Origin: Planctomycetales bacterium
Lineage (GTDB): Bacteria > Planctomycetota > Planctomycetia > Isosphaerales > Isosphaeraceae
Direction of reading: 5' to 3'
Length of the DNA: 64,000 bases
Assembly (NCBI GenBank): GCA_027451885.1
Contig: DAIDHX010000301.1
Location: forward strand, 1 to 64,000
Shown here one piece after another: positions 1 through 64,000 of the stretch (positions are counted from its first letter, which is position 1; every line of letters begins with the position of its first letter). Position numbers and translations under genes: made by a program. The notes below the pieces were generated by a model that saw nothing but the letters and a program-made list of their open reading frames with translations, was not told the origin of the DNA and did no database searches.

Positions 1-1
1 C

Positions 2-904
2 ATGGACTTCAGCGGTTCGGGGGCGCTCGAGGTGCGTTATTTGCAGGGTCCGACCGGGATCCTGGCGCGGGAGTCCGCGAGCGGTGTGATCGCGTGGTAT
101 CTGTCCGACCGGCTGGGCACGGTGTCGGACGTCATTGACAACTTGGGGAACGTGATCGACCACGTGGATTACACGGCGTTTGGGTCGGTGATCGACGAGA
201 CCGCGCCGGGCGCGGGGGATCGGTTCGTGAGCTTCGCGGGGCTTGTCCGCGACAACGTCACGGGCCTGAACCTGGCGATCGAGCGTGCGGAAAACCCCAC
301 GATCGGCCGCTGGACGCAGCAGGATCCGCTCTCCTTCGCCGCCGGGGATGCGAACCTGTATCGGTATGTGGGGAATGGGGCATCAGAGCATTCAGACCCG
401 TACGGGACGAGTCCCTACAGCGTCCTGGCTGTTCTCGAGACGGGTATGGTTGGTCCAGACGGGCCAGGTCGAAAACGCCCCATTCCACCTGCGCCTCCTC
501 TTACCAGGCGGAGGCGCCGCAACGCGGATCCAACGCCCCCTGGGTCGGTCGGCGGTAATCCGAATGACCGTAGGGGCTTACCATATCGTAACTTCTGCCG
601 AACCAATCCCGTCGCTCATCGCACGCCGCCAACGTCCTATTTCCATCGATATAAGGAATACAACCATCCACCTAATTTCGGCCCAAATGGAAATTTTCCA
701 CCCAGTCTCGGAATGGGGCCTCCGAAGATCGAGATCTCTCCGTTCGATGGCCCTGTGGTCAGGCCAGGCGACCCCATCAAAAACCCTACTCCGAGTCCCC
801 CGAGGCGTCGAAATGGAGGCCCAGCCGCTGGTCCTGGTCTCGGGCCCATCTTCGGCAATCCACCCGTCCCCGGCACACGCGTCCCGCCTGATCGACCAAG
901 CTAA
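2..904 (+). CDS. RHS-repeat protein, C-terminal part (5' end outside window)
   Basis: This is the 3' end of a large RHS/YD-repeat gene; the reading frame is open to the window edge, so the ATG at 2 need not be the start. Residues about 30-135 are the RHS-associated core: an S-D-x-L-G-T-V segment, a D-Y-x-x-F-G segment, then I-G-R-W-T-Q-Q-D-P-L and N-L-Y-R-Y-V-G-N leading to D-P-Y-G. In this family the core ends a secreted shell that often carries a variable C-terminal tip, commonly a toxin. The tip here (about 136-300) is rich in proline, arginine and glycine, and I recognise no nuclease, deaminase or protease motif in it. It may be an inert or unknown tip. No recognisable immunity gene follows; the next genes are 23-residue repeat proteins. 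Confidence 0.85.
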   Translation: MDFSGSGALEVRYLQGPTGILARESASGVIAWYLSDRLGTVSDVIDNLGNVIDHVDYTAFGSVIDETAPGAGDRFVSFAGLVRDNVTGLNLAIERAENPTIGRWTQQDPLSFAAGDANLYRYVGNGASEHSDPYGTSPYSVLAVLETGMVGPDGPGRKRPIPPAPPLTRRRRRNADPTPPGSVGGNPNDRRGLPYRNFCRTNPVAHRTPPTSYFHRYKEYNHPPNFGPNGNFPPSLGMGPPKIEISPFDGPVVRPGDPIKNPTPSPPRRRNGGPAAGPGLGPIFGNPPVPGTRVPPDRPS

Positions 905-1022
905 ATGGGGATGACGTCCTTCGAACACGGATCACCTGGAGCCTGGGTTTCAAGAAGATCGATCGAGATTCCTTTCGGCGTGAGGTCTACTTGATTCTCC
1001 GAATAACGATTGGAGCATGCCG

Positions 1023-1955
1023 ATGATCAATCAGCATCCGGGCCGGGGCCATGCCTGCATCTGGTCCAGGCTTGTCTCCCTGATGGATGTCTGCACCGTG
1101 ATTGTGGTCTCCTTGATCGTTCTGTTTGCTTTGAACACAAGTCGACGACCAGCCGTTCCGCTCGAGCTCGAAGCGACAGGTCTCAGCGTCGTCGACGCCA
1201 CGAGGCAGGAAAGAGGGTTCATCGGACCCATGGAGGACGATTCGTTTGGTTTGTCGTTGAGCGATGGGGCCGGGCGAGATGCGGCTGCTTTCCTTACATA
1301 CCCGAATGGAGTGTGTTGCCTCTCCCTGTCGGAGGGAAAAGAGGATCTGATTCGAATGGTGATTGGCACCGACGCATTTCCATACCTGGAACTCAAGTCG
1401 ATCGGTGCCAGGCAGAAGGTATGGGTCGGCGAAACCGATTCCGCCCCGGGACGGCCGACGGGGCGCCTTGTTCTTTCTGGAAGTCAGGATAAATCTGGAA
1501 GGCTGGAAATCTCGGTTGAGGAAGACCAATCATTTCTGTTCATCGGAGATCATCTGGGGATTCATGAGCACATCTGCCTCAGCCCCAACGAGATGGGCAC
1601 TTCTACCTTTTGCGTGCACGGAGGCGCGTTAGCTCGAAAGGTTGGTCTCGGCGATCAGAGCGGCGACCTTGGGCTTGCGCTCTGGCGTGAGCAGGGACCC
1701 CTCGAGTTCGGGGTCCTACTTGATCCTCAGGGAGATCCGTTTTGGTACGACTGGGCCGCGAAGCAGCTTTGGGGGGATTTAACTCGTCGCGGATGTCTTA
1801 CAGATTTCCCGTTTTTTCAACGCCAGCCGCGCGAGCGTCTTGCTCCTGGGATAGATCTCAGATCGCGGATAGAACCACTGGCCAGCGAGCCGGACCCGAG
1901 GTTTCGCGAGACACCTTCTACAGATTTACATGAGAGCAACTCATATGTTCGTTGA
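1023..1955 (+). CDS. Membrane-anchored 23-residue-repeat protein, divergent member
   Basis: Function unknown. An N-terminal hydrophobic helix (about residues 18-38, V-C-T-V-I-V-V-S-L-I-V-L-F) is followed by an extracytoplasmic region. It opens with an E-L-E-A-T-G-L-S-V-V-D stretch, like the start of the repeat region in the next gene. The first three units keep the spacing of about 23 residues with hydrophobic positions 1 and 3 and D/E near 5. Later units are irregular and hard to set in register. ATG 1023 is preferred to ATG 1017 because GGAG at 1012-1015 is 7 bases from 1023 but only 1 from 1017. The 3' end overlaps the start of the following paralog by 26 bases, which suggests translational coupling. 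I infer a cell-envelope role only from the anchor. Confidence 0.75.
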   Translation: MINQHPGRGHACIWSRLVSLMDVCTVIVVSLIVLFALNTSRRPAVPLELEATGLSVVDATRQERGFIGPMEDDSFGLSLSDGAGRDAAAFLTYPNGVCCLSLSEGKEDLIRMVIGTDAFPYLELKSIGARQKVWVGETDSAPGRPTGRLVLSGSQDKSGRLEISVEEDQSFLFIGDHLGIHEHICLSPNEMGTSTFCVHGGALARKVGLGDQSGDLGLALWREQGPLEFGVLLDPQGDPFWYDWAAKQLWGDLTRRGCLTDFPFFQRQPRERLAPGIDLRSRIEPLASEPDPRFRETPSTDLHESNSYVR

Positions 1956-2730
1956 GTTTCCGAATCAGCCCCCCCGCTCCAGATTCCTTGCGAAGCTCAG
2001 CCTGATGCTAAGGTCCGCGTTCTTGACGGCGCTGATCTCATTGCTGATGGGGTCGCGTTCAGATGACAAGAGCGCACCGGCCAGGGAGCTTGAGGCGCAG
2101 CGTTTTGTCGTGAAGGACGCGGCGGGGCGTGCGCGATCGGTGTTTGGTGTAGGCCCGGAGGGAAGCGTCTCGCTGGAGCTTTTTGATGCCAGGGGCGTGG
2201 CTCGCGGGTGGATGACGGCTCCCGAAAAAGGCGGTGTGGCATTTAGCCTTGCTGACGAGAACCAAACGGTCAGGCTCTGGCTCTGTATCGACTCAAAGCA
2301 AGAACCCTACATCATTCTCAGGGGCGCTGACGGCACCAGGCGACTGATGCTAACCTGCGAAAGGGACGGTGCAGAGGATGTGGCCTCGATCCATCTCCTG
2401 AATAAGAAGGAAGAAGATCAACTCGTTCTCGTCGCTGGTTCAGATGGCAAGGCTTATCTACAAGCCTACGGCGCTCAGGCCAACGGCTCGTATGTCACGG
2501 TCGGGACGGACGACAAGTCGCCGCCGCGAATCGAAATCAGAGACCCGTCCCAGCAAAGAGTCGTCGTCCTGGGCGAGATGGCAGCGGCCTCGAATTTCGG
2601 CCTGACGCTCCGTGACGCCAACGGACCCAGGATCACGCTCGGTTTCAATGGCTCGGGCAAACCGTCGCTTCAGTTCCCGAGTCCACCTCCCAAACCGAAT
2701 GGACACCCATCGCTCGTGTCTACTAAGTAG
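1930..2730 (+). CDS. Exported 23-residue-repeat protein
   Basis: Function unknown. A basic N-terminus and a hydrophobic segment (about residues 22-41) look like a signal peptide or anchor. The rest is about eight units of roughly 23 residues (lengths counted 23, 23, 23, 26, 23, 24, 24, 22). Each starts with alternating hydrophobic residues, then D or N, then G near position 8, a second pair of hydrophobic residues, and often G near position 20. This pattern suggests stacked short beta strands, perhaps a beta solenoid; that is inference. The start overlaps the previous gene by 26 bases. ATG 1945 is also possible and neither start has a strong ribosome site. It is closely related in plan to the genes at 1023, 7228 and 8161. 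Confidence 0.8.
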   Translation: MRATHMFVEFPNQPPRSRFLAKLSLMLRSAFLTALISLLMGSRSDDKSAPARELEAQRFVVKDAAGRARSVFGVGPEGSVSLELFDARGVARGWMTAPEKGGVAFSLADENQTVRLWLCIDSKQEPYIILRGADGTRRLMLTCERDGAEDVASIHLLNKKEEDQLVLVAGSDGKAYLQAYGAQANGSYVTVGTDDKSPPRIEIRDPSQQRVVVLGEMAAASNFGLTLRDANGPRITLGFNGSGKPSLQFPSPPPKPNGHPSLVSTK

Positions 2731-2951
2731 CTCACAGGTCGAGGCTGAACAGAACAGTTGCTTTCGATCCCCGGGTTTTACTCCACCTCTACTACCAGGG
2801 GCACCTGGGTGGAAGTACGGATATGGACTCTTCGATGAGGGCTACGATTCTCGCAAGTATGACAGGTGAGGTAACAGAAAAGAGTCTTACGACCCTCCAG
2901 TACTTTATCTCCTTCCGATTGGTTCGCACTGACCGAGATTTGGGAGGCGTC

Positions 2952-3191
2952 ATGTCGCTTCTACGATGCAAGCGTCGTAAGAGAGTGCTGTGCATGGCCC
3001 TGCTGTGTGTGGTGCTATTCGGCGTTCTTCTCGCCCTGGCCTATAGAATGGTCATGATAGGGAGAGGCCTTGAAGAATTGTATGGACCCAGTGGTATGCT
3101 CGAAAAAGAGAGAGTGCGTTCATTTAAGGACTGGAAACTCTCGCACCCGGAGTGGACCGACCCCTCGATTGCTCCCTTACCAAACGATTAA
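2952..3191 (+). CDS. Small single-pass membrane protein, unknown function
   Basis: A 79-residue protein with a basic N-terminus (C-K-R-R-K-R), one strong hydrophobic helix (about residues 14-34) and a short polar tail containing an L-Y-G-P-S-G segment. The start at 2952 has GGGAGG at 2942-2947 just upstream, better than the upstream in-frame ATG at 2823. It follows the repeat-protein pair by about 220 bases on the same strand and may belong to the same unit. I recognise no family. The tail ends close to the convergent restriction-endonuclease gene. Confidence 0.5.
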   Translation: MSLLRCKRRKRVLCMALLCVVLFGVLLALAYRMVMIGRGLEELYGPSGMLEKERVRSFKDWKLSHPEWTDPSIAPLPND

Positions 3192-3551
3192 GCAGCACAC
3201 ATAGGTGATCACAGAATGCCTGCAGCGCTGTTGATGCAAACGCTCTGGTGTAGCGATTCAGATTGTTGGGGTGCTATCCAGCATTTGCCTTACCCTGCGT
3301 ACCTTCACCAAAATCTCATTGGGCATCACCTTCCAGCGATAACCTTCGGTCTGATCTTTGTGAGTGCAGAAGAAGCCACCCAGGAACAGGAGTCGCGACA
3401 CTGGCTGATGATCCGCTCGCGATCGAACATGCGAGAAATCGATGATCGCTCTACCTGGCCTGCCGAGAACGGGCCTGGTACATGGAAAATGGGTGTCTTG
3501 TGCGGGCCCGTTGTTCAAACGAATGGCCCTAGATCTGGCCCGTTCTCCGCT
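3192..3551. other. Gene-free stretch between convergent genes
   Basis: About 360 bases separate the small membrane protein gene from the 3' end of the nuclease gene on the other strand. Reading frames here have no recognisable product and one of them runs into the nuclease gene antisense. I found no convincing hairpin terminator or terminal repeat. Confidence 0.4.
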
Positions 3552-4604
3552 CTAAGACGTCGGCTCTTGTGTTCGAGTTTGGAATTCCCGCAGCCGTGTC
3601 CACTGGATCAGATGATTTAGATTTTCGAGTGTGAACACCTTACCCTGCGTCGCCAGCAGCAGTTTCTTCATGTCCTCACGCCGTACCTTAAAGCCGCGTC
3701 CGGCGATGCAGGCGATGACCTCGAAACGTGGCGGCTCACCTGGCTTGACATCCATCAGGCTCAACGCCCTCAGGTGCTGCACGCGAGTTACCTTGTCGCG
3801 GGCCGTGCCGTCGTCCTCGGTAACTTTGGCTTCGATGACGACCTGGGGGCTGAACTCATCGGGCACGATGAAATCAGGTGCCTGATCGAATCCGCTCACC
3901 CGCTCCGCCCGCTTGGTTTTCCGGAAGCTTACGCCGGATCGGGTCAGCACGCCCTCGATGGCCGTCTCGACCACATCGCCGACCAACTCGCTGACGGAAT
4001 CGCGGTGCCCGGCGAACGGTCGGCCCAGGAAACGCTCATACAGCACCATCGCATAGGGCACGCCGAGATCGGCCATCGGCCGGATGCTGGCCAGCCCGTT
4101 GCGGGTATCGGCCTTGTCCATCCTGTGCAGCACATCCTTCGGCACTTTCGGCACACCCTCCTTCAGAAGCTCGCAGGCGGTGTTGACCAACGCACGCAAC
4201 CGCTGGTCAGTGACCTGGCTCAACGTCCCCAATGGCGTCAGTGGTTGCATGCGAATCTTGCGGTCAAGCGAGCGGACAGCCCCTTGCGTGACTTCCACCC
4301 CGGCACGCTGGCCGGTGACGTAGGCCCATTCCGGAGGCGTGAAGCCGAGCACTGCCCGCAGCACGACGAACGCCACTGGAACGCGGCTAATCACATCGAG
4401 CACAGCGGCCGGAGTGATATTTCGGAAATTCACAGTCCCCTTTTTTAGTTCCTCATATCCCCGCTCAAACACCGGGTATTCGACAAAGCCCGGTCCTTTG
4501 GGCAGCGTCAGGAACTCCGATCGGAGGCACGCGAACACTGAATCCACATATGTGTCTAATTCTTCCTGAAGTTGCTCGAACGGAACCTCAAAGGGAAACG
4601 GCAT
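3552..4604 (-). CDS. Putative type II restriction endonuclease, PD-(D/E)XK fold
   Basis: A 350-residue protein read directly after a DNA methyltransferase. Near residues 243-260 it has P-D-F-I-V-P, then V-V-I-E-A-K-V-T. This is the spacing of a PD-(D/E)XK nuclease core (D about 244, E 258, K 260), followed by a D-K-V-T-R-V-Q-H-L helix. No ATPase or helicase motif is present, which fits a stand-alone type II enzyme; its recognition site cannot be read from sequence. ATG 4604 is chosen because AGGA lies 8 bases upstream; the frame is also open to ATGs at 4613 and 4646. It overlaps the methyltransferase stop by 17 bases, so the pair is probably co-translated. A modification-linked nuclease of another type cannot be excluded. 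Confidence 0.7.
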   Translation of the reverse strand: MPFPFEVPFEQLQEELDTYVDSVFACLRSEFLTLPKGPGFVEYPVFERGYEELKKGTVNFRNITPAAVLDVISRVPVAFVVLRAVLGFTPPEWAYVTGQRAGVEVTQGAVRSLDRKIRMQPLTPLGTLSQVTDQRLRALVNTACELLKEGVPKVPKDVLHRMDKADTRNGLASIRPMADLGVPYAMVLYERFLGRPFAGHRDSVSELVGDVVETAIEGVLTRSGVSFRKTKRAERVSGFDQAPDFIVPDEFSPQVVIEAKVTEDDGTARDKVTRVQHLRALSLMDVKPGEPPRFEVIACIAGRGFKVRREDMKKLLLATQGKVFTLENLNHLIQWTRLREFQTRTQEPTS

Positions 4605-6774
4605 CGCGGTCATCCTGCGGAAAAAGCTGCATCTGGCGTGGAACACCCGAGAATGTCGGTGCCGCGACCAGGTGATCTATCAGCCACTGAGCGTCGCCAA
4701 GTGAGGCGAACATGCGGGCAAAGCGTTCGAGGCGGGCCGATGCGGGCAGAGTGCCTTCCCAGTTTTGCCGCAGTCGTCCAATCGCATAACGGGCCAGGTG
4801 CCCAAACACCATGCAGCGAATATCACCCGCCGTCGGCTTCATTCCGGCCTTCCGCAGCATCGACAGTTCGGCCTGCATCACCGTCTCTAGCTCTCCCAGT
4901 GAGCCGAATGCCTGCCCCGGCCGCGTGCATCCCTGCGTCCGGCAAACGAATATCGTATCCACAATCGACGATCCAGTGCCGTGGATGTGGATGGAGCCGC
5001 CCATTTCAGCGGGACAAGGAAGCGTTGCCAGGCAAATCAGACCCGCATCGAGGATTGCCACGCCCACGGAGTGATAGGGTTCGATCCGGTTATGATGGAA
5101 AGTGAAGGCGAGCGGAGCGCCCGGCTTCAAAGCCCGCGACATGGCCCGCCACACGGCGGCTAGCCCATCGGTGAAATGCTCGATGCCGCGTGCTTGCGTC
5201 GCGTTGCCCGTCAGCTCCTCTGGAGCCCGCGACGATGGTAGGAGGAAGCCCTCGGTTTCCTCCCCCACCAACCGACGCAGCCAGACATAGCAGAAATCCA
5301 TCAACTCACCGTATTGGACGTTCCCGAAGTACGGTGGGTCTGTAAACACCGCATCCAGGCTCGATGGCAGCAGGTTTGCAGTGGTCGAACTGGCACAACG
5401 TAGCGTCACTGACCGCGTCGCAGAACCACTTCTCCTCTCGCCGATCCATTCGCCGTGTACAGGCACTGTCGTTTTGCGGCGGCCATCATGACGAACTTCA
5501 AAAGGCGCGTCGCAATAGCGCTTGGCCCGCGTGTATTTCTCGATTATGTTGGTCCAGCCGCCAGAGCCAACATTGGCCCCGTTGCCGTTGACAATGCCCA
5601 GCAGGTTCGACTCGCATTCCACCAGCCCGACCGGGAAGCCGTGGACCGAGAAAATGTCCAATGACTTCAGTGCGGTCGTGTCATAGCGGCAGAGCATATT
5701 CTGATAGCGCAGCAAGTCCGAAAGATTGGTCGCCAGAGCGTGCCGCACCCGTTCATCTCCCGTCTCAGCAATCTGACGGCAGCTCAGTTCTAGTCCCAAG
5801 AGCTGCCGCTCGTTGAATAACTCCCTGTAGAATCGGTATCCCCAGCGGTGCAGCCGATCGGTTTCGTCGCCTGGCAGGATTTCCTGATGCGGAACGAAGG
5901 TCGGAGACATGGATCGCCAGCGGCGAGTGACCGCCTCTACCTGCTTCAAATCATTAGCGTCGGGCTTCTTGAAAAACCGGCCTTTATGCCGCCCGTGATG
6001 CTTGGGATTGAAATACTCAATTGCGAACAGACGATGAAGTGGCGGACCCTGATCGGGTCGAGCATACGCGTTGTCGGCCCCGCAATGCGGGCAGGCACAG
6101 CGGCCCCGCTTGGCAGGGCCCTCGATCACCAAGGCACTGGCGCAGCCGAAGCATTGGCCCGGATGTCGCGCGTCGGCCACTTCGTTCAATTCGCCGCAGA
6201 CGGAGCAGACCAAGACATTGGCGGAGTGGCGGGTATCGTCAGCCAGGAGGTAGCCGGGAAACAAGTCGATTTGCTGGCCGCATTGATGGCAATCGACCAC
6301 TTTCACCCACAAGAAATACTTCACGGGAACGCCCGTATCGCCGTAACGCGGGCAGTCTGTTCGGTATGCCGCTCCGATCTCTTGTTGAAGGCGGGCCAGT
6401 AGCCCGGCAGATGCCTTGCGATAAGCTTCCAGATCGAGATGGCCGACCTCCTCGCGGACGATCCATGTCGCCATTGGGTTGATGTCGAACCCAACTATGT
6501 CGCAGCCGACGCGGTTGGCTTCGATCAACGGCGTTCCGCCGCCCATGAACGGGTCGGCAATGACGCGGCCCGAAAAATCGTTCGCCTCAAAGTAGGATTC
6601 CGTCAGCGGACGGTTGCCGAACTCGGCGAGGATCAGCCCCCTAAACAACGTGCCCGGCCGCCGGGCAAACCACTTGTGCACGGCGATGATCGGACGGTAG
6701 TTCTGTTGAATCTGCTTCTCTTTGAGTGCCAGCGAAGCGATCAAGCTTATATCAAAGTCGTTTTCAATGTTCAT
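4588..6774 (-). CDS. DNA methyltransferase with zinc ribbons, COG1743/DUF1156-like
   Basis: A 728-residue S-adenosylmethionine-dependent DNA methylase, most likely N6-adenine. The N-terminus has an H-K-W-F-A-R-R-P segment (about 33-40), then the cofactor motif D-P-F-M-G-G-G-T (about 74-81) followed by D-I-V-G-F-D-I-N-P. The catalytic T-D-P-P-Y is near residue 480. Between them are four C-x-x-C pairs (about 162-231) making zinc ribbons, as in the adenine-specific methylases grouped as COG1743. Motif order (cofactor first, DPPY later) is of the alpha type. The start could be ATG 6774 or GTG 6789; both have weak ribosome sites. It is the first gene of a two-gene restriction-modification operon with the nuclease at 3552-4604. 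Flanking genes on both sides belong to one repeat-protein family, which suggests the system was inserted there. Confidence 0.85.
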   Translation of the reverse strand: MNIENDFDISLIASLALKEKQIQQNYRPIIAVHKWFARRPGTLFRGLILAEFGNRPLTESYFEANDFSGRVIADPFMGGGTPLIEANRVGCDIVGFDINPMATWIVREEVGHLDLEAYRKASAGLLARLQQEIGAAYRTDCPRYGDTGVPVKYFLWVKVVDCHQCGQQIDLFPGYLLADDTRHSANVLVCSVCGELNEVADARHPGQCFGCASALVIEGPAKRGRCACPHCGADNAYARPDQGPPLHRLFAIEYFNPKHHGRHKGRFFKKPDANDLKQVEAVTRRWRSMSPTFVPHQEILPGDETDRLHRWGYRFYRELFNERQLLGLELSCRQIAETGDERVRHALATNLSDLLRYQNMLCRYDTTALKSLDIFSVHGFPVGLVECESNLLGIVNGNGANVGSGGWTNIIEKYTRAKRYCDAPFEVRHDGRRKTTVPVHGEWIGERRSGSATRSVTLRCASSTTANLLPSSLDAVFTDPPYFGNVQYGELMDFCYVWLRRLVGEETEGFLLPSSRAPEELTGNATQARGIEHFTDGLAAVWRAMSRALKPGAPLAFTFHHNRIEPYHSVGVAILDAGLICLATLPCPAEMGGSIHIHGTGSSIVDTIFVCRTQGCTRPGQAFGSLGELETVMQAELSMLRKAGMKPTAGDIRCMVFGHLARYAIGRLRQNWEGTLPASARLERFARMFASLGDAQWLIDHLVAAPTFSGVPRQMQLFPQDDRDAVSL

Positions 6775-6827
6775 GTCATCTTTTTTCACTGAATCGGCGT
6801 GGCACGGCCCTGCCGCGAGGCGACCCT

Positions 6828-6884
6828 AGTATACAAAAAGGCACAGCACAAGCCAGGGTGTGCTATCTCTGAGATTATTATCTC
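6828..6884 (-). promoter_or_regulatory. Candidate methyltransferase promoter with alternating half-sites
   Basis: On the - strand a TATACT hexamer (6833 to 6828) could be the -10 box for the methyltransferase. Upstream of it, 6865-6884 reads as three 5-base half-sites in alternating orientation: ATCTC, one base, GAGAT, four bases, ATCTC. Such an arrangement can bind a dimeric regulator. No -35 hexamer with good spacing was found, and no separate control-protein gene is present, so any regulator would be the methylase itself or a distant protein. Confidence 0.3.
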
Positions 6885-7227
6885 GGTTCTCGGCTTATTT
6901 TTGCTTTCCTATTCTCCCAGACAGTCCGGTCGTTCGAACCCTGCGGGGCTGTCGGAGAAGAGAGCAAAAGAAAAGAAGGCAAAAGAAGACACCCCAGAAC
7001 GGCGGAGAAGAAAGACGCAGAAGAAGACACACAAGGAGCCGGCTGGTGCGCTCGGCCTGGCCCGCGGAGAATCGGCCTGGCTTCTTCTGACCCTTCGTCA
7101 TCACATCTTGCCCATCGCAACCCGCAAGGAAAGCATTCCCGGGAGCAACCCCTGGTAAAGGGACATCGAAGAATGAAGAATTGTGACGGAAAGAATTGCA
7201 CCCACTGATCGTCAAGGAGTTCGATCG
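6885..7227. other. Gene-free stretch with purine-rich tract
   Basis: Roughly 340 bases precede the repeat gene at 7228. Positions about 6952-7035 are almost all A and G on the + strand, with repeated AAG and GAAG triplets. A frame running through it would give a lysine/arginine-rich low-complexity peptide that I do not believe is a gene. No terminal inverted repeats marking a mobile element edge were seen. Confidence 0.4.
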
Positions 7228-8157
7228 ATGCGACGCTCAACTGTTTCGGTGGCCGTGATCGCGACCGCTGTCCTGATCGCGTTTCGTCTGGGTAGTGCTC
7301 AGGCGAGGCAAGAGAAGCCGGCGCAGGAGCTGTCTGTGCAAGGGCTCAACCTGGTCGACGGACAGGGCCGGGTGATGGGGAGCTTGAGGCTCACGGAGAA
7401 GGGAGATCCGGTACTCGAGTTCATGAATCGCGATGGTAAGAAGGTTGCGGTGATGGCGGTCGACCCAGGCGGAGGGGCGCGCTTCTCGCTGAACGGACCG
7501 CGAGGCGACAGGAGGTTTTCGGTGGGTGTGAGCGAGGACGGCGAGTCGAGCCTCCGGATTCATGATGGCAAGGGGCAAGAGGTTTACAGGATTCTGGCGA
7601 CGGCCCGGGGAGCTGTGCGGCAAGAACTTCTGGATCGTGATGGAGCAGTACGCATTCGCTCCAGCGTGACTGAGGACGGCTGGGCCGAGCATGCGCTTTA
7701 CCACGAAAAAGGCGTTGCCGGATACGAAACGCGCGTGAGCCGGGCGGGCGAGGTCTTGCAGACCTTCCGTGATCGTACGGGGAAGCCCAGACTGGGGATT
7801 GGCATGAGCGCGAAGAATGAGGCCAGGCTGGATCTCTTCGACGCAGGAGGGAAACGGCGAGGAGGAATGCGCGCTGAGCCGGGCGGGCGCAGCGAGCTCA
7901 CCCTGGCCGATGATTCCGGGCGCTCGAGGGCGGCTCTGAGCGTCGACGGTGACGGGGCTCCCTCCATCCGAATGTGGAATCGGGATGGGATCGAAACGGT
8001 TGTGCTTTCCAGTCTCGAGACCGGCTTCAGCGGGCTCCGGCTGACGGATTCCCAGGGAGCGGCGTCCGTTCGATTGGGCGTGGACGAGCATGGGCAGCCC
8101 GCGCTCAACCTCGCTCCCGTCCTGGAATCCACTCCACAAAACAAGGAAGGTAAGTAA
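7228..8157 (+). CDS. Exported protein made of eleven gapless 23-residue repeats
   Basis: A 309-residue protein of unknown function. ATG 7228 is chosen because AAGGAG lies just upstream and the protein then begins with a signal peptide (M-R-R-S-T-V then a hydrophobic core to A-Q-A). From residue 40 to 292 the chain is exactly eleven 23-residue units without a single insertion. Position 8 is G in all eleven units and position 20 is G in ten. Positions 1, 3, 14 and 16 are mostly hydrophobic, position 5 is usually D or N, and R or K often follow the first G. The regularity suggests a beta solenoid in the periplasm or on the cell surface. It is followed after 3 bases by another family member, so the two are surely co-transcribed. 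Confidence 0.9.
   Translation: MRRSTVSVAVIATAVLIAFRLGSAQARQEKPAQELSVQGLNLVDGQGRVMGSLRLTEKGDPVLEFMNRDGKKVAVMAVDPGGGARFSLNGPRGDRRFSVGVSEDGESSLRIHDGKGQEVYRILATARGAVRQELLDRDGAVRIRSSVTEDGWAEHALYHEKGVAGYETRVSRAGEVLQTFRDRTGKPRLGIGMSAKNEARLDLFDAGGKRRGGMRAEPGGRSELTLADDSGRSRAALSVDGDGAPSIRMWNRDGIETVVLSSLETGFSGLRLTDSQGAASVRLGVDEHGQPALNLAPVLESTPQNKEGK
7345..8103 (+). repeat. Eleven tandem coding repeats of 69 bases
   Basis: In-frame tandem repeat coding for the 23-residue unit described in the gene at 7228-8157. Copies are diverged at DNA and protein level, so the array is old or under diversifying drift, but its length register is perfect over 759 bases. Confidence 0.85.
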
Positions 8158-8160
8158 GAC

Positions 8161-9147
8161 ATGGTGCACTTACCGTATCGCTCTCTGACGAAACGGATGT
8201 CAGCGCTCGCGGAGCCGGGCTTGCTTCTGTTGCTACTCGTGATCGTGGATGCGATTCTCTCCGCCTACCTCGACATGCCGCGCACCCGTGGTGAACAGGC
8301 CGAGAAGGGTGTGATTTCGCTGCGGAGGCTGAGCCTGCGCGACAACCAGGGACGCGACAGGCTCAATCTCGGCGTGGGAGCTTCGGGGGATGCATTTCTT
8401 CAGATCCTGGATGTCTCGGAATTCCCCCTGGTATCGCTCGTCCCTTACCAGACGGGGAACATGATCCTTGGTCTGTCCGATAAGAACGCGAGGAATGGAC
8501 CCGCGCTGGGGATCCGTGAGGACGGCGCGAGTGGCATCTGGTTGGTTACGAACTGGGACACGCTCTATTACGCGCGTTGTGGCGCTGATGGATTCGTCCG
8601 CGAGGTTTTCTGGGACCGGGAATCAAGAGAGCGTGAAGCCCGTGGCGCTGCTCCCAGGGATGGCAGCCATCGTCTTTCCAACCGCATCCTGAGCGACGGC
8701 GAGGTCTTCAGCTCGATCTTCATGGGTACGGGAGGCCGACCCTCCGTCAACCGCATATGTGGAAAGTACAACTATTCGCGCGTGGAACTCCGCTCGCCGG
8801 ATCGGCGCATCGGGCTCGAACTGGGGCTCAACGAGTCCGGTACAGCCTCGCTCGATCTTGGCGACCGTTTTGGCACATTGCGCGCATCCTTTGCGTGCCA
8901 CTCTCTGGGAAACACAACCTTCCGGCTGTTCGACCCGGGAGGCAAGGAACGGCTCTCGCTGGGGTCAGTTGCGACAACCTGGCTTACGCTCCGGGGCCAA
9001 AGTCACGCTCGACCTGTCCTGCTAGGCATGAGAGGCGAGACGGGCGAATGCGCATGTCTGGTGGTGTCCGACGCTCAGGAGACCGAGCAAACCGTGCTCA
9101 GGATTGACCGGCGGTCGGGACCAGCGCTGCTGATGTCCCCACGCTGA
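8161..9147 (+). CDS. Membrane-anchored 23-residue-repeat protein
   Basis: A 328-residue protein of unknown function, second gene of a pair with the eleven-repeat protein 3 bases upstream. A strongly hydrophobic helix (residues about 18-36, G-L-L-L-L-L-L-V-I-V) anchors it. The outside part starts with three regular 23-residue units. Then comes a diverged centre with several tryptophans, tyrosines and cysteines (about residues 115-205), and about five further units of 21-25 residues. The centre may be a distinct inserted domain. The family plan (anchor, linker, repeats) matches the genes at 1023 and 1930. Confidence 0.8.
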   Translation: MVHLPYRSLTKRMSALAEPGLLLLLLVIVDAILSAYLDMPRTRGEQAEKGVISLRRLSLRDNQGRDRLNLGVGASGDAFLQILDVSEFPLVSLVPYQTGNMILGLSDKNARNGPALGIREDGASGIWLVTNWDTLYYARCGADGFVREVFWDRESREREARGAAPRDGSHRLSNRILSDGEVFSSIFMGTGGRPSVNRICGKYNYSRVELRSPDRRIGLELGLNESGTASLDLGDRFGTLRASFACHSLGNTTFRLFDPGGKERLSLGSVATTWLTLRGQSHARPVLLGMRGETGECACLVVSDAQETEQTVLRIDRRSGPALLMSPR

Positions 9148-9649
9148 GAGAGGCCCCCGTCGCGTCGGTGGACTCGATGATTGGAAGGTCTGCCCCAGCA
9201 AGCGGAACGTCCCTTGCGACACGGAGTCGATCCGCGTCCTCGTCTCGTGCATCCTTCGCCTCATCCTGGAGATGCAGGCGCGGTTGGGCGCGCTGGCCGC
9301 CAACAGGATGCGCGGCTGGCGATCACTGGGGCCGCCGTCGAGGTTGACCACGAACGGCTCCAGCCGCTTCTCAGGGCACGCGCTGCTTCTCAGGTTGCAC
9401 GGAAAAGCCCTCCGAATCGCGCGATGAATCGGACCAAAGGGCAATTTCCGCTTCCGATTCCCGGAACGGCGCTGAGCGATCTGAGACGGTGTTGAAAAAA
9501 ATCATCGACATTTCACGTAAGTTGTTTCTCACAAGCAACGTTGCGCGGATCCGCGGTTTCTGACAATTGATGATCATTTATACATTTCCTCACTCTAAAC
9601 TGAATCGGAGACAAGAGTCTCGATTCGCAACTCATTCCCTGGTGGACAC
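9148..9649. other. Gene-free stretch upstream of PEP-CTERM pseudogene
   Basis: About 500 bases without a recognisable gene; frames here give arginine- and proline-rich peptides typical of shadows. The right part (about 9500-9600) is A/T-richer. It holds a perfect 12-base palindrome, CGCGGATCCGCG, at 9544-9555 and a small GTTG/CAAC hairpin before it. It may contain the old promoter of the decayed gene at 9650. Confidence 0.35.
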
Positions 9650-9886
9650 ATGGCCTCACGACTGGGACATGCGTAGGTCATCGCCGGTTGGGTGCCGGCG
9701 CTGATTGGCGGCATTGACATTGCAAGCGCACAGGCCGGCATGGTGATGACTTCGGGCAAAATGAGGCCCATCGCGGATCCGACCTACCGATCCATTTTCC
9801 GGCTCGAGCTGACCCCGGGCGCAACGCTCGATACGGGTGGTTCCATCACGATTTATGACTTGCCGGGCGTGTATTCGGGAGCGTAG
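9650..9886 (+). pseudogene. Decayed, truncated copy of the PEP-CTERM protein gene
   Basis: From ATG 9650 the frame reads M-A-S-R-L-G-H-A then a TAG at 9674-9676. After the stop the same frame continues as a clear match to residues 10-80 of the intact protein at 10171. It includes R-P-I-A-D-P-T-Y against M-P-I-G-D-P-T-Y and Y-D-L-P-G-V-Y in both. By eye about 25 of 39 residues agree over the best part. A second TAG (9884-9886) ends the similarity, so the C-terminal half and the PEP-CTERM anchor are missing. A short protein from GTG 9692 is conceivable but would lack the signal peptide start. I read this as a tandem duplicate that lost function. Confidence 0.75.
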
Positions 9887-10170
9887 CCGAATAATTTCGT
9901 CGACGCATCGGGGGCAGCGCAACGCATTCAAAGTCTGAATGCGTTCGTAGTTCGGTCGCGCGACCGCGGGGGCGCGATCTCGCTCGGTGTCTCAGCGGAG
10001 TTTAGCAGCGAATTCCGTGATCGAATGACTCGGGCTGCCCCCTGTTCCCAAAAAGCAACATGAGGTCAATCCATCATTGCTCGCCAAGGAGCAACGTTGA
10101 TATACTCAGATCGCCTTGCGTGTTCTCGAGATCGGTCGACTCCGTTCGTCACTCGTTTGATGGAGGAGAC

Positions 10171-10764
10171 ATGGCATCACGACTGGGACGTGTATCTCTC
10201 ATCGCTGGATGCGTTGCGGCTCTGATTAGCTTCGGTGGGTTTGCCACGGCTCACGGTGGCATCGTGATCGGCTCTGGCCGGGTCATGCCGATCGGTGACC
10301 CAACATATGAGTACGTGTTTGACGTTCAGCTCACGGGCGGGACGACGTTGAATACGGGTGGTTACATCACGGTCTACGACCTTCCCGGCGTGTACGCGGG
10401 GTCGACCACTTCTCAGCCGAGTCTGTTGTGGGGCGCGAGCATCCAGTATCTGGGGATCACGCCAACCGGTACTCCCACGATCACGGATAGCGCGTCCATT
10501 TACAACGTGACCTGGCAGTGGAACGGTCCCACGGTCACCAACGAAGGCACGGGAAACGTGGACCTGGGCAACTTTGTGATCACGACGAATTTGACGTCAC
10601 CGCCGGCACCCACGCTGGTGTATGTGGGGTCGCTCGGCGGCAATCAGTATTCGAACATGGGGCTCGTGATTGTTCCCGAGCCTTCCTCGGCCCTCTTGCT
10701 CGGCTCGGCGGGAGTTCTTGTGCCTGCCGCCGTAACTCTCAGGCGGCGTCGCAGGAGAGTCTGA
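10171..10764 (+). CDS. PEP-CTERM sorted exported protein
   Basis: A 197-residue secreted protein. Residues 1-28 are a signal peptide. The C-terminus has the sorting signal V-P-E-P-S-S-A, a hydrophobic helix, and a run of arginines (R-R-R-R-R-R-V), which in this family is cut and handled by an exosortase. No exosortase gene is in the window. ATG 10171 is chosen because TGGAGGAG lies just upstream and the signal peptide begins there. The body is rich in Gly, Thr and Tyr with no known catalytic motif, so the role in the envelope or matrix is unknown. A decayed paralog lies directly upstream. A weak promoter-like TATACT is at 10101-10106 next to a TTGCTC/GAGCAA hairpin (10077-10094). Confidence 0.85.
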   Translation: MASRLGRVSLIAGCVAALISFGGFATAHGGIVIGSGRVMPIGDPTYEYVFDVQLTGGTTLNTGGYITVYDLPGVYAGSTTSQPSLLWGASIQYLGITPTGTPTITDSASIYNVTWQWNGPTVTNEGTGNVDLGNFVITTNLTSPPAPTLVYVGSLGGNQYSNMGLVIVPEPSSALLLGSAGVLVPAAVTLRRRRRRV

Positions 10765-10821
10765 AGCCGTACTTCACTCACGAGCGTCGTGTTGCTTGTG
10801 AGAGCAGTCGAACCATCCTCG

Positions 10822-10860
10822 AGCCTGCCCTGCATCCCATCGGATCGGGCAGGCTTTCTT
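10822..10860 (+). terminator. Rho-independent terminator
   Basis: A perfect 9-base stem, AGCCTGCCC at 10822-10830 with GGGCAGGCT at 10847-10855, closes a 16-base loop and runs into TTCTT. It lies about 60 bases after the PEP-CTERM stop and before the convergent kinase gene. Confidence 0.75.
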
Positions 10861-10929
10861 GTTTCGCGGGCGCTGGGCTCGGTTGCGGGTGCGGGCAATG
10901 CGCTTCTCGAGCAGCTCGATCGGGAGAGA

Positions 10930-13900
10930 TCAGTTTGCCGAGCTGAGCAGCGTGTTCATGATCGCCTGATATTCAGGGCGAGACTGGAGCCGCTTCAAAT
11001 CGGGGTCGTTTTTCACCTGGTCGATCAACCTGGGGCTGGAATCCACGACCTCGCGTAAAAAGATGACCACCCGGCCCACCTGGCCGCGGACGAACCTGTC
11101 ACGTTCGCCGCTTGCGAGCTTGTCGTCGTGCTCGGCTTTCTGGATTACCCTGGCGAGCAAGCGTGCGGAGTCGAGGCATGCCTGCGCCCGTTCGGCGACA
11201 GGCACCGCGACGGGAAGTTCAATCGCCGCTGTGCTTGCGGCCTGGTAGTCGCCACGGTCGAGCTGCACGGCGGCCATCTCGCGGAGATGATCACCCACGA
11301 GCTTGCGAATGGAGTTGCGATTCCGGCTCAACTGGGCGGCCTTCTTCTGGTGGACAATGGCCTCGTCGAGCGTGTTTCGAGCCTGGTCGAGCTGCTTCTC
11401 GCGATGGAAGAGGGTACCCTGCGTGCCCAGCACCTGGCCGTAGTTGCTCAGGAGGTCGATCGAGCGCGGGTTGTGCTCCAGAAGCGATTTGAAGCTGGAA
11501 ACGGCGGCGGCCAGCAGAGGCTGGGCTTCCTTGCCGCGTCCCTGATCCATCAGGTATTCGCCGATGTTGTACTGGGCGATGGCCAGGCGGTGGTGATCTT
11601 CCGCGGTCGCCCTGGGAGCCTCGGCCAGATTTTTGTAGATGGCCCTGGCTGCCTCCAGGCTGGCGAGTGCTCCGGGCAGCTTGCTTTCGCGCTCGAGCTC
11701 GCCCCGATTGTTGAGAACATCGGCCCGATCACGCGACCTGAGCCGCTGCTCTGGGGTCTCAACCTCGAGCGCGGCGAGCGCCTTGTTGTAAAGCTCCATG
11801 GCGCGATCAACGTGCCCCGCCGAGGCCACGACCGGCCCCAGATTTCGCAGACAACGAACCAGATCGCCGCGGTAATCCACGTTGTCTGGGTACTGCTGAA
11901 CGAGTTTCTCGGCCAGGACGCGTGCGGTTTCGTAAGTGGGCTCAACCTGCGCGGGATCGAGCACTTCGTACGCCATCGCCAGGTTGGAAAGCACGCCGGA
12001 GAGCATCTGCGAATAGCGTGGCTTGTCTGGGAACTGCTTCACGAGCGACGCGTCGAGCTTGCGGGCTGACTCGAGCTCCGCGAGGGCTTCACGCGCCTCG
12101 CCCCGATTGAGCAGGAAGTAACCCAGATTATTGTGGCACTTGGAGAGATCGACGGCGATCTGGACATCATCTGGATGGGCGGTGTGGATCTTCCGATTGA
12201 TCTCCAGGGCCCGGGTGAGAACGCCCTTCGCCTCGTTATTCTGGCTGTCGCTCATGACGAGATTGCCCAGATTCATGAGTGTTCTGGCGAGCTCGCGCTG
12301 ATACTCGGGCCGATCGGGGTAATCCTGGGTGAGTCGATCGACAAGCGGCAGCTCCTTGCGCAGGAAAGCCTCGGATTCAGAAGGCTGCCCCAGATCACCC
12401 TTGATCAGAGCGAGGCTGTTGTACGCTTTCGCCAGAACTTCGCGGTGCCGAGGAACGGTGGGATACTGAGCAACCAGCTTCTCGAGCAGGGCGATGGCCG
12501 CGGTGTAATCGTCGGTTGCCGGCTTGAATGCGCCGAGCTCGCGCTCAACCCAACCGCGGGCGTCATGGGCCAGGGCCAGCTCATTCGAGGCTTCACCCTG
12601 GCGTGGGGCTGGTTCACCATCCCCTGGCGTGGCGGTCATGGCCCGATTGAGCTCTGCGATCGCCTGGTCATAGGTCGACCTTGCCTCCTTGAAGTGCCCA
12701 TTGTGCCGCTGCAGGTCGGCCAGACTCTTGCGTGACTGGCCCAGGCGCATCTGATCAAGAACACTGGCGCCCGCCGCGGCAGCGAATTTGGTCTGGCTGG
12801 TAATGGCCTCCTGATAGAGCGGCTCGGCCTGGTCTTTGTCCTTGCCGACCTGCACGAGGAGATTACCCAGGAGGGTGCGGGTGCGAGCGAGTTCGCGCGC
12901 GGCGGCATTTTGCTCCGCCAGGGGAAGGTAAAGCTCGATCGCTCTGCGGTATTGCGTTTCGGATTCAGCATGACGGCCGAGCTTGCGCAAAATGTCGCCC
13001 ATCTGGGTGCGTGCCTGGGCGTGCTCGAGGCGGACGCCTGGGTCGTGAGCGATCCTGGTCGTGTACTTCTCGAAATAAGTCAGTGCCTGGTTCAGGAATT
13101 CTTTCTGGATCGGGTCCAGGTCGTCGTCGAAGCCGATCTCGGCCCCCTTGGCGAGCAGGTGGACCATCTCTCGGGCTTGCTTGCCCTGGGTCTCGGCCTC
13201 GTTGCGTTCCCGGCTTACGAGCACGGTGGTCACGGCGAGGGCGAAGGTGCCTGTGACGAGCAGGCCGAGCGCCGCGGCGACCGCCGTGCGATGCCGCCTC
13301 GCCCAGCGCGCCAGCCGCTGAGTCCACGGCTCCGCAAAGGCGTGAACCGGCTCATCAGCCAGGTAGCGCTGGACTTCCTGTGCAAGCTCGGACGCCGAGG
13401 AATAGCGATTCTCAGGCGCCTTCGAGATCGCCTTCAGGCAAACGGCCTCGAGAGCGGATGAAACCTCGGGCACGATCTGTCGTGGAGGAGTCGGTTCCTC
13501 CTGGCAGACCTTGCGGATGACTTCCGAGGTCTTGTTGCCGATGAACGGGGGACGCCCGGTCAGGATTTCGAAAAGAATCGCGCCCAGGCCGTAAACATCG
13601 GTCCGCTGGTCGACCAGGTCGTGGCGGCCCTGGGCTTGCTCGGGCGCCATGTAGGCCGGAGTGCCCAGGAGCTGCCCCTGCATCGTGCCGTCGATTCCGG
13701 CGCCTGATTCGGGCTGGGTGACCTGGTAGCCCTGGGCATGAACATGATAGCCGTTACTTCCCTCACGCGAGCTGATGTAGGAGAAGTCGATGGGAGCCAG
13801 CCCAGCCTGGGTCGCTCCCGACTCCGCAACGGTGTGGTCGGGATCAGCGGCGGCGGCGGCTTGCGTGGGAGCATCGCTCGATCCCGCCGCCGGCTCCCGC

Positions 13901-14778
13901 GGGACCTGCCCGCTTGCATGCTGATCCGGGGCGATTCGCTTGGCCAGACCCCAGTCGAGGACCATGACCTCGCCAAAATCCCCCAGCACGATGTTCTGGC
14001 CCTTCAAATCGCGGTGAATCACCCCCCGCGCATGGGCGTAAGCCAGGGCATGGCAAACCCCGACGAAGGCGGTGAGCAGCTCAACACCGCCGACCGAATT
14101 CTTGACCCCGGCCGCGCGTTCCTTGTGATAATCGCGAATCGCCTCCGAAAGTGTTTTACCCCGGACAAACCGCATCGTGTAATAAGGCGTTTCACCCTCG
14201 CCCATTTCATAGACGGGGACGATGCCGGGGTGCTCGAGCTGGGCCGTTACCTTGGCTTCGTAGAGGAATCGTGAACAGACGGTGGGGTTATCCATCTGCT
14301 CCGGGCGAAGCTCCTTGAGTGCGATCTGACGGCCCAAAGCACCGTCGCGAGCCAGCCAGACGCGGCCCATCCCCCCCTTGGCGTGGAGATGAGTGAGGGT
14401 ATAACGCTCGCGGTTTTCTTCTCCCAGTCTTCCCAGCACCTGGTGCGCGCTCTGCGCTGAGGGCAGGCTGAGCTTGCCTTCGAGCTCGAGCACGGTGTTG
14501 GCCGCAACGCCTCGGATGGCTTCCAGCGAGCGGCCGTCGATCGTGGCGGCCAGCGTGGCTTGCGGATCACCGCCGTGGGTTGCAAGCTCATGCTCCACAG
14601 CCTCTTCAAGCTGTGTACGCTGCTCGACCGTCATCAGACCCCGTTCCATCATCAGGTCAGCGAGTTTCTGGTTGGGCTCGCCGACCCAATCGGCGCAGGT
14701 TTCCGCGAGTCGATCCGCGTCGACCACGCCATTCTGAAGGGCCACCACACCGAAGAGCAAGTTGCGTTCGGGATCCAT
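10930..14778 (-). CDS. Transmembrane Ser/Thr protein kinase with TPR repeats
   Basis: A 1282-residue Hanks-type kinase. An N-terminal region of about 125 residues is alpha-helical and acidic. The kinase domain (about 126-475) has glycine loop G-G-M-G-R-V, lysine K155, H-R-D at 255-257 and, in place of DFG, D-W-G at 275-277. A poorly conserved insert of about 75 residues rich in alanine, serine and threonine follows the D-W-G. After the domain comes one membrane helix (about 500-525), so the long C-terminal part lies across the membrane. That part is a chain of tetratricopeptide repeats with repeated L-G and Y-x-x-A-L signatures, used for protein contact. GAGG precedes the start. Substrates are unknown; the BlaI/M56 pair upstream is a separate unit. 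Confidence 0.92.
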   Translation of the reverse strand: MDPERNLLFGVVALQNGVVDADRLAETCADWVGEPNQKLADLMMERGLMTVEQRTQLEEAVEHELATHGGDPQATLAATIDGRSLEAIRGVAANTVLELEGKLSLPSAQSAHQVLGRLGEENRERYTLTHLHAKGGMGRVWLARDGALGRQIALKELRPEQMDNPTVCSRFLYEAKVTAQLEHPGIVPVYEMGEGETPYYTMRFVRGKTLSEAIRDYHKERAAGVKNSVGGVELLTAFVGVCHALAYAHARGVIHRDLKGQNIVLGDFGEVMVLDWGLAKRIAPDQHASGQVPREPAAGSSDAPTQAAAAADPDHTVAESGATQAGLAPIDFSYISSREGSNGYHVHAQGYQVTQPESGAGIDGTMQGQLLGTPAYMAPEQAQGRHDLVDQRTDVYGLGAILFEILTGRPPFIGNKTSEVIRKVCQEEPTPPRQIVPEVSSALEAVCLKAISKAPENRYSSASELAQEVQRYLADEPVHAFAEPWTQRLARWARRHRTAVAAALGLLVTGTFALAVTTVLVSRERNEAETQGKQAREMVHLLAKGAEIGFDDDLDPIQKEFLNQALTYFEKYTTRIAHDPGVRLEHAQARTQMGDILRKLGRHAESETQYRRAIELYLPLAEQNAAARELARTRTLLGNLLVQVGKDKDQAEPLYQEAITSQTKFAAAAGASVLDQMRLGQSRKSLADLQRHNGHFKEARSTYDQAIAELNRAMTATPGDGEPAPRQGEASNELALAHDARGWVERELGAFKPATDDYTAAIALLEKLVAQYPTVPRHREVLAKAYNSLALIKGDLGQPSESEAFLRKELPLVDRLTQDYPDRPEYQRELARTLMNLGNLVMSDSQNNEAKGVLTRALEINRKIHTAHPDDVQIAVDLSKCHNNLGYFLLNRGEAREALAELESARKLDASLVKQFPDKPRYSQMLSGVLSNLAMAYEVLDPAQVEPTYETARVLAEKLVQQYPDNVDYRGDLVRCLRNLGPVVASAGHVDRAMELYNKALAALEVETPEQRLRSRDRADVLNNRGELERESKLPGALASLEAARAIYKNLAEAPRATAEDHHRLAIAQYNIGEYLMDQGRGKEAQPLLAAAVSSFKSLLEHNPRSIDLLSNYGQVLGTQGTLFHREKQLDQARNTLDEAIVHQKKAAQLSRNRNSIRKLVGDHLREMAAVQLDRGDYQAASTAAIELPVAVPVAERAQACLDSARLLARVIQKAEHDDKLASGERDRFVRGQVGRVVIFLREVVDSSPRLIDQVKNDPDLKRLQSRPEYQAIMNTLLSSAN

Positions 14779-15056
14779 GGACGCCTCGCCGTTTGGTTCA
14801 AAACGACTGCATCAACTGGCCTGGCTGCAACCCAGGACGGATTCCAGGCACAGTCGAGAAAGATCAATCGCCGTCAATGATCAAGAAAAACAGACGCAAA
14901 TCGGTCCATCGATTGCTTGATTGCGCGATACTGATCTTAGCCATGCCCAGGGGCTCTGAACAGTCAGTGCATGTAAATTCCCTGGCTTGATCTGCCCACT
15001 TCTCTGCCCAATCCTCACAACCGTCTGGGGGACTGTTCCAGCAGCCATTACGTGCG

Positions 15057-15087
15057 AAGGGCCGGAGCGTCACGCGCCCCGGCCCTT
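15057..15087 (-). terminator. GC-rich hairpin after the M56 gene
   Basis: A stem of AAGGGCCGG/CCGGCCCTT extended by GCG/CGC across one mismatch sits 52 bases past the M56 stop. The T-run on the - strand is poor, so it may act as a pause or weak terminator. The rest of 14779-15138 holds no gene that I can support. Confidence 0.45.
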
Positions 15088-15138
15088 CTTGCTGTCTCCG
15101 GGCTGATCAGGCCACGAAGGCGAGATTACCCGCGTTGG

Positions 15139-17220
15139 CTATTTCTTACCACCATTCGCGGGATCGGGATCGGTGTGATCATCGCCCTCGCGGCGCAGGC
15201 GCTCGAGCTCTTTTTGAAGGCGATTGATCTCGGTCTCGACGCGGCGAATCCTTTCTTCCCGCGCTTTCTGCCGCGCGGCGGCAAGCAGCTTGTCGTGCTT
15301 CGCGAGAGCGAGGTGCTTCGCGCGAGCGAGGTCGCGTGCCTTCTCGATTTCAGCCCGCCTGGCCTCGGCACGCGTGCGCATTTCCGCGGCTTTGGACTCC
15401 GCCAGCGCTTTCTCATCCTGGGGCCGCTTTTCGGCTTCCTTGACCGATTCTCTGGTGTCTGCGTCGTCCTGGTGCCTGGCCTTGAGCTCCTTGTTTAACT
15501 TGGTCTCGAGCTCCTTGCCCAGTTTTTTCATCCTGGCTTCGAACTCAGATCCTTCACCGAGCTTCGATTCCAGTTCCCTGGCCAGGTCCTTCATTTTGGC
15601 TTCGAATTCCGATCCTTCACCCAGCTTGGCCTCGAGCTCCTTGCCCAGTTTTTGCATGGCTTTCTCGAAATCCGAGCCCGGGCCGAACTTGGCTTCCATT
15701 TCCTTGCCAAGCTTTGCACTCAGGGCTTGCATCTCTTTCTCGAGCTTCGCCGCCAGCTCCTGGCCTGGCGTGCCTTTGACCTCAACCTTCACCTCGCTCC
15801 TGGGCCTGGATTTGGACCCGCCCCTGGTGCTGGGCTCTGCTTTTGGTTCAGCCCTGGGCTCCGCCTGCTCGCGAGCCAGCCGCTCCTGGGCCCTGGCCAG
15901 TTTCTTGAGCGCTGCCTCAAGCGCCCGCTGCTGCCGCTCCACGGCTTTCAGCTCACGCTCAAGCGCCCGGGCGTGCGCAGCCCCGGCGCTGTCCTTGCCA
16001 GCGTCGTTGTCCTCGTCATCCTTGCTGGCGGCGGCATCTGCCTGGTCCACGTCCTGGTGCTTTGCCGGTTTGGCGCTGGTCTTGTCGCCGTCCTGGGCGA
16101 TCGCGGCCGGAGCGGGTGAGCTTACCGTGGCCGCTTCGTCGGCCTTCGCTGTCATCCAGGAGGGAATCGAAACCAGAAACAGCAGTGCGATGCCGAGCGC
16201 CCCCCACGGGGAAACGCGATGACGCACATTTTCATTCAAGATCATGTTCAACCTCCGTTCGACGAATCGTCCTTGCCCAGCGACGCCCAGAGCGGGCGCA
16301 GGGGAGCCAGGCGCGGCAAGCGATTCGCAGATTTGGTACAGAACCTGGGCGTACGCGAACCGATTCGCGGGGCGGGTTGAGATAACCCAGGCATCGCACG
16401 CGAGCTCGGATTCGGTCTCGAGCCGGGCGCGGGTGAGCCAGTAGAGCGGATGCCACCACCAGAATAGACTGGCGAAGAGGTCGAGCCTGCGGACCCAGTG
16501 GTCGCCGCGTTTCAAGTGTGCGAGCTCATGCACCAGGATCGCGGGCCACCTGTCTGGGGGCAGAGAATCCAGCAGCCGCTCCGGTAAAAGAAGCCTGGGA
16601 CGTCCCAGGCACCACAGAACCGGCGAAGGCAAGCCAGGGATCGCCAGGAGCATGGGAGCGCGCACGCCAAGCTCCTGGCCAAGCGCCTCGGCTTCGCGCA
16701 CGAGGGCTTCGGGCGCGGGGCGCCCCCAGGCCAGGAAACGCCTGAAACGCATGATTTGCACGCCTCGCCAAAGCGCGAGCACAAGCCCCCCAAGCAACCA
16801 GCCGCCGATCGCGATCCTTGCCAGGCCGCCGGCCTCTGGGCGGTCGTTCTCCTTTGGCTCGGACGTCTTTGGCTCGGACGTCCCGGCTTGATCGACCTGG
16901 GCGAGGAGAGCCGTGATTTCACCCGGATCGAGCTTGAAATCAAGCGGCAAAGGCTCGGCCAGCGATTCGGGCGTGATGTCGTCGGCCGGAAGCCGGAGGA
17001 TGTCGCAATTGACCGGATCGCGCGCAGGGAACCAGGTTGGTACTTGCCAGCACCGAGCCCAGGGCCAGGCGGCGAGCGGCGGCGTGATCAATTTCACAAG
17101 CACAAGCACCCACAGCGCGTGTCGAACGGTGGGGCTACGCGGCAGGAGCCGGCCGATTCCAAGCGCCAGCACCGCCAGTATCCCCGCGACCAGTGTTGTT
17201 TCAACGAGCCAGCTTGCCAT
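15139..17220 (-). CDS. BlaR1-like M56 metalloprotease with coiled-coil sensor region
   Basis: A 693-residue membrane protease of the M56 family, which normally cuts a partner BlaI repressor after a signal. Membrane helices lie near residues 5-25, 33-52 and 135-155. The zinc motif H-E-L-A-H is at 231-235, then W-W-W-H-P-L-Y-W-L and E-S-E-L-A-C-D (third ligand region). A further helix (about 365-385) leads to some 300 residues of charged coiled coil. This contains near-repeats around E-L-E-A-K-L-G-E-G-S-E-F-E and ends in a Lys/Arg/Glu-rich helix. There is no penicillin-binding sensor domain, so the signal is not a beta-lactam by the usual route. ATG 17220 has GAGGGAG upstream and follows blaI by 52 bases. 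Confidence 0.85.
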   Translation of the reverse strand: MASWLVETTLVAGILAVLALGIGRLLPRSPTVRHALWVLVLVKLITPPLAAWPWARCWQVPTWFPARDPVNCDILRLPADDITPESLAEPLPLDFKLDPGEITALLAQVDQAGTSEPKTSEPKENDRPEAGGLARIAIGGWLLGGLVLALWRGVQIMRFRRFLAWGRPAPEALVREAEALGQELGVRAPMLLAIPGLPSPVLWCLGRPRLLLPERLLDSLPPDRWPAILVHELAHLKRGDHWVRRLDLFASLFWWWHPLYWLTRARLETESELACDAWVISTRPANRFAYAQVLYQICESLAAPGSPAPALGVAGQGRFVERRLNMILNENVRHRVSPWGALGIALLFLVSIPSWMTAKADEAATVSSPAPAAIAQDGDKTSAKPAKHQDVDQADAAASKDDEDNDAGKDSAGAAHARALERELKAVERQQRALEAALKKLARAQERLAREQAEPRAEPKAEPSTRGGSKSRPRSEVKVEVKGTPGQELAAKLEKEMQALSAKLGKEMEAKFGPGSDFEKAMQKLGKELEAKLGEGSEFEAKMKDLARELESKLGEGSEFEARMKKLGKELETKLNKELKARHQDDADTRESVKEAEKRPQDEKALAESKAAEMRTRAEARRAEIEKARDLARAKHLALAKHDKLLAAARQKAREERIRRVETEINRLQKELERLRREGDDHTDPDPANGGKK

Positions 17221-17272
17221 GGCCAACTCCCTCAAGCAGAGCCGAAGACCCACCCAATCGGCCACCATTGGT

Positions 17273-17680
17273 TCAGACGCTGGGCTTTGGCCCCGAGCCG
17301 CCGCGTTCCACAGCCTGATCAAGCACCGCCTTTAACCTCTTCAGCTCTTCGCGTGAGAAGCGATTTCCTTGCACCAGTGCCAGCACGAGCGGCGCCGCAT
17401 GGCCATCGCAAAGCTCGTCCGCCGCATCCTTGAGCCGCCGTTTCAGCAAGTCGTCACGCGAGACCACAGCCTGGTAAACATGCGGGACCGCTCGGCCGTC
17501 AACCGCCACGTATTTCTTGACGCAAAGCCGCTGAAGCAACGTGGCTACCGTCGTATAAGCCCAGCGCCGGCCTTGCCGTTCAAGCTCTTCATTCACAGCG
17601 CGAATGGGGGCCTGACCCAGCTCCCACAAAACCCGCAAAACTTCGCGCTCAGCCGCACTCAATTCCGGGCCCGTCGCCAT
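17273..17680 (-). CDS. blaI: BlaI/MecI-type transcriptional repressor
   Basis: A 135-residue winged-helix repressor. The N-terminus L-S-A-A-E-R-E-V-L-R-V-L-W and the recognition helix Y-T-T-V-A-T-L-L-Q-R-L match the BlaI/MecI family, and the C-terminal half has the dimerisation helices. In the family the dimer binds TACA/TGTA palindromes and is cleaved by an M56 protease encoded next to it, as here. ATG 17680 has GGGAG upstream. The operator-like palindromes at 17730-17765 sit in front of the gene, so it probably represses its own operon. Confidence 0.9.
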   Translation of the reverse strand: MATGPELSAAEREVLRVLWELGQAPIRAVNEELERQGRRWAYTTVATLLQRLCVKKYVAVDGRAVPHVYQAVVSRDDLLKRRLKDAADELCDGHAAPLVLALVQGNRFSREELKRLKAVLDQAVERGGSGPKPSV

Positions 17681-17729
17681 CCTTCGCTCCCATTCTCCGT
17701 CAACGGATCGGACCGTTTGCCACTGGCAT

Positions 17730-17765
17730 CTACAAGATGTAGTAGAAGTCTACTACGCCATGTAG
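17730..17765 (-). promoter_or_regulatory. BlaI operator cluster
   Basis: Three overlapping palindromes lie 50-85 bases before blaI. They are CTACA-AGA-TGTAG (17730-17742), GTAGTAGA-AG-TCTACTAC (17739-17756) and CTAC-GCCAT-GTAG (17753-17765). The TACA/TGTA and TACTAC cores resemble known BlaI/MecI sites. Confidence 0.7.
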
Positions 17766-17941
17766 GAGAACACAAGACCCAGCCCTGAATTTCGTGGCGC
17801 CCTGGCCGAAAGGCACGAGCTTGCCGTAGACCGCGGTGATTGCGAGCGGGAATAATCGAGAGAATGATGGATGCCCGGCTCGCGCGAGCTTAATCCTGGA
17901 ATGGAGTGCTGCGAGCCGAGGCAAGCCGGAGAGAAGCCACA

Positions 17942-18880
17942 ATGATGCGCGCAAGCGGCAGGAACGCCGGCAGACTGGGCGGATGGTTTGCCTGGATTCT
18001 GCTGGCCTTGATTGTGCCGGCGATCGTGACGGGAGACGAGCCCGCGGCCAGGCCCAGGAAATTACGTTCCCAGATCGGCGAGTCGTTCCGGGTGCCCTAC
18101 CGGTTGACGGACACGAACCATTTCCTGGTTCGAGTACGCGTGAATGGTAAGGGGCCGTTCAATTTTCTGGTTGATTCGGGGGCGCCTGCGCTCATCATCG
18201 GCACGGAGACGGCGGCAAAGGTGGGGCTCAAGGCCGAACGGCGCAAGTTCTGGACGCCGATCGACCACCTGGAGATCGAGGGGGGCGCACGGCTGACGGA
18301 GCTCAAGGCACGCGTCGAGGATCCATTCCAGCTTGTTGGTATGAACGCACTTGGACTTCCTGGTGCAACGATCGACGGAATTCTGGGTTTCACGATCCTG
18401 GCGCGGTTCAGGCTCGAGATCGATCCCACGCAGGATCGAATGACATGGACGCGGCTTGCCTACTTGCCACCCGACCCCCCCACGCCCGACCTGGCACAAG
18501 GTGAAGGCCCGCCTGCCGCGGTGGGGGCGATGAACATGATCGGCCCACTGGCCAAGGGGCTGGCGTTTTTCCTGGGCAAGCAGCCTGAGGAAGTCGTTCG
18601 GCCGCGTGGTTTCCTGGGGATGGCGTGGAGCGATGTGGTGGAGCCGGTCAAGGGGGGCGGCGTACGCGTGACGGCGGTCCTGGCGGGTTCGCCGGCGGCT
18701 CGAGCAGGCGTCGAGAGCGGCGATCTGGTCACGACCATCGGCGGGCGCGGAATTCGCACGATCAAGGATGCCCAGGCCGCGCTCGCGAACCTGCGATCGG
18801 GGCAAGCGGTAACGCTCACCATTGCACGGGGGGCGGAGGCTGCACGCAAGATCACGATCACTGCTGGGAAAGGCCTCTAG
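17942..18880 (+). CDS. Retropepsin-like aspartic protease with PDZ domain
   Basis: A 312-residue exported protein. A signal peptide or anchor (about residues 13-31) is followed by an aspartyl-protease-like domain. Its active motif is V-D-S-G-A (D78, S79, G80), and the second conserved glycine segment is I-D-G-I-L-G-F. The C-terminal 100 residues form a PDZ domain with G-F-L-G-M-A-W, G-S-P-A-A-R-A-G-V and G-D-L-V-T-T-I. The family cuts or binds periplasmic peptides; the substrate is unknown. ATG 17942 is chosen over 17906 for the GGAGA upstream. The stop is 3 bases before a paralog, so both are one operon. Confidence 0.8.
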   Translation: MMRASGRNAGRLGGWFAWILLALIVPAIVTGDEPAARPRKLRSQIGESFRVPYRLTDTNHFLVRVRVNGKGPFNFLVDSGAPALIIGTETAAKVGLKAERRKFWTPIDHLEIEGGARLTELKARVEDPFQLVGMNALGLPGATIDGILGFTILARFRLEIDPTQDRMTWTRLAYLPPDPPTPDLAQGEGPPAAVGAMNMIGPLAKGLAFFLGKQPEEVVRPRGFLGMAWSDVVEPVKGGGVRVTAVLAGSPAARAGVESGDLVTTIGGRGIRTIKDAQAALANLRSGQAVTLTIARGAEAARKITITAGKGL

Positions 18881-18883
18881 TAT

Positions 18884-19786
18884 ATGAACAGATATTGCTG
18901 GATCCCGGGATCGAGAGGATTTGTGGTTGCGGTCGGCGCGGGGCTTGTTGCCATGGCGGCGATCATGCTCGAGCCTTCGCGCGCTCAGGTTGCGGCTCCG
19001 GCACAGAAGGCAACGGGCAAGGCGGCGGCTGAGCCCAGGGGGAAGTCGGTGCCTTTTGAAATGCTCCCGAGCAATCACATGCTGGTGGAGGCGAAGATCA
19101 ACGGCAAGGGGCCATATCACCTTGTCTTTGACCTTGGCGCGCCGATCACCTTGCTGGGCAATCGTGCGAGCGAGGCGAGCGGAGTGGTCAAAAAGAACGC
19201 TCCCAAATCGTTCCTGATGGGCATGCGCGGCGAGGCCACGATAAACTCGATCGAGGCCGGGGAGCTCAAGGCCGCCAATGTTCCCGTGATTGTTTTCGAT
19301 CATCCCGTTCTGGACGCACTCGCGGAGATGACGGCGCGGAAGATCGACGGCATCATCGGCTTCACGTTTTTCGCGCGTTACAAGACCACGATTGACTATG
19401 AAGCACGGCGAATGACCTTTGAGCCTGTGGACTTCACGGTCCGCGACCTCTTCAAGGAGCTGCCTGACCGTCTGGCCGGAACCCGGAAGCAGAAGCAGAC
19501 GGTGATCGCGCCCGCGGGCCTCTGGGGCATCGAACTTGGCCGTCCCATCGGCGGCCTCGAGCAGCCGGGCATGGTCGTCGCCAGTGTCTTTCCCGGTTCT
19601 CCCGCCGCCATTGCCGGGCTCAAGGCGGGCGATGTCATTACCACGATCGACGGCCGCTGGACCACATCAACGCGCGATGTCTTTCTGGCAGCCCAGAACA
19701 TGAACCCAGGCCAGGCGGCCGAGGTCGTCGTCCTGCGCGAAAAGGCCGAGATTGTGCTGTCGATCAAACCTCAGCCAGGCGCCTGA
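18884..19786 (+). CDS. Retropepsin-PDZ paralog with altered active-site motif
   Basis: A 300-residue exported paralog of the preceding protein with the same plan: signal peptide (about 1-35), aspartyl-protease-like domain, PDZ domain (G-S-P-A-A-I-A-G-L, G-D-V-I-T-T-I-D-G). The active triad that is D-S-G in the neighbour is D-L-G here (D83, L84, G85), so Ser/Thr at the middle place is lost while the Asp remains. The second segment I-D-G-I-I-G-F-T is kept. In aspartic proteases the Ser/Thr supports the catalytic Asp, so activity may be reduced or absent. It may act as a partner or binding subunit of the upstream protein. Confidence 0.75.
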   Translation: MNRYCWIPGSRGFVVAVGAGLVAMAAIMLEPSRAQVAAPAQKATGKAAAEPRGKSVPFEMLPSNHMLVEAKINGKGPYHLVFDLGAPITLLGNRASEASGVVKKNAPKSFLMGMRGEATINSIEAGELKAANVPVIVFDHPVLDALAEMTARKIDGIIGFTFFARYKTTIDYEARRMTFEPVDFTVRDLFKELPDRLAGTRKQKQTVIAPAGLWGIELGRPIGGLEQPGMVVASVFPGSPAAIAGLKAGDVITTIDGRWTTSTRDVFLAAQNMNPGQAAEVVVLREKAEIVLSIKPQPGA

Positions 19787-19799
19787 ATCAACGCAGCGC

Positions 19800-21203
19800 T
19801 CATTCCTGCCGTGCACGATAGCGGGGATTGGGCCGGGGCATCTGGGCGTGGACTGATTCTCTCCAGCGTGCGAGCTCGTCCCGCAATCGCCGCGCTTCCC
19901 GCGGTCGCTCATGGGCCAGGTTCCGCGTTTCCGAGACATCGTGCTTGACGTCGTAGAGCTCAACGCTGCTGTCTTCGTACCACTCGATCAGCTTCAGATC
20001 GGCGGAGCGAATCGCGCCGCCGGGCTTGCCTCCCTGGTTGCTGTAGTGAGGATAATGCCAGAAAAGCGAGCGCTGCGCGAGCCCGCCTGTGCCTTCAAGA
20101 ATCGGCATCAGGTTCTCGCCGTCGATGACCTGCCCAGGGATTGTACTCACGCCGCAAGCAGCCAGGATCGTGGGGTAGAGATCTTGCCCGCTCACCGGGA
20201 CGTCCAGCTCCGTACCCGCACGCTTTTTCCCCGGCAAGCGCATGATGAGTGGAACCCGAATGCCTCCCTCATAGAGATACCCCTTGCCCGCACGCAGCGG
20301 CGCGTTCGTCGTGGCGGGGGTATTTGGCCCCTCCTTGACCGACAGCCCTCCGTTGTCTGAGGTGAGGATCAGCAACGTGGAATCCGCCAGGCCAAGATCC
20401 TCGAGTGCCTTCATCACCCGGCCAATGCCCTCGTCAACGCTTTCGATCATCGCCTCGTACAGGGCATTCTGGCCGGGGACGTGGTTCCTTGCGTCTGCCT
20501 GGACGCGTGCCAGAATCACCGGCCGGGCTCCCAGCGGAATGTGCACAGCATAATGGGCGAGATAGATGAAGAACGGCTCGCGCTTATGCGCGGTCATGAA
20601 GCCAATGGCTTCGTCGGTGAGACGATCGGTCAGGTATTCGTTTGCGTCCTTCGCCTGCAAGTTGGGGGTTCGAAAACCAAAATAGCCACCTGGAGGGGAG
20701 CCAGTCGCCGTTCCTCCGATGTTGACATCAAATCCCTGATGTTCCGGCCAGTAGGACGCGCTGCCCAGGTGCCATTTCCCAATATGAGCCGAGGCATAAT
20801 TTGCCTGTTTGAGCGCTTCAGCCGGAGTGACTTCCGGGAGCGGCAATTGCTGGCGGATCATGGGGCGCAGTAGCTTCTGGTCATCGCGATCCGGCCTGCC
20901 TGGCAGCCAGTCCGTCAAATTCAGCCGCGCGGGATACTTCCCCGTCAGGATCGCCGCGCGTGATGGCGAGCAAACCGGACAGGCGGCATAGGCGTTCGTG
21001 AATCGAACAGACTCGCGCGCCAATCGGTCGATGTTCGGCGTGTTTCGGAGCTCAGATCCCTGGCAGCCAAAGTCCGCCCACCCCAGATCATCCAGCACAA
21101 TCACCACCACATTGGGATGGCGTGACTCCGCGCGAGCCCTGGGCACGCCCACAAGAAAAACAAGCGCCAGGAGAACAGGCGCCCGTCCAATGGTCACACG
21201 CAT
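19800..21203 (-). CDS. Type I arylsulfatase, exported
   Basis: A 467-residue sulfatase. A signal peptide (residues 1-25) is followed by V-V-I-V-L-D-D-L-G-W, whose two aspartates (38, 39) bind calcium. The modification site C-S-P-S-R (C78 to R82) would be turned into formylglycine. Further parts T-P-N-I-D-R-L and L-T-S-D-N-G-G fit the family. It removes sulfate from a sulfated sugar or similar ester outside the cytoplasm; the substrate is not readable. ATG 21203 starts directly at the signal peptide and has AGGA upstream. It is convergent with the retropepsin operon, with 13 bases between stops, and divergent from gyrA. Confidence 0.9.
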   Translation of the reverse strand: MRVTIGRAPVLLALVFLVGVPRARAESRHPNVVVIVLDDLGWADFGCQGSELRNTPNIDRLARESVRFTNAYAACPVCSPSRAAILTGKYPARLNLTDWLPGRPDRDDQKLLRPMIRQQLPLPEVTPAEALKQANYASAHIGKWHLGSASYWPEHQGFDVNIGGTATGSPPGGYFGFRTPNLQAKDANEYLTDRLTDEAIGFMTAHKREPFFIYLAHYAVHIPLGARPVILARVQADARNHVPGQNALYEAMIESVDEGIGRVMKALEDLGLADSTLLILTSDNGGLSVKEGPNTPATTNAPLRAGKGYLYEGGIRVPLIMRLPGKKRAGTELDVPVSGQDLYPTILAACGVSTIPGQVIDGENLMPILEGTGGLAQRSLFWHYPHYSNQGGKPGGAIRSADLKLIEWYEDSSVELYDVKHDVSETRNLAHERPREARRLRDELARWRESVHAQMPRPNPRYRARQE

Positions 21204-21497
21204 CGCAGTGTCCTGGATTAAGAAGGCGTGGGGTTTGAGGCCGTTCTGAATGTACTCGGCGGCAAGCGCACGCTCAACGAGCCTCTGGGTTCTCGAATGC
21301 TTGCCGAAAGACATTGAAATGGTAGGGACTTATGTCTGATTGAGGGTTCCTATTCGGGTTGTCGAAGAGGTGGTTTTTGGTTATGGTTGTGGATCTTTCG
21401 ATTCTCGTTCGATCGTGGTGGCTGGGGCCTTTGTTGCTGGAGCCCTCAACCGTCCGCGGCTCGTCAATCTGGTCTTGCCCCGAGGAATCGACCGATC

Positions 21498-24161
21498 GTG
21501 GAAAACGCGCCGTCGTCGCCGACATTGCCTCAACCGCTCGACATCGAGGAGGAGCTCAAGGAGAGCTACCTCAACTATGCGATGTCGGTCATCATCAGCC
21601 GCGCCTTGCCGGACGTTCGCGACGGCCTCAAGCCTTCGCAAAGGCGCATTTTGGTGGCCATGCGCGACCTGGGGTTGAACCCCGGGTCGGCGACTAGCAA
21701 ATGTGCGGGCATCGTCGGCGAGACGATGAAGCGCTACCATCCACACGGCGACAACTCGATTTATCCCACCTTGGCCCGCATGGCACAGTGGTGGAACATG
21801 CGGCAGCTTCTGGTCACCGGCCAGGGGAATTTCGGCAGCATCCACGGCTTGCCGCCGGCGGCCATGCGGTACACCGAGGCCAAGCTGAGCCCGGTCGCCG
21901 CGGAGATGCTCGAGGATATTCAGCTCGATACCGTCGACTTTCAAGCCAACTACGACGAGAAGTACCAGGAACCGCGCGTCCTGCCGTCCAAGTTCCCGAA
22001 CCTGATCGTGAACGGGTCCGGCGGTATTGCGGTCGGCATGGCGACGTCGATCCCGCCGCATAATCTGGGCGAGGTCTGCGATGCACTCATCGCGCTGCTC
22101 GACAACCCCGCGCTCGATCTCGACGCTCTCATGGAGTACGTGCCAGCGCCCGACTTTCCCACCGGCGCCACGATCTGCGGCAGGATGGGTGTCAAGGAAG
22201 CCTACTTGACCGGGCGCGGACGGATTGTGGTTCGGGCAAAGTACGAGATCGAGGAGCTCAAGGATGGGCGCTCGCTGATTGCATTCACGGAAATTCCGTA
22301 TCAGCTCACCAAGGAATCGTTGCTCAAGCGCCTGGCGGACCTCGTGAACGGCGGCCGGATCACGGGCGTTTCCAACATTGATGATTACAGCGACCGCAAG
22401 CAGCCGGTACGCATCGTCGTCACGGTGAAGAAGGGTGAGGATCCGAACGTCGTTCTGAACCAGCTCTACGAATACTCGCCGCTGCAGGACACGTTCAGCG
22501 TGATCATGCTCGCGCTGGTCGACGGCCGGCCCAGGCTGTTGCCGCTCAAGGATCTGCTGCGGTATTTCATCGAGCACCGCGTCAACGTCATTCGCCGCCG
22601 CACGCAGTTTCAGTTACGGCAAGCCCGCGCCCGGGCGCACATCGTCGAAGGGCTTTTGATCGCGCTTGTCTACATTGACGAGATCATCCGCGTGATTCGC
22701 TCCTCGGCAAATCCACCCGAGGCGCGCACACGGCTGATGGGAATCGAGGTGCAACCCGAGATCCTGCGGCGGGCACTCGATGATCCTGACGCCAGATCGA
22801 CCGGCGGCCTTACCCGCATGCAGGCCGATGCCATCCTGGCCATGCAGCTTCAGCGCCTCACGGGCCTTGAAGCCGACAAGCTCGCCGAGGAATACCGCAA
22901 CCTGAAGGCCGATATCCAACGCTACGAGGCGATCCTGGCGCAAGAGCAGCTTATCCTGGACATCATTCGCGCCGACCTGATCGAGCTCAAGGACAGGTAC
23001 GCCGATGCACGCCGGAGTCAAATTTCCGAGGAAGAGGTGGGCGATTTCGACAAGGAAGCGCTCATCCGCGAAGAGTACATGGTCGTCACCGTTACCCATG
23101 ACGGCTACATCAAGCGCCTACCCCCCAGCACCTATCGGGCTCAGTCTCGCGGCGGCCGCGGCGTGACGGCCGCGAACACCAAGGAAGGCGACTTCCTCGA
23201 ACACATGTTCGTCGCGCTTACACATGATTATATTTTATTTTTTACTGACAAGGGGAAGGTTTACTGGCTCAAGGTCTACGATGTGCCCATGGCCACGCGC
23301 ACGGCGGGCGGCCGAGCGATCGTGAATCTGCTTCAGCTCGGGGATGGGGAACGGATTACGGGAATGATCCCTGTGCGCGAGTTCGTCGCAGACGAATGCC
23401 TGTTCATGGTCACGCGCAGAGGGACCGTCAAGAAAACGGATCTCACGGCGTTCAAGCGGCCACTGGGCCGTGGCATCATCGCGCTGGGGCTGGATGAAGG
23501 CGACGAACTCATCGGCGTGGCGCGCGTGAAGCAAGGCGACCACGTGATTCTCGCCACCCGGGAAGGGATGTCGATCCGCTTTGATGAATCGCGGGTGCGG
23601 TCGATGGGCCGGCCCGCCTACGGCGTGAAGGGGATTGAGCTCGACGAGGGTGATTCGGTTGTGGCGATGATCGTGGCCGAGGGAGAAAACGATCCGTCGA
23701 GTTTGCTCACCGTTTGCGCGAAGGGCTACGGCAAGCGCACGCTGCTCACCGAGTATCGTGTACAGAATCGTGGCGGCAAAGGCGTGATCGATATCCAGAC
23801 CACCGACCGCAATGGTCCCGTGGTCGCGGTATCCAAGGTGGACGACCAGGACGAGGTCATGATCACCACCAGCGGTGGGATGATGATCCGCACTCGCATG
23901 AGCGATACTCGCACCATCGGGCGCAACACCCAGGGAGTGCGCCTGATCAAGCTCGATGACGACGACTCGGTTGGGAACCTGGCGAAGCTTCCGCACGAGG
24001 AGTTGGGGGACGACGCCTTGACCGCGGAGGAGAGCGTCGAGTCCGATGCGAATGGTTTGATCGAACCTTCGCTCGAGGAGCGCAACGGGCACGATTTCGC
24101 CAACGGGGCGAAGATCGAGGAGGAGAACTCCCCCGATGCTCCTGAAGATGACCTATCTTGA
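21498..24161 (+). CDS. gyrA: DNA gyrase subunit A
   Basis: An 887-residue GyrA. The N-terminus L-N-Y-A-M-S-V-I-I-S-R-A-L-P-D-V leads to the breakage-reunion domain with catalytic tyrosine Y125 in A-A-M-R-Y-T-E. The C-terminal pinwheel carries the GyrA box as Q-S-R-G-G-R-G-V and five further G-rich blades, then an acidic tail. The start is probably GTG 21498 (AGGA at 21483-21486); no in-frame ATG lies between there and the conserved core, and the frame upstream reads Trp/Arg-rich shadow. The quinolone region reads H-P-H-G-D-N-S-I-Y-P, with Asn and Pro at the places of E. coli Ser83 and Asp87. It is not beside gyrB, which is about 24 kb away. Confidence 0.97.
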   Translation: MENAPSSPTLPQPLDIEEELKESYLNYAMSVIISRALPDVRDGLKPSQRRILVAMRDLGLNPGSATSKCAGIVGETMKRYHPHGDNSIYPTLARMAQWWNMRQLLVTGQGNFGSIHGLPPAAMRYTEAKLSPVAAEMLEDIQLDTVDFQANYDEKYQEPRVLPSKFPNLIVNGSGGIAVGMATSIPPHNLGEVCDALIALLDNPALDLDALMEYVPAPDFPTGATICGRMGVKEAYLTGRGRIVVRAKYEIEELKDGRSLIAFTEIPYQLTKESLLKRLADLVNGGRITGVSNIDDYSDRKQPVRIVVTVKKGEDPNVVLNQLYEYSPLQDTFSVIMLALVDGRPRLLPLKDLLRYFIEHRVNVIRRRTQFQLRQARARAHIVEGLLIALVYIDEIIRVIRSSANPPEARTRLMGIEVQPEILRRALDDPDARSTGGLTRMQADAILAMQLQRLTGLEADKLAEEYRNLKADIQRYEAILAQEQLILDIIRADLIELKDRYADARRSQISEEEVGDFDKEALIREEYMVVTVTHDGYIKRLPPSTYRAQSRGGRGVTAANTKEGDFLEHMFVALTHDYILFFTDKGKVYWLKVYDVPMATRTAGGRAIVNLLQLGDGERITGMIPVREFVADECLFMVTRRGTVKKTDLTAFKRPLGRGIIALGLDEGDELIGVARVKQGDHVILATREGMSIRFDESRVRSMGRPAYGVKGIELDEGDSVVAMIVAEGENDPSSLLTVCAKGYGKRTLLTEYRVQNRGGKGVIDIQTTDRNGPVVAVSKVDDQDEVMITTSGGMMIRTRMSDTRTIGRNTQGVRLIKLDDDDSVGNLAKLPHEELGDDALTAEESVESDANGLIEPSLEERNGHDFANGAKIEEENSPDAPEDDLS

Positions 24162-24228
24162 TGCTAAGCGCTCAACCCGATTTTCCGCCGGGGACTCTCC
24201 CGGAAGAGACGAGTATTGAGGAGTATTC

Positions 24229-25245
24229 ATGCCAGCCGAGCGAGTCTTCAAGCGGATTCTGGTCACTGGCGGTTGCGGGTTCATCGGCGCGAATTTTGTG
24301 CGCTATGAACTGGCCACGTATCCTGATCTCGAGATCGTGAATTTCGACGCGCTGACCTACGCCGGCAACCCGGACAATCTCGCGGGTGTTAATGCGCCGC
24401 CGCGCTACCGATTTGTGCTTGGCGATGTGGCGGATCGGGCTGCCGTGATGCAGCTCGTGGCCGAAGGAGGATTCGACGCGATTGTCCACTTCGCGGCGGA
24501 GAGCCATGTCGACCGCTCCATCAACGACGCCACGCCGTTTCTGCGAACCAACGTGATCGGCACCCAGTGCCTGCTCGACGCCGCGCGCGCTGCCCGCGTG
24601 CCGCGCTATGTTCAGGTTTCAACCGACGAGGTTTACGGCACGCTCGCCCCAGATGATCCTGCATTCGAGGAGACGACGCCGCTCGCCCCAAACAGCCCCT
24701 ATGCCGCCAGCAAGGCCAGTGCTGATCTGCTTGTCCGCGCCGCCTTTCACACATTCGGCATGGATGTGGTCACCACCCGTTGTTCCAATAATTATGGGCC
24801 GTATCAGTTCCCGGAAAAGCTGATCCCTCTCTTCATCACCAATGTGATGGCCGATATCCCGGTCCCTGTCTACGGTGACGGCCGCCAGGTGCGCGACTGG
24901 ATTTACGTGCTCGATCACTGCACGGGCGTTGACGCCGCCCTCCGGCGCGGGCGGGCGGGCGAGGCTTATAATTTTGGCGGCAAGAGCGAACGCTATAACA
25001 TCGACGTCACCCGCGCGATTCTCTCGCTTTGCAACAAGCCCGATACTCTCATCAAGTACGTTACCGATCGGCCCGGGCACGATCGACGCTATGCGATCAA
25101 CTGCACCAAGGCCGAAGCGGAGCTTGGTTGGCAGCCGAGCGTCTCATTCGAGGAAGGACTGAAGAGCACAGTCTCCTGGTATCTCGAGAACACGCGCTGG
25201 GTGGAACGTGTGCGTTCCGGGGCGTATCGCGAAGGCCGGGCCTGA
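24229..25245 (+). CDS. rfbB: dTDP-glucose 4,6-dehydratase
   Basis: A 338-residue short-chain dehydrogenase of the extended type that makes dTDP-4-keto-6-deoxyglucose, the precursor of dTDP-rhamnose and related sugars. It has the NAD loop T-G-G-C-G-F-I-G, the active S-T-D-E-V-Y-G (Asp-Glu pair of the dehydratases), Y-A-A-S-K and R-C-S-N-N-Y-G-P-Y-Q-F-P-E-K. GAGGAG lies before the start. Downstream is a second sugar-nucleotide enzyme, then rhamnulokinase; rmlA, rmlC and rmlD are not in the window. Confidence 0.95.
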   Translation: MPAERVFKRILVTGGCGFIGANFVRYELATYPDLEIVNFDALTYAGNPDNLAGVNAPPRYRFVLGDVADRAAVMQLVAEGGFDAIVHFAAESHVDRSINDATPFLRTNVIGTQCLLDAARAARVPRYVQVSTDEVYGTLAPDDPAFEETTPLAPNSPYAASKASADLLVRAAFHTFGMDVVTTRCSNNYGPYQFPEKLIPLFITNVMADIPVPVYGDGRQVRDWIYVLDHCTGVDAALRRGRAGEAYNFGGKSERYNIDVTRAILSLCNKPDTLIKYVTDRPGHDRRYAINCTKAEAELGWQPSVSFEEGLKSTVSWYLENTRWVERVRSGAYREGRA

Positions 25246-25318
25246 AGCACAGAGCGCGCCCGCGACGTTGTCCAGGGCGCCAGGAGCGAATGGAATCCAA
25301 TAGAGGCCAGGCATTATC

Positions 25319-26287
25319 ATGCGAGCGCTCGTCACAGGCATCTCCGGCTTCGTCGGCGGTCATCTTACGGACCACCTGCTTGAGGCGGGCGACCTGGTTG
25401 TCGGCCTTTCAGCCCGCGGGCGCTGGCCCCAGGAACTCGCTCACCTGGAAGGTCACGCCAGGATCGAGCCTTTCGACCTCGTTACAAACTCGGAGGCGGA
25501 ACTTGCGCAGCTCATCCAGCGCAAGCAGCCCGACGTGATTTATCATCTCGCGGCGTGGTCGAACCCGCAGGCAAGTTTCAGCGATCCACATGGGGCATGG
25601 ACGCTCAACCTGGGCGGTAGTCTCAAACTGCTCGAAGCCGTGCGCTGCGCTGCGGTTCGTCCCCGGATTGTGCTTGTTGGCTCCGGCGTCTGCTACGGAA
25701 ACCCAGCGCCTGAGTGGATTCCGGTGACGGAGAATTGTCCCGTCCGGCCCACAAACCCCTACGCCGCCAGCAAGGGCGCTGTGGATCTGCTCGGTATCCA
25801 GCACGCCCTCGCCCATCAGGCTGATGTGGTCATGGTCCGCCCCTTTAATCACGCTGGACCGCGGCAATCCCCCACATACGTGCTAGCTGCACTTGCCCAT
25901 CAAGTGGCGCTTGTGGAAGCAGGAATCCGCCCCTGCGTCGAGGTTGGCAACCTGGATGTCAGGCGTGATTTTACCGATGTTCGCGACGTCGTTCGGGCGT
26001 ATCGCCTCCTCGCCACCCAGGGTCAGGCTGGTGAGATTTACAACCTTGGCAGCGGCAATGGCGTACGCATCGCCGACGCCCTTGAGCATCTGCGCTCTTT
26101 AGCCCGTTGTGAGGTCCCTGTGCATGTGGACGCGACCCGTGTACGCGCGGTGGATCAGCCGCTGCTGGTCGCGGATGCGTCGAAACTCCAGGCGGCAACG
26201 GGCTGGAAACCCAGCTACAGCATCGAGCAAACGCTTGCGGATATACTTGATCACGCACGCCTGGAAATCAATCGTACGCCGGGCTAA
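25319..26287 (+). CDS. NAD-dependent epimerase/dehydratase, GDP-4-keto-rhamnose reductase-like
   Basis: A 322-residue extended short-chain dehydrogenase. The cofactor loop T-G-I-S-G-F-V-G is followed by Y-H-L-A-A, V-G-S-G-V-C-Y-G, Y-A-A-S-K (catalytic Tyr-Lys) and R-P-F-N-H-A-G-P-R-Q. This last pattern and R-R-D-F-T-D-V-R-D-V recall GDP-6-deoxy-lyxo-hexulose reductases (RMD) and GDP-mannose dehydratases. The substrate cannot be fixed from sequence. It follows rfbB by 73 bases on the same strand, consistent with deoxysugar synthesis. Confidence 0.8.
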   Translation: MRALVTGISGFVGGHLTDHLLEAGDLVVGLSARGRWPQELAHLEGHARIEPFDLVTNSEAELAQLIQRKQPDVIYHLAAWSNPQASFSDPHGAWTLNLGGSLKLLEAVRCAAVRPRIVLVGSGVCYGNPAPEWIPVTENCPVRPTNPYAASKGAVDLLGIQHALAHQADVVMVRPFNHAGPRQSPTYVLAALAHQVALVEAGIRPCVEVGNLDVRRDFTDVRDVVRAYRLLATQGQAGEIYNLGSGNGVRIADALEHLRSLARCEVPVHVDATRVRAVDQPLLVADASKLQAATGWKPSYSIEQTLADILDHARLEINRTPG

Positions 26288-26412
26288 CCCGGCCGTTTGC
26301 TTGTCGCGGTCCAGTTTCAGCTTTAGGATGGGCCTTTTCCTGCGAGGCACTGAGCGCATCCAGGGTACACTGCTTGCCCGTGGACGCCGCGGCGATGGAG
26401 ACGAAAGAAAGC

Positions 26413-27909
26413 ATGGCCACAACCAGCAATCACCTTGCGCTTGACCTGGGCGCGGAGAGCGGCCGCGGGCTGCTCGGACGTTTCGACGGCCGCCGCCTCG
26501 CACTCGACGAGATTCATCGCTTCCCCAATGGTCCCGCGAAACTTCTGGACACGTTGTACTGGGATTTGCCCAGGCTCTTTGAGGAGATCAAAACCGCCTT
26601 GCGCAAGACGGCGGCACGAGGCGACACCATCGATAGCCTGGGCGTGGATACCTGGGGAGTGGATTTCGGTCTCGTCGGCCGGGGCAACACATTGCTTGGC
26701 TGCCCTGTGCATTATCGCGATGGCCGCACAAATGGCATGCTCGAAAAGGCGTTCGCCCGTATTTCGCGAGAGCGGATCTACGAGATCACCGGGCTCCAGT
26801 TTCTGCCGTTTAACACCGCGTATCAATTGCTGGCGATGGTCGAGGCGCAGTCCCCGCTACTCGATGTGGCAGAGACCTTGTTGATGATGCCAGACCTCAT
26901 CCACTGGTTGCTGACCGGCCAGCGCAAGGGTGAGCGCACCGACGCGTCCACGACTCAGCTTCTCGATCCGCGCTCGGGGACCTGGTCAAGTGAGCTTTGC
27001 CAGGCGCTTGGAATCTCAAGCGCGATGCTTCCGGAGCTTGTCGAACCGGGCACGATCCTTGGCGGCTTGCTTCCCGTGGTGTCGGACGAGACGGGACTGT
27101 CTCCCAGCGTGAAGGCGATTGCGCCCGCAACGCACGACACGGCAAGTGCCGTGGCGGCTGTGCCAGCGCTCATGGGTGCATCGAGTGGAATGCCGGATTG
27201 GTGCTACCTGAGCTCCGGCACCTGGTCCCTCCTGGGCGTGGAAGTTCCTCGGCCGATTATCACGCCGGAGACGATGCGGTCGAACTTCACGAACGAGGGA
27301 GGCGTTGCCGGCACGACTCGTTTGCTCAAAAATATCATGGGGCTGTGGATCGTCCAGGAGTGCCGCCGCACCTGGGCGCGCGCGGGGCGCGAGTTCTCCT
27401 ACGAAGAGCTCACAGCGCGAGCCGAGGTCGCCCGGCCGTTCGCAGCGTTGATCCAGCCCGATGATCCTTCGTTCCTTGCGCCTGGCGACATGCCCAGCCG
27501 GCTCGCGGCATTCTTTGCCCGCACCGGCCAGAAACATCCTGAGGACGAGGGCACGCTGGTCAGGTCATGCCTGGAAAGCCTCGCCCTGCGATACCGCTGG
27601 GGCGTCGAACGACTCGAGTCCATCCTGGGTGCGCCGATCAAGACAATCCACGTTGTCGGCGGCGGCGTACGAAACACCCTGCTCTGCCAGTTCACCGCCG
27701 ATGCGTGCGGCCGACCCGTCCACGCCGGTCCCGTCGAGGCCACCGCCATCGGCAATATTCTCATGCAGGCCATGGGGCTCGGACGCCTTGGTTCCATCGC
27801 CGAGCTACGCTCAGTCGTCGCCCACTCTTTCCCAGTCACCATCTACGAGCCAAGAGACTCGCAGGCGTGGGCGGACGCCGCGGGCCGCTTCGCTCAGCTC
27901 CCCGCATAG
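26413..27909 (+). CDS. rhaB: Rhamnulokinase
   Basis: A 498-residue FGGY-family sugar kinase. It opens with L-A-L-D-L-G-A-E-S-G-R-G (phosphate 1 motif of rhamnulokinases). It then has V-D-T-W-G-V-D-F-G, H-Y-R-D, F-N-T-A-Y-Q-L, A-T-H-D-T-A-S-A-V-A, S-S-G-T-W-S and G-G-G-V-R-N. It phosphorylates L-rhamnulose in rhamnose breakdown. Starts at TTG 26374, ATG 26395 and ATG 26413 are possible; the last begins right before the conserved core. Isomerase and aldolase partners are absent here, and its neighbours on the left make rather than degrade deoxysugars. Confidence 0.9.
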   Translation: MATTSNHLALDLGAESGRGLLGRFDGRRLALDEIHRFPNGPAKLLDTLYWDLPRLFEEIKTALRKTAARGDTIDSLGVDTWGVDFGLVGRGNTLLGCPVHYRDGRTNGMLEKAFARISRERIYEITGLQFLPFNTAYQLLAMVEAQSPLLDVAETLLMMPDLIHWLLTGQRKGERTDASTTQLLDPRSGTWSSELCQALGISSAMLPELVEPGTILGGLLPVVSDETGLSPSVKAIAPATHDTASAVAAVPALMGASSGMPDWCYLSSGTWSLLGVEVPRPIITPETMRSNFTNEGGVAGTTRLLKNIMGLWIVQECRRTWARAGREFSYEELTARAEVARPFAALIQPDDPSFLAPGDMPSRLAAFFARTGQKHPEDEGTLVRSCLESLALRYRWGVERLESILGAPIKTIHVVGGGVRNTLLCQFTADACGRPVHAGPVEATAIGNILMQAMGLGRLGSIAELRSVVAHSFPVTIYEPRDSQAWADAAGRFAQLPA

Positions 27910-27920
27910 CGGATTCGCCT

Positions 27921-30692
27921 TTATGGCTTCGCATCCCCCGGCTTCGAGGGAGGTTTTAACGCCTCCGGCTTCGAGGCTGGCTTTGCGGACGGGTGTGACG
28001 CGGGTTGAACCGGTTTCGACCGTAACGGCGGGATTCTGACAGCCAGAACTCCCCCGCCTGGAGAGGATGGCTCCACGCGCCATTCGAGGGGTTCAACGCT
28101 AACCGATTGGGACGGCCAACGTGGGCTTGTAAGCATTGCTCCAGCGTCGCCCGGTAAGCGACTAAAGCGAAATGTCCCGCCAGTGCCTGGATCCATGGGC
28201 AGAGTTTTCACCACCTCCGGCACAAGCTGATCCAGGCCGACTGGAAATGCACCATCGTGGCGAAATTGCCAATGGCGAATCGCGATGATTTGATCCAGCA
28301 GCGCTTGCTGCGCCTGGATACGGTCGTAATCATTCAGAAGCTTTGATGTATTGAAGTAAACCTGACTGGTAAGTGGCGTCAGCTCAGGTGCCAGGTCGAT
28401 ATTCCATGAAGAATTATCTACGTGCCCCAGCCGTATCGATGCTGGAAGCTCTGCTCGGCGCAGCTCGCGCCGCGCCCAAACTCGATTCAAGCGGCGAGCC
28501 CGCTCAACCTCCCAGGGGGTGGTACTAAGCTCGACTCGAAACGCATCTCGCAGGCGAGTCCCCCTTGGATCGTAACCCACGTTCGACAGGCAGTAGTCAA
28601 CCAGCTCATCATTCGACAGGGCCAGGGTTTGCTCGAGCATCCTCGACTCACCGTGAATCACATCCCGGATCAGGGGCAATGAGGGCGGGGTAACAAGAAT
28701 ACTCTCAGCGGCCCGGAGCTGCTCCTCTGTTTGCGCAGGGTCCTTGGTCCAGGCAATGGCCGAATAAAGCGCGCTTTCGATCAGGAGCCCAGACTCCTGT
28801 GCCGATTGCATCACGCTGAGACTGCCAAGATGACGTGCGATTTTCTGGCGGAGAACAATCGTCTCCAACGCACGATCCAACTTCCCTTCCTGCATGTGCT
28901 GTCGAAAGCGTTCCTCGAACGCAAGAGAAATGATCTGTGCAACGCGAGGAATGCTCCTCTCGTTTGCCCGCGTCAGCTTGCCACGATTAACAAAAACGCA
29001 GAAAGGCCGCTCGACTGCGCGGTTGGCAAGCTCTTCGACCTCCCGCTGAGCCTGCGATAACAGCACCCCCTGGTTGTCAGCAAATCTCCCGAAATGCGCG
29101 ATCCGCCGGTAGATTTCCGCCGCGTTTTGTTCCTCGGTCACCGTCTCAGACGTGCTGCTCCACGCTGCTGGTTCAGAAAGTGCGCCCAGGTCTCGAATAC
29201 CCCAGGCTCGCGATCCGCAGTACGTCAGCGAGATCAGGAAAAGTGAGCCAATCATGAGCAAGCCCAGGCGGACCCAGCGCCCTGCACCAGGCCGTTCGTA
29301 GAGCCAGTCTCCTGCCCAGGCCCAGGTCGTCAGCAGCAGGAGCGGGGGAATCGCAAAGAGGCTGAATGGAGACGAGAGATTCGTCGCCGATGCAAGACCC
29401 GCGACCACACCGAGGACGAGGGTGAACACCATGGCCACAACCGCAGCCGTGATCATTCGTCGAATCGCCATGCCGCAGAGGATGGCCAGCGTGAACAGGA
29501 TCAATCCAACAGCGATCAGGGTCATGACCTCGGCTGGAGTCGACCCCATAACGTGATATGTCAAGCTTGCCGGGAGCACCTCAAAAAACGCAATCACCGC
29601 CAGAACCACAAGCCAGACGCCGATCTTGGCAGCCCACACTGCCCCTGGACGAGCCGCATGCTGGGAAAGGAATCGCTGCGACCGCGCCTGGCTTTCAATA
29701 CCGAAGACACTGGTGCCAGCAGCGAGCAGGCTTATCCCCGACACGATGAACAGCCATGGAGCATCTACAGCCCCTCCGGCCATGGCCGCAAAAAGTGAGG
29801 TGGCAATCGCCAGGATCAGAATCACGGCACCCAGACCACGCATTTCACGCAGGGCTTGCCACGCAAGGGCGCGCAATTCCGCGATGATGGAACGGGGAAA
29901 GACTCGGATCGCCAGTGGCTGCGCTGGTCCAGCAGCCAGGATCGGGCCCGGGATGATCGCAGCGGCCAGGGCGGAGCGTGGCGCCAACCGAGGTACAGAC
30001 ACAGGCCCATCGCCCCGGGGGACGTAAACGATCGGTGATTGAAGATAGAACCGAGACGTTGCCGGCCGGAGGCTATTGCCATGAGTAAAAATCAGCCATG
30101 AGCCCAGAACCAGGACGACGACCTCCATCGCAGTCCAGATGATGCCGATTCCCCAGGGCACGTCATAAACCAGGACGGTGACCGAATTCACGGGCAGCGC
30201 GACCAGCGTTGTCACGATTCCCAGCACCGCGGCCGTAATCGCACTCGGCGTGCAGGACGAGAAAAAGAGGCCCGCGGCAAAGGCGATGGTCGGCGCAATC
30301 AGTGCAAGAATCACTGCGCTTTGAAGCATACCCACAGGCATCCCCGAGGGGTCGGTTCCCAACCAGGCCAGCGCCAGCAGCAAAATAAGGAGCGCAGCAC
30401 TGCTTGCAATCCCAAAGCCGACCTTCGCCGACCAAACCACTCTGCGCGACGCAGGCAAGGCATCGAGCAGCTTCATGCCGCCAATTTCCTGTTCGCCCGC
30501 GATGGCGCCTGCGCCCACCGCGACCGCGTAAAGGGAAACCCACATCGCAGCCAGGAACACGAAGATGCCCTTGCCGGCATTTTCGCTGCCCAGGCCAAGC
30601 GTGAACGCCTGGATCAAGAGGGCGGCACACAGGATGAACAGCCAGATTGGCCAGAACTGCCGCCATTCTTTCCACCAAAGTCTCGTGTACAT
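27921..30692 (-). CDS. ABC-2 type permease fused to a large soluble C-terminal domain
   Basis: A 923-residue membrane protein. Its N-terminal half (about residues 15-520) has roughly twelve hydrophobic helices with the W-W-K-E-W-R-Q-F start and the E-Q-E-I-G-G-M-K-L-L-D segment of ABC-2 permeases. From about 530 on it is soluble and helical. It ends in a P-M-D-P-G-T-G-G-T-F-R-F segment of a kind I know from other planctomycete proteins, and a Pro/Lys/Ser-rich tail. GGGGAGA precedes the start. The ATPase gene lies 63 bases upstream, and a GntR regulator before that. Usual permeases of this class are much shorter, so the tail is the odd part; its role is unknown. Confidence 0.8.
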   Translation of the reverse strand: MYTRLWWKEWRQFWPIWLFILCAALLIQAFTLGLGSENAGKGIFVFLAAMWVSLYAVAVGAGAIAGEQEIGGMKLLDALPASRRVVWSAKVGFGIASSAALLILLLALAWLGTDPSGMPVGMLQSAVILALIAPTIAFAAGLFFSSCTPSAITAAVLGIVTTLVALPVNSVTVLVYDVPWGIGIIWTAMEVVVLVLGSWLIFTHGNSLRPATSRFYLQSPIVYVPRGDGPVSVPRLAPRSALAAAIIPGPILAAGPAQPLAIRVFPRSIIAELRALAWQALREMRGLGAVILILAIATSLFAAMAGGAVDAPWLFIVSGISLLAAGTSVFGIESQARSQRFLSQHAARPGAVWAAKIGVWLVVLAVIAFFEVLPASLTYHVMGSTPAEVMTLIAVGLILFTLAILCGMAIRRMITAAVVAMVFTLVLGVVAGLASATNLSSPFSLFAIPPLLLLTTWAWAGDWLYERPGAGRWVRLGLLMIGSLFLISLTYCGSRAWGIRDLGALSEPAAWSSTSETVTEEQNAAEIYRRIAHFGRFADNQGVLLSQAQREVEELANRAVERPFCVFVNRGKLTRANERSIPRVAQIISLAFEERFRQHMQEGKLDRALETIVLRQKIARHLGSLSVMQSAQESGLLIESALYSAIAWTKDPAQTEEQLRAAESILVTPPSLPLIRDVIHGESRMLEQTLALSNDELVDYCLSNVGYDPRGTRLRDAFRVELSTTPWEVERARRLNRVWARRELRRAELPASIRLGHVDNSSWNIDLAPELTPLTSQVYFNTSKLLNDYDRIQAQQALLDQIIAIRHWQFRHDGAFPVGLDQLVPEVVKTLPMDPGTGGTFRFSRLPGDAGAMLTSPRWPSQSVSVEPLEWRVEPSSPGGGVLAVRIPPLRSKPVQPASHPSAKPASKPEALKPPSKPGDAKP

Positions 30693-30755
30693 GGAGCCGA
30701 TCTCCCCTTGCTTGCCCCTGGAATCGACGCGAGCCTCTCCGCAACCCCAACCGCT

Positions 30756-31727
30756 CTAGGCCACGTTCATGGCGAGCGAGGGCTCGACCTCGGGCCGCCG
30801 GCCCTGCATGTATCCGATGTAGATCTCCTCGAGTGAAGGCGTTTCGATCTCAAGACTCTCCAGCCCAGGCAACGCCCTCAGCGATTCGCACGCCGCACGA
30901 TCCGGCGCACGCACCAGCCAGCGCACCTGACGGGCTGCATCTGCTGCATCGATAAGCTCAATACCACGCCCATCAGGCGGCACGAGTGCGTGATCGCGGC
31001 TTGTAAACATGGCCGACAGCAAGAAGGTATGCGCCTTCAGCTCATCGAGCGGCTCGGCCAGAAGCAAGCGCCCTTCATGCATCAGCGCGATGTGGCTTGC
31101 CACGCGCTCAACCTCGCTGATCTGATGGCTCGACAGCAGCACCGTTCGGCCCACACCCGCCAGATCGACCATGCTTTCGAGAAACTCGCGGCGCACAAGA
31201 ACATCAAGGCCAGAAGTCGGCTCGTCGAGAATCAAAAGCGGCGGATCGCTCGCCAGGGCGAGCGACAGCGAAACCTTTGACCGCATTCCCTTCGACAGGG
31301 TCCTGATCTTCTGTCGAGGCGGTAAATGGAATCCGCGCACAAGCTCAGCGTAGCGCGTTTGATAGGTCGCGGTGTTGCCGTCCCGATCAAGGTGAAAGGC
31401 AGACGCAAACCAGCCAATCTCTGTCACAGTCATCCAGTCATAAAGGACAGGCGCCTCTGGGACGTAGCCAACCCTCTTGCGCACGTCCAATCCCTGCCGA
31501 ACAGGATCGAGCCCCAGGACATTTAACGTGCCCCCGTCCGGCTGGATCAAACCCAGCAACATCGTGATGGTTGTGGTCTTGCCTGCGCCATTTTCGCCTA
31601 GAAGACCAAAGATCGCTCCCTCAGGAACCCTGAGCGAGAGCCGATCCACCGCGGTCTTGCGGCGGAACTGTTTCACGACGTTCTCAGCGTGGATCGCCAG
31701 GCTCATTTGCTCGCGCGTGTCCGCCAT
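30756..31727 (-). CDS. ABC transporter ATP-binding protein
   Basis: A 323-residue ATPase. It has Walker A G-E-N-G-A-G-K-T-T, signature L-S-K-G-M-R-S-K, Walker B L-L-I-L-D-E-P-T-S-G-L-D and switch H in S-S-H-Q. The C-terminal 80 residues form the extension common in ATPases that work with ABC-2 permeases. ATG 31727 is chosen for GAGGAG upstream. Its stop is 63 bases before the permease gene and its start 15 bases after the GntR stop, a three-gene operon. The substrate is not readable. Confidence 0.92.
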   Translation of the reverse strand: MADTREQMSLAIHAENVVKQFRRKTAVDRLSLRVPEGAIFGLLGENGAGKTTTITMLLGLIQPDGGTLNVLGLDPVRQGLDVRKRVGYVPEAPVLYDWMTVTEIGWFASAFHLDRDGNTATYQTRYAELVRGFHLPPRQKIRTLSKGMRSKVSLSLALASDPPLLILDEPTSGLDVLVRREFLESMVDLAGVGRTVLLSSHQISEVERVASHIALMHEGRLLLAEPLDELKAHTFLLSAMFTSRDHALVPPDGRGIELIDAADAARQVRWLVRAPDRAACESLRALPGLESLEIETPSLEEIYIGYMQGRRPEVEPSLAMNVA

Positions 31728-31741
31728 CACTCGCTCTCCTC

Positions 31742-32143
31742 TCATGCCTTGCCGTTCGTGGATTGGTTCGCCTTGGCCCATTCGTCGCGCAGGATCGCCT
31801 CGATCTCCGAGGGTTCCATGCGGCTTTCCCGCGCCTCTTCGATCGCACGCCGGATGCGTGCTCGAATCATCTCGCGCCGGGACTGGCGGCATCGCTCAAC
31901 AGCACCCTCCGCCACCTGGATCCCCATCCCACGCACCGGCTCGAAAAGCCCTTCCGATTGCAAGTCTCGATAGGCCCGTGCAACCGTGTTCGGATTTACA
32001 AGTAATTGCTTGGCAAGCTCACGCACCGAGGGAGCCAGATCCCCAGGGCGAAGTGCACCGCCCGCAACCGCGAATTTCAATTGATCAGCGATCCGCGCGT
32101 AAATCGGTCGCTCCTCTCCGGAATTCAAGTCGAGTAAGATCAT
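31742..32143 (-). CDS. GntR-family regulator, YtrA type
   Basis: A 133-residue winged-helix regulator. P-I-Y-A-R-I-A-D-Q-L-K and S-V-R-E-L-A-K-Q-L-L-V-N-P-N-T-V-A-R-A-Y are the GntR DNA-binding helices. The C-terminal part is short, as in YtrA-type members that control adjacent ABC transporters. ATG 32143 has AGGGGG upstream; the frame is open to 32170. It is the first gene of the ABC operon. Confidence 0.88.
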   Translation of the reverse strand: MILLDLNSGEERPIYARIADQLKFAVAGGALRPGDLAPSVRELAKQLLVNPNTVARAYRDLQSEGLFEPVRGMGIQVAEGAVERCRQSRREMIRARIRRAIEEARESRMEPSEIEAILRDEWAKANQSTNGKA

Positions 32144-32154
32144 ACCAAGGCCCC

Positions 32155-32205
32155 CTAGTGTGCTAGGCAACTAATACAGTATACGCGGCGAGTCCGACGT
32201 TTCAA
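32155..32205 (-). promoter_or_regulatory. Promoter and operator of the GntR-ABC operon
   Basis: On the - strand TTGAAA (32205 to 32200) and TATACT (32184 to 32179) are spaced by 15 bases. Just downstream, CTAG-TGTG-CTAG (32155-32166) is a palindrome overlapping the likely start of transcription, a suitable place for autoregulation by the GntR protein. Confidence 0.45.
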
Positions 32206-32257
32206 GACTGCTTGTCTGTTTTTGTACGAGCGATATTCGACGGCACGTCCTTGTGCG

Positions 32258-32833
32258 TCAGGCTCGGGGGATGGGCGTACCGCATTCGCGGCAGGCTGTG
32301 GCGCTCAAGTGGACCGGCTTATTGCAACGGGGGCAAACACGGAGGCCAGCCTCGAACTTGGCGATCGACGAGGGCCCGGGAGGAGTTGCCAGGAACCGCA
32401 GGTCATCGCCGTTGACGACGGGGACGGTGTCCGAGGTGGTGCTGGGCTGGCGAGGCGGTGGTTGATCGCTGAACTTGGCGCTCCAGCGTTCAAGGGTGAC
32501 CAGGTCGATGGGGTCAAGCTCAGCGGTTCGTGATTCCGGATCGCCAGGGTCAGGCCCTGTCGCGCCCGATTTGACCCATTCCGGGATAGGGACGACGCGG
32601 CCGCAATCGGGGCATTTGCCGGCCTCGGCGTTATCCTTGGCCGCAACCTTCAGCCGCCGTCCGCAGGGGCAGTAAAAGCGAAGAAAACCGTCGCCTGGCA
32701 AATAATCGCCAGGATCGCGCCGAGATTTGCGCTTCAGGCGAATTCTCGCGCCGCATTTCGGGCAATCGAGCCTGTCGGGCGCGGCCCCTTCAACCTTGAG
32801 CCGTTCGCCGCAGCGACATGTTACTCGTGCCAT
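32258..32833 (-). CDS. Triple zinc-ribbon protein, unknown function
   Basis: A 191-residue soluble protein with three zinc ribbons: C6/C8 with C24/C27, C55/C57 with C74/C77, and C167/C170 with C181/C184. The first two use C-x-C rather than C-x-x-C on their first knuckle. A linker of about 85 residues with acidic and proline-rich parts lies between the second and third ribbon. The start at 32833 leaves the first ribbon at the N-terminus; upstream codons read as tryptophan/serine-rich shadow. It follows larE by 61 bases on the same strand. No catalytic motif is seen; a nucleic-acid or protein contact role is possible. Confidence 0.7.
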   Translation of the reverse strand: MARVTCRCGERLKVEGAAPDRLDCPKCGARIRLKRKSRRDPGDYLPGDGFLRFYCPCGRRLKVAAKDNAEAGKCPDCGRVVPIPEWVKSGATGPDPGDPESRTAELDPIDLVTLERWSAKFSDQPPPRQPSTTSDTVPVVNGDDLRFLATPPGPSSIAKFEAGLRVCPRCNKPVHLSATACRECGTPIPRA

Positions 32834-32894
32834 GGCTGAAGCGCCTGATGATGGGAAGAACGATGACGATAACCACGTGAATTCGCGCTCGCCG

Positions 32895-33782
32895 CTATTT
32901 TCCTGCCCGCGAACGCACGCCGCCCAGCACGAGATTCTCAATCGGAACCAGGCTGTTCAGGCTGCCCGAGCGGAATCCTTCAAGATCGAGCGTAACGAAT
33001 TTGAATCCAAAGCCGTGAAACGCCGTCGTCAACTGGCCGCGCATGTCCAGCTCGACAAGCCGGGTGATGTCGTCCAGTGGTGCCTCGATGCGAGCCAGGT
33101 CCCCTTTGTGATAGCGCACGCGCACAATGCGCAACCCGCGCTCTCGCAGCCAGTGCTCTGCCTGATCGATCATTCGTGTACGCTCGGGTGTCACTTCCTC
33201 ACCGTAGGCGATCCGGCTGGAAAGACACGGCGTCGCGGGTTTATCCCAGGCCGGCAAGCCCCAGGCTTTGGCCAGCGCGCGCACGTCGCTCTTGCCAAGG
33301 CCGCATTCCTGGAGCGGGTGACGGATCTGGTGTTCCGCCGCGGCCTGCAACCCCGGCCGATGCTCCCCCATGTCGTCTGTGTTCGCACCCGAGACGATCA
33401 CATCGACACCCAGCTCACCCCTGAGCCCCGTCAACCGGCCGTAAAGCTCGCTTTTGCAGAAGTAGCAACGGTCTGGCTGGTTGCGAAGGTAGTTGGGATC
33501 AGCGAACTCCTCGGTTCGAATGACGCGATGGCGAATCCCGATTTGCTTCGCCAGAGTAGTGGCTTCTTCCAGCTCGCCTGAAGCGAGGCTATCGGAAACC
33601 GCCGTGATGGCGATTGCGTTGTCACCAAGAGCCTCGAAAGCCGCCTGCGCGACCACAGCGCTATCAACACCCCCCGAATAGGCCACAGCGACCTTGCCGA
33701 AGCTGGCAAGCTTTTCTACCAGTCCGGCGCGCTGTGCATTTCTCGAGGGATCGGTCTCGGTCCATCGGTCGCTCGTCATCAT
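32895..33782 (-). CDS. larE: ATP-dependent sulfur transferase LarE, three-cysteine form
   Basis: A 295-residue PP-loop enzyme that inserts sulfur into the nickel-pincer nucleotide precursor used by lactate racemase and relatives. The pyrophosphatase loop S-G-G-V-D-S is at 36-41. Cysteines C106 and C109 (R-C-Y-F-C-K) and C186 (T-P-C-L-S-S-R) are all present. In single-cysteine LarE the residue at the C186 place is sacrificed; forms with all three, such as that of Thermotoga, use an iron-sulfur cluster and can act repeatedly. ATG 33782 has GAGGG upstream. It lies 81 bases after a cysteine desulfurase gene. LarB and LarC are not in the window. Confidence 0.85.
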   Translation of the reverse strand: MMTSDRWTETDPSRNAQRAGLVEKLASFGKVAVAYSGGVDSAVVAQAAFEALGDNAIAITAVSDSLASGELEEATTLAKQIGIRHRVIRTEEFADPNYLRNQPDRCYFCKSELYGRLTGLRGELGVDVIVSGANTDDMGEHRPGLQAAAEHQIRHPLQECGLGKSDVRALAKAWGLPAWDKPATPCLSSRIAYGEEVTPERTRMIDQAEHWLRERGLRIVRVRYHKGDLARIEAPLDDITRLVELDMRGQLTTAFHGFGFKFVTLDLEGFRSGSLNSLVPIENLVLGGVRSRAGK

Positions 33783-33863
33783 TGGTCCCTCGAGCTCTCG
33801 GTTTCGTGGCTTGGCCGAGTTACGATTCCTCATTCTACAGCCGCGCGAAAGTGATCCTCAAGC

Positions 33864-35045
33864 TCAGGAGCAAGCCGAGGTCTCTTGAAAGTCCCCGTTT
33901 GGCGCGGTCTGCTGGATGGTCTCAACCACCCGTTTGACCACGATGTCGATCTCGTCTGCCGTTGTCTCAGCACCCAGGCTAAAACGGACGGACGCGCGCA
34001 GCCAGGCTTCAGGGACACGCATGGCCTGCAAGGTTGGTGAAGGCCGTGTTGCGCCTGAGGCACACGCAGAGCCCAGCGAGACCGCCACACCGGCAAGGTC
34101 CAAACGCATCAGCAGAATGTCACCATCCTGACCGGGGAAACCCAGGTTCAGGGTCTGGGCAAGACGCAACGCGTCTCCGGGTCCATTTCGGATGACAAGA
34201 TCAGGGCCCAGGTGCACGCGCAGCCCGGCTTCCAGCCGATGGGTGAGCGCCCGCCAGTTTGTATCACGCACGGCTCGTTCATTCGACCAGGCTTCGAGCG
34301 CAGCCGCCAGTCCAACCGCAAGTGCCACGGGAACCGTGCCAGGGCGACGGCCTTGTTGCTGACCCCCGCCGAATAGCCGAGAACCCAATCGTGTACCCGA
34401 CTTGACGAGCAACAGGCCAATCCCAACCGGCCCATGAAACTTGTGCGCACTTGCCGCAAGGGTTGTTACGCCAAGCGCATGAAAGTCCACCGGCATGCGT
34501 CCCACAGCCTGCACCGCGTCCGTGTGGACCGGAATGCCCCGCGCTGCACACTGCTCAACGAGGGCGCCTACTGGCTGAATCGCTCCGGTCTCGTTATTGG
34601 CCAGCATGAGCGTTGCAAACCGCGTTCGGTCTGTGAAAAACGCACTCACAGACAACAGATTAGCAATCCCCTCCCGCGTGACCGGCACCCGGTCCACGCG
34701 AAAGCCAGAGGATTCCAACCGGGCGACAGGCTCAACGATCGCAGGATGCTCAATCGGGCTTGAGATCACATGGCCCGCATCGTGTTCAGCCCCTGCCAGG
34801 CCGAAGATCGCGAGGTTATTGGCCTCGGTCCCACCTGATGTGAAGATCACCTCGCCAGGGTCGGCACCCAGAATCTCAGCTACCTTCTCTCGAGCCTCGT
34901 CGCAGGCGCGCCTCGCCCGACGACCAAAGGAATGCCGACTCTCCGCATTCCCAGGCACCAGATAATAGGGCCGCATGGCCTCAAGCACTCGTTGATCAAG
35001 CGCGGTCGTGGCGTTGTGGTCGAGGTAAATCGATCGGCGTTCCAT
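33864..35045 (-). CDS. Cysteine desulfurase, IscS/NifS type
   Basis: A 393-residue PLP enzyme that takes sulfur from cysteine and passes it on as a persulfide. Key parts are Y-L-D-H-N-A-T-T near the N-terminus, H-T-D-A-V-Q-A-V-G (H174 on), the cofactor lysine K202 in S-A-H-K-F-H-G-P, and the catalytic C328 in G-S-A-C-A-S-G. ATG 35045 has AGGA upstream. Directly downstream is LarE, which needs a sulfur source; FdhD at 43382 is another possible user. No scaffold gene is adjacent, so a general Fe-S assembly role cannot be told from a dedicated one. Confidence 0.93.
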   Translation of the reverse strand: MERRSIYLDHNATTALDQRVLEAMRPYYLVPGNAESRHSFGRRARRACDEAREKVAEILGADPGEVIFTSGGTEANNLAIFGLAGAEHDAGHVISSPIEHPAIVEPVARLESSGFRVDRVPVTREGIANLLSVSAFFTDRTRFATLMLANNETGAIQPVGALVEQCAARGIPVHTDAVQAVGRMPVDFHALGVTTLAASAHKFHGPVGIGLLLVKSGTRLGSRLFGGGQQQGRRPGTVPVALAVGLAAALEAWSNERAVRDTNWRALTHRLEAGLRVHLGPDLVIRNGPGDALRLAQTLNLGFPGQDGDILLMRLDLAGVAVSLGSACASGATRPSPTLQAMRVPEAWLRASVRFSLGAETTADEIDIVVKRVVETIQQTAPNGDFQETSACS

Positions 35046-35059
35046 GAAATCCTGCGCAA

Positions 35060-35425
35060 CTATTCGAGACTGCGAAGCATCACGAAAAGCCCTACCAAGA
35101 ATAGGGGAATTCCAATGAAGAACAACGGTCCAGCGCCAAGCGCAACTCCCACAACCATGAAGCTGAAGCCCACCGTCACGCCCGCAACGCGTCCCAGGAA
35201 CGCAATCGCCAGGAAGATGAGACGAAATGGAAGTGCGATCAAGAACCAGATCAATGCAAGCGGGGTCGTGATCAGAAGTGTCCACGCCACAGGGTGATGG
35301 ACCAGAGCGCCAGGTAACTCACCAGCCGCGTCCACGCGCCGCCGATTCCAGAGCGTGGAAGAATACGCGGCTTGGGCAATATAAGAGGTTGCCCGAGGAC
35401 GAGTTTGGGACTGGGCTTGCTTCAT
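35060..35425 (-). CDS. Small membrane protein, unknown function
   Basis: About 121 residues with a polar N-terminus and then two or three close hydrophobic helices covering nearly the whole C-terminal 70 residues (W-T-L-L-I-T-T-P-L to L-F-V-M-L-R-S-L-E). ATG 35425 or GTG 35473 may be the start; neither has a good ribosome site. The stop is 14 bases before the cysteine desulfurase start, so it probably heads that operon. No family recognised. Confidence 0.6.
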   Translation of the reverse strand: MKQAQSQTRPRATSYIAQAAYSSTLWNRRRVDAAGELPGALVHHPVAWTLLITTPLALIWFLIALPFRLIFLAIAFLGRVAGVTVGFSFMVVGVALGAGPLFFIGIPLFLVGLFVMLRSLE

Positions 35426-35601
35426 TTTGGGGTCGAGGTAGATTGCCACAGATACTCTGGCGTCGCCACACACGGCGCGAGCCGATAGAAGCAGTTCGTC
35501 CTGTGACCCAAAGTCTTACGCATTCAGGATTATTTCAGTATCGCCGGGTTTGACAAGACGATTGCTCACGCGGCGTAGGCCAAGGCAAGGAGGCCATGAC
35601 C

Positions 35602-36369
35602 ATGCGTCATCTCTTTCTCGTCATTTTACTCATCGGGGCCGCATTCTTGGGCGGCGCTTTTGTAAACGGCCCAGGATTGCAATGGGTTCAAGCCCGCCTG
35701 ATGAAGTCACTTGGGCTTGGCGAGAGTAACGAGATCGCGTCCGTTCAGTTGAAGGCGAGTCCGGCGAACCCATCACCTTCAACTCCGCAGGCACCCATCG
35801 CACCGGCACCCTCCATCGTTGGGGAGGCAGTTGCAACAGCGGCCACCCTAGCTTCGGTTAAGTCGCCCGCGGGTCTTATGGATACCGCTCAAGTGTCTCC
35901 GCCGCGATCGATTCAAACGCCTGGCTTTGATCGGAGAAAGCCGCTCTCGGTCGCGCCTGTCAAAGGTGCCGATGATCGGGAAATTCGTCCCGCAAGCCTG
36001 AAAGGGACGCGTGACAGTGTCGCTGACATCAAGCTAGAAGAACCGGACCAGGGGCCGCTGCCTCCGCTTCAACCCGTGCATCCGGAACCTGCCACGGCAG
36101 GCACGAAGCTACCCCCTGCTTCATCCCTTGCCAGGTCAACGGAGTGGGCCGAGATCTTGCACAAGCTCAAGTCACTCGGTGTGACGCGATACCGAGTCGA
36201 TGGCGACCTTGCCGGTCGCGTTCTCTTTTCCTGCGTGGTGCCCATCGCAGGGCGACAGGCCGTCTCTCAGCAATTCGAAGCCGAGGACGATGATCTTTTA
36301 AGCGCAGCCCAGGCCGCGGTGCGGCGCGTCACGCTCTGGAAAAAACTGAAGCCGACGGACACGAATTAA
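35602..36369 (+). CDS. Exported protein with C-terminal globular domain, unknown function
   Basis: A 255-residue protein. A signal peptide or anchor (about residues 3-22, L-F-L-V-I-L-L-I-G-A) is followed by some 145 residues of proline/serine/alanine-rich linker. A compact C-terminal domain of about 80 residues contains W-A-E-I-L-H-K-L-K-S-L-G-V and V-L-F-S-C-V-V-P-I-A-G. Two ATGs, 35596 and 35602, are close; AAGGAGG at 35587-35593 is only 2 bases from the first but 8 from the second, so 35602 is preferred. I do not recognise the family. Confidence 0.65.
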   Translation: MRHLFLVILLIGAAFLGGAFVNGPGLQWVQARLMKSLGLGESNEIASVQLKASPANPSPSTPQAPIAPAPSIVGEAVATAATLASVKSPAGLMDTAQVSPPRSIQTPGFDRRKPLSVAPVKGADDREIRPASLKGTRDSVADIKLEEPDQGPLPPLQPVHPEPATAGTKLPPASSLARSTEWAEILHKLKSLGVTRYRVDGDLAGRVLFSCVVPIAGRQAVSQQFEAEDDDLLSAAQAAVRRVTLWKKLKPTDTN

Positions 36370-36435
36370 CCGAACCACTCCATTTATTAACGACTTACAA
36401 CGACAAGGGAGGTGAAAAGAAGCTCCACGTTCTCC

Positions 36436-36494
36436 TATAATTCGGCAGGCGCAAGACCAGCGTATGTTGGTGCTGGTTTCAAGCGCTGGAAACC
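36436..36494 (+). promoter_or_regulatory. Promoter-like -10 box and downstream palindrome
   Basis: TATAAT at 36436-36441 is a perfect -10 hexamer in otherwise GC-rich DNA; the -35 is weak (TGAAAA at 17 bases). At 36475-36494 a 20-base near-palindrome has GGTTTC and GAAACC arms around AGCGCT, placed in the early transcript. It could be an operator or leader hairpin for the gene at 36565. Confidence 0.45.
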
Positions 36495-36564
36495 GCCCTG
36501 CCGCGAATTCGCATGATCTCGCGCGGAGCTCTCCCATTCATTCCTCCGCGGGAAGGGGCCATCG

Positions 36565-37077
36565 ATGGCCGACGTCTCGAGTTCACGCTGGTTGCTGATC
36601 GTCACCGGTAGTACCCTCCGCGCAGAGGAAATGGACCGGCCGCTTGGTTACTACTTCAAGCGCAAGATCGAGGAAGGGATCACCGCCGCGATCGCCACCG
36701 GCCGAACCGGACTTGAAGGTTACGTCGTTCGGCTCGTTGCAGACTTCCGCTGGATTCACGATGAGCCCCTCCAGAGCTTGCCCACCATCTCCCTGGGCGG
36801 TCCTGGTGTAAATGCCCTCGCTCACCGTTGGCTCGAGGAAGTACCTGTCTCGCTCGCTTATGGAGACCGCTACTTTATCCAGATGGACCCCGATCTCGCT
36901 GAGCCGCGCGCCAGCATCTGGGGCATGGACAATCCCGCCACGCAAATCGCGGTCTCGGTCTTTCTCGATCGATTTCTGGATCGGTTTCTGGAACGCTGCT
37001 CACGCGCTTCAGGCCGACTGGTTCCTTCGGAGGAAGAGACCGATCCCGAAACCGAAGATGAGGATGAGGACGACTAA
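36565..37077 (+). CDS. Cytoplasmic protein with acidic tail, unknown function
   Basis: A 170-residue protein without signal peptide. It has a S-R-W-L-L-I-V-T-G-S-T-L-R-A-E-E segment at the start, an aromatic centre (F-R-W-I-H-D, L-A-Y-G-D-R-Y-F-I-Q), an amphipathic helix near 130-145 and a tail of almost only Glu and Asp. GGAAGGGG precedes the start. No family recognised. It has its own promoter-like region and stands alone between two unrelated exported proteins. Confidence 0.65.
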   Translation: MADVSSSRWLLIVTGSTLRAEEMDRPLGYYFKRKIEEGITAAIATGRTGLEGYVVRLVADFRWIHDEPLQSLPTISLGGPGVNALAHRWLEEVPVSLAYGDRYFIQMDPDLAEPRASIWGMDNPATQIAVSVFLDRFLDRFLERCSRASGRLVPSEEETDPETEDEDEDD

Positions 37078-37267
37078 GTTGGAAATGCTCAACGAGTGAC
37101 CTTGCGGCCCAAAACCGGTCCACAGCCATCGATTTCTGCCGAATTTTGTCACACTCGCCATCTAGAGCGCAACTTCTAGGTAGGTGAACTGGCAGAGTCT
37201 GGGCTTCCTTAGGGTGTGCCGTTGCGGGACGAGGCTTGGTTCACTCCTTTTCCGGGGAGGGGTAGCC

Positions 37268-38392
37268 ATGGAAATGTGCTCCGAACCTGGCATCCAGAGC
37301 CGTCCAGGGCGGCACCGCTGTCTGACCCTGGCTCAAATCTGCATCCCTGTTGCCGCTGCCCTGGGTGTATTCGCCTCATCCCGGGCAGGCGAATCGAATC
37401 CTCCGTTTCGGCTCACCAAGCGGGTGGTCACTCAGGATCAAGGGGCCTGGGTCATCGATTACTGGGTGCGGGCAAATGCAAACCACGGAATCATCCTTCT
37501 TCCCGAAGAAATCAGCCTGAGCGTTGAGGGCTGGGTGTCCAATTCCCGGGTGAAGAGCCATGCCGCGCCACGCTGGTCGGCTTTGAGCACGGGGGCGGGG
37601 CCAGAGTTGCACGCCATCGCGGATGTCATTCCCGCCGCGGATGAAGCAACACGCTGCCGCGAACGATTAGCCGTTGCCATCTGGTCGAATCCACGCTTAC
37701 CGACACCCTTACCGATAGGAGCCATCTCCGCTGGTGACCTCGACGCTTCGTTGACACATCACACCACTCTCTCCGCGCCACTTAGCACAGGACCAAACGG
37801 CGAAATCCGCGTTCGGATTCGCCTCGACCACCAGCACATCCTCCAGGGGGAATACGATCCCCTGCTTGGGGTTCGAGAGATTGCAATCAGACTCGGCCCC
37901 ACGACTCTTCATGATGTCGTCCCGCTTGACCGCGAGCAGTATCTCGCATTGCCGAAGGGCCAGTGGCCTGAACCGCCAGAGGAGCGCAAGGACACCCGCC
38001 AGGCACGATCGGGGCCCGATAGTCTCCACATTGAAGCGCATATCCCCGGGCGGCAGTTTTATCGTTATCCAGCGCGCCCGGTGCGCCATGGCACAAGAAT
38101 GGTTCTGCGGTTCTGGTATCTCATCGCGGAGGGAACCGAGGGTGAATGCCGGGTTCGCCTGGCACAAATCAAGGATACCCCAATCTCCTACCGGGTGCTT
38201 ACCGCGGGCGTTATCGATGAGCAACTGCGCAAGGTGGGCAGGTGGACCAAGGTCGAGCGGGTTGTGACCATGGAAGAGGAAGCCACCAAGGTCACCCTCG
38301 AATTCAAAATCCTAGGAGAGGCTGAAGTCGGCGAAATGTGGATCGACGACGTTAGCTTGGAGCCGCTGGGCGCGAGCGCCGGTGGGCCCTAA
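37268..38392 (+). CDS. Exported protein with carbohydrate-binding-like C-terminal domain
   Basis: A 374-residue secreted protein of unknown function. Signal peptide at about residues 20-43. The C-terminal 150 residues look like a beta-sandwich of the galactose-binding type (F-W-Y-L-I-A-E-G-T-E-G near the middle, ending W-I-D-D-V-S-L-E-P), which in other proteins binds sugars. ATG 37268 has GGGGAGGGG upstream. The gene ends 33 bases before a large membrane protein and may be co-transcribed with it. Confidence 0.65.
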   Translation: MEMCSEPGIQSRPGRHRCLTLAQICIPVAAALGVFASSRAGESNPPFRLTKRVVTQDQGAWVIDYWVRANANHGIILLPEEISLSVEGWVSNSRVKSHAAPRWSALSTGAGPELHAIADVIPAADEATRCRERLAVAIWSNPRLPTPLPIGAISAGDLDASLTHHTTLSAPLSTGPNGEIRVRIRLDHQHILQGEYDPLLGVREIAIRLGPTTLHDVVPLDREQYLALPKGQWPEPPEERKDTRQARSGPDSLHIEAHIPGRQFYRYPARPVRHGTRMVLRFWYLIAEGTEGECRVRLAQIKDTPISYRVLTAGVIDEQLRKVGRWTKVERVVTMEEEATKVTLEFKILGEAEVGEMWIDDVSLEPLGASAGGP

Positions 38393-38425
38393 AATCATCG
38401 ACGGTGCCGCGTTGAATCGGGATGA

Positions 38426-40759
38426 ATGGACTCCCGTCCAGGCGGCTTCCTTGCTTCTAGATGGGACCCGCGCCGAACGATGACGGCCTCTTCGCGCATC
38501 TGGTTCGGCCTGGCACTCGCGGTTGTTGGTGCTGCTTTTGCCCCTGTCCTTTGGGGATTTGAGCCACTCGGGGGCGATCCCGAGCTCATGTATCAACCCA
38601 TCAAAAGCGAGCTCGCTCGATCCCTCGCGACAGGTCGGTTGCCCTTCTGGAGCGACCGCTTCGGTCTTGGCGTACCTCTCATTGCCGAGAGCCACGTCGC
38701 TGCATTTTATCCGTTGAACTGGATTTTCTATCGCATCCTCTCGGTCGAGGCTGCTTACGCTGTTCTCCTCTGGATGCACGCCGTTGCGCTCGCGGCCTCA
38801 ACCTTCGCTTACGCGCGAACGCTTCAGATCACGCCGCCTGGAGCCGCAATCGCGGCGATCGCGTTTTCCCTCTGCGGGTTCCAGGCTGTCCATGCCGTTC
38901 ACGAGCCTTTTTATCACCTCATGCCCTATCTGCCCCTATGCCTGCTCTGCGCCCACCGTTTCGTCGAATCGGGCAAGGTCGCATGGCTTGCCGGCCTGGC
39001 AGTTGCCTGGGGTGTTCAACTTTGCCTGGGACACTTTCAGATCCAGATGTGGACGGCAGGGTTGGTCCTACTCACGGGCCTGTGGCTTTGCCTTCCCATC
39101 CCCGGTCTCGGTCATAAGATCTCCCGCATTCTTGGTTTGAGCCTTGCGCTTGCCTGGGGTGCAGCCATCGCCTGGATGCAGCTTAAGCTGACCTGGGAGC
39201 TCACCGGCGTGGCTGGATTCGCCCGACCTCCTCAGTTTTTGGCGAACTTCTTGTTTCCCCCCGCGCACTGGGCTCAATTTGCCTTGCCCGAGGTTTTCCT
39301 CGGACGGCGGCAAGGCATTGGCGACTCCTACTGGGGCCACCAGGGGACGATGCCAGGCGAGGCATGCGCCTATGTAGGCGTTACTCCCTTGATCCTCGCC
39401 TGGATCGGTCTCGTAGCGCCGCGGGATCGCGCGCTCGCACCCTGGCGCTGGCTTGCTCCGATCACGCTCGCACTAGCGACAATGCCCGGATGGTGGCCTG
39501 ACGGCTTCCTGCTCTTGCTCCAACTACCCGGCATTGGTTGGTTCCGAGCGCCTGCTCGCTATACCCTTGTCACCAGCCTGGCACTCGCCTTGCTCGCTGG
39601 CCGGGGTGTTGATGCCGCAATCCCAGCACGGAGACGAGCATTTGGACTCTGTCTGGCAGGGCTCTTCGGCGCGGGGGCCTGGGCATGGTCTGTCTCATGG
39701 TCTGGGCAGGCCGAATTTCGAGCCGGTCTTGGTCCTGATACGTTTCCCCTCAGGTTTACCGCGGCAGCGGCGGCGTGGATGCTTGGGGCCTGGGCTGTGC
39801 TCGCGGCGTGGCACCGCCCCCGCATCGTGGGGGCGCTCGTGGCCACAGCAACGGTCGAGCTTGTGCCCTTGCTCTATCTTGGACCAGCAGCCTGGTACTG
39901 GCGCTTACCGTTACCTCAGTCGAGTCCCGTGCTGAAGGCGCTCACGAACCTTCCAAACGTGGGACTGGTGGCAAGCCGATTGCTCAGCTTGCCCGCATCC
40001 TGCGACCTCACACCCGCATTCCCCAACCTTGGCATTACGCCGCCGCCCCCGAATTACCTGCTCGAAGCCGCCCGCCTTGCACCTCAAACCAACACGGACG
40101 CCGATCGCCTCTGGCAACGGCGCTTTGGTGTGACTCACGGCATCTGGGGCTCTCGTGAAAACCTGCTCGGAAGTGGTTTGCAGATCGTTGAGCAACTCGA
40201 CGATCCAGCGCTTGACCGAATCATGCTTGGAGTTCCAAGCGCCGCCGTGGGTGGAGGAAGTCCCTGGCGTATCGCACGCTATCCCGCTCCCTTTCCACCA
40301 GCACGTCTTGGTCTGACTGTTCGTGTTGCCTCGGGTTGGGGCCAGCTTTACACGATCTTATCAAGCACAGATATGTTCACTGAAGTATGGTTTTTGGCCG
40401 AAGACAATCCTCCCAGCCCCCGCGGACCGATGGCGAAACACGCGCAAGTCCTTGAATACGATGGCCGCAAGGCCAGCATTGAGCACGATGGCACCTGTGT
40501 CCTGATCCTCCAGCGGACGTATTTCCCGGGATGGCGTTACCGCATCGATCAGGGAGACACGCATCCTGTCTTGAAGGTCGACGGCGGCCTTCAGGGCGTG
40601 CTAATTGAAGGTTCAGGAATAACCAGGGTTGAGCTAAGCTACCATCCCACAGGGTTCGAGCAAGCCGCGAGGATCTCAGCAGCAGCGCTGGCACTCGCCG
40701 CCTGCACCGCGATCGGAAGTCTGGTACGACGCACCTTGGATCGACGCCGATCAACGTAA
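38426..40759 (+). CDS. Large polytopic membrane protein, YfhO-like
   Basis: A 777-residue protein (or 759 if it starts at ATG 38480). It has about twelve membrane helices in the first 480 residues, then an extracytoplasmic domain of some 250 residues and one last helix near the C-terminus. The early G-D-P-E-L-M-Y-Q-P segment, P-F-W-S-D-R-F-G-L-G-V-P and A-A-F-Y-P-L-N-W-I-F-Y fit YfhO-type proteins. These resemble lipid-linked-sugar glycosyltransferases and modify wall or surface polymers. The precise role cannot be read. Neither start has a strong ribosome site. Confidence 0.75.
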   Translation: MDSRPGGFLASRWDPRRTMTASSRIWFGLALAVVGAAFAPVLWGFEPLGGDPELMYQPIKSELARSLATGRLPFWSDRFGLGVPLIAESHVAAFYPLNWIFYRILSVEAAYAVLLWMHAVALAASTFAYARTLQITPPGAAIAAIAFSLCGFQAVHAVHEPFYHLMPYLPLCLLCAHRFVESGKVAWLAGLAVAWGVQLCLGHFQIQMWTAGLVLLTGLWLCLPIPGLGHKISRILGLSLALAWGAAIAWMQLKLTWELTGVAGFARPPQFLANFLFPPAHWAQFALPEVFLGRRQGIGDSYWGHQGTMPGEACAYVGVTPLILAWIGLVAPRDRALAPWRWLAPITLALATMPGWWPDGFLLLLQLPGIGWFRAPARYTLVTSLALALLAGRGVDAAIPARRRAFGLCLAGLFGAGAWAWSVSWSGQAEFRAGLGPDTFPLRFTAAAAAWMLGAWAVLAAWHRPRIVGALVATATVELVPLLYLGPAAWYWRLPLPQSSPVLKALTNLPNVGLVASRLLSLPASCDLTPAFPNLGITPPPPNYLLEAARLAPQTNTDADRLWQRRFGVTHGIWGSRENLLGSGLQIVEQLDDPALDRIMLGVPSAAVGGGSPWRIARYPAPFPPARLGLTVRVASGWGQLYTILSSTDMFTEVWFLAEDNPPSPRGPMAKHAQVLEYDGRKASIEHDGTCVLILQRTYFPGWRYRIDQGDTHPVLKVDGGLQGVLIEGSGITRVELSYHPTGFEQAARISAAALALAACTAIGSLVRRTLDRRRST

Positions 40760-40961
40760 TTCCTCGACATTCGACGCCCAAGGTTTGCTCCCGCCACCTG
40801 TGCGTGTTAAGGTCGAATTCCCCCGAAGCCGTGCGATCTCGCTGATCCAACCTTGCGCACAAGTTCGCTTCCTGGGGCTCAGCCGGGTCCTGGGGCGGAT
40901 ACGAGCCCTGGCGAAACACACTGGTGAAAAAACGGCACGCTGACGGCCGAGATGGAATCGC

Positions 40962-42326
40962 ATGCCAAACTCTGCTGAATCGACCTTGGTACTCAATCAG
41001 GCCCGGGTCAAAGCCTATATCGGTCTCCTGCCCCTGCTCTTCGTTTGCTATGTGATCGCATTCGTCGATCGCGTGAACGTTGGCTTTGCCAAGCTCGAAA
41101 TGCAGGATGATCTTCAGTCGGCGGGATTCACCGACGGCAAATTCGCCCTTGGCATGGGGATCTTCTTTATCGGCTATCTGATCCCCGAGATTCCCGCGAC
41201 GCTCATCATGGAGCGCTGGAGCGCTCGCAAGTGGATCTGCCGGATCATGGTCTCGTGGGGGTTAATCGCCGCTCTCACCGCGTTCGTGAAAACGCCTTTC
41301 CATTTTTACGCGGTTCGATTCGCGCTTGGGCTTGCAGAGGCAGGCTTCTATCCCGGCGTGATTGTCTTCCTGACTCATTGGTTCCCACGCCGCGACCGGA
41401 CCAAGGCCCTGGCCTGGTTTTTCATTGGTACCCCAATCGCACAGATGATCGGCCCACCCATCTCTGCGAGAATCATGTCCACAGTCGCTCAGCACGGCAC
41501 GATTCTAGGACTTGTCGGTTGGCAATGGGTTTTCATTCTCTGGGGAATGCCAGCGGTTCTTCTGGGCATCGCCACCTGGTTTGTTTTGGCAGACTCACCA
41601 CGCCAGGCACGATGGCTGTCTGACGCTGAAAAAGATGCCCTCGAAGCCAAACTGGCCGAAGAAAAAGCCGAACAACACAGCCGATCCATCCACTTGAGCG
41701 TTTTCCAAACGCTGCGCAATCCCCGCGTAATCACGCTGGCGCTTGCTTATTTTCTGGTTGTGACCTGCAGCTACGGAATCGAATTCTACATCCCGTCGAT
41801 CGTGAAGGACTGGTATCACCTTGAGATTACAAACCTGGCCTGGCTCGTTGTCGTTCCGCCCACAGGTGCCTTGATTGGGCAGTTGCTCGTCGGCTGGAAT
41901 TCCGACCGCCGACTCGAGCGGCGATGGCACTCGGCCGCGCCGATTCTCCTGGGTGCCACCGCCTTGATTTTCGTGCCCCAATCCAAGGGATCAATCTGGC
42001 TCACCATGACGCTCTTCACGATCGCCCTCATCGGCGTGAAGGCCTACCTTCCCGCTTTCTGGGCTCTGCCTAACCAGTTCCTGACGGCCCAGGCGGCAGC
42101 GGCCGGTATTGGTTTCGTCAACTCCTTCGGCAACCTGGGCGGCGCAACGGGGCCCATCATCCTTGGCAAGGTCAAGGAGCTGACGTCTGAATACCGCTAC
42201 GGTCTGTGGATCCTGAGCGCCTCGGCCATTGCCTCGGCCATCGTGATCCTTAGCTTGCCGCTCGACGTGAAACGCGCAGAGGCCGGCGAGCCTGATGTTC
42301 CTGCCCTGGGCGGCGAGGGCGATTAG
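40962..42326 (+). CDS. MFS transporter, anion:cation symporter family
   Basis: A 454-residue major facilitator with twelve helices. The N-terminal V-I-A-F-V-D-R-V-N-V-G-F-A motif, G-Y-L-I-P-E-I-P-A-T-L-I-M-E-R and the E-A-G-F-Y-P-G motif in the fourth-fifth helix are typical of the ACS family that takes up tartrate, hexuronates, or similar organic acids. Substrate inferred only by family. The stop is 5 bases from the convergent gene at 42332. Confidence 0.9.
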   Translation: MPNSAESTLVLNQARVKAYIGLLPLLFVCYVIAFVDRVNVGFAKLEMQDDLQSAGFTDGKFALGMGIFFIGYLIPEIPATLIMERWSARKWICRIMVSWGLIAALTAFVKTPFHFYAVRFALGLAEAGFYPGVIVFLTHWFPRRDRTKALAWFFIGTPIAQMIGPPISARIMSTVAQHGTILGLVGWQWVFILWGMPAVLLGIATWFVLADSPRQARWLSDAEKDALEAKLAEEKAEQHSRSIHLSVFQTLRNPRVITLALAYFLVVTCSYGIEFYIPSIVKDWYHLEITNLAWLVVVPPTGALIGQLLVGWNSDRRLERRWHSAAPILLGATALIFVPQSKGSIWLTMTLFTIALIGVKAYLPAFWALPNQFLTAQAAAAGIGFVNSFGNLGGATGPIILGKVKELTSEYRYGLWILSASAIASAIVILSLPLDVKRAEAGEPDVPALGGEGD

Positions 42327-42331
42327 GCTGC

Positions 42332-43135
42332 TTATTTGTAGACCGCCACGCCCGGCAATGCTTGCTTCAACTTCTCCACCGCACCCGGCGTCACCTTCGT
42401 GCCAATCAGGTAAATCGACTTCAGACTCTTGAGGTCGCGCAACGATTCCAATCCGGCGTCGGTGACGTCCGTGCGTGAAAGAGCCAGCACCTGGAGATTC
42501 GTGAGTCCCTTGAGGCGGGTGAGTCCCTTGTCACTCACCTTCGAACGCGTCAAAAACAGCATTGTGAGCTTGGACAGACCCGCGATACTGTCGAGTCCGG
42601 CGTCGGTCACCTGCGGGCTCATCACGGTCAGCGCCGTTAGACCTGGCAGCTCCTTGATGGGCGCAAGCGCAGCGTCCGTGAACTGGCTATTGTCGATATA
42701 GACTACCTGCAAATTGGGCACATTCTTGAGGAGCGCAAGCCCGTCCTTATCGCCGGACCACGTCTTCAGGATGTTCACCGTGGCGGTTTCCTTGCCGTCC
42801 TTAGCCTTGTCAACCATCACGACCGCGCCTCGCTTTTCTAGCTCGAGTGACGCTACCTTGAGCTTGAGGCTCGAGACCTCCGCCTGGAGCGAAGCGATCT
42901 GAGCCTTCAACTTCGTTGCGTCTTCAGCCGCCGGTTTAGCAGGCGCAGGGTTCGCAGCCGGTTTAGCAGGCGCAGGGTTCGCAGCCGGTTTGGCAGACGC
43001 GGCTGGCTTTTTCACCTCCACAGGCTTGGGAGCAGCCTTCTTTTGCTCTTTCTGTTGCGCCTGGGCTCTCGATCCGACAAGCATTAGCCCCACGCAAATG
43101 ACCGAAATCAACCGGAACTGGGCAGGCGCGAACAT
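42332..43135 (-). CDS. Exported leucine-rich-repeat-like protein
   Basis: A 267-residue protein. Signal peptide (residues 1-26), then a Lys/Pro/Ala-rich linker with a 9-residue tandem repeat, then a coiled coil (about 74-100, L-K-A-Q-I-A-S-L-Q-A-E-V). The C-terminal 150 residues are five or so 24-residue leucine-rich repeats with V-T-D-A-G-L-x-S-L signatures, as in internalin-like or F-box-type LRRs of planctomycetes. ATG 43135 has AGGAGA upstream. Likely a binding protein of the envelope; partner unknown. Confidence 0.8.
   Translation of the reverse strand: MFAPAQFRLISVICVGLMLVGSRAQAQQKEQKKAAPKPVEVKKPAASAKPAANPAPAKPAANPAPAKPAAEDATKLKAQIASLQAEVSSLKLKVASLELEKRGAVVMVDKAKDGKETATVNILKTWSGDKDGLALLKNVPNLQVVYIDNSQFTDAALAPIKELPGLTALTVMSPQVTDAGLDSIAGLSKLTMLFLTRSKVSDKGLTRLKGLTNLQVLALSRTDVTDAGLESLRDLKSLKSIYLIGTKVTPGAVEKLKQALPGVAVYK
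42930..42983 (-). repeat. 27-base tandem repeat in linker of LRR protein
   Basis: Two identical 27-base copies (42930-42956 and 42957-42983) plus a partial third encode a 9-residue Pro/Ala/Lys unit (N-P-A-P-A-K-P-A-A). Exact identity suggests recent slippage, so linker length may vary between strains. Confidence 0.85.
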
Positions 43136-43381
43136 GCTGCTTGATCTCCTTTCCTCGAGGCGAGCGCAGGGCACGAGGGTGGGAACCCTGCTTGTGGGAG
43201 CGCCTGGCGCTCCAGAGTACGACCTCCTCACGGTAAACCCTCCCAGGGCGATTGGCAACCGCCTGTCATTGGAACCCACCCAACCTGCGGTTAGAGTCAA
43301 GCACATCGCGCTGCCCTGGGGTGATCAGCTTCCCAGCCTGGGCAGGCGGAAACCCTCACCCTCCCAGGTTACGAGGCAATC

Positions 43382-44287
43382 ATGGCCGAGCCGTCGTTCA
43401 ACGTACTGAACCCTCCACGGCTGGGCGCCGTTGCGCTGCCCGTTCGATCCGTCCAATGTTCCAAACATGTTGAGGAGGAGCGTACCGACTGGCTCGCTGT
43501 GGAGGCACCGCTTGAAATCCGCGTCCAGGGCGCGTGTGAAGAATCTACAAGTGTAGCCGTATTAATGCGAACACCTGGCCACGACCTTGAACTTGCTCTG
43601 GGATTCTTGCTTACGGAAGGCGCTATCCGGCGCAGGTCGGAACTTTCGTCCCAGCTCTTCGAGCCGGACGCCTCAGTCGATTTGCATGAGAATCAAGCAT
43701 CGATTGCGATTCCCTTGAACCGGCCCTTCCAGCAGACGTGGTCCAATCGTACGTTGCTTGCCACCTCAAGCTGCGGGGCTTGCGGCAAGGCTAACCTTGA
43801 TCAGCTCTGCGTCGGTGCAGTGCCCGTGCGCTCGGAACTTGTCGTCAGGCCTGAGACCATCACTTCCTTGCCACCCAAACTTCGCGATTCCCAGCCCATC
43901 TTCGCAAGAAGCGGGGGCTTGCATGCCGCGGGGCTATTCAACTCCGGCGGTGCACTGATCCTCGCCCGCGAGGACATCGGCCGTCACAACGCCGTGGATA
44001 AGATCATCGGCCGATGTCTCGCTGATGACATCCTGCCGCTCGCTGAATCCCTTTTGCTTATCTCAGGCCGTGCCAGTTTCGAGATTATCCAGAAGGCCGC
44101 TGTCGCAGGTATCCCCGTGGTTTGTGCGGTATCTGCTCCGTCTAGCCTGGCCGTCCTGGCAGCTCAACACCTCAATATCTCCCTCATCGGGTTCCTGCGC
44201 GATTCAACCTTCAACGTCTATGCGCACTCCGAGCGAGTACAGTCTCATTCCGCAAAGAACCAGGCCCCGAATCTGCCGACGCTCTGA
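43382..44287 (+). CDS. fdhD: Formate dehydrogenase accessory sulfurtransferase FdhD
   Basis: A 301-residue protein that moves sulfur from a cysteine desulfurase to the molybdenum cofactor of formate dehydrogenase. It has the C-G-A-C loop in S-S-C-G-A-C-G-K (cysteines about 126 and 129), [26 protein letters not shown] and [12 protein letters not shown] precedes ATG 43382. No formate dehydrogenase gene is in the window. The last 26 codons overlap the end of the opposite-strand glycosyltransferase by 77 bases. Confidence 0.93.
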
Positions 44288-45905
44288 CCTGGCGCAGAGT
44301 CTCATCCAGCCAGCCCTCGCGAACGCCCTTCTTTCCCGGATGAATCCGAACAGCCACAAATGAGCGATCCCATCGCGTCTGGGGGCCTCGTTTGACCAGT
44401 TCAAGCCGGCCCAGATGGATCAATTCACCAAGGTCGCGGTCGCGGCCAATCACCAGCCATGAATTGGTGCTGGACATGGGACCCGTCTCCCGCCAGCCAT
44501 CATGCACATCGCGCTCCGGAGGATGCAGAGCAAGGTCCAGCACACCCTGCCTCCAACTTGCGTAACGACCGAGATAGTACAATCGGGCTCCGCGATCATA
44601 GGGCACCTCGCCAAAGGGGCTAGGGTACGGCAGGCGATCCCATTCGTCGTACAAAAATACGACAGGTTCATCCCTTCGCGGGCTCAAAGTTTGATAGAAG
44701 GCCCATTCCTCAGCGCGGCGATCAAAACGCGGCACAACCCAACCGAAGGCCAGGCCATATGCACCTGCCAGGAACGTGAGTCCAAGCATCCAGGAACGAC
44801 GCAAACCGAACTCATCGCATGCCTCAGCCTGGCGCCGTCGGTCGGCGATAGCGATCAGAACGTCCGCTGCCCAGATCGACCAGGGAATTTGAGCTGCAAT
44901 CACATAATGGGCATGGCGCGCTCGCGCACATCCTAATACCACCAGCGGAACAAATCCCCACACCAACAAGAACGCGTGATCGCCCGGTCTCGATTCAGGA
45001 TCGATCTGCGTGCGCCTGATCCGCCGGAGGCTTCCAGCCGCGCCCCAGACTGCAAACGGTGTCCAGGGCAACGCCTGACCCAAAATCCCCACGATATATT
45101 GGCCCCAGGACTCGCCCGTGAATGGGCTCGCCAAGCCTGATCCGCCAAATCGGCCAAAGCTATGGGTCCACCACAGTAACCAGGCATCCCCGCCATGAAT
45201 GACGCCCATGGCCAATGGCCATAAATAAATGAAGATTAATACAAGTACAAGAGATATTGGCTCACAGAGTTTTCGTAACCAGCTTCGATCCTGATCCACC
45301 AGCGCAATGCCAGCGACCAGCAGCAGAACAAACAGCGGCCCAAAACCAATCCCCTTCACGAGCGAGGAAACCCCGAGACTGATCATGAAGAGCCAGCGAC
45401 CGTAGCGCGCGAACCGGCTTGTGGTCCCAGGCGATCGTACAAGGAGTAGACCCACCATGGCCCAGCAAATCACGCAAGCAAGAATGATATCTGCTTCCGC
45501 AAGGCGTCCGCGGGCTACGGTCCAGTATGTGGTAGCCTGCAGCGCTCCGCTTAAGATCCCCACGCGTGGTCCACGCTCAAGCCGTCCAACCAGCGCTGTT
45601 CCCACGACCAGCAAGAGAGCCGCAATCGCGGACGGAATTCGCGAAACCAGGGGACTCACATGGCCAGTCGTCCAGCCCAGCGCCGCGACAAGCCACCATG
45701 GCAACGGGGGCTTTTCCAGCCAGGGAATTGCGCCAATCGTGGGGTATGCCCAGTTGCCTGACGCGAGCATCTCAATCGCGCCTTGCGCGATGAATGCTTC
45801 GTGATAATGCAGCCACCCTTGACCAGCCAGGCCGAGGCTGACGGCCAGAGCCCAGAGCCCAATCAACCAGCTCGCATCTTGCCAGCGCGCCTGGGGTTGA
45901 GCCAT
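44211..45905 (-). CDS. GT39-type membrane glycosyltransferase
   Basis: A 564-residue integral membrane protein with about twelve helices. The first loop holds H-Y-H-E-A-F-I-A-Q-G-A-I-E-M-L-A and W-L-E-K-P-P-L-P-W-W, the acidic and K-P-P-L motifs of the ArnT/PMT superfamily that uses polyprenyl-phosphate sugars. The C-terminal 130 residues are soluble. GAGGGA precedes ATG 45905. Acceptor unknown (lipid, wall polymer or protein). Its 3' end overlaps that of fdhD by 77 bases on the other strand. Confidence 0.85.
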   Translation of the reverse strand: MAQPQARWQDASWLIGLWALAVSLGLAGQGWLHYHEAFIAQGAIEMLASGNWAYPTIGAIPWLEKPPLPWWLVAALGWTTGHVSPLVSRIPSAIAALLLVVGTALVGRLERGPRVGILSGALQATTYWTVARGRLAEADIILACVICWAMVGLLLVRSPGTTSRFARYGRWLFMISLGVSSLVKGIGFGPLFVLLLVAGIALVDQDRSWLRKLCEPISLVLVLIFIYLWPLAMGVIHGGDAWLLWWTHSFGRFGGSGLASPFTGESWGQYIVGILGQALPWTPFAVWGAAGSLRRIRRTQIDPESRPGDHAFLLVWGFVPLVVLGCARARHAHYVIAAQIPWSIWAADVLIAIADRRRQAEACDEFGLRRSWMLGLTFLAGAYGLAFGWVVPRFDRRAEEWAFYQTLSPRRDEPVVFLYDEWDRLPYPSPFGEVPYDRGARLYYLGRYASWRQGVLDLALHPPERDVHDGWRETGPMSSTNSWLVIGRDRDLGELIHLGRLELVKRGPQTRWDRSFVAVRIHPGKKGVREGWLDETLRQVRASADSGPGSLRNETVLARSAHRR

Positions 45906-46184
45906 GATTTGGTCCCTCTTCAGCGCTCAGGTTTTCCGTGCCCGCAAACCCTACCGAAAACCTCCATTTCCGCCTATCTGAATCTGCGAACGACGCATCT
46001 CTCGATCGAGTGTTGGTGGCCCTGTTGTCACCTGGCTGTTCAGAACCCGTTGATCAATTCACCCCTGGTCCCTTTTGTTGTGTTCGTCGCCGTCTCATAC
46101 CGACTTTCATCAACGGACTCCTGTTGCTGTGAACGATCGATGCACATCGTCGCCAACGCTTTGTCCACTCTGGCTCGAGCAACG

Positions 46185-46213
46185 TTGAATCTGAATAAGG
46201 TCTTTGCTATCAT
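46185..46213 (+). promoter_or_regulatory. Sigma-70-type promoter upstream of dnaN
   Basis: TTGAAT (46185-46190), exactly 17 bases, TATCAT (46208-46213). Transcription would begin near 46220, about 9 bases before the small gene at 46229 and about 380 before dnaN. Confidence 0.6.
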
Positions 46214-46228
46214 CATGTTGACTGACCG

Positions 46229-46375
46229 ATGTCGAGTTTTATCCACGGCATCGTATTGGCTCTCGAAGATTACGACGATGAGAGCCTTGTCATCATCTTC
46301 CGAGATGGTGGGATCACCAACTTGGGATCGTCGTATCCCGCGACGAACTGGCTCGCCACCCCGAGGGTTGCTTAA
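46229..46375 (+). CDS. Candidate small acidic protein of 48 residues in dnaN leader
   Basis: ATG 46229 to TAA 46375. It has no recognised family but reads like a folded protein. It starts M-S-S-F-I-H-G-I-V-L-A-L, then a strongly acidic E-D-Y-D-D-E, then L-V-I-I-F-R-D-G-G-I-T, and ends with tyrosine, tryptophan and proline. This looks like two or three beta strands with a turn. There is no Shine-Dalgarno sequence, but the promoter at 46185-46213 would put the transcript start only about 9 bases upstream, as for near-leaderless genes. It could instead be a chance frame in the dnaN leader. Confidence 0.4.
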   Translation: MSSFIHGIVLALEDYDDESLVIIFRDGGITNLGSSYPATNWLATPRVA

Positions 46376-46598
46376 GCACTGGTCGAGAAGCAAGGTCGCT
46401 GCGCAGGTCGCAGGGGACTGAGTCGGGTGAGCTTCACCTTCCCGGCCGCTTGGAGCAGCCAGGGATGAGTCGCGGGTCCAGGTTGGATCGAAGCGCAGGC
46501 AAGCTCGATCCACGGCCAGGGGACAATGAGATATTGGCCCGAGCACGCTGATGCCCTGGGCGCAGAGCGGGCCATCCAAGCCGACGGGTGGGTTTCGA

Positions 46599-47720
46599 AT
46601 GAGGGCCGTGTGCCATCGCGAGGGTTTGCTGTCGGCATTTGCGGCCGTGAGCGGGGTCGCGCCGCTGCGGAGTCCCAAGGCGATCCTCCAGAATGTGAAG
46701 TTCACCGTGGATCGCACACGCGGCGCAACTCTCATGGCCACCGACCTTGAGGTAGGCATCCGCGCGCGAGTGCTCGGAGTCACCGCGGAAGAAAATGGAG
46801 CTGTGGTGCTTCCCACCGCGCGAATGTCATCGATCCTGAGAACAGCGCTCGATGAGACGCTGACGATTGAGAGCGATGACCAGAGGCTCCTGGTTCGCGG
46901 TGCACACTCGGAGTTCAGCCTGCCGCTTGAGGATGTTGAGCTCTTCCCGGAGTTGCCCGAATTTGCCGCGGCAAGCTATCACACCATCGCGGCCGGCGAC
47001 CTCAAGAAGCTCATCCGGCGTACGGTGTTCGCGACGGACGTCGAAAGCACGCGTTACGCCCTCGGAGGCGTGCTCTTTGAATTCACTGCGGATTTACTAG
47101 CGCTCGTTGGAACAGATGGTCGGCGGCTCGCCCGGATGACGGCCGCGCTCGAAGCCGAGAACAGCCCGGCGCTACCCGGGGGCAGTCCAGTCGTGCCCGT
47201 GAAGGCGCTCAAGCTCCTCGAACGCAACCTGCTCGACGATGATCCGCCGGTGCATCTGGTGATCCAGGCAGGAACATCCATTCTCATTCGCACGGAAAGC
47301 GCGGTGATTTACAGCCGGCTCGTCGAGGGCCGTTTTCCCCGCTATCAGGACGTCTTCCCCGCGAGCGTGGAAACCAAGATCCCCATGCAGGTTGGCCCGC
47401 TCCGGATTGCCGTGGAGCAAGCTGCGATTGTGACCAGCGACGAAAGTCGAGGCGTTGACTTCCGCTTCTCGGAAGGGGTACTTTCGCTTATCACACAAAC
47501 CGCCGAGATCGGAAGCTCGCACATCGAGCTGCCGATCCCATACGAAGGCAAGCCAATCGAGATCACATTCGATCCGCGCTACTTGATCGATGCGCTCAAG
47601 ACCCTGGATGACAGCGCAACCATCACGGCGGAGCTGATCGACTCCAAAAACGCGGCTGTGTTTCGCACTGACGATCACTACGTCTATGTCGTCATGCCGC
47701 TCACCCGTGAGCGCAACTAA
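46599..47720 (+). CDS. dnaN: DNA polymerase III sliding clamp, beta subunit
   Basis: A 373-residue clamp of three similar domains. Parts seen: L-Q-N-V-K-F near the start, L-M-A-T-D-L-E-V-G-I, F-A-T-D-V-E-S-T-R-Y-A-L-G-G-V-L-F, L-V-G-T-D-G-R-R-L-A, V-E-G-R-F-P-R-Y-Q-D-V-F-P and the C-terminal Y-V-V-M-P-L (usually near the last residues). It keeps the polymerase on DNA. ATG 46599 gives the usual length; the frame is open to 46551. dciA and gyrB follow on the same strand. Confidence 0.96.
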   Translation: MRAVCHREGLLSAFAAVSGVAPLRSPKAILQNVKFTVDRTRGATLMATDLEVGIRARVLGVTAEENGAVVLPTARMSSILRTALDETLTIESDDQRLLVRGAHSEFSLPLEDVELFPELPEFAAASYHTIAAGDLKKLIRRTVFATDVESTRYALGGVLFEFTADLLALVGTDGRRLARMTAALEAENSPALPGGSPVVPVKALKLLERNLLDDDPPVHLVIQAGTSILIRTESAVIYSRLVEGRFPRYQDVFPASVETKIPMQVGPLRIAVEQAAIVTSDESRGVDFRFSEGVLSLITQTAEIGSSHIELPIPYEGKPIEITFDPRYLIDALKTLDDSATITAELIDSKNAAVFRTDDHYVYVVMPLTRERN

Positions 47721-47877
47721 GGTCAAGACCGGGCACGATTAGAACTGGCCCAACGGCCTTGAATCCCACCAGGCGAACGAGGTGTGCAATCTTCAGCCCA
47801 GGCGCAAGGTTCAGGATGGCAAAACGGCGCGGGGATGTGAGCGAAACCACGGGGCGTGAGGAAGGATCATCACGGAG

Positions 47878-48204
47878 ATGACCAGCCCAAACCAACGGGG
47901 ACCGCGGCCTCTAGGAGACGTGCTTGGAGACCTGTTTGCAATTCGCGGCCTGGCGCGGTTGCGCGCCCGCCAGGAGCTTGAAGCAGCCTGGACGGAGGCT
48001 GTGGGAGAGGCGTACGCGCGCGAGACTCGTGTCGATGAGGCAAAGGGTGGCGTGCTCCACGTAACGGTTGCAAATTCGTCGTTACTCGCGGAGCTGGCGG
48101 GCTTTCGCAAGGCAGAGCTTCTCGCAGCAATGCGGGCAAACGCGCGTGGCAGCTCCATTCGCGACCTGCGTTTCCGACTCGGCAAGGTCAACCCGAGAGC
48201 ATGA
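47878..48204 (+). CDS. dciA: DciA-like protein (DUF721), helicase loader
   Basis: A 108-residue basic protein of the DUF721 family. It has L-G-D-V-L-G-D-L-F, a helix ending E-A-A-W-T-E-A-V-G, and the KH-like fold segment G-V-L-H-V-T-V-A-N-S-S-L-L-A-E-L. DciA loads the replicative helicase in bacteria lacking DnaC, and it often lies near dnaA-gyrB, as here between dnaN and gyrB. Confidence 0.85.
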   Translation: MTSPNQRGPRPLGDVLGDLFAIRGLARLRARQELEAAWTEAVGEAYARETRVDEAKGGVLHVTVANSSLLAELAGFRKAELLAAMRANARGSSIRDLRFRLGKVNPRA

Positions 48205-48252
48205 TGCCAAACAAATTGAGTCATTGGCATTCTTGAAGTCGAGGAGTAGTGA

Positions 48253-50838
<2,586 letters not shown>

Positions 50839-51130
50839 TCGGTGAGCCTGGAGGGGTCGACACGCCATGGCAGGGAGCGAGTTGCCTGGCGTCGTGAGTG
50901 GAGCTGAGAACTCGAGCAGGCGAGCTAATGCCCGTCTTGCCACCGCGGCTGAGAGCAACCGTACGTCGGCCTGTGGAAGCCGGCATGGGGCAAGGAAGTG
51001 GCAATCGCGGAGTGCAAAGGCCGAATCGTCCTGGGGTTGTGATCTATCTCCAGAAGTGAGTCCACCACGAGATCGACGATCTGGTGGAACTTAGTCGGCG
51101 ATTCGGAGCGCACTTGCAGGCGGAAGTTGC

Positions 51131-54100
51131 ATGACGGGAATTGCTCAGAAAGTCGCGCGGAACTTTAGCGATGCGGTCCGTGCGCGAGGTCAGGCGTATT
51201 TCCTCAAGGGGCGCGTTACCCTCCTGGCTGCACGTGGGGGTGAGGTTGTTGCCCGGGTTCGTGGTACGACGAAGTACCGCGTGCGGCTGCGGCTGCGTGG
51301 GCCCAGGTTGCTCACCATGTGTAGCTGCCCCTATTTCAGTCCGGACGGCGAGCCTTGCAAGCATCTTTGGGCGACGCTGTTGCTTGCGGAATCGCGCGGC
51401 TTGCTGCAAACACCGCCGGTCGCCGTGATTCAAATGGTGCCGGAACTTCCGCGTAGCGCCCCGCCGGTGGGTTACGAGGGCACTGTGGGGCACCCGGCCG
51501 AAGGCGGTGGCTACCCGCTGGGTGATGAACTCGGCCCCCGAAGTCTTCCTCCGTCGTCTCGGCCTCGGCCTCGGCCGCGCGATCGAGGTGGTCGCCCGGA
51601 CGTTGGCGGGCCACCCGGCGCGTGGAATCGTCCCGCGCCTCCGGCGGGGGAGCGCCGGCGAGGTGATCTATCGGGCCGCGCCAAGATGAAAGGGGGTGCT
51701 CATCCGCCCCATGGAGCACCCGGCAATCCCTTGCGCGCCAAGGCGGTGAACCGGAACTCCAAACGGCTTCTTGTCTATGTCCTGGACGTTGGTGCCACCT
51801 CGACCCAGAACCAGGTCGTTATCGAACTTGCCCGCAGGCAGCGGAAAGTCACCGGCGAATGGGGACCATTACGCCCCTGGTATTACGCGCCCCAGGCGGC
51901 TCACGTCAAGTACGAGCCCGAGGATCGGCTGATCCTTGCGCTCCTTGATGAAGCCCACGGCGGTGCGTATTCGACCGCACCTGCCGGGGCCATCGCCCCT
52001 GCTCGGCCCGCGGGCGCGGGCTCCGAGCGAGCAGATCGAGGAATCCGGGGAACACGCCGATTTGTCCTCCGCAAGGATCAGGCAGCGCTTGTGGAACGGC
52101 TCGCGCGTACCGGCCGCTTAAGGCTCCGGCGGACGGACGGCGAGGACGAGCCGCCCACCATTCGCTGGGATGACGGCCAGCCCTGGCGATTCTCTCTCGA
52201 CATCCGTTCAGAACTCGGCGGCAAACGCTGGTCCTGGCGTGGAGCGCTCCACCGCGGCGATCAACGCATGGACCTGTCAGAGCCGCTGGTGCTTCTACCT
52301 GGCTTACTGATCCTTGGCGTCGGCCGCGCAGCACGGTTCGACGACCTTGGCGTCATGCCCTGGATTCTGCGGTTGCGGTTTGAAAAGGAAATTACCTTCG
52401 TCGAGCCGCAGCAGGATCTCATGCTCGGCCGTATCCTCGCCGAAACCCGAGTGCCCCCACTCGAGCTCGTGGAGTCGCTGCCGCTCGACGAGATTATTGC
52501 CAAGCCCCGGCCTTGCATCACCCTGCGCACACCCCGCCAGAACTGGGGCCTGGGATCAGATAAACTCATCGGTGAACTTGAATTTGACTACGATGGTGCG
52601 GTGATCCCCGCGGGGCGGACCACTCCGCTGGCTGTCTCAACCGAGCTGGGCCTTGTGATTCGCCGCGATCCGCGCACCGAGAGCGCAGCGGACGTGAAGC
52701 TCTTTGAGCTGGGATTTCGCGAGGCCAAGGATCCTCGGCTCGATCCAGGCACGCTGGAGCTTCCGGCAAAACGCATGCCTCAGGTTGCCAAGGATCTGGT
52801 GGCGGCCGGGTGGCGCGTCGAGGCGGAGGGCAAGCTGATTCGCCCCGCCGGCGAGTTCAAGCTCGCGCTTTCCACCGGGATCGATTGGTTCGAGCTCGGC
52901 GGCGGTGTGGACTACGGCGATCAGCGCGTGAACTTGCCCGAGCTGCTGGCGGCGGCCAAGCGCGGCGAGACCATGATTGAACTGGGCGATGGCACGATGG
53001 GCATGCTCCCTGAGGAGTGGCTCAAAAAGTACGGCATGCTCGCTGACCTGGCAACTTCTGCTAATGGATGCCTGCGCTTTGGCTCGTCCCAGGCGGGGAT
53101 GCTCGATGCCCTGCTGGCGAATCAGCCGGAAATCCAGGTCGACGCGGCGTTCGAGAAAATCCGCCAGAATCTGCGCGAATTCGAGGGGATTGTCCCGGTC
53201 GATTCGCCGCCAGGGTTCCATGGCGAATTACGGCCATACCAGCGTGAGGGGTTAGGCTGGCTCGATTATCTGCACCGTTTTGGTTTTGGCGGAATCCTGG
53301 CGGACGATATGGGCCTGGGCAAGACGATCCAGGTGCTAGCGCTTCTTCAGCGCAGGCGAGCGCATCGCCAGTCGAAAGGACCATCGCTCGCCGTGGTGCC
53401 TCGATCGCTCGTCTTCAACTGGATCCAGGAGGCGGCGAAATTCACGCCTCGCCTGCGCGTGCTGGAATATACAGGCCCTGGCCGCCATGCACTCCGTGAG
53501 AATTTTCCCGAGTATGACCTCGTGGTCACCACCTACGGCACTGTGCGCACCGACATCGCGGAGCTCACGGCGTTTGAATTCGATTATGCGATCCTGGACG
53601 AGGCTCAGGCGATCAAGAACTCAGAAAGCCAGTCGGCGAAGGCTGCGCGGCTTTTGCGCAGCCGGTTCAAACTGGCGATGAGCGGTACTCCGATTGAAAA
53701 TCACCTGGGAGAGCTCTGGTCGATCTTCGAGTTTCTGAATCCCGGAATGCTTGGGGCGGACACGGTCTTCAAGCGGTTCACGAGCGGTGGTTCGAACCTC
53801 GATCAGGGGGACCGTTTCCTCCTGGCCAAGGCGCTCCGACCTTTCATACTCAGGCGCACCAAACAACAAGTGGTGCGCGACCTGCCTGACAAGACCGAGC
53901 AAACGCTATTCTGCGACATGGAGGCCGAGCAAAGGCGGTGTTATGACGAGCTTCGGGCTCACTACCGCGATGCGCTCTTGCGCAAGGACGCGGCAGAGCT
54001 CAATCGCTCCAAGATCGAAGTGCTGGAAGCACTGCTGCGACTGCGACAGGCCGCGTGTCACCCTGGCCTCATCGCCGACGAACTGCTTCACGAGCCGAGC

Positions 54101-54607
54101 GCCAAGCTCGATATGCTCTTACCTTCGCTCGCGGAGATTGTTGAGGAAGGCCATAAGGTGCTCGTGTTCTCACAGTTCACGAGCTTTCTGGCGATTGTGC
54201 GGGAACGGCTTGAGCAGGAAAACATCGTCCACGAATATCTCGATGGCCGCACCCGCAATCGCGCGGCCAAGGTTGAGCGATTCCAGAATGATCCAGCGTG
54301 CCCCGTGTTCCTTATTAGCCTGAAGGCAGGCGGGCTGGGTCTCAACCTCACCGCGGCGGAGTATGTTTACTTGCTCGATCCCTGGTGGAACCCAGCCGTC
54401 GAGGCGCAGGCGATCGACCGCTCGCACCGGATCGGCCAGACCCAACATGTGTTTGCCTACCGCCTGATCTGCCGCAACACGGTCGAGGAGAAGATTCTCG
54501 AACTCCAGCAAAAGAAGCGCGACCTGGCCGACGCCATCTTGAATGCGGACGACCGGAGCGTCATTCAGAACCTCTCGCGGGAAGATCTCGAGTTCCTGCT
54601 GTCTTGA
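51131..54607 (+). CDS. SWIM-SNF2 family DNA-dependent ATPase
   Basis: An 1158-residue SWI2/SNF2 protein. An N-terminal SWIM zinc motif (C63-x-C65, C76-x-H78) is followed by a linker of about 100 residues rich in Pro, Gly and Arg (roughly 115-210). A beta-rich middle domain (210-680) comes next, then the motor: G-M-G-L-G-K-T with K near 730, D-E-A-Q near 823, S-G-T-P-I-E-N and the second lobe L-D-P-W-W-N-P-A-V-E-A-Q-A-x-D-R-x-H-R-I-G-Q. It likely remodels DNA-protein complexes in repair or transcription. The low-complexity linker is odd beside the rest and might hide a pair of frameshifts. Confidence 0.92.
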   Translation: MTGIAQKVARNFSDAVRARGQAYFLKGRVTLLAARGGEVVARVRGTTKYRVRLRLRGPRLLTMCSCPYFSPDGEPCKHLWATLLLAESRGLLQTPPVAVIQMVPELPRSAPPVGYEGTVGHPAEGGGYPLGDELGPRSLPPSSRPRPRPRDRGGRPDVGGPPGAWNRPAPPAGERRRGDLSGRAKMKGGAHPPHGAPGNPLRAKAVNRNSKRLLVYVLDVGATSTQNQVVIELARRQRKVTGEWGPLRPWYYAPQAAHVKYEPEDRLILALLDEAHGGAYSTAPAGAIAPARPAGAGSERADRGIRGTRRFVLRKDQAALVERLARTGRLRLRRTDGEDEPPTIRWDDGQPWRFSLDIRSELGGKRWSWRGALHRGDQRMDLSEPLVLLPGLLILGVGRAARFDDLGVMPWILRLRFEKEITFVEPQQDLMLGRILAETRVPPLELVESLPLDEIIAKPRPCITLRTPRQNWGLGSDKLIGELEFDYDGAVIPAGRTTPLAVSTELGLVIRRDPRTESAADVKLFELGFREAKDPRLDPGTLELPAKRMPQVAKDLVAAGWRVEAEGKLIRPAGEFKLALSTGIDWFELGGGVDYGDQRVNLPELLAAAKRGETMIELGDGTMGMLPEEWLKKYGMLADLATSANGCLRFGSSQAGMLDALLANQPEIQVDAAFEKIRQNLREFEGIVPVDSPPGFHGELRPYQREGLGWLDYLHRFGFGGILADDMGLGKTIQVLALLQRRRAHRQSKGPSLAVVPRSLVFNWIQEAAKFTPRLRVLEYTGPGRHALRENFPEYDLVVTTYGTVRTDIAELTAFEFDYAILDEAQAIKNSESQSAKAARLLRSRFKLAMSGTPIENHLGELWSIFEFLNPGMLGADTVFKRFTSGGSNLDQGDRFLLAKALRPFILRRTKQQVVRDLPDKTEQTLFCDMEAEQRRCYDELRAHYRDALLRKDAAELNRSKIEVLEALLRLRQAACHPGLIADELLHEPSAKLDMLLPSLAEIVEEGHKVLVFSQFTSFLAIVRERLEQENIVHEYLDGRTRNRAAKVERFQNDPACPVFLISLKAGGLGLNLTAAEYVYLLDPWWNPAVEAQAIDRSHRIGQTQHVFAYRLICRNTVEEKILELQQKKRDLADAILNADDRSVIQNLSREDLEFLLS

Positions 54608-54637
54608 TTAGCCTCTGTGCCTGGAACGCGCTGTCGC

Positions 54638-55957
54638 TCAAAGCCGCTTGAGAGAGTTGGACCCGCGATCGCCCAGGCCGAAGATGTGCCGCACAAAGGT
54701 CAGCACGGGATGCGGATGCCCAGTCGGGTGATCATGATGCGGTTCTTCCACCGCGGAGCGGACCGCCGCGCGAGGGTGGTGCAAGAACTGATTCTGCAGC
54801 CGAATGGCCATCCGGCTGATGGCTTCGCGTGCCGTGGGACTGAGGTCCGGCTGGGCGGCAAAAAGTGCCGCAAGCTCGCGCTCCCGGATCCGATCCGCAT
54901 GGAGGCCAAGCTCCTGTAAGAGCAAGCCAGCGTCGCGCTGATGAACAAGCCGGTTGTAACAAGCAGCAGCCTCTCGGTCGATGATCGCGAGCGCTGGCTC
55001 AATTCCCTTTCTGCGCTCGAGGAGATTCGATTCCGCCTGCGAGCGCAGATCGTCGACATGGTAAAGCATAACCTGGTCAAGATCGCCGATGGCCGGGTCA
55101 AAGTCCCGAGGTACGGCAATGTCCAGGATCAGGGCCAGGCGATTCCTGCGCGCTTTTTGCACGCGTACATAACGGTTGTATGTAACAATGGGTTCCGTGG
55201 CCGCGGTTGTGCTCACAACCACGTCCGCCGCGGTGAGCGCTGCATCAAGCTGGTCAAAGGGCATGGCCTGCCCATTCCAGCGCGCCGCCGCCTCAATCGC
55301 GCGGTTGGGATCGCGATTCACCACAAGAATCCGCCCGGGCGACATCGTCCTGAGCCGTTCGAGCGTGAGCTCGCCCATTTTACCCGCGCCCAGAACCAGC
55401 ACGGTCTTGTCTGTGAAGGAGTCGAAGACCCCGCGCGCCACATCGAGCGCCACACTGGCAACCGAAAGCCGACCCTGATCCATCCCCGTGCGTTCACGTA
55501 CCAGCTTCCCAACCCGCAGGGCTGACTGAAACAGCGTGTGCAGGATCACGCCAGCCGTTTTGCGCTCAGTCGAGGCCTGGTAGGCGTCTCGGACCTGGCC
55601 CAGGATCTGGCCTTCGCCGAGTACCAGGCTCTCAATGCTCGAGGCAACACGAAAGAGATGCCCAACAACCCCTTGATCGTGGTAGGTCACGAGATGGTTG
55701 GCGAACACACACGGGTCAATGCCATGAAACTGGGCCAGCAGATCTGAGGCTGTGCTTGTAAGTGGGTCCGACTCACCTGGGCTGGCGAGATAAAGCTCAA
55801 CGCGGTTGCAAGTTGAGAGAATCGCGACTTCCTGATCCTCAAGCGCGCGGGAGAAGAATTCGAGCGCAGGACCTAGCTTTCCCTGGTCAAACGCGAGCGC
55901 TTCGCGAACGGAAGCGGGTGCAGAGCGGTGGTCAACGCCGATCGCCAGAAGTCTCAC
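54638..55957 (-). CDS. hemA: Glutamyl-tRNA reductase
   Basis: A 439-residue enzyme of the first step of C5 haem synthesis. It has the G-V-D-H-R-S-A-P start, the active cysteine C50 in S-T-C-N-R-V-E-L-Y, G-E-x-Q-I-L-G-Q-V-R-D-A-Y, and the NADPH loop V-L-G-A-G-K-M-G-E. The start is GTG 55957, overlapping the hemX stop as GTGA, so the two are translationally coupled. Confidence 0.96.
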   Translation of the reverse strand: MRLLAIGVDHRSAPASVREALAFDQGKLGPALEFFSRALEDQEVAILSTCNRVELYLASPGESDPLTSTASDLLAQFHGIDPCVFANHLVTYHDQGVVGHLFRVASSIESLVLGEGQILGQVRDAYQASTERKTAGVILHTLFQSALRVGKLVRERTGMDQGRLSVASVALDVARGVFDSFTDKTVLVLGAGKMGELTLERLRTMSPGRILVVNRDPNRAIEAAARWNGQAMPFDQLDAALTAADVVVSTTAATEPIVTYNRYVRVQKARRNRLALILDIAVPRDFDPAIGDLDQVMLYHVDDLRSQAESNLLERRKGIEPALAIIDREAAACYNRLVHQRDAGLLLQELGLHADRIRERELAALFAAQPDLSPTAREAISRMAIRLQNQFLHHPRAAVRSAVEEPHHDHPTGHPHPVLTFVRHIFGLGDRGSNSLKRL

Positions 55958-56847
55958 GGCCTTGTCGTCCCTTCTGTATTGACGACCTTGCCGTGAGCCG
56001 TGCGGAGCCGAAGTGCCTCAACTCCCACCCAGGCGAAGACCATGAACCCAAACGCGACGATGGTGAGGACCATCATGTTACGGCCGCGCATGGCGGGCCG
56101 AAAGCGCGCATGCAGCAGGCTGGCAAAGACCAGCCACATGAGAAGCGCACTCAAGACCTTGGGATCCGTGAGCCGGATGACATGCACCGGCGTTGCCTCG
56201 ATGTCGGCCGTGCCAAGGAAGCTGAGGACAATTCCGATGAGGAGCCCAAATGTCAGGAGTGGAAACGCGATGGTTATCGCAGCGCGATGAATCCGCTCGG
56301 ATTGTTCCAGGCTAGGCAGTCCTATCTCGGTGCGCGACGGCTTTTTGGCCTTGAGCCGGCGGGCCTGGACCAGGTACATGAGCCCGACAAAGAAGGCCAC
56401 GCTCGTAAAGACCGCTCCCAGGAGTAGGAAAACTCCATGGACCGTACCCCAGAACGCGATGGTCCCGCCCCATTGCGTCCAGTCTGATTCACGAGGGGCA
56501 AACCAGCCAGCAATCACCACCAACCCCAGTACCAGCGGTAGCACAAACAAACCCACGGCCAGGGCCCGAGGTGAGCGGATCATCCAGTAGAGCCCAATGA
56601 GCGCTACGATCCATGACAGCAACATCATGGATTCGAACGCGGTGGACACAGGCGCGGCGGATGCCCTCTTGAAGGCGTAATTCGCCAGGAACAGCGTTTG
56701 GACGACCCAGCCCAGTACCGTGAGTCCAAAGGCGGTGTACCATCGCGCTGTGCTCCGCATGACGAACCGAGAAAGTTCCGCCACGAGAGCCAGCGCGTAT
56801 GTGCCGGCAAAACAAAGGATCGAGAGACGATCAATCACGCCAGCCAT
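55954..56847 (-). CDS. hemX: HemX/CcsA-like membrane protein
   Basis: A 297-residue membrane protein with eight helices of the CcsA/cytochrome c assembly family. The tryptophan-rich haem loop of true CcsA is not clear, while the place directly before hemA matches HemX, a protein that affects HemA level in Bacillus. Conserved histidines occur in T-V-H-G-V-F-L-L and A-S-L-L-H-A-R-F. ATG 56847 or a TTG at 56877 could be the start. It shares 4 bases with hemA. Confidence 0.75.
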   Translation of the reverse strand: MAGVIDRLSILCFAGTYALALVAELSRFVMRSTARWYTAFGLTVLGWVVQTLFLANYAFKRASAAPVSTAFESMMLLSWIVALIGLYWMIRSPRALAVGLFVLPLVLGLVVIAGWFAPRESDWTQWGGTIAFWGTVHGVFLLLGAVFTSVAFFVGLMYLVQARRLKAKKPSRTEIGLPSLEQSERIHRAAITIAFPLLTFGLLIGIVLSFLGTADIEATPVHVIRLTDPKVLSALLMWLVFASLLHARFRPAMRGRNMMVLTIVAFGFMVFAWVGVEALRLRTAHGKVVNTEGTTRP

Positions 56848-57054
56848 CCAGGGGCGCACGAGGGTAGGAGCAGCCAAACCGTTACCTGACTCATTGTAAA
56901 GTCTTGGCTTTGTGCCGCCCAGCCCGGGATTCTGATCACCCGCTTTAAGCTGATTTCAGGCATTCAGTTGCGTTCAGCCCGACTGGCGATCCAACGCTGG
57001 GTTCCTGAGTAGATCTCGGGATCGCCAGGTCAGGCTTGCGGAACGGCGCAGGGC

Positions 57055-58218
57055 TCAGGCATCGGTCCCTGGGGATGCCTCCTCGTGGTGCATCGTCGCC
57101 ATGCGCTGAAGGATGCCCGGAAGTTCGTCGAGACTGAACTGGGCCTTGAGCGCTTGCTCCTGATAAGCAGCCTTGTTCATACCATAGACGACGGATGTAA
57201 GCTCATCCTGTCCAAGGGTAACACCGCCAGCGGATAGAATGCTCTTGCACCCAGCCACGCCGTCACGCCCCATGCCGGTCATGATAATTCCAATTGAGTT
57301 CTTCTGAAAGAGACGTGCGATCGAGTCAAATAGCACATCGACCGAGGGTTTGTGCCCGCTTTGTGGTGGGTCGTCGGTAAGCCGGATCCGGGGTCGACTC
57401 GGGCGGCCGATTACCGTCATGTGTTGCCCCCCAGGCGCGACGTAAATATGGTCGGCCAGGACGAGCTCGCCGTCCTCGGCTTCCTTGACAGTAAGAACCG
57501 AGGCTCGATTCAGGCGGTCAGCAAAAACACCGGTGAATTGCGCAGGCATGTGTTGGACAATCAAGATGGGTGGCAGCGGAGGCAGAAAGGCGGGAATGAT
57601 CTGGTTGAGCGCCTGCGGTCCACCGGTGGAAATTCCAATGCCGATGCAGCCAACGGGGTGGTCAGGCAGGTTCGGCGAAGTGCGATGGGCTTTGGTGTCG
57701 GTTGATGTTGAGTCAGAAGTTGAAGCGGCATGCCGCGGCTGTCCTCGATTACGGCGGCGGGGTCGTCGCACCTTGCTGTTTGCCGCCGCAAGCACCTTGG
57801 CGATGAGCAAATCACCGCTTGAGCGCATCTCGGCGAGCTGGTTCCTTTCGGGTTTGGGCATGAAGTCAACTGCGCCGAGCTCGAGTGCCTGGAGCGTCAC
57901 CTCCGCGCCCTGCTGGGTCAGCGCGCTGACCATCACGATGGGAACTTCATGCGCCTCGAGGATGGATGGGAGCGCTTGAAGCCCAGAGACGTGGGGCATT
58001 TCCACATCAAGCGTGATCACATCGGGCTTGAGCTTGAATGCCTGGTCGATGGCCTCGCGACCGTCCCGGGCCATGCCGACGACCTGGATTTGAGCCGATG
58101 CTCCCAGCAAGTCCGCGAGCAGTCTGCGCATGAGAGCTGAATCGTCGACGATCAAAACGCGCACCGTCCTGGGCGGTCGCTCAGGTGGTTGCATCGTGGC
58201 TTGGTCGACGTTTGACAT
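57055..58218 (-). CDS. cheB: CheB protein-glutamate methylesterase/deamidase
   Basis: A 387-residue response regulator with effector. The receiver (1-125) has D25/D26 and the phosphate-accepting D71, and K122. A basic, serine-rich linker (about 145-182) leads to the esterase: catalytic S197 in G-I-S-T-G-G-P, H223 in V-Q-H-M-P, D319 in M-G-R-D-G. It removes methyl groups from the receptor. Last gene of the operon; GAGGGG lies before the start. Confidence 0.95.
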   Translation of the reverse strand: MSNVDQATMQPPERPPRTVRVLIVDDSALMRRLLADLLGASAQIQVVGMARDGREAIDQAFKLKPDVITLDVEMPHVSGLQALPSILEAHEVPIVMVSALTQQGAEVTLQALELGAVDFMPKPERNQLAEMRSSGDLLIAKVLAAANSKVRRPRRRNRGQPRHAASTSDSTSTDTKAHRTSPNLPDHPVGCIGIGISTGGPQALNQIIPAFLPPLPPILIVQHMPAQFTGVFADRLNRASVLTVKEAEDGELVLADHIYVAPGGQHMTVIGRPSRPRIRLTDDPPQSGHKPSVDVLFDSIARLFQKNSIGIIMTGMGRDGVAGCKSILSAGGVTLGQDELTSVVYGMNKAAYQEQALKAQFSLDELPGILQRMATMHHEEASPGTDA

Positions 58219-58269
58219 CCGCCCCTCGACAAATCTTCAAGTCTCGATCGATCCGGGTGCGGCCGGGTG

Positions 58270-58644
58270 TCAAGCTCCAGCAGCCTTGCCACCGAGCTTG
58301 CCAAGCAGGCTCAGAACACGCTCACGCTGGAACGGCTTGACGACAAAATCGATTGCGCCCCCCTCGATCGACTCGAGCAAGGCTTCCTTCTGATCGAGCG
58401 CCGAGACGACCACAATCTGTGCCTGGGGATCAAGCGCGCGGATCTTCCGCAGGGCATCCAGACCTCCCATCACGGGCATGACAAGATCCAGGGTAACCAG
58501 ATCCGGCCGGAGGGTCTCATAAAGCGCTACGGCCTGGGCGCCGTCCTCTGCCTCGCCCACGACGCTCCAGCCAGCTTCAGCCGCCACCCCGCCGATCATT
58601 TTGCGCATGAAGAGGGCATCGTCAACGATCAGGATCCGCTTCAT
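58270..58644 (-). CDS. cheY: CheY-type single-domain response regulator
   Basis: A 124-residue receiver. D8/D9, phosphate site D53 in T-L-D-L-V-M-P, S81 and K103 (V-V-K-P-F) are present. It carries the signal from CheA to its target, a flagellar motor or other output; no motor gene is in the window. Confidence 0.92.
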   Translation of the reverse strand: MKRILIVDDALFMRKMIGGVAAEAGWSVVGEAEDGAQAVALYETLRPDLVTLDLVMPVMGGLDALRKIRALDPQAQIVVVSALDQKEALLESIEGGAIDFVVKPFQRERVLSLLGKLGGKAAGA

Positions 58645-58692
58645 GGATAATCCCCGTGGCCGCGTCGGCCCAGTGCAGGAGCGAGCATTGGC

Positions 58693-59217
58693 CTACAGCA
58701 CATAATCCTCACCCCCTGGAACCTTGATTGTGACGATGCCCGTGGCGGTGTCCAGCGTCAACCGGCGTCCAGCGTTCCCGCCTAGATCGCGCGCAACGAC
58801 GGGAATGCGCAGGTCTGCAAGAATACGGTCGAGTGCTTCGTGATTGCGCTGGCCGACATTGAGTCCAAGATCAGGGTTCAAAGCTGCCTGACTTTGGAAC
58901 ATGCAAGCGCCGCCGATCAGTTTTGCAGAAACGTTCAGCGCAGGTGGTTGTGTAACTTGCCGCCTGAGCTCGGCAAGAAGGGCTGGAACCGCGGTGTCGG
59001 CGTATTTTGCTGGGAGATCCGTGGCGCCTCTCGAATCGGGCAACACGATGTGGGCAATGCCGCCCAGCCGGAGCGTGCGATCGTAAAGTACAAGCGCGAC
59101 ACACGAGCCCACGAGGGTTCGAAGCCGCATGGGAGCAAATGCGACGGCAAGCCGTCCAATTGCCACGGTGCGCTCGTCAGCTCCTCCGGTGGATGGGACA
59201 GAGCCTGGGTTCAGCAC
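58693..59217 (-). CDS. cheD: CheD receptor glutamine deamidase
   Basis: A 174-residue cysteine hydrolase. Catalytic cysteine C39 in G-S-C-V and histidine H56 in G-G-I-A-H-I-V-L-P fit CheD. It deamidates glutamines of receptors and binds CheC-type phosphatases, whose gene is directly upstream (26 bases). The start is GTG 59217 with GAGGAAA upstream. Confidence 0.93.
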   Translation of the reverse strand: MLNPGSVPSTGGADERTVAIGRLAVAFAPMRLRTLVGSCVALVLYDRTLRLGGIAHIVLPDSRGATDLPAKYADTAVPALLAELRRQVTQPPALNVSAKLIGGACMFQSQAALNPDLGLNVGQRNHEALDRILADLRIPVVARDLGGNAGRRLTLDTATGIVTIKVPGGEDYVL

Positions 59218-59242
59218 GGGGCTTTCCTCACGGTGTGAGCAC

Positions 59243-59920
59243 TCATGGGTGCTGGCTCTCCCCCGGTGCGGTGAGCACTTCGAGCGTTTCTCGGCCTGGC
59301 AGGAAGAGGAGGGTCCATTCGAGCGGCTCAGAGCCAGAGGTGGTTACGGGCTGTTGATCGCGTGCGAAGTGAGTCTCGATGAGGAGCACCTGATCAAGTT
59401 CGAGACTTCGTTCGAGAAGGGCGAGCTCAATCACACTCCCGGCAAAGTCATGAAAGAACACCGGCGGGCTTGGCAGCAGCCCATGCACGGAGGCATCGAC
59501 CTCAGTGGCGAAAAAGCCAAGCTCTGGCAGATGACGGGCGAGCGCGCTGAGGTAAGCACATCCTACAATGTTGGTGGTTTCGCGAGCCGCGGATTGCTCG
59601 AGCTCACCCCACTGGGTGGTCGTACCCAAGGGGCGTCCAATGAGCAGATCAACCATTTCGAGACCGACTTGATCTCGAAAGATGAGCAAGATTGTTCCCG
59701 TCATTCGCCCCTGGAGGGTCATGGAGCAGGCGGCGATGACGGTCTCAGCCGGTCCGAGTAGGTCGGCCACGCCTTCCAGTGGGACAAGCTCAACAGCCGT
59801 CACGGCCAGGCTCAGGGGGCGGCCGAGCCATTGCGAGAGCGCCCGTGAGGCACCTGCCGCACCCTCGGCAAAAATACCCGTGAGATGCTCCTGGCGCTGC
59901 GGCGTAAGCTTCAAGCTCAT
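59243..59920 (-). CDS. CheC-like CheY phosphatase, one active site
   Basis: A 225-residue protein of the CheC/CheX/FliY group, which dephosphorylates CheY. The second site is intact as E114-T-T-N117 in R-E-T-T-N-I-V-G. The first (E19-G-A-A) has lost its asparagine, so one of the two usual sites should be dead. ATG 59920 has AGGGG upstream; the frame is open to 59986 but would overlap cheA. CheD follows, and in known systems the CheC-CheD contact raises phosphatase activity. Confidence 0.8.
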   Translation of the reverse strand: MSLKLTPQRQEHLTGIFAEGAAGASRALSQWLGRPLSLAVTAVELVPLEGVADLLGPAETVIAACSMTLQGRMTGTILLIFRDQVGLEMVDLLIGRPLGTTTQWGELEQSAARETTNIVGCAYLSALARHLPELGFFATEVDASVHGLLPSPPVFFHDFAGSVIELALLERSLELDQVLLIETHFARDQQPVTTSGSEPLEWTLLFLPGRETLEVLTAPGESQHP

Positions 59921-59966
59921 GTGAAAACCCCTGGACCCGGGCCTGACGAAGGGGCTGCGTTTCGGG

Positions 59967-62342
59967 TTATACGTCGCTGGCTGCAAGTTGTGTGGAATTC
60001 AGGTTTGCGGCCAGCGGGCGCCTCGCAGCACGCTCAATCACCGCATCGAGATCGAGGATCAAGGAAACGCGGCCGTCACCCAGGATGCTCGCTCCCGACA
60101 AACCAGGAATCGCGCGGAAATTTCGCTCAATCGATTTGAGCACAACCTCCTGCATTCCAATCAAATCATCGACAAGGAGCCCGATGGTTGTTTCCCCGTT
60201 CTGCACGATGACGACGATCCGATTGCCGTTTCCGCCTGCCGCTTGAGCCTCTCCGTTCGCTCGATTCGCCCGATCGCGCACCCGCGGGTGCGCCCCCCCA
60301 CCCCAGATAAACACATCGTCCAGCGTCACAAGTGCAATGATCTTCTTGCGTAGCTCAAGCGCTGGGCGACCTTGCACCTTGAAGAGCTGCCCCGGCCGGA
60401 TCTCGACGATTTCATCGAGATGATCAAGCGGAATGGCATAAACCTCGTCGTGAATCCGCACGAGCAGGCATGACATGATCGCGAGTGTGAGCGGCAGCCG
60501 TATCGTGAAGGTGGTACCCTGCCCCAGGACCGATCGTACATCCACTGCGCCGTTCAGGCTTTCGATCCGGTTCTTGACGATGTCCATCCCCACCCCTCGG
60601 CCGGAAACATCGGTGATGGTTTCCGCCGTGCTCAAACCGGGGTGCCAGATAAAAGCAGTGAGCTCACGATCCGAGAGAGCAGCCGCGTCCTCGGCTGTGA
60701 TCAGACCGTTGGCGACGATTTTCTTGCGGACGCGCTCGATGTCGATCCCACGTCCGTCATCGCTGGCTGTGATGACCACGCTATTGCCGCGGTGTGAGGC
60801 GCTTAAGCTAATCGTACCCGTTCGGGGTTTACCGGCCGCGACACGATCTTCTGGGCGTTCCAGTCCATGGTCAACGCCATTGCGAACCATGTGGATGAGG
60901 GGATCTGACAGCTCGTCGATCATTCGCTTATCGAGCTCGGTTTTTTCACCGGCGATCCTGAGTGCGACTTCCTTCCCGGACGAGACGCTGAGGTCGCGAA
61001 TCACTCTTCGAAAGCGTTCAAACAGTGGACCGATGGGGACCATTCGGGTGTCAAGCACACCCTTTTGCAGACTATCTGACACACGGCCCAGGCTGTGCAC
61101 GGTATCGCTCAGGGATTTAAGCTGTTCGCGCGCCTCACCGATGCGTTCCAGTTCGTTCTCAATGGCCTGAAACTGGTCGCGCAGGCGGCGGATATGCGAT
61201 GCGATTCGGTCGATGGATCCACCCGAGGCCGCGGCGCCACTGGTTGTGAGGGTTTCAAGACTGCGGCTGACAACGTCGAGCCGCTCGCGTGTATCCAGCT
61301 TGAGCGCGTGCGCGTGCGTCCCTTTGAAAAGATCGTCGAGTCCCCGGGCGATGGCGCTAAAGCGCGCCTTGGTGAGGACAAGCTCCCCTGCCAGATTCAT
61401 GAGGTGATCGAGCCGATCGCTATCCACGCGGATGGTCTCAACCATTCGCGCCTTGGTGGACCCAGGCTCGGCACGCGGCGGAACCGGCTCAGCAACTTCG
61501 CTGGGGGGTGTACTGGGTCTTGTTGCCGTGGCCCCGGTCAAAACAGGAGTGGGCAGGCTGTGAGCAGGCTCGGGTGTAGCGATGGGAACAGTCGCAAGCG
61601 GTTCAACCCGCGCGCTTTCTGGGCTTTCGAGGTAGACTCTCTTCGCACCCTCGACGTCTGCAAGTTGAACGAGGGTGCTGGCGTCGCATTCGGTGACAAC
61701 GTCGATCGAAAGGCGCTCCAGGCTCTCGATCTGATCGAGTTCCTCGACCGTGGGCTGACTCCGTAAAATCCTGGCCTGCGCGGCCAGGCGATTCAGGACA
61801 AGCCGGGCCTTCATGTCCACGAGCGGAAGATTGGACTCGAAGACAACAACGATCCGGGTGGGCACGCCGGTTTCGAGAGGCGGAGGCTCAGCGGCCTGGG
61901 CAGAAGCCGGGCTCTGAGATGCGGCAACGAGTGCAGGATGAGCTCCGGGCGCGGTTGCTTCCAGATACGAGACCACCTCCTGGACCAGGTTTGTAAGGTC
62001 AACGCTGCTTTCGCCGCGGGAGCGCAGGTCCTTGTGATAATCGCGTAGCTCGTCCAGGCATCGGAATGTGAGGTTCAGCGCGGGCCGGTCAAGTATTCGT
62101 TTGCCCGCGCGGAGTTCGTCGAACAGCGTCTCGAGATGATGAGTCAGCCGGTTCACCGACTGAAATCCCATCACCACCGATGCTCCCTTGATACTATGAA
62201 AAATGCGGAATGTCTCTTGAAGCGCCGGCGCGTCGGAGGGATCAGCCTCAAGGCGCAGCAGGGAATCATTGAGCAGCGCGATGTGCTCATCGGTCTCATC
62301 CATGTAGAACGGCAAAAGCTCGGCGAGATTGAAGCCAGACAT
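59967..62342 (-). CDS. cheA: CheA chemotaxis histidine kinase
   Basis: A 791-residue kinase. The P1 phosphotransfer domain has H49 in I-F-H-S-I-K-G-A. A mid region rich in Pro and Ala and a P2-like domain come next (about 145-300), then the P3 dimer helices. The P4 ATP-binding domain has H-M-V-R-N-G-V-D-H-G-L-E, D-D-G-R-G-I-D and G-R-G-V-G-M-D-I-V. The last 140 residues are a CheW-like P5 domain. It phosphorylates CheY and CheB in response to the receptor. The operon has no cheW here. Confidence 0.96.
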   Translation of the reverse strand: MSGFNLAELLPFYMDETDEHIALLNDSLLRLEADPSDAPALQETFRIFHSIKGASVVMGFQSVNRLTHHLETLFDELRAGKRILDRPALNLTFRCLDELRDYHKDLRSRGESSVDLTNLVQEVVSYLEATAPGAHPALVAASQSPASAQAAEPPPLETGVPTRIVVVFESNLPLVDMKARLVLNRLAAQARILRSQPTVEELDQIESLERLSIDVVTECDASTLVQLADVEGAKRVYLESPESARVEPLATVPIATPEPAHSLPTPVLTGATATRPSTPPSEVAEPVPPRAEPGSTKARMVETIRVDSDRLDHLMNLAGELVLTKARFSAIARGLDDLFKGTHAHALKLDTRERLDVVSRSLETLTTSGAAASGGSIDRIASHIRRLRDQFQAIENELERIGEAREQLKSLSDTVHSLGRVSDSLQKGVLDTRMVPIGPLFERFRRVIRDLSVSSGKEVALRIAGEKTELDKRMIDELSDPLIHMVRNGVDHGLERPEDRVAAGKPRTGTISLSASHRGNSVVITASDDGRGIDIERVRKKIVANGLITAEDAAALSDRELTAFIWHPGLSTAETITDVSGRGVGMDIVKNRIESLNGAVDVRSVLGQGTTFTIRLPLTLAIMSCLLVRIHDEVYAIPLDHLDEIVEIRPGQLFKVQGRPALELRKKIIALVTLDDVFIWGGGAHPRVRDRANRANGEAQAAGGNGNRIVVIVQNGETTIGLLVDDLIGMQEVVLKSIERNFRAIPGLSGASILGDGRVSLILDLDAVIERAARRPLAANLNSTQLAASDV

Positions 62343-62408
62343 GTTCAGAGCCGCCGTTTTGTTGAGACGAAATCGAGCATCACGAACCTGTCAGACACGA
62401 CGTGCGGC

Positions 62409-63239
62409 CTAGGCCGTCTGGCGGTATAGCCAGGGTTGAACCCGTTCAAGAGAGCCAAGCATGGTGTGTACTCCTTCGGTAGGGCCGATCACGAGATATC
62501 CACCGCGAGCGAGTGCGGCAATCACGTTGCGGACCACCTTTTTTTTCGATTCGGCATCGAAGTAAATGAGCACATTCTTGAGAAAGATGCAGTCGAATGG
62601 TTCCCCGGGCAGAGGATTGAGCAGGTTGTGTTGCTGCCAGGTCACCCGGGCGCGAATCTCAGGCTTGATGGTGAACTTGGTTGAGGCTGCATCGGCGGTA
62701 AAGTGGGTTTTGAGTGCGAGGGGATCGACAAGCCGTGTGGATCGGGCATCGTACACGCCGGCCTCGGCGGACTTGAGCACCGCGCCTGAAAGATCCGTTC
62801 CCAGGATGGTAATCCTCCAGTGCTTGAAGCGGGATTCCTTGGCGGCGATCTTAAGGGCGAGGGAGTAGGGTTCCTCGCCGGTGCTGCAGGCTGCCGACCA
62901 GATCCTGAGCGATCGGGTGTGGTGATGGAGCGCGGCCGCATGGAGAATTTCGGCCAGGAAGGTGTCGCTGAACCATTCGTATTGATGCGGATCGCGGAAG
63001 AAGTAGGTTTCGTTGGTGGTGATGGCGTCGAGAAAGAGCGGTAGCTCCTCGCGGCCTGCCTCGGACATGAGCAGCGCCAGGTACTGGCTGAAGCCGGGCA
63101 CGCCTGTGGCGCGCAGCCGCCTGCGCACGCGGTTGCTCACCATGACGCGTTTGTTATCGGCGATGCGGATCCCGGCGGTCTGATAAATCAGGCCGCAGAA
63201 TCGGGCATATTCTTCGTCTGTGAGCTCGGCGTGACTCAT
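62409..63239 (-). CDS. cheR: CheR receptor methyltransferase
   Basis: A 276-residue protein methylase. The N-terminal helical part (C-G-L-I-Y-Q-T-A-G-I, F-L-D-A-I-T-T-N-E-T-Y-F-F-R) and the S-adenosylmethionine site A-A-C-S-T-G-E-E-P-Y-S-L-A are typical, as are F-D-C-I-F-L-K-N-V-L-I-Y-F and the G-G-Y-L-V-I-G end. It methylates glutamates on the receptor encoded next to it, balancing CheB. Confidence 0.95.
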   Translation of the reverse strand: MSHAELTDEEYARFCGLIYQTAGIRIADNKRVMVSNRVRRRLRATGVPGFSQYLALLMSEAGREELPLFLDAITTNETYFFRDPHQYEWFSDTFLAEILHAAALHHHTRSLRIWSAACSTGEEPYSLALKIAAKESRFKHWRITILGTDLSGAVLKSAEAGVYDARSTRLVDPLALKTHFTADAASTKFTIKPEIRARVTWQQHNLLNPLPGEPFDCIFLKNVLIYFDAESKKKVVRNVIAALARGGYLVIGPTEGVHTMLGSLERVQPWLYRQTA

Positions 63240-63254
63240 AAACCGTCCGGGGAC

Positions 63255-64000
63255 CTAGACCTTGAAACCGGCTACGACCGACTTGAGCGCGGAGGCTTGC
63301 GCGCCCAGCTCCTCCGCGCTTGCGGATAGCTCCTCGGAGCTTGAGGCGTTGGTCTCGGTAATGCTCGAGACATTTTGGATCGCCTTCGTGACCTCGGTCG
63401 AGGCCTCGGTCTGTTCGCGGGTGGCGTGGGCGATCTTGGTGATGCTCGCGGCTGTTTCCTCGACGGCGCGGACGATCTTTGCTAAAGCCTCGCCGGCCTT
63501 TTCAGAAAGCTGAGCGCCGTCGGCAACGCGGCGAGTGGATTCCTTGATGAGGGCCGTGATTTCCTTGGCAGCCGTGCTCGAGCGCTCGGCCAGCTTGCGA
63601 ACCTCATCGGCGACCACGGCGAATCCGAGCCCGTGCTCGCCAGCGCGGGCGGCCTCGATCGCGGCATTGAGCGCAAGCAAGTTCGTCTGGCTGGCGATCT
63701 CGCTGATGACCTGGATGATGTCGCTCACCTGCTCGCTTGATTTCTTGATGAGCACCATGGCCTCGATCGCTTGCTCAACCGCCTCGCCGCCTTGCTTGCC
63801 AAGGTGAGCGGTCTTTTCCGCCTGGCCGCTGGCGGCGGTGGCGTTCTGGTTGATCTCCAGGATCGAGTGCGAAAGCTGCTGAATCGAGGCCGACATTTCC
63901 TCCACGGTCGCCGCCTGGTTCTGAGCCGAATCGCTCAGATAGTTCGCACTTTCCGCAACGACACGCGAGCCTTCGGCGAACTGGTTGGCGGATTCGATAA
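63255..64000 (-). CDS. Methyl-accepting chemotaxis protein, C-terminal part (5' end outside window)
   Basis: The frame is open to the window end, giving 247 codons of the cytoplasmic signalling domain. Its hairpin tip reads [17 protein letters not shown] and [12 protein letters not shown], the part that contacts CheA. Flanking coiled coil is rich in Ala, Gln and Glu with several E-E/Q-A pairs that CheR and CheB could modify. Sensor and membrane parts lie beyond the window. The chain ends S-V-V-A-G-F-K-V without a C-terminal tether peptide for CheR. Confidence 0.93.

What the first reader, a model, noticed from the sequence alone, without database searches (positions are those of the whole stretch)
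1023..9147. Four paralogous anchored repeat proteins in two pairs
Genes at 1023, 1930, 7228 and 8161 share one plan: N-terminal membrane helix or signal, short linker, and units of about 23 residues. They differ strongly in sequence and in how regular the units are. A local, diverging family of surface proteins next to an RHS gene suggests cell-contact, adhesion or self-recognition roles.
Basis: partly seen in the sequence, partly recalled or inferred. Interest (0 to 1): 0.6.

Follow-up and report, generated by a model that had tools for sequence, protein, structure and literature searches.

The report
Anchored beta-ribbon pairs beside RHS tips
Four neighbouring genes encode membrane-anchored proteins built from 23-residue beta-hairpins, probably long one-layer protein ribbons, and their relatives tend to sit right behind the variable tips of RHS cell-contact proteins, where immunity or partner genes are normally found.

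Summary
Lag 23 is the strongest or near-strongest self-similarity in all four proteins; P0003 is eleven 23-residue units without an indel. A profile built without the window finds exactly these four among 952 other ORFs, but P0001's E-value is no better than a reversed-sequence control. They are not local: the genome holds at least 17 such genes in nine loci, eight of them tandem pairs that duplicate as pairs. P0003 is predicted as a single-layer beta-sheet, like OspA, MORN and CPAP-TCP; no Pfam family covers it. RHS association is real: 6 of 59 relatives' loci lie within 4 kb of an RHS core, against 0.29 expected, and 6 of 9 in this genome. In 8 of 156 RHS genes the repeat gene directly follows the RHS tip, the immunity slot of rhs-CT/rhsI modules. 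The tips are mostly proline-rich, yet the only held-out case was proline-poor, so no proline rule holds. Best reading: exoplasmic anchored ribbons that recognise RHS tips, as immunity or docking partners. Function is inferred. New variant of a known kind.

The parts
2..904 (+). 3' part of an RHS gene (cut by the contig start); Rhs_assc_core at residues 57-135, then a 167-residue proline-rich tail
   Evidence: TIGR03696 E 1.4e-12; contig begins at window base 1; tail 24% proline
1..404 (+). RHS core DNA repeated at 92-98% identity in several other places of the genome
407..904 (+). variable RHS C-terminal tip, 27-34% identical to the tips of C58 and C34 behind a 98% identical core
1023..1955 (+). 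P0001, first gene of pair a: membrane helix (17-35) then 23-residue beta units
   Evidence: z 5.1 at lag 23; AF2 confident only about residues 50-115
1930..2730 (+). P0002, second gene of pair a, overlapping P0001 by 26 bases
   Evidence: z 4.7 at lag 23; held-out HMM 5e-20
7228..8157 (+). P0003, first gene of pair b: signal or anchor segment then eleven 23-residue units
7345..8103 (+). the eleven in-register 23-residue units of P0003 (residues 40-292)
   Evidence: two strands per unit predicted, pLDDT mostly above 90
8161..9147 (+). P0004, second gene of pair b: membrane helix (21-39) then irregular 23-residue units
   Evidence: z 3.7 at lag 23; held-out HMM 4e-30

Best explanation
The four genes are two copies of a recurring two-gene unit. 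Each protein is held in the cytoplasmic membrane, or exported, by one N-terminal segment and carries outside the cytoplasm a ribbon of 23-residue beta-hairpins that stack edge to edge into a long single-layer beta-sheet (shown by prediction for P0003, inferred for the others). The unit belongs to the orphan rhs-CT type of locus: a homogenised RHS core, a polymorphic tip, and directly behind it a partner gene or pair. I infer that the ribbon faces of the pair bind the tip of the RHS protein encoded upstream, most likely protecting the cell from its own tip or docking it at the envelope, and that pairs without an RHS (pair b here) are orphaned partner genes kept after loss or displacement of their tip. 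Steps shown: repeat, anchor segment, pairing, paired duplication, RHS adjacency. Step predicted: fold. Steps inferred: topology, binding, immunity or docking.
For: Repeat and family. Fold: AF2 of P0003, mean pLDDT 83.4, two strands per unit; Foldseek best hit engineered OspA E 2.3e-11; VIA Z 15.8 over 254 residues to 2fkj_A, about 13 to MORN1 and CPAP-TCP. Pair as a unit: for C2/C3, C71/C303 and C34/C58 both first genes and both second genes of the pair group together; 5 of these 6 joins are starred at 97-100% bootstrap, and C34_5580 with C58_8267 falls in one open fork at 89/91. RHS slot: RHS stop to repeat gene about 9-250 bases in 8 RHS genes of six genomes in four genera. Polymorphic module: core 98-100%, tip 27-59% identical among C301, C34 and C58, partner proteins 30 and 48% identical between C34 and C58. 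Known precedent: rhs-CT/rhsI modules, CT toxic and neutralised by the gene immediately downstream (PMC3150448, abstract and passages). No T6SS sheath gene PF05943 was found in this genome, with E. coli ringing as control, and the long RHS frames of this genome (C158, C18) start in repetitive, beta-helix-like sequence (my reading), so RHS here may act at the surface.
Against: Most relatives' repeat genes (52 of 59 loci) are more than 6 kb from any listed RHS core, and two of the nine own loci (C2, C71) have no RHS core in the stretch fetched, so the family is not dedicated to RHS. Of 156 RHS genes only 8 have the repeat gene directly behind. None of the six tip-bearing RHS genes scanned matched a toxin family in Pfam. 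Immunity genes are usually specific to each toxin (general knowledge), whereas here one family follows tips that are unrelated to each other except C34-C58. Nothing here tests binding.
Confidence: 0.42

Rival explanations
1. General envelope scaffold or adhesion ribbons of Isosphaeraceae. The family does a job unrelated to RHS; copies near RHS are there because recombining RHS arrays pick up and spread neighbouring genes.
For: 52 of 59 relatives' loci are not near a listed RHS core; single-copy forms with an N-terminal coiled coil (by eye), one membrane helix and very regular units occur away from RHS and also in Methylomirabilota, Acidobacteriales and other Planctomycetota records.
Against: RHS proximity exceeds chance in relatives and own genome, with 5 of the 6 cases within 4 kb on the same strand and downstream, which hitchhiking alone would not impose.
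Confidence: 0.35
2. Proline-tail dock: the single-layer sheet binds the proline-rich RHS tail in the way the single-layer TCP domain of CPAP binds a proline-rich motif of STIL, holding the RHS shell at the membrane.
For: In the first set 7 of 7 RHS genes with the repeat gene directly behind had tips of 14-31% proline, median 0.19 against 0.07 in 98 others, one-sided rank test P 4e-5. CPAP TCP is a single-layer sheet and a proline recognition domain (PMC3776556, abstract and passages) and is among the best structural matches.
Against: The only new case in the held-out set, G059:C938, has a proline-poor tip (0.5%, the lowest of 44; helical by eye), followed by a repeat pair. Pooled P falls to 8e-4, relatives alone to 0.02. 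14 of 138 tips without the gene are equally proline-rich. The idea was formed on the first set.
Confidence: 0.12
3. Two unrelated sets: P0002-P0004 are one family, while P0001 only shares a common beta-hairpin period by convergence.
For: P0001's held-out E 3e-6 lies within the range of reversed sequences; AF2 of P0001 is poor, pLDDT 53.9.
Against: z 5.1 at exactly lag 23; phmmer P0001 to P0002 E 5e-6; similar start after the anchor (ELEA...VxDA...R, seen directly); it is the first gene of a pair as in seven other loci.
Confidence: 0.1

Closest known systems
OspA and engineered OspA/PSAM single-layer beta-sheets
   Same: Units of two strands forming one free-standing sheet; best Foldseek and VIA match of P0003; weak sequence match E 0.009
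   Different: Eleven natural units in P0003, more than in native OspA (recalled); no lipobox cysteine in P0003; bacteria unrelated to Borrelia; rmsd 6-9 A over the long ribbon
MORN repeats (MORN1, junctophilin)
   Same: Short beta-hairpin repeats (about 23 residues, recalled) in one layer, VIA Z about 13 for MORN1 and 11 for junctophilins
   Different: No MORN Pfam match at E<=1
TCP10/G-box domain of CPAP
   Same: Single-layer sheet of about 20 strands (PMC3776556); VIA Z 13.4 over 169 residues
   Different: Eukaryotic centriole protein; no sequence match listed
rhs-CT/rhsI (and cdiA-CT/cdiI) orphan modules
   Same: Near-identical core, variable tip, partner gene directly downstream, arrays of displaced modules (PMC3150448)
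   Different: Partner is often a pair of anchored ribbon proteins of one family; no toxin shown; no T6SS sheath gene found
RHS/teneurin YD shells
   Same: Also beta-hairpin repeats; several RHS and teneurin chains in the Foldseek list from E 1.9e-8
   Different: TM-score only about 0.2 or less; no RHS_repeat Pfam match in the four proteins at E<=1

Membership tests
Single-layer beta-sheet fold (OspA type) | about 23-residue two-strand units | tested here: met
   Lag-23 periodicity; 6+7 residue strands with 5-residue turns in the P0003 model
Single-layer beta-sheet fold (OspA type) | global structural match of the ribbon | tested here: met
   P0003 only: VIA Z 15.8, 254 residues aligned, rmsd 6.3. 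P0001 model too poor; P0002 and P0004 not predicted
OspA lipoprotein family | lipobox cysteine and sequence homology | tested here: not met
   No cysteine at the end of the P0003 signal segment; phmmer E only 0.009
MORN repeat family | Pfam MORN match | tested here: not met
   No such family at E<=1 for P0001-P0004
rhs-CT/rhsI module | conserved core followed by a polymorphic tip | tested here: met
   Core 98-100%, tips 27-59% identical between C301, C34 and C58
rhs-CT/rhsI module | partner gene immediately downstream on the same strand | tested here: met
   8 of 156 RHS genes, among them C301, C34 and C58 of this genome; not met for pair b, C2 and C71
rhs-CT/rhsI module | tip is toxic and the downstream protein neutralises it | not testable with these tools
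   Needs expression and competition assays; no toxin Pfam family in the six RHS genes scanned
RHS/YD repeat family (for the ribbon proteins) | YD repeat sequence match | tested here: not met
   No RHS_repeat match at E<=1; profile-profile comparison not run

The most novel reading that the evidence does not exclude
Planctomycetes without a T6SS sheath carry a tip-recognition system made of extendable single-layer beta-ribbons: two paralogous anchored ribbons per RHS tip, whose unit number and face residues diverge with the tip, act as a modular recognition surface for self RHS tips, including proline-rich ones.
Probability: 0.22. Interest if true: 0.8.

Novelty: new variant of a known kind. 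Interest (0 to 1): 0.55.

Why it matters
It would give a large, unnamed family of natural long single-layer beta-sheets, a fold best known from OspA and from engineered repeats of it, and a possible partner for RHS proteins in a family of bacteria rich in RHS genes, in a genome where no T6SS sheath gene was found. Both the fold and the partner role can be tested directly with one tip and one pair.

Tried and rejected
Family searches: Pfam, NCBIfam, PHROGs and PADLOC gave no family for the four proteins above a curated cut-off or at a convincing E-value; Rfam gave nothing in 1-10000. A viral-contig scan found no relative. The first genome-contig scan with the P0003-type profile found none; a second with the regular single-copy type found 8.

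Proline rule: formed on the first 112 RHS genes, then tested on 44 RHS genes of 14 further genomes searched for the purpose (44 of 50 listed; the six left out include the five below the family cut-off); the one new case contradicted it, so it was demoted to a rival. In the first set, 7 records were dropped as cut off or with tips under 40 residues, leaving 105; pooled, 146 of 156 were used. Five own RHS pieces (C303, C103, C156, C296, C135) were not in the set because they are broken or at contig ends.

Descent of the ribbons from YD repeats: suggested by the Foldseek list, not supported by Pfam; a profile-profile test was not run. Structure of P0001: poor model, not used for a fold search.

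The null for RHS proximity assumes uniform placement and rounded genome sizes; own-genome copies are partly duplicates of one another, so the P of 6e-11 overstates independence. The search profile A1 was trained on own-genome members, several of them RHS-linked, which may favour finding RHS-linked relatives. Literature: searches for Planctomycetes with RHS and YD repeat, Isosphaeraceae with RHS, single-layer OspA 23-residue, Rhs with proline-rich and immunity, planctomycete giant genes or YD repeat, single-layer MORN OspA, and Rhs with membrane-anchored immunity listed no paper that I recognised as describing this family; only listings were read for these, apart from PMC3150448 (abstract and passages).

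Full report
What is there. The window is the start of contig C301 of a 6.18 Mb, 316-contig genome; the closest relatives that could be named are Isosphaeraceae, Planctomycetota. Four plus-strand genes, P0001 1023-1955, P0002 1930-2730, P0003 7228-8157 and P0004 8161-9147, each encode one N-terminal hydrophobic segment followed by a soluble repeat region. P0001 and P0002 overlap by 26 bases; P0003 and P0004 are three bases apart. An RHS gene, cut by the contig start, ends at 904, 118 bases before P0001.

The repeat. Against 2000 shuffles, lag 23 is the top lag in P0001 (z 5.1), P0002 (4.7) and P0004 (3.7), and lags 46, 23 and 69 dominate in P0003 (9.6, 8.1, 8.0); the best-lag test gives 0, 3, 0 and 43 of 2000 for P0001 to P0004. 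P0003 residues 40-292 read as eleven 23-residue units with no indel. In the whole set of 17 own-genome members, 13 of 17 have a best lag that at most 0.4% of shuffles reach, and four do not (C3 6989, C2 6437, C103, C58 7351).

One family, not local. Iterated profiles over 965 ORFs of 15 stretches give 17 members in nine loci, with an eighteenth weak one on C293. A profile of the 13 non-window members picks out exactly the four window genes from the other 952 ORFs. Reversed sequences of family members score up to 5.5e-7, presumably because the hairpin pattern reads similarly backwards, so P0001's 3e-6 is not proof by itself. Eight loci are tandem pairs. First genes and second genes of C2/C3, C71/C303 and C34/C58 group in parallel; five of the six joins are starred at 97-100 bootstrap, the sixth (C34_5580 with C58_8267) sits in an open fork of 89/91. 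The pair therefore seems to duplicate as a unit. Window pair b joins the C2/C3 group by its first gene (93/92, not starred); pair a is on long branches.

Fold. AlphaFold2 on P0003 with eight relatives gives mean pLDDT 83.4, about 94 in most of the repeat, with strands of 6 and 7 residues alternating. Foldseek's best PDB matches are engineered OspA sheets (E 2.3e-11), with Rhs and teneurin shells and MORN1 following. VIA-align gives Z 15.8 to 2fkj_A over 254 residues at 6.3 A, and about 13 to MORN1 and to the TCP domain of CPAP. The best of these are single-layer sheets of hairpins, so I read P0003 as a long free-standing ribbon. For P0001 the model is poor except residues 50-115, where the same strand spacing appears after a membrane helix. 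P0002 and P0004 were not predicted. No Pfam, NCBIfam, PHROG or PADLOC family applies.

RHS linkage in this genome. The DNA of the RHS core (window 1-404) recurs at 92-98% identity on C34, C88, C58, C3 and C296, with shorter pieces on C303, C103, C135 and C156. Behind this core the tips differ: C301, C34 and C58 share 98-100% of the last 55 core residues but only 27-59% of the tip. Repeat pairs follow the tip directly in C301, C34 and C58, and a single member follows a broken RHS on C103, all on the RHS strand. In C3 the pair lies between RHS modules and in C303 it lies 1.7 kb behind a broken one. C2, C71 and pair b of the window have none directly upstream. Six of nine loci are within 4 kb of an RHS core piece; 0.09 would be expected, with the caveat that copies are partly duplicates.

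RHS linkage in relatives. With profile A1, 31 of 59 genomes (the own one included) have a match at E<=1e-5. In the 30 relatives these form 59 loci; 138 RHS cores were listed for the same genomes. Three loci lie within 2 kb (0.17 expected), six within 4 kb (0.29 expected, simulated P 5e-6), seven within 6 kb (0.40 expected); five of the six within 4 kb are on the same strand and downstream. Of 156 RHS genes examined for what follows (112, 44), eight have a repeat gene directly behind the stop codon: G000 C301, C34 and C58, G001 C337, G034 C296, G004 C40 (weak, E 1.4e-7), G018 C85 and G059 C938. Six genomes and four genera are involved. G059 C938 shows a full tandem pair behind a tip, in another genus.

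The proline idea and its failure. The first seven such tips were all proline-rich (14-31%, median 0.19 against 0.07 in 98 others, P 4e-5), and the TCP domain of CPAP is a single-layer sheet that recognises a proline-rich motif (PMC3776556, abstract and passages read). I therefore fetched a further set of RHS genes. Its only new case, G059 C938, has a tip with 0.5% proline. Pooled significance falls to 8e-4 and, without the own genome, to 0.02. A tendency may remain, but it is not a rule, and the partner gene follows tips of different chemistry.

Interpretation. The architecture matches orphan rhs-CT/rhsI modules, in which tips are toxic and the gene immediately downstream protects (PMC3150448, abstract and passages read). 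The partner here is probably exported or anchored with its ribbon outside the cytoplasm, which fits a tip acting at the envelope. This genome has no match to the T6SS sheath family PF05943, while E. coli rang in the control set, and its two long RHS frames begin in repetitive, beta-helix-like sequence (my reading of the sequence), so surface display is plausible. I rank tip recognition (immunity or docking) first at 0.42, a general envelope role with RHS hitchhiking second at 0.35. That most relatives' copies lie away from RHS keeps the second alive.

Novelty. Fold and module type are both known kinds; what is new is a natural, unnamed family of long single-layer ribbons in the RHS partner slot, often as pairs.

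Noticed in passing
window 3552-6789 (-): Between the two pairs lie a DUF1156-type DNA methyltransferase (NCBIfam NF042963 E 7e-29, below its cut-off; PADLOC DUF1156_MTase E 1e-23) and a companion of unknown family with a D...EAK motif that recalls a PD-(D/E)XK nuclease (recalled): a possible small defence island.
   Followed up: partly
window 3245-3521: A dispersed DNA repeat, about 140 bases at 79-84% identity, found on C34, C3, C138, C218, C71, C88 and other contigs, several of them RHS or repeat-pair contigs; no Rfam match, no tandem array.
   Followed up: partly
window 1: The contig begins inside an RHS core that is repeated in the genome; some other contigs also begin or end in this core (C296, C135, C34), so RHS arrays seem broken by the assembly.
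   Followed up: partly
L034 5651-12874: An array of three short RHS core-plus-tip genes with different tips, each followed by a different small protein, two of them with membrane or signal segments; one tip is glycine-rich and hydrophobic.
   Followed up: partly
L081 7662-9560: A 632-residue relative in G010 with a coiled coil (by eye), a membrane helix and very regular 23-residue units, 4 kb from an RHS core.
   Followed up: no
L102 1394-2173, L103 2330-3016: Regular members of the family in Methylomirabilota MAGs, so the repeat is not confined to Planctomycetota.
   Followed up: no
window 10060-10764: PEP-CTERM protein (TIGR02595 above its cut-off).
   Followed up: no

What the first reader, a model, noticed from the sequence alone, without database searches (positions are those of the whole stretch)
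7345..8103. Eleven gapless 23-residue repeats fill an exported protein
I counted eleven consecutive units of exactly 23 residues, with Gly at position 8 in all and at position 20 in ten, and alternating hydrophobic residues at 1, 3, 14 and 16. Perfect register with strong sequence divergence means length per turn is selected, as in beta solenoids, and I know no named family with this unit.
Basis: partly seen in the sequence, partly recalled or inferred. Interest (0 to 1): 0.7.

Follow-up and report, generated by a model that had tools for sequence, protein, structure and literature searches.

The report
Exported single-layer beta-hairpin repeat protein
This exported planctomycete protein is built of eleven 23-residue beta-hairpins that probably line up into one long flat protein sheet, a known but rare shape seen in Borrelia OspA and MORN proteins, here made by a widespread bacterial sequence family that no database I searched has named.

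Summary
Eleven gapless 23-residue units fill 7345-8103, with Gly8 in 11/11 and Gly20 in 10/11; the periodicity is far above shuffled sequence, and there is no DNA-level repeat, so the array is old. The solenoid reading is not supported. A confident AlphaFold2 model (mean pLDDT 88) has two short strands per unit, and its best solved matches are engineered OspA single-layer beta-sheets, then RHS shells and MORN1. A three-unit family profile aligns without gaps to the 23-residue OspA hairpin. MORN repeats are also 23-residue hairpins, so the geometry is known.

The sequence family is not in Pfam, NCBIfam or PHROGs. It carries a DxxGxxR signature, is multi-copy in Planctomycetota and also occurs in Nitrospirota and an Actinobacteria MAG. 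Units of 22 residues occur in relatives, so exact length is not strictly fixed.

One sheet face is hydrophobic. The gene is followed 3 nt later by a diverged family member. This genome has five such pairs, and the two closest sets co-duplicated as pairs. I propose an extracytoplasmic amphipathic beta-sheet scaffold whose greasy face is covered by its partner or by itself. Several family genes lie just downstream of RHS genes. The function is inferred, not shown.

The parts
7214..7219 (+). AAGGAG ribosome-binding-site-like sequence, 8 nt before ATG 7228
   Evidence: read directly from the sequence
7228..8157 (+). gene of the regular repeat protein (309 aa, ATG start)
   Evidence: ORF list; homologues of nearly full length in frame, 39, 38, 33, 28 and 28% identical
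7228..7305 (+). signal-peptide-like N terminus MRRSTVSVAVIATAVLIAFRLGSAQA
   Evidence: sequence inspection; most hydrophobic 17-residue stretch of the ORF lies here; no signal-peptide predictor was available
7345..8103 (+). eleven 23-residue beta-hairpin units (unit k starts at 7345 + 69(k-1))
   Evidence: AlphaFold2 model, two strands per unit
8104..8154 (+). C-terminal half-unit (one strand, LNLAPV) and disordered tail
   Evidence: last predicted strand at model residues 265-270, then low confidence
8161..9147 (+). partner gene: diverged member of the same repeat family with an N-terminal hydrophobic segment, 3 nt after the stop of the first gene
   Evidence: its model has the same strand rhythm but low confidence, pLDDT 52
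1930..2730 (+). third family member in the window (266 aa)
   Evidence: E 2.5e-20
1017..1955 (+). very diverged probable family member between the RHS 3' end and 1930-2730
   Evidence: weak BLASTP matches to family members, E about 1e-4 to 1e-2
2..904 (+). 3' end of an RHS gene (Rhs_assc_core plus variable proline-rich C terminus), context only
   Evidence: TIGR03696 at G000:C301:170-406, E 1.2e-12, 1.4e-12

Best explanation
The gene at 7228-8157 encodes an exported protein whose eleven 23-residue units are beta-hairpins. Each unit is a strand (positions 1-5), a DxxG turn, a strand (10-17) and a second xDGxP turn. The hairpins follow one another to form a single long antiparallel beta-sheet, one layer thick and of about 23 strands, of the OspA/MORN kind rather than a coiled solenoid. 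Positions 1, 3, 12, 14 and 16 put the hydrophobic residues on one face; the other face is polar, and a D5/R11 pair probably braces each hairpin. A sheet greasy on one side should not stay alone, so the protein most likely works as a scaffold or interaction surface outside the cytoplasm, with that face covered by the sheet of the partner encoded 3 nt downstream (8161-9147) or by a second copy of itself. Shown: the repeat, its sequence family, the pair arrangement and pair co-duplication. Predicted: export, hairpin fold, amphipathic sheet. Inferred: the complex with the partner and the scaffold role.
For: Repeat exact and significant. Model mean pLDDT 88, pTM 0.72, 23 strands with a 6-5-7-5 rhythm. 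Foldseek: engineered OspA 2fkj E 1.1e-11 TMq 0.63, many further engineered OspA entries, RHS proteins, MORN1 TMt 0.62-0.70; viral MORN proteins. Profile of the six homologues against PDB sequences: OspA 3eex E 3.2e-9; three-unit family profile: 3eex E 1.4e-8, gapless over 68 residues on a 23-residue period. Hydropathy by position: mean +2.5 to +3.4 at 1, 3, 12, 14, 16 and at most +0.2 elsewhere, over 388 units. D5 and R11 co-occur in 244 of 388 units (units are not independent). Pairs: five tandem pairs in this genome. The first genes of C2 and C3 are 62% identical and their partners 48%; those of C71 and C303 are 50% and their partners 30%, while partners across these groups are clearly less alike, so the pair was duplicated as a unit.
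Against: I saw no coordinates: topology is inferred from strand order and structural matches. The match to PDB sequences is mainly to engineered OspA with idealised tandem hairpins, and such low-complexity beta-repeats can match by convergence. The partner's own model is poor (pLDDT 52), so the proposed two-sheet complex is untested. The partner family is confined mostly to this genome, while the repeat family is widespread without it, so a partner is not required in general.
Confidence: 0.55

Rival explanations
1. It is a true beta-solenoid: each 23-residue unit is one coil of a right- or left-handed parallel helix.
For: Fixed unit length and alternating hydrophobic residues also fit a two-sheet solenoid; the model gives only strand order, and two strands per unit are compatible with it.
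Against: No parallel beta-helix stands out among the top 50 structural matches in either library; the matches are antiparallel hairpin sheets. Gapless sequence match to the OspA 23-residue hairpin. Relatives switch between 22 and 23 residues within one array, easier for a hairpin turn than for a stacked coil.
Confidence: 0.1
2. It belongs to an RHS-linked module: family genes are passengers, accessory or protective partners carried at the 3' ends of RHS genes, perhaps detached relatives of the RHS beta-shell.
For: In this genome 4 of 8 family loci lie within 10 kb of an Rhs_assc_core, of which there are 11 in 8 contigs; rough binomial P about 3e-5. On C34 and C58 the same RHS C terminus is followed by the same two family genes. 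In the same-genus genome G294 the family ORF overlaps the RHS 3' end. In Isosphaeraceae bacterium EP7 pEP7_04 a family gene follows a long RHS-core gene, with an IS5 transposase between. RHS shells are the second group of structural matches.
Against: The pairs on C2 and C71 have no RHS nearby, and the window pair is separated from the RHS end by other genes, including a methyltransferase on the other strand. Comparing contig positions, no family gene outside this bacterial family lies within 10 kb of an RHS core. In Nitrospirota plasmids a family gene follows CusA/CzcA efflux genes. The P value is approximate and both gene kinds may sit in the same variable islands.
Confidence: 0.2
3. It is a bacterial MORN-repeat protein.
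For: Same unit length and hairpin geometry (PMC7725318); MORN1 and viral MORN structural matches.
Against: No match to either Pfam MORN model for the window protein at E up to 10 and only a trivial MORN_2 hit, 13.7 bits against a cut-off of 29.6, in one of seven relatives. The GxG and YEGEW/LxY motifs that define MORN are absent.
Confidence: 0.06
4. It is an inert length spacer or rod between membrane and surface, with no specific partner.
For: Array length varies from about 3 to 23 units across relatives; many relatives have an N-terminal coiled coil and transmembrane segment before the array.
Against: In this lineage the number of units is fixed at 11 in the paralogues and the individual units keep their own identity; genes are duplicated as pairs; one face is hydrophobic.
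Confidence: 0.15

Closest known systems
Borrelia OspA single-layer beta-sheet and engineered OspA with added hairpins (peptide self-assembly mimics, e.g. 2fkj, 3cka, 3eex)
   Same: 23-residue beta-hairpin period, gapless profile match over three units; best structural matches
   Different: In the engineered OspA the sheet is held between two globular caps (PMC3776556); here eleven units have no globular cap. One face here is strongly hydrophobic. No shared gene context.
MORN repeats (PF02493 / PF07661)
   Same: 23-residue beta-hairpin unit, elongated all-beta array, groove or face of apolar residues, dimerisation known (PMC7725318)
   Different: No GxG or YEGEW/LxY motif, no Pfam MORN match; the signature is LxLxDxxGxxRxxLxVxxDGxPx
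RHS/YD repeats
   Same: Beta-hairpin repeats; structural match; gene neighbours in this bacterial family
   Different: No Rhs core or YD match in the protein itself; RHS forms a closed shell, and the global overlay is poor (rmsd 20-32 A)
CPAP TCP domain (G-box)
   Same: Stable open single-layer beta-sheet without globular caps (PMC3776556)
   Different: Eukaryotic centriole protein; both faces hydrated; relation not tested here

Membership tests
Single-layer beta-hairpin sheet of the OspA type (fold class) | two short strands per repeat, antiparallel, one layer | tested here: met
   model strand rhythm and OspA as top structural matches; coordinates not inspected, so strand direction is indirect
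Single-layer beta-hairpin sheet of the OspA type (fold class) | 23-residue hairpin period alignable to OspA | tested here: met
   gapless 68-residue profile match, E 1.4e-8 for the chain
[quoted passage not shown]
   only strands and a tail predicted, no cap domain; one face hydrophobic; no lipobox Cys in the N terminus
MORN repeat | match to Pfam MORN/MORN_2 above cut-off | tested here: not met
MORN repeat | GxG plus YEGEW/LxY motifs | tested here: not met
   position frequencies of 388 units against the definition in PMC7725318
RHS/YD repeat protein | RHS_repeat or Rhs_assc_core match | tested here: not met
   no such hit for the window protein; only sub-threshold RHS hits (14.7 and 21.4 against 27.9 bits) in two relatives
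Beta-solenoid | parallel stacked coils | tested here: inconclusive
   no beta-helix stands out among top matches, but contacts of the model could not be read

The most novel reading that the evidence does not exclude
An unnamed, widespread bacterial family builds long, uncapped, natural single-layer beta-sheets with one greasy face, which act in pairs as two-sheet secreted assemblies and, in Isosphaeraceae, travel with RHS C-terminal cassettes as part of a contact or interaction system.
Probability: 0.2. Interest if true: 0.6.

Novelty: new variant of a known kind. Interest (0 to 1): 0.4.

Why it matters
Long single-layer beta-sheets without a hydrophobic core are rare and are studied mostly in engineered OspA as models of amyloid-like sheets. 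A large natural family using the same 23-residue hairpin, with arrays of about 3 to 23 units and 22/23-residue variants, would supply many natural sequences for learning what makes such sheets stable and soluble. It also gives a name-worthy family to many 'hypothetical proteins' of Planctomycetota.

Tried and rejected
Antisense reading: a 310-aa ORF lies on the minus strand over the whole gene (7237-8169), but the plus frame is the one conserved in paralogues, so I rejected it. My first reading of relatives ignored strand and was redone. Pfam DUF7846 and NCBIfam UrcA hits are below cut-off and were discarded. No phage relatives. Literature searches for a description of the repeat or of RHS in Isosphaeraceae gave nothing useful. 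A C-terminal D..G...[WF].AP cap is common in relatives (15 of 51) but absent from the window protein. The second structure job, on the partner, gave a low-confidence model, so no fold search was made with it. The sigma-70 promoter scan upstream found nothing.

Full report
Observation. Translation of 7345-8103 falls into eleven 23-residue units with no gap, Gly at position 8 in all and at position 20 in ten. Lag-23, -46 and -69 similarity is far above 1000 shuffles. The gene starts at ATG 7228 behind AAGGAG, begins with a signal-peptide-like stretch, and ends with a half-unit and a short tail. There is no DNA-level tandem repeat, and five homologues (four in the same genome, one in a same-genus genome) align along the whole array almost without gaps at 27-39% identity, so the array is old and fixed at eleven.

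Family. Pfam, NCBIfam and PHROGs have no family above cut-off, nor do Pfam and NCBIfam for the relatives tested. Yet the repeat is common: it is found in 31 of 294 sampled genomes of the phylum at E 1e-5, in 16 of 30 close relatives with a three-unit profile, and in roughly fifteen genes of this genome. Isosphaeraceae is the likely family of the window: a relative's contig (G315:C5, 33977 bases) matches a plasmid of Isosphaeraceae bacterium EP7 in length and position. True members also occur in Candidatus Manganitrophus plasmids (Nitrospirota) and an Actinobacteria MAG. The consensus of 388 units is LxLxDxxGKxRAxLGVxxDGxPx. Arrays have about 3 to 23 units. Four relatives use 22-residue units and many spacings of 45 imply a 22/23 mix, so the length is preferred, not fixed.

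Fold. AlphaFold2 on the mature protein with five homologues gives mean pLDDT 88 and 23 short strands in a 6-5-7-5 rhythm. Foldseek against the PDB puts engineered OspA first (2fkj, E 1.1e-11), then RHS shells and MORN1; viral matches are mostly MORN proteins. By sequence alone, the profile of six homologues finds OspA 3eex at 3.2e-9, and the three-unit family profile aligns without a gap over 68 residues of the 23-residue tandem hairpin of engineered OspA. MORN repeats are likewise 23-residue hairpins, two 6-residue strands with 5- and 6-residue loops (PMC7725318). I therefore read the protein as a single-layer antiparallel beta-sheet of successive hairpins, not as a solenoid. I could not view coordinates, so the strand direction is inferred from these matches.

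Chemistry of the sheet. Over 388 units the mean hydropathy is +2.5 to +3.4 at positions 1, 3, 12, 14 and 16 and at most about +0.2 elsewhere. These positions alternate so as to lie on one face, leaving the other polar. D5 and R11 occur together in 244 of 388 units, a likely brace across the hairpin. In the window protein, units 5-7 break the rule at position 1 (Q, H, Q), and the homologues also have mostly polar residues there, which marks a special middle segment. In contrast to the CPAP TCP sheet, where both faces are hydrated (PMC3776556), this sheet is amphipathic and should need a cover.

Partner and context. Three nucleotides downstream starts a second, diverged family member (8161-9147). 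The same order, regular gene then diverged partner, occurs at five loci. Identities show that the pair was duplicated together: C2/C3 62% and 48%, C71/C303 50% and 30%. This is the main reason to propose that the two proteins work together. The partner's own model is poor (pLDDT 52) though with the same strand rhythm, and the partner type is nearly confined to this genome.

RHS linkage. Four of eight family loci in this genome lie within 10 kb of one of 11 Rhs_assc_core matches (approximate P 3e-5). On C34 and C58 the same RHS C terminus is followed by the same two family genes. In G294 the family ORF overlaps the RHS 3' end, and on the EP7 plasmid a family gene follows an RHS-core gene with an IS5 transposase between. 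The window itself begins in an RHS 3' end (2-904) followed by two family members (1017-1955 weak, 1930-2730). But the pairs on C2 and C71 lack RHS, and outside this bacterial family I saw no linkage when comparing. In Nitrospirota plasmids a family gene follows CusA/CzcA efflux genes. So RHS linkage is a local habit, not a property of the family.

Verdict. Known fold kind, unnamed and widespread sequence family, natural amphipathic and uncapped version: a new variant of a known kind. The fold reading is fairly safe; the function as a two-protein or self-paired extracytoplasmic scaffold is an inference that can be tested directly.

Noticed in passing
window 2-904: 3' end of an RHS gene with conserved core end and a proline-rich variable C terminus; the contig starts inside it. 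Contig C3 carries three such RHS 3' cassettes with different C termini (L090 4152-5423, 8851-9780, 10548-11375).
   Followed up: partly
window 3552-6789, minus strand: Methyltransferase related to the DUF1156 anti-phage methyltransferase (NCBIfam 6.9e-29 but far below cut-off; PADLOC 1.2e-23) and an unannotated 364-aa neighbour that might be a restriction-type partner; possible defence unit lying between two sets of repeat-family genes.
   Followed up: partly
L090 (C3) about 7800-8000 and L092 (C71) about 10430, degenerate traces at window 6970-7040: Arrays of a roughly 28-bp unit containing GTGGGTGTCTTGTTCTGGCC upstream of the regular repeat genes; 23 matches in the genome, on only four contigs (C3, C71, C29, C138).
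   Followed up: partly
window 7237-8169, minus strand: A 310-aa open frame lies antisense to almost the whole gene; probably a by-product of base composition.
   Followed up: no
L041 (G303:C4): A relative with 23 nearly uniform 23-residue units (YDPDGVRRINLGTFSDGEASQDF type), apparently a recent expansion, about 4 kb from an RHS core.
   Followed up: partly
L100 and L101 (Candidatus Manganitrophus plasmids): Family genes directly downstream of CusA/CzcA metal-efflux genes, annotated hypothetical.
   Followed up: partly
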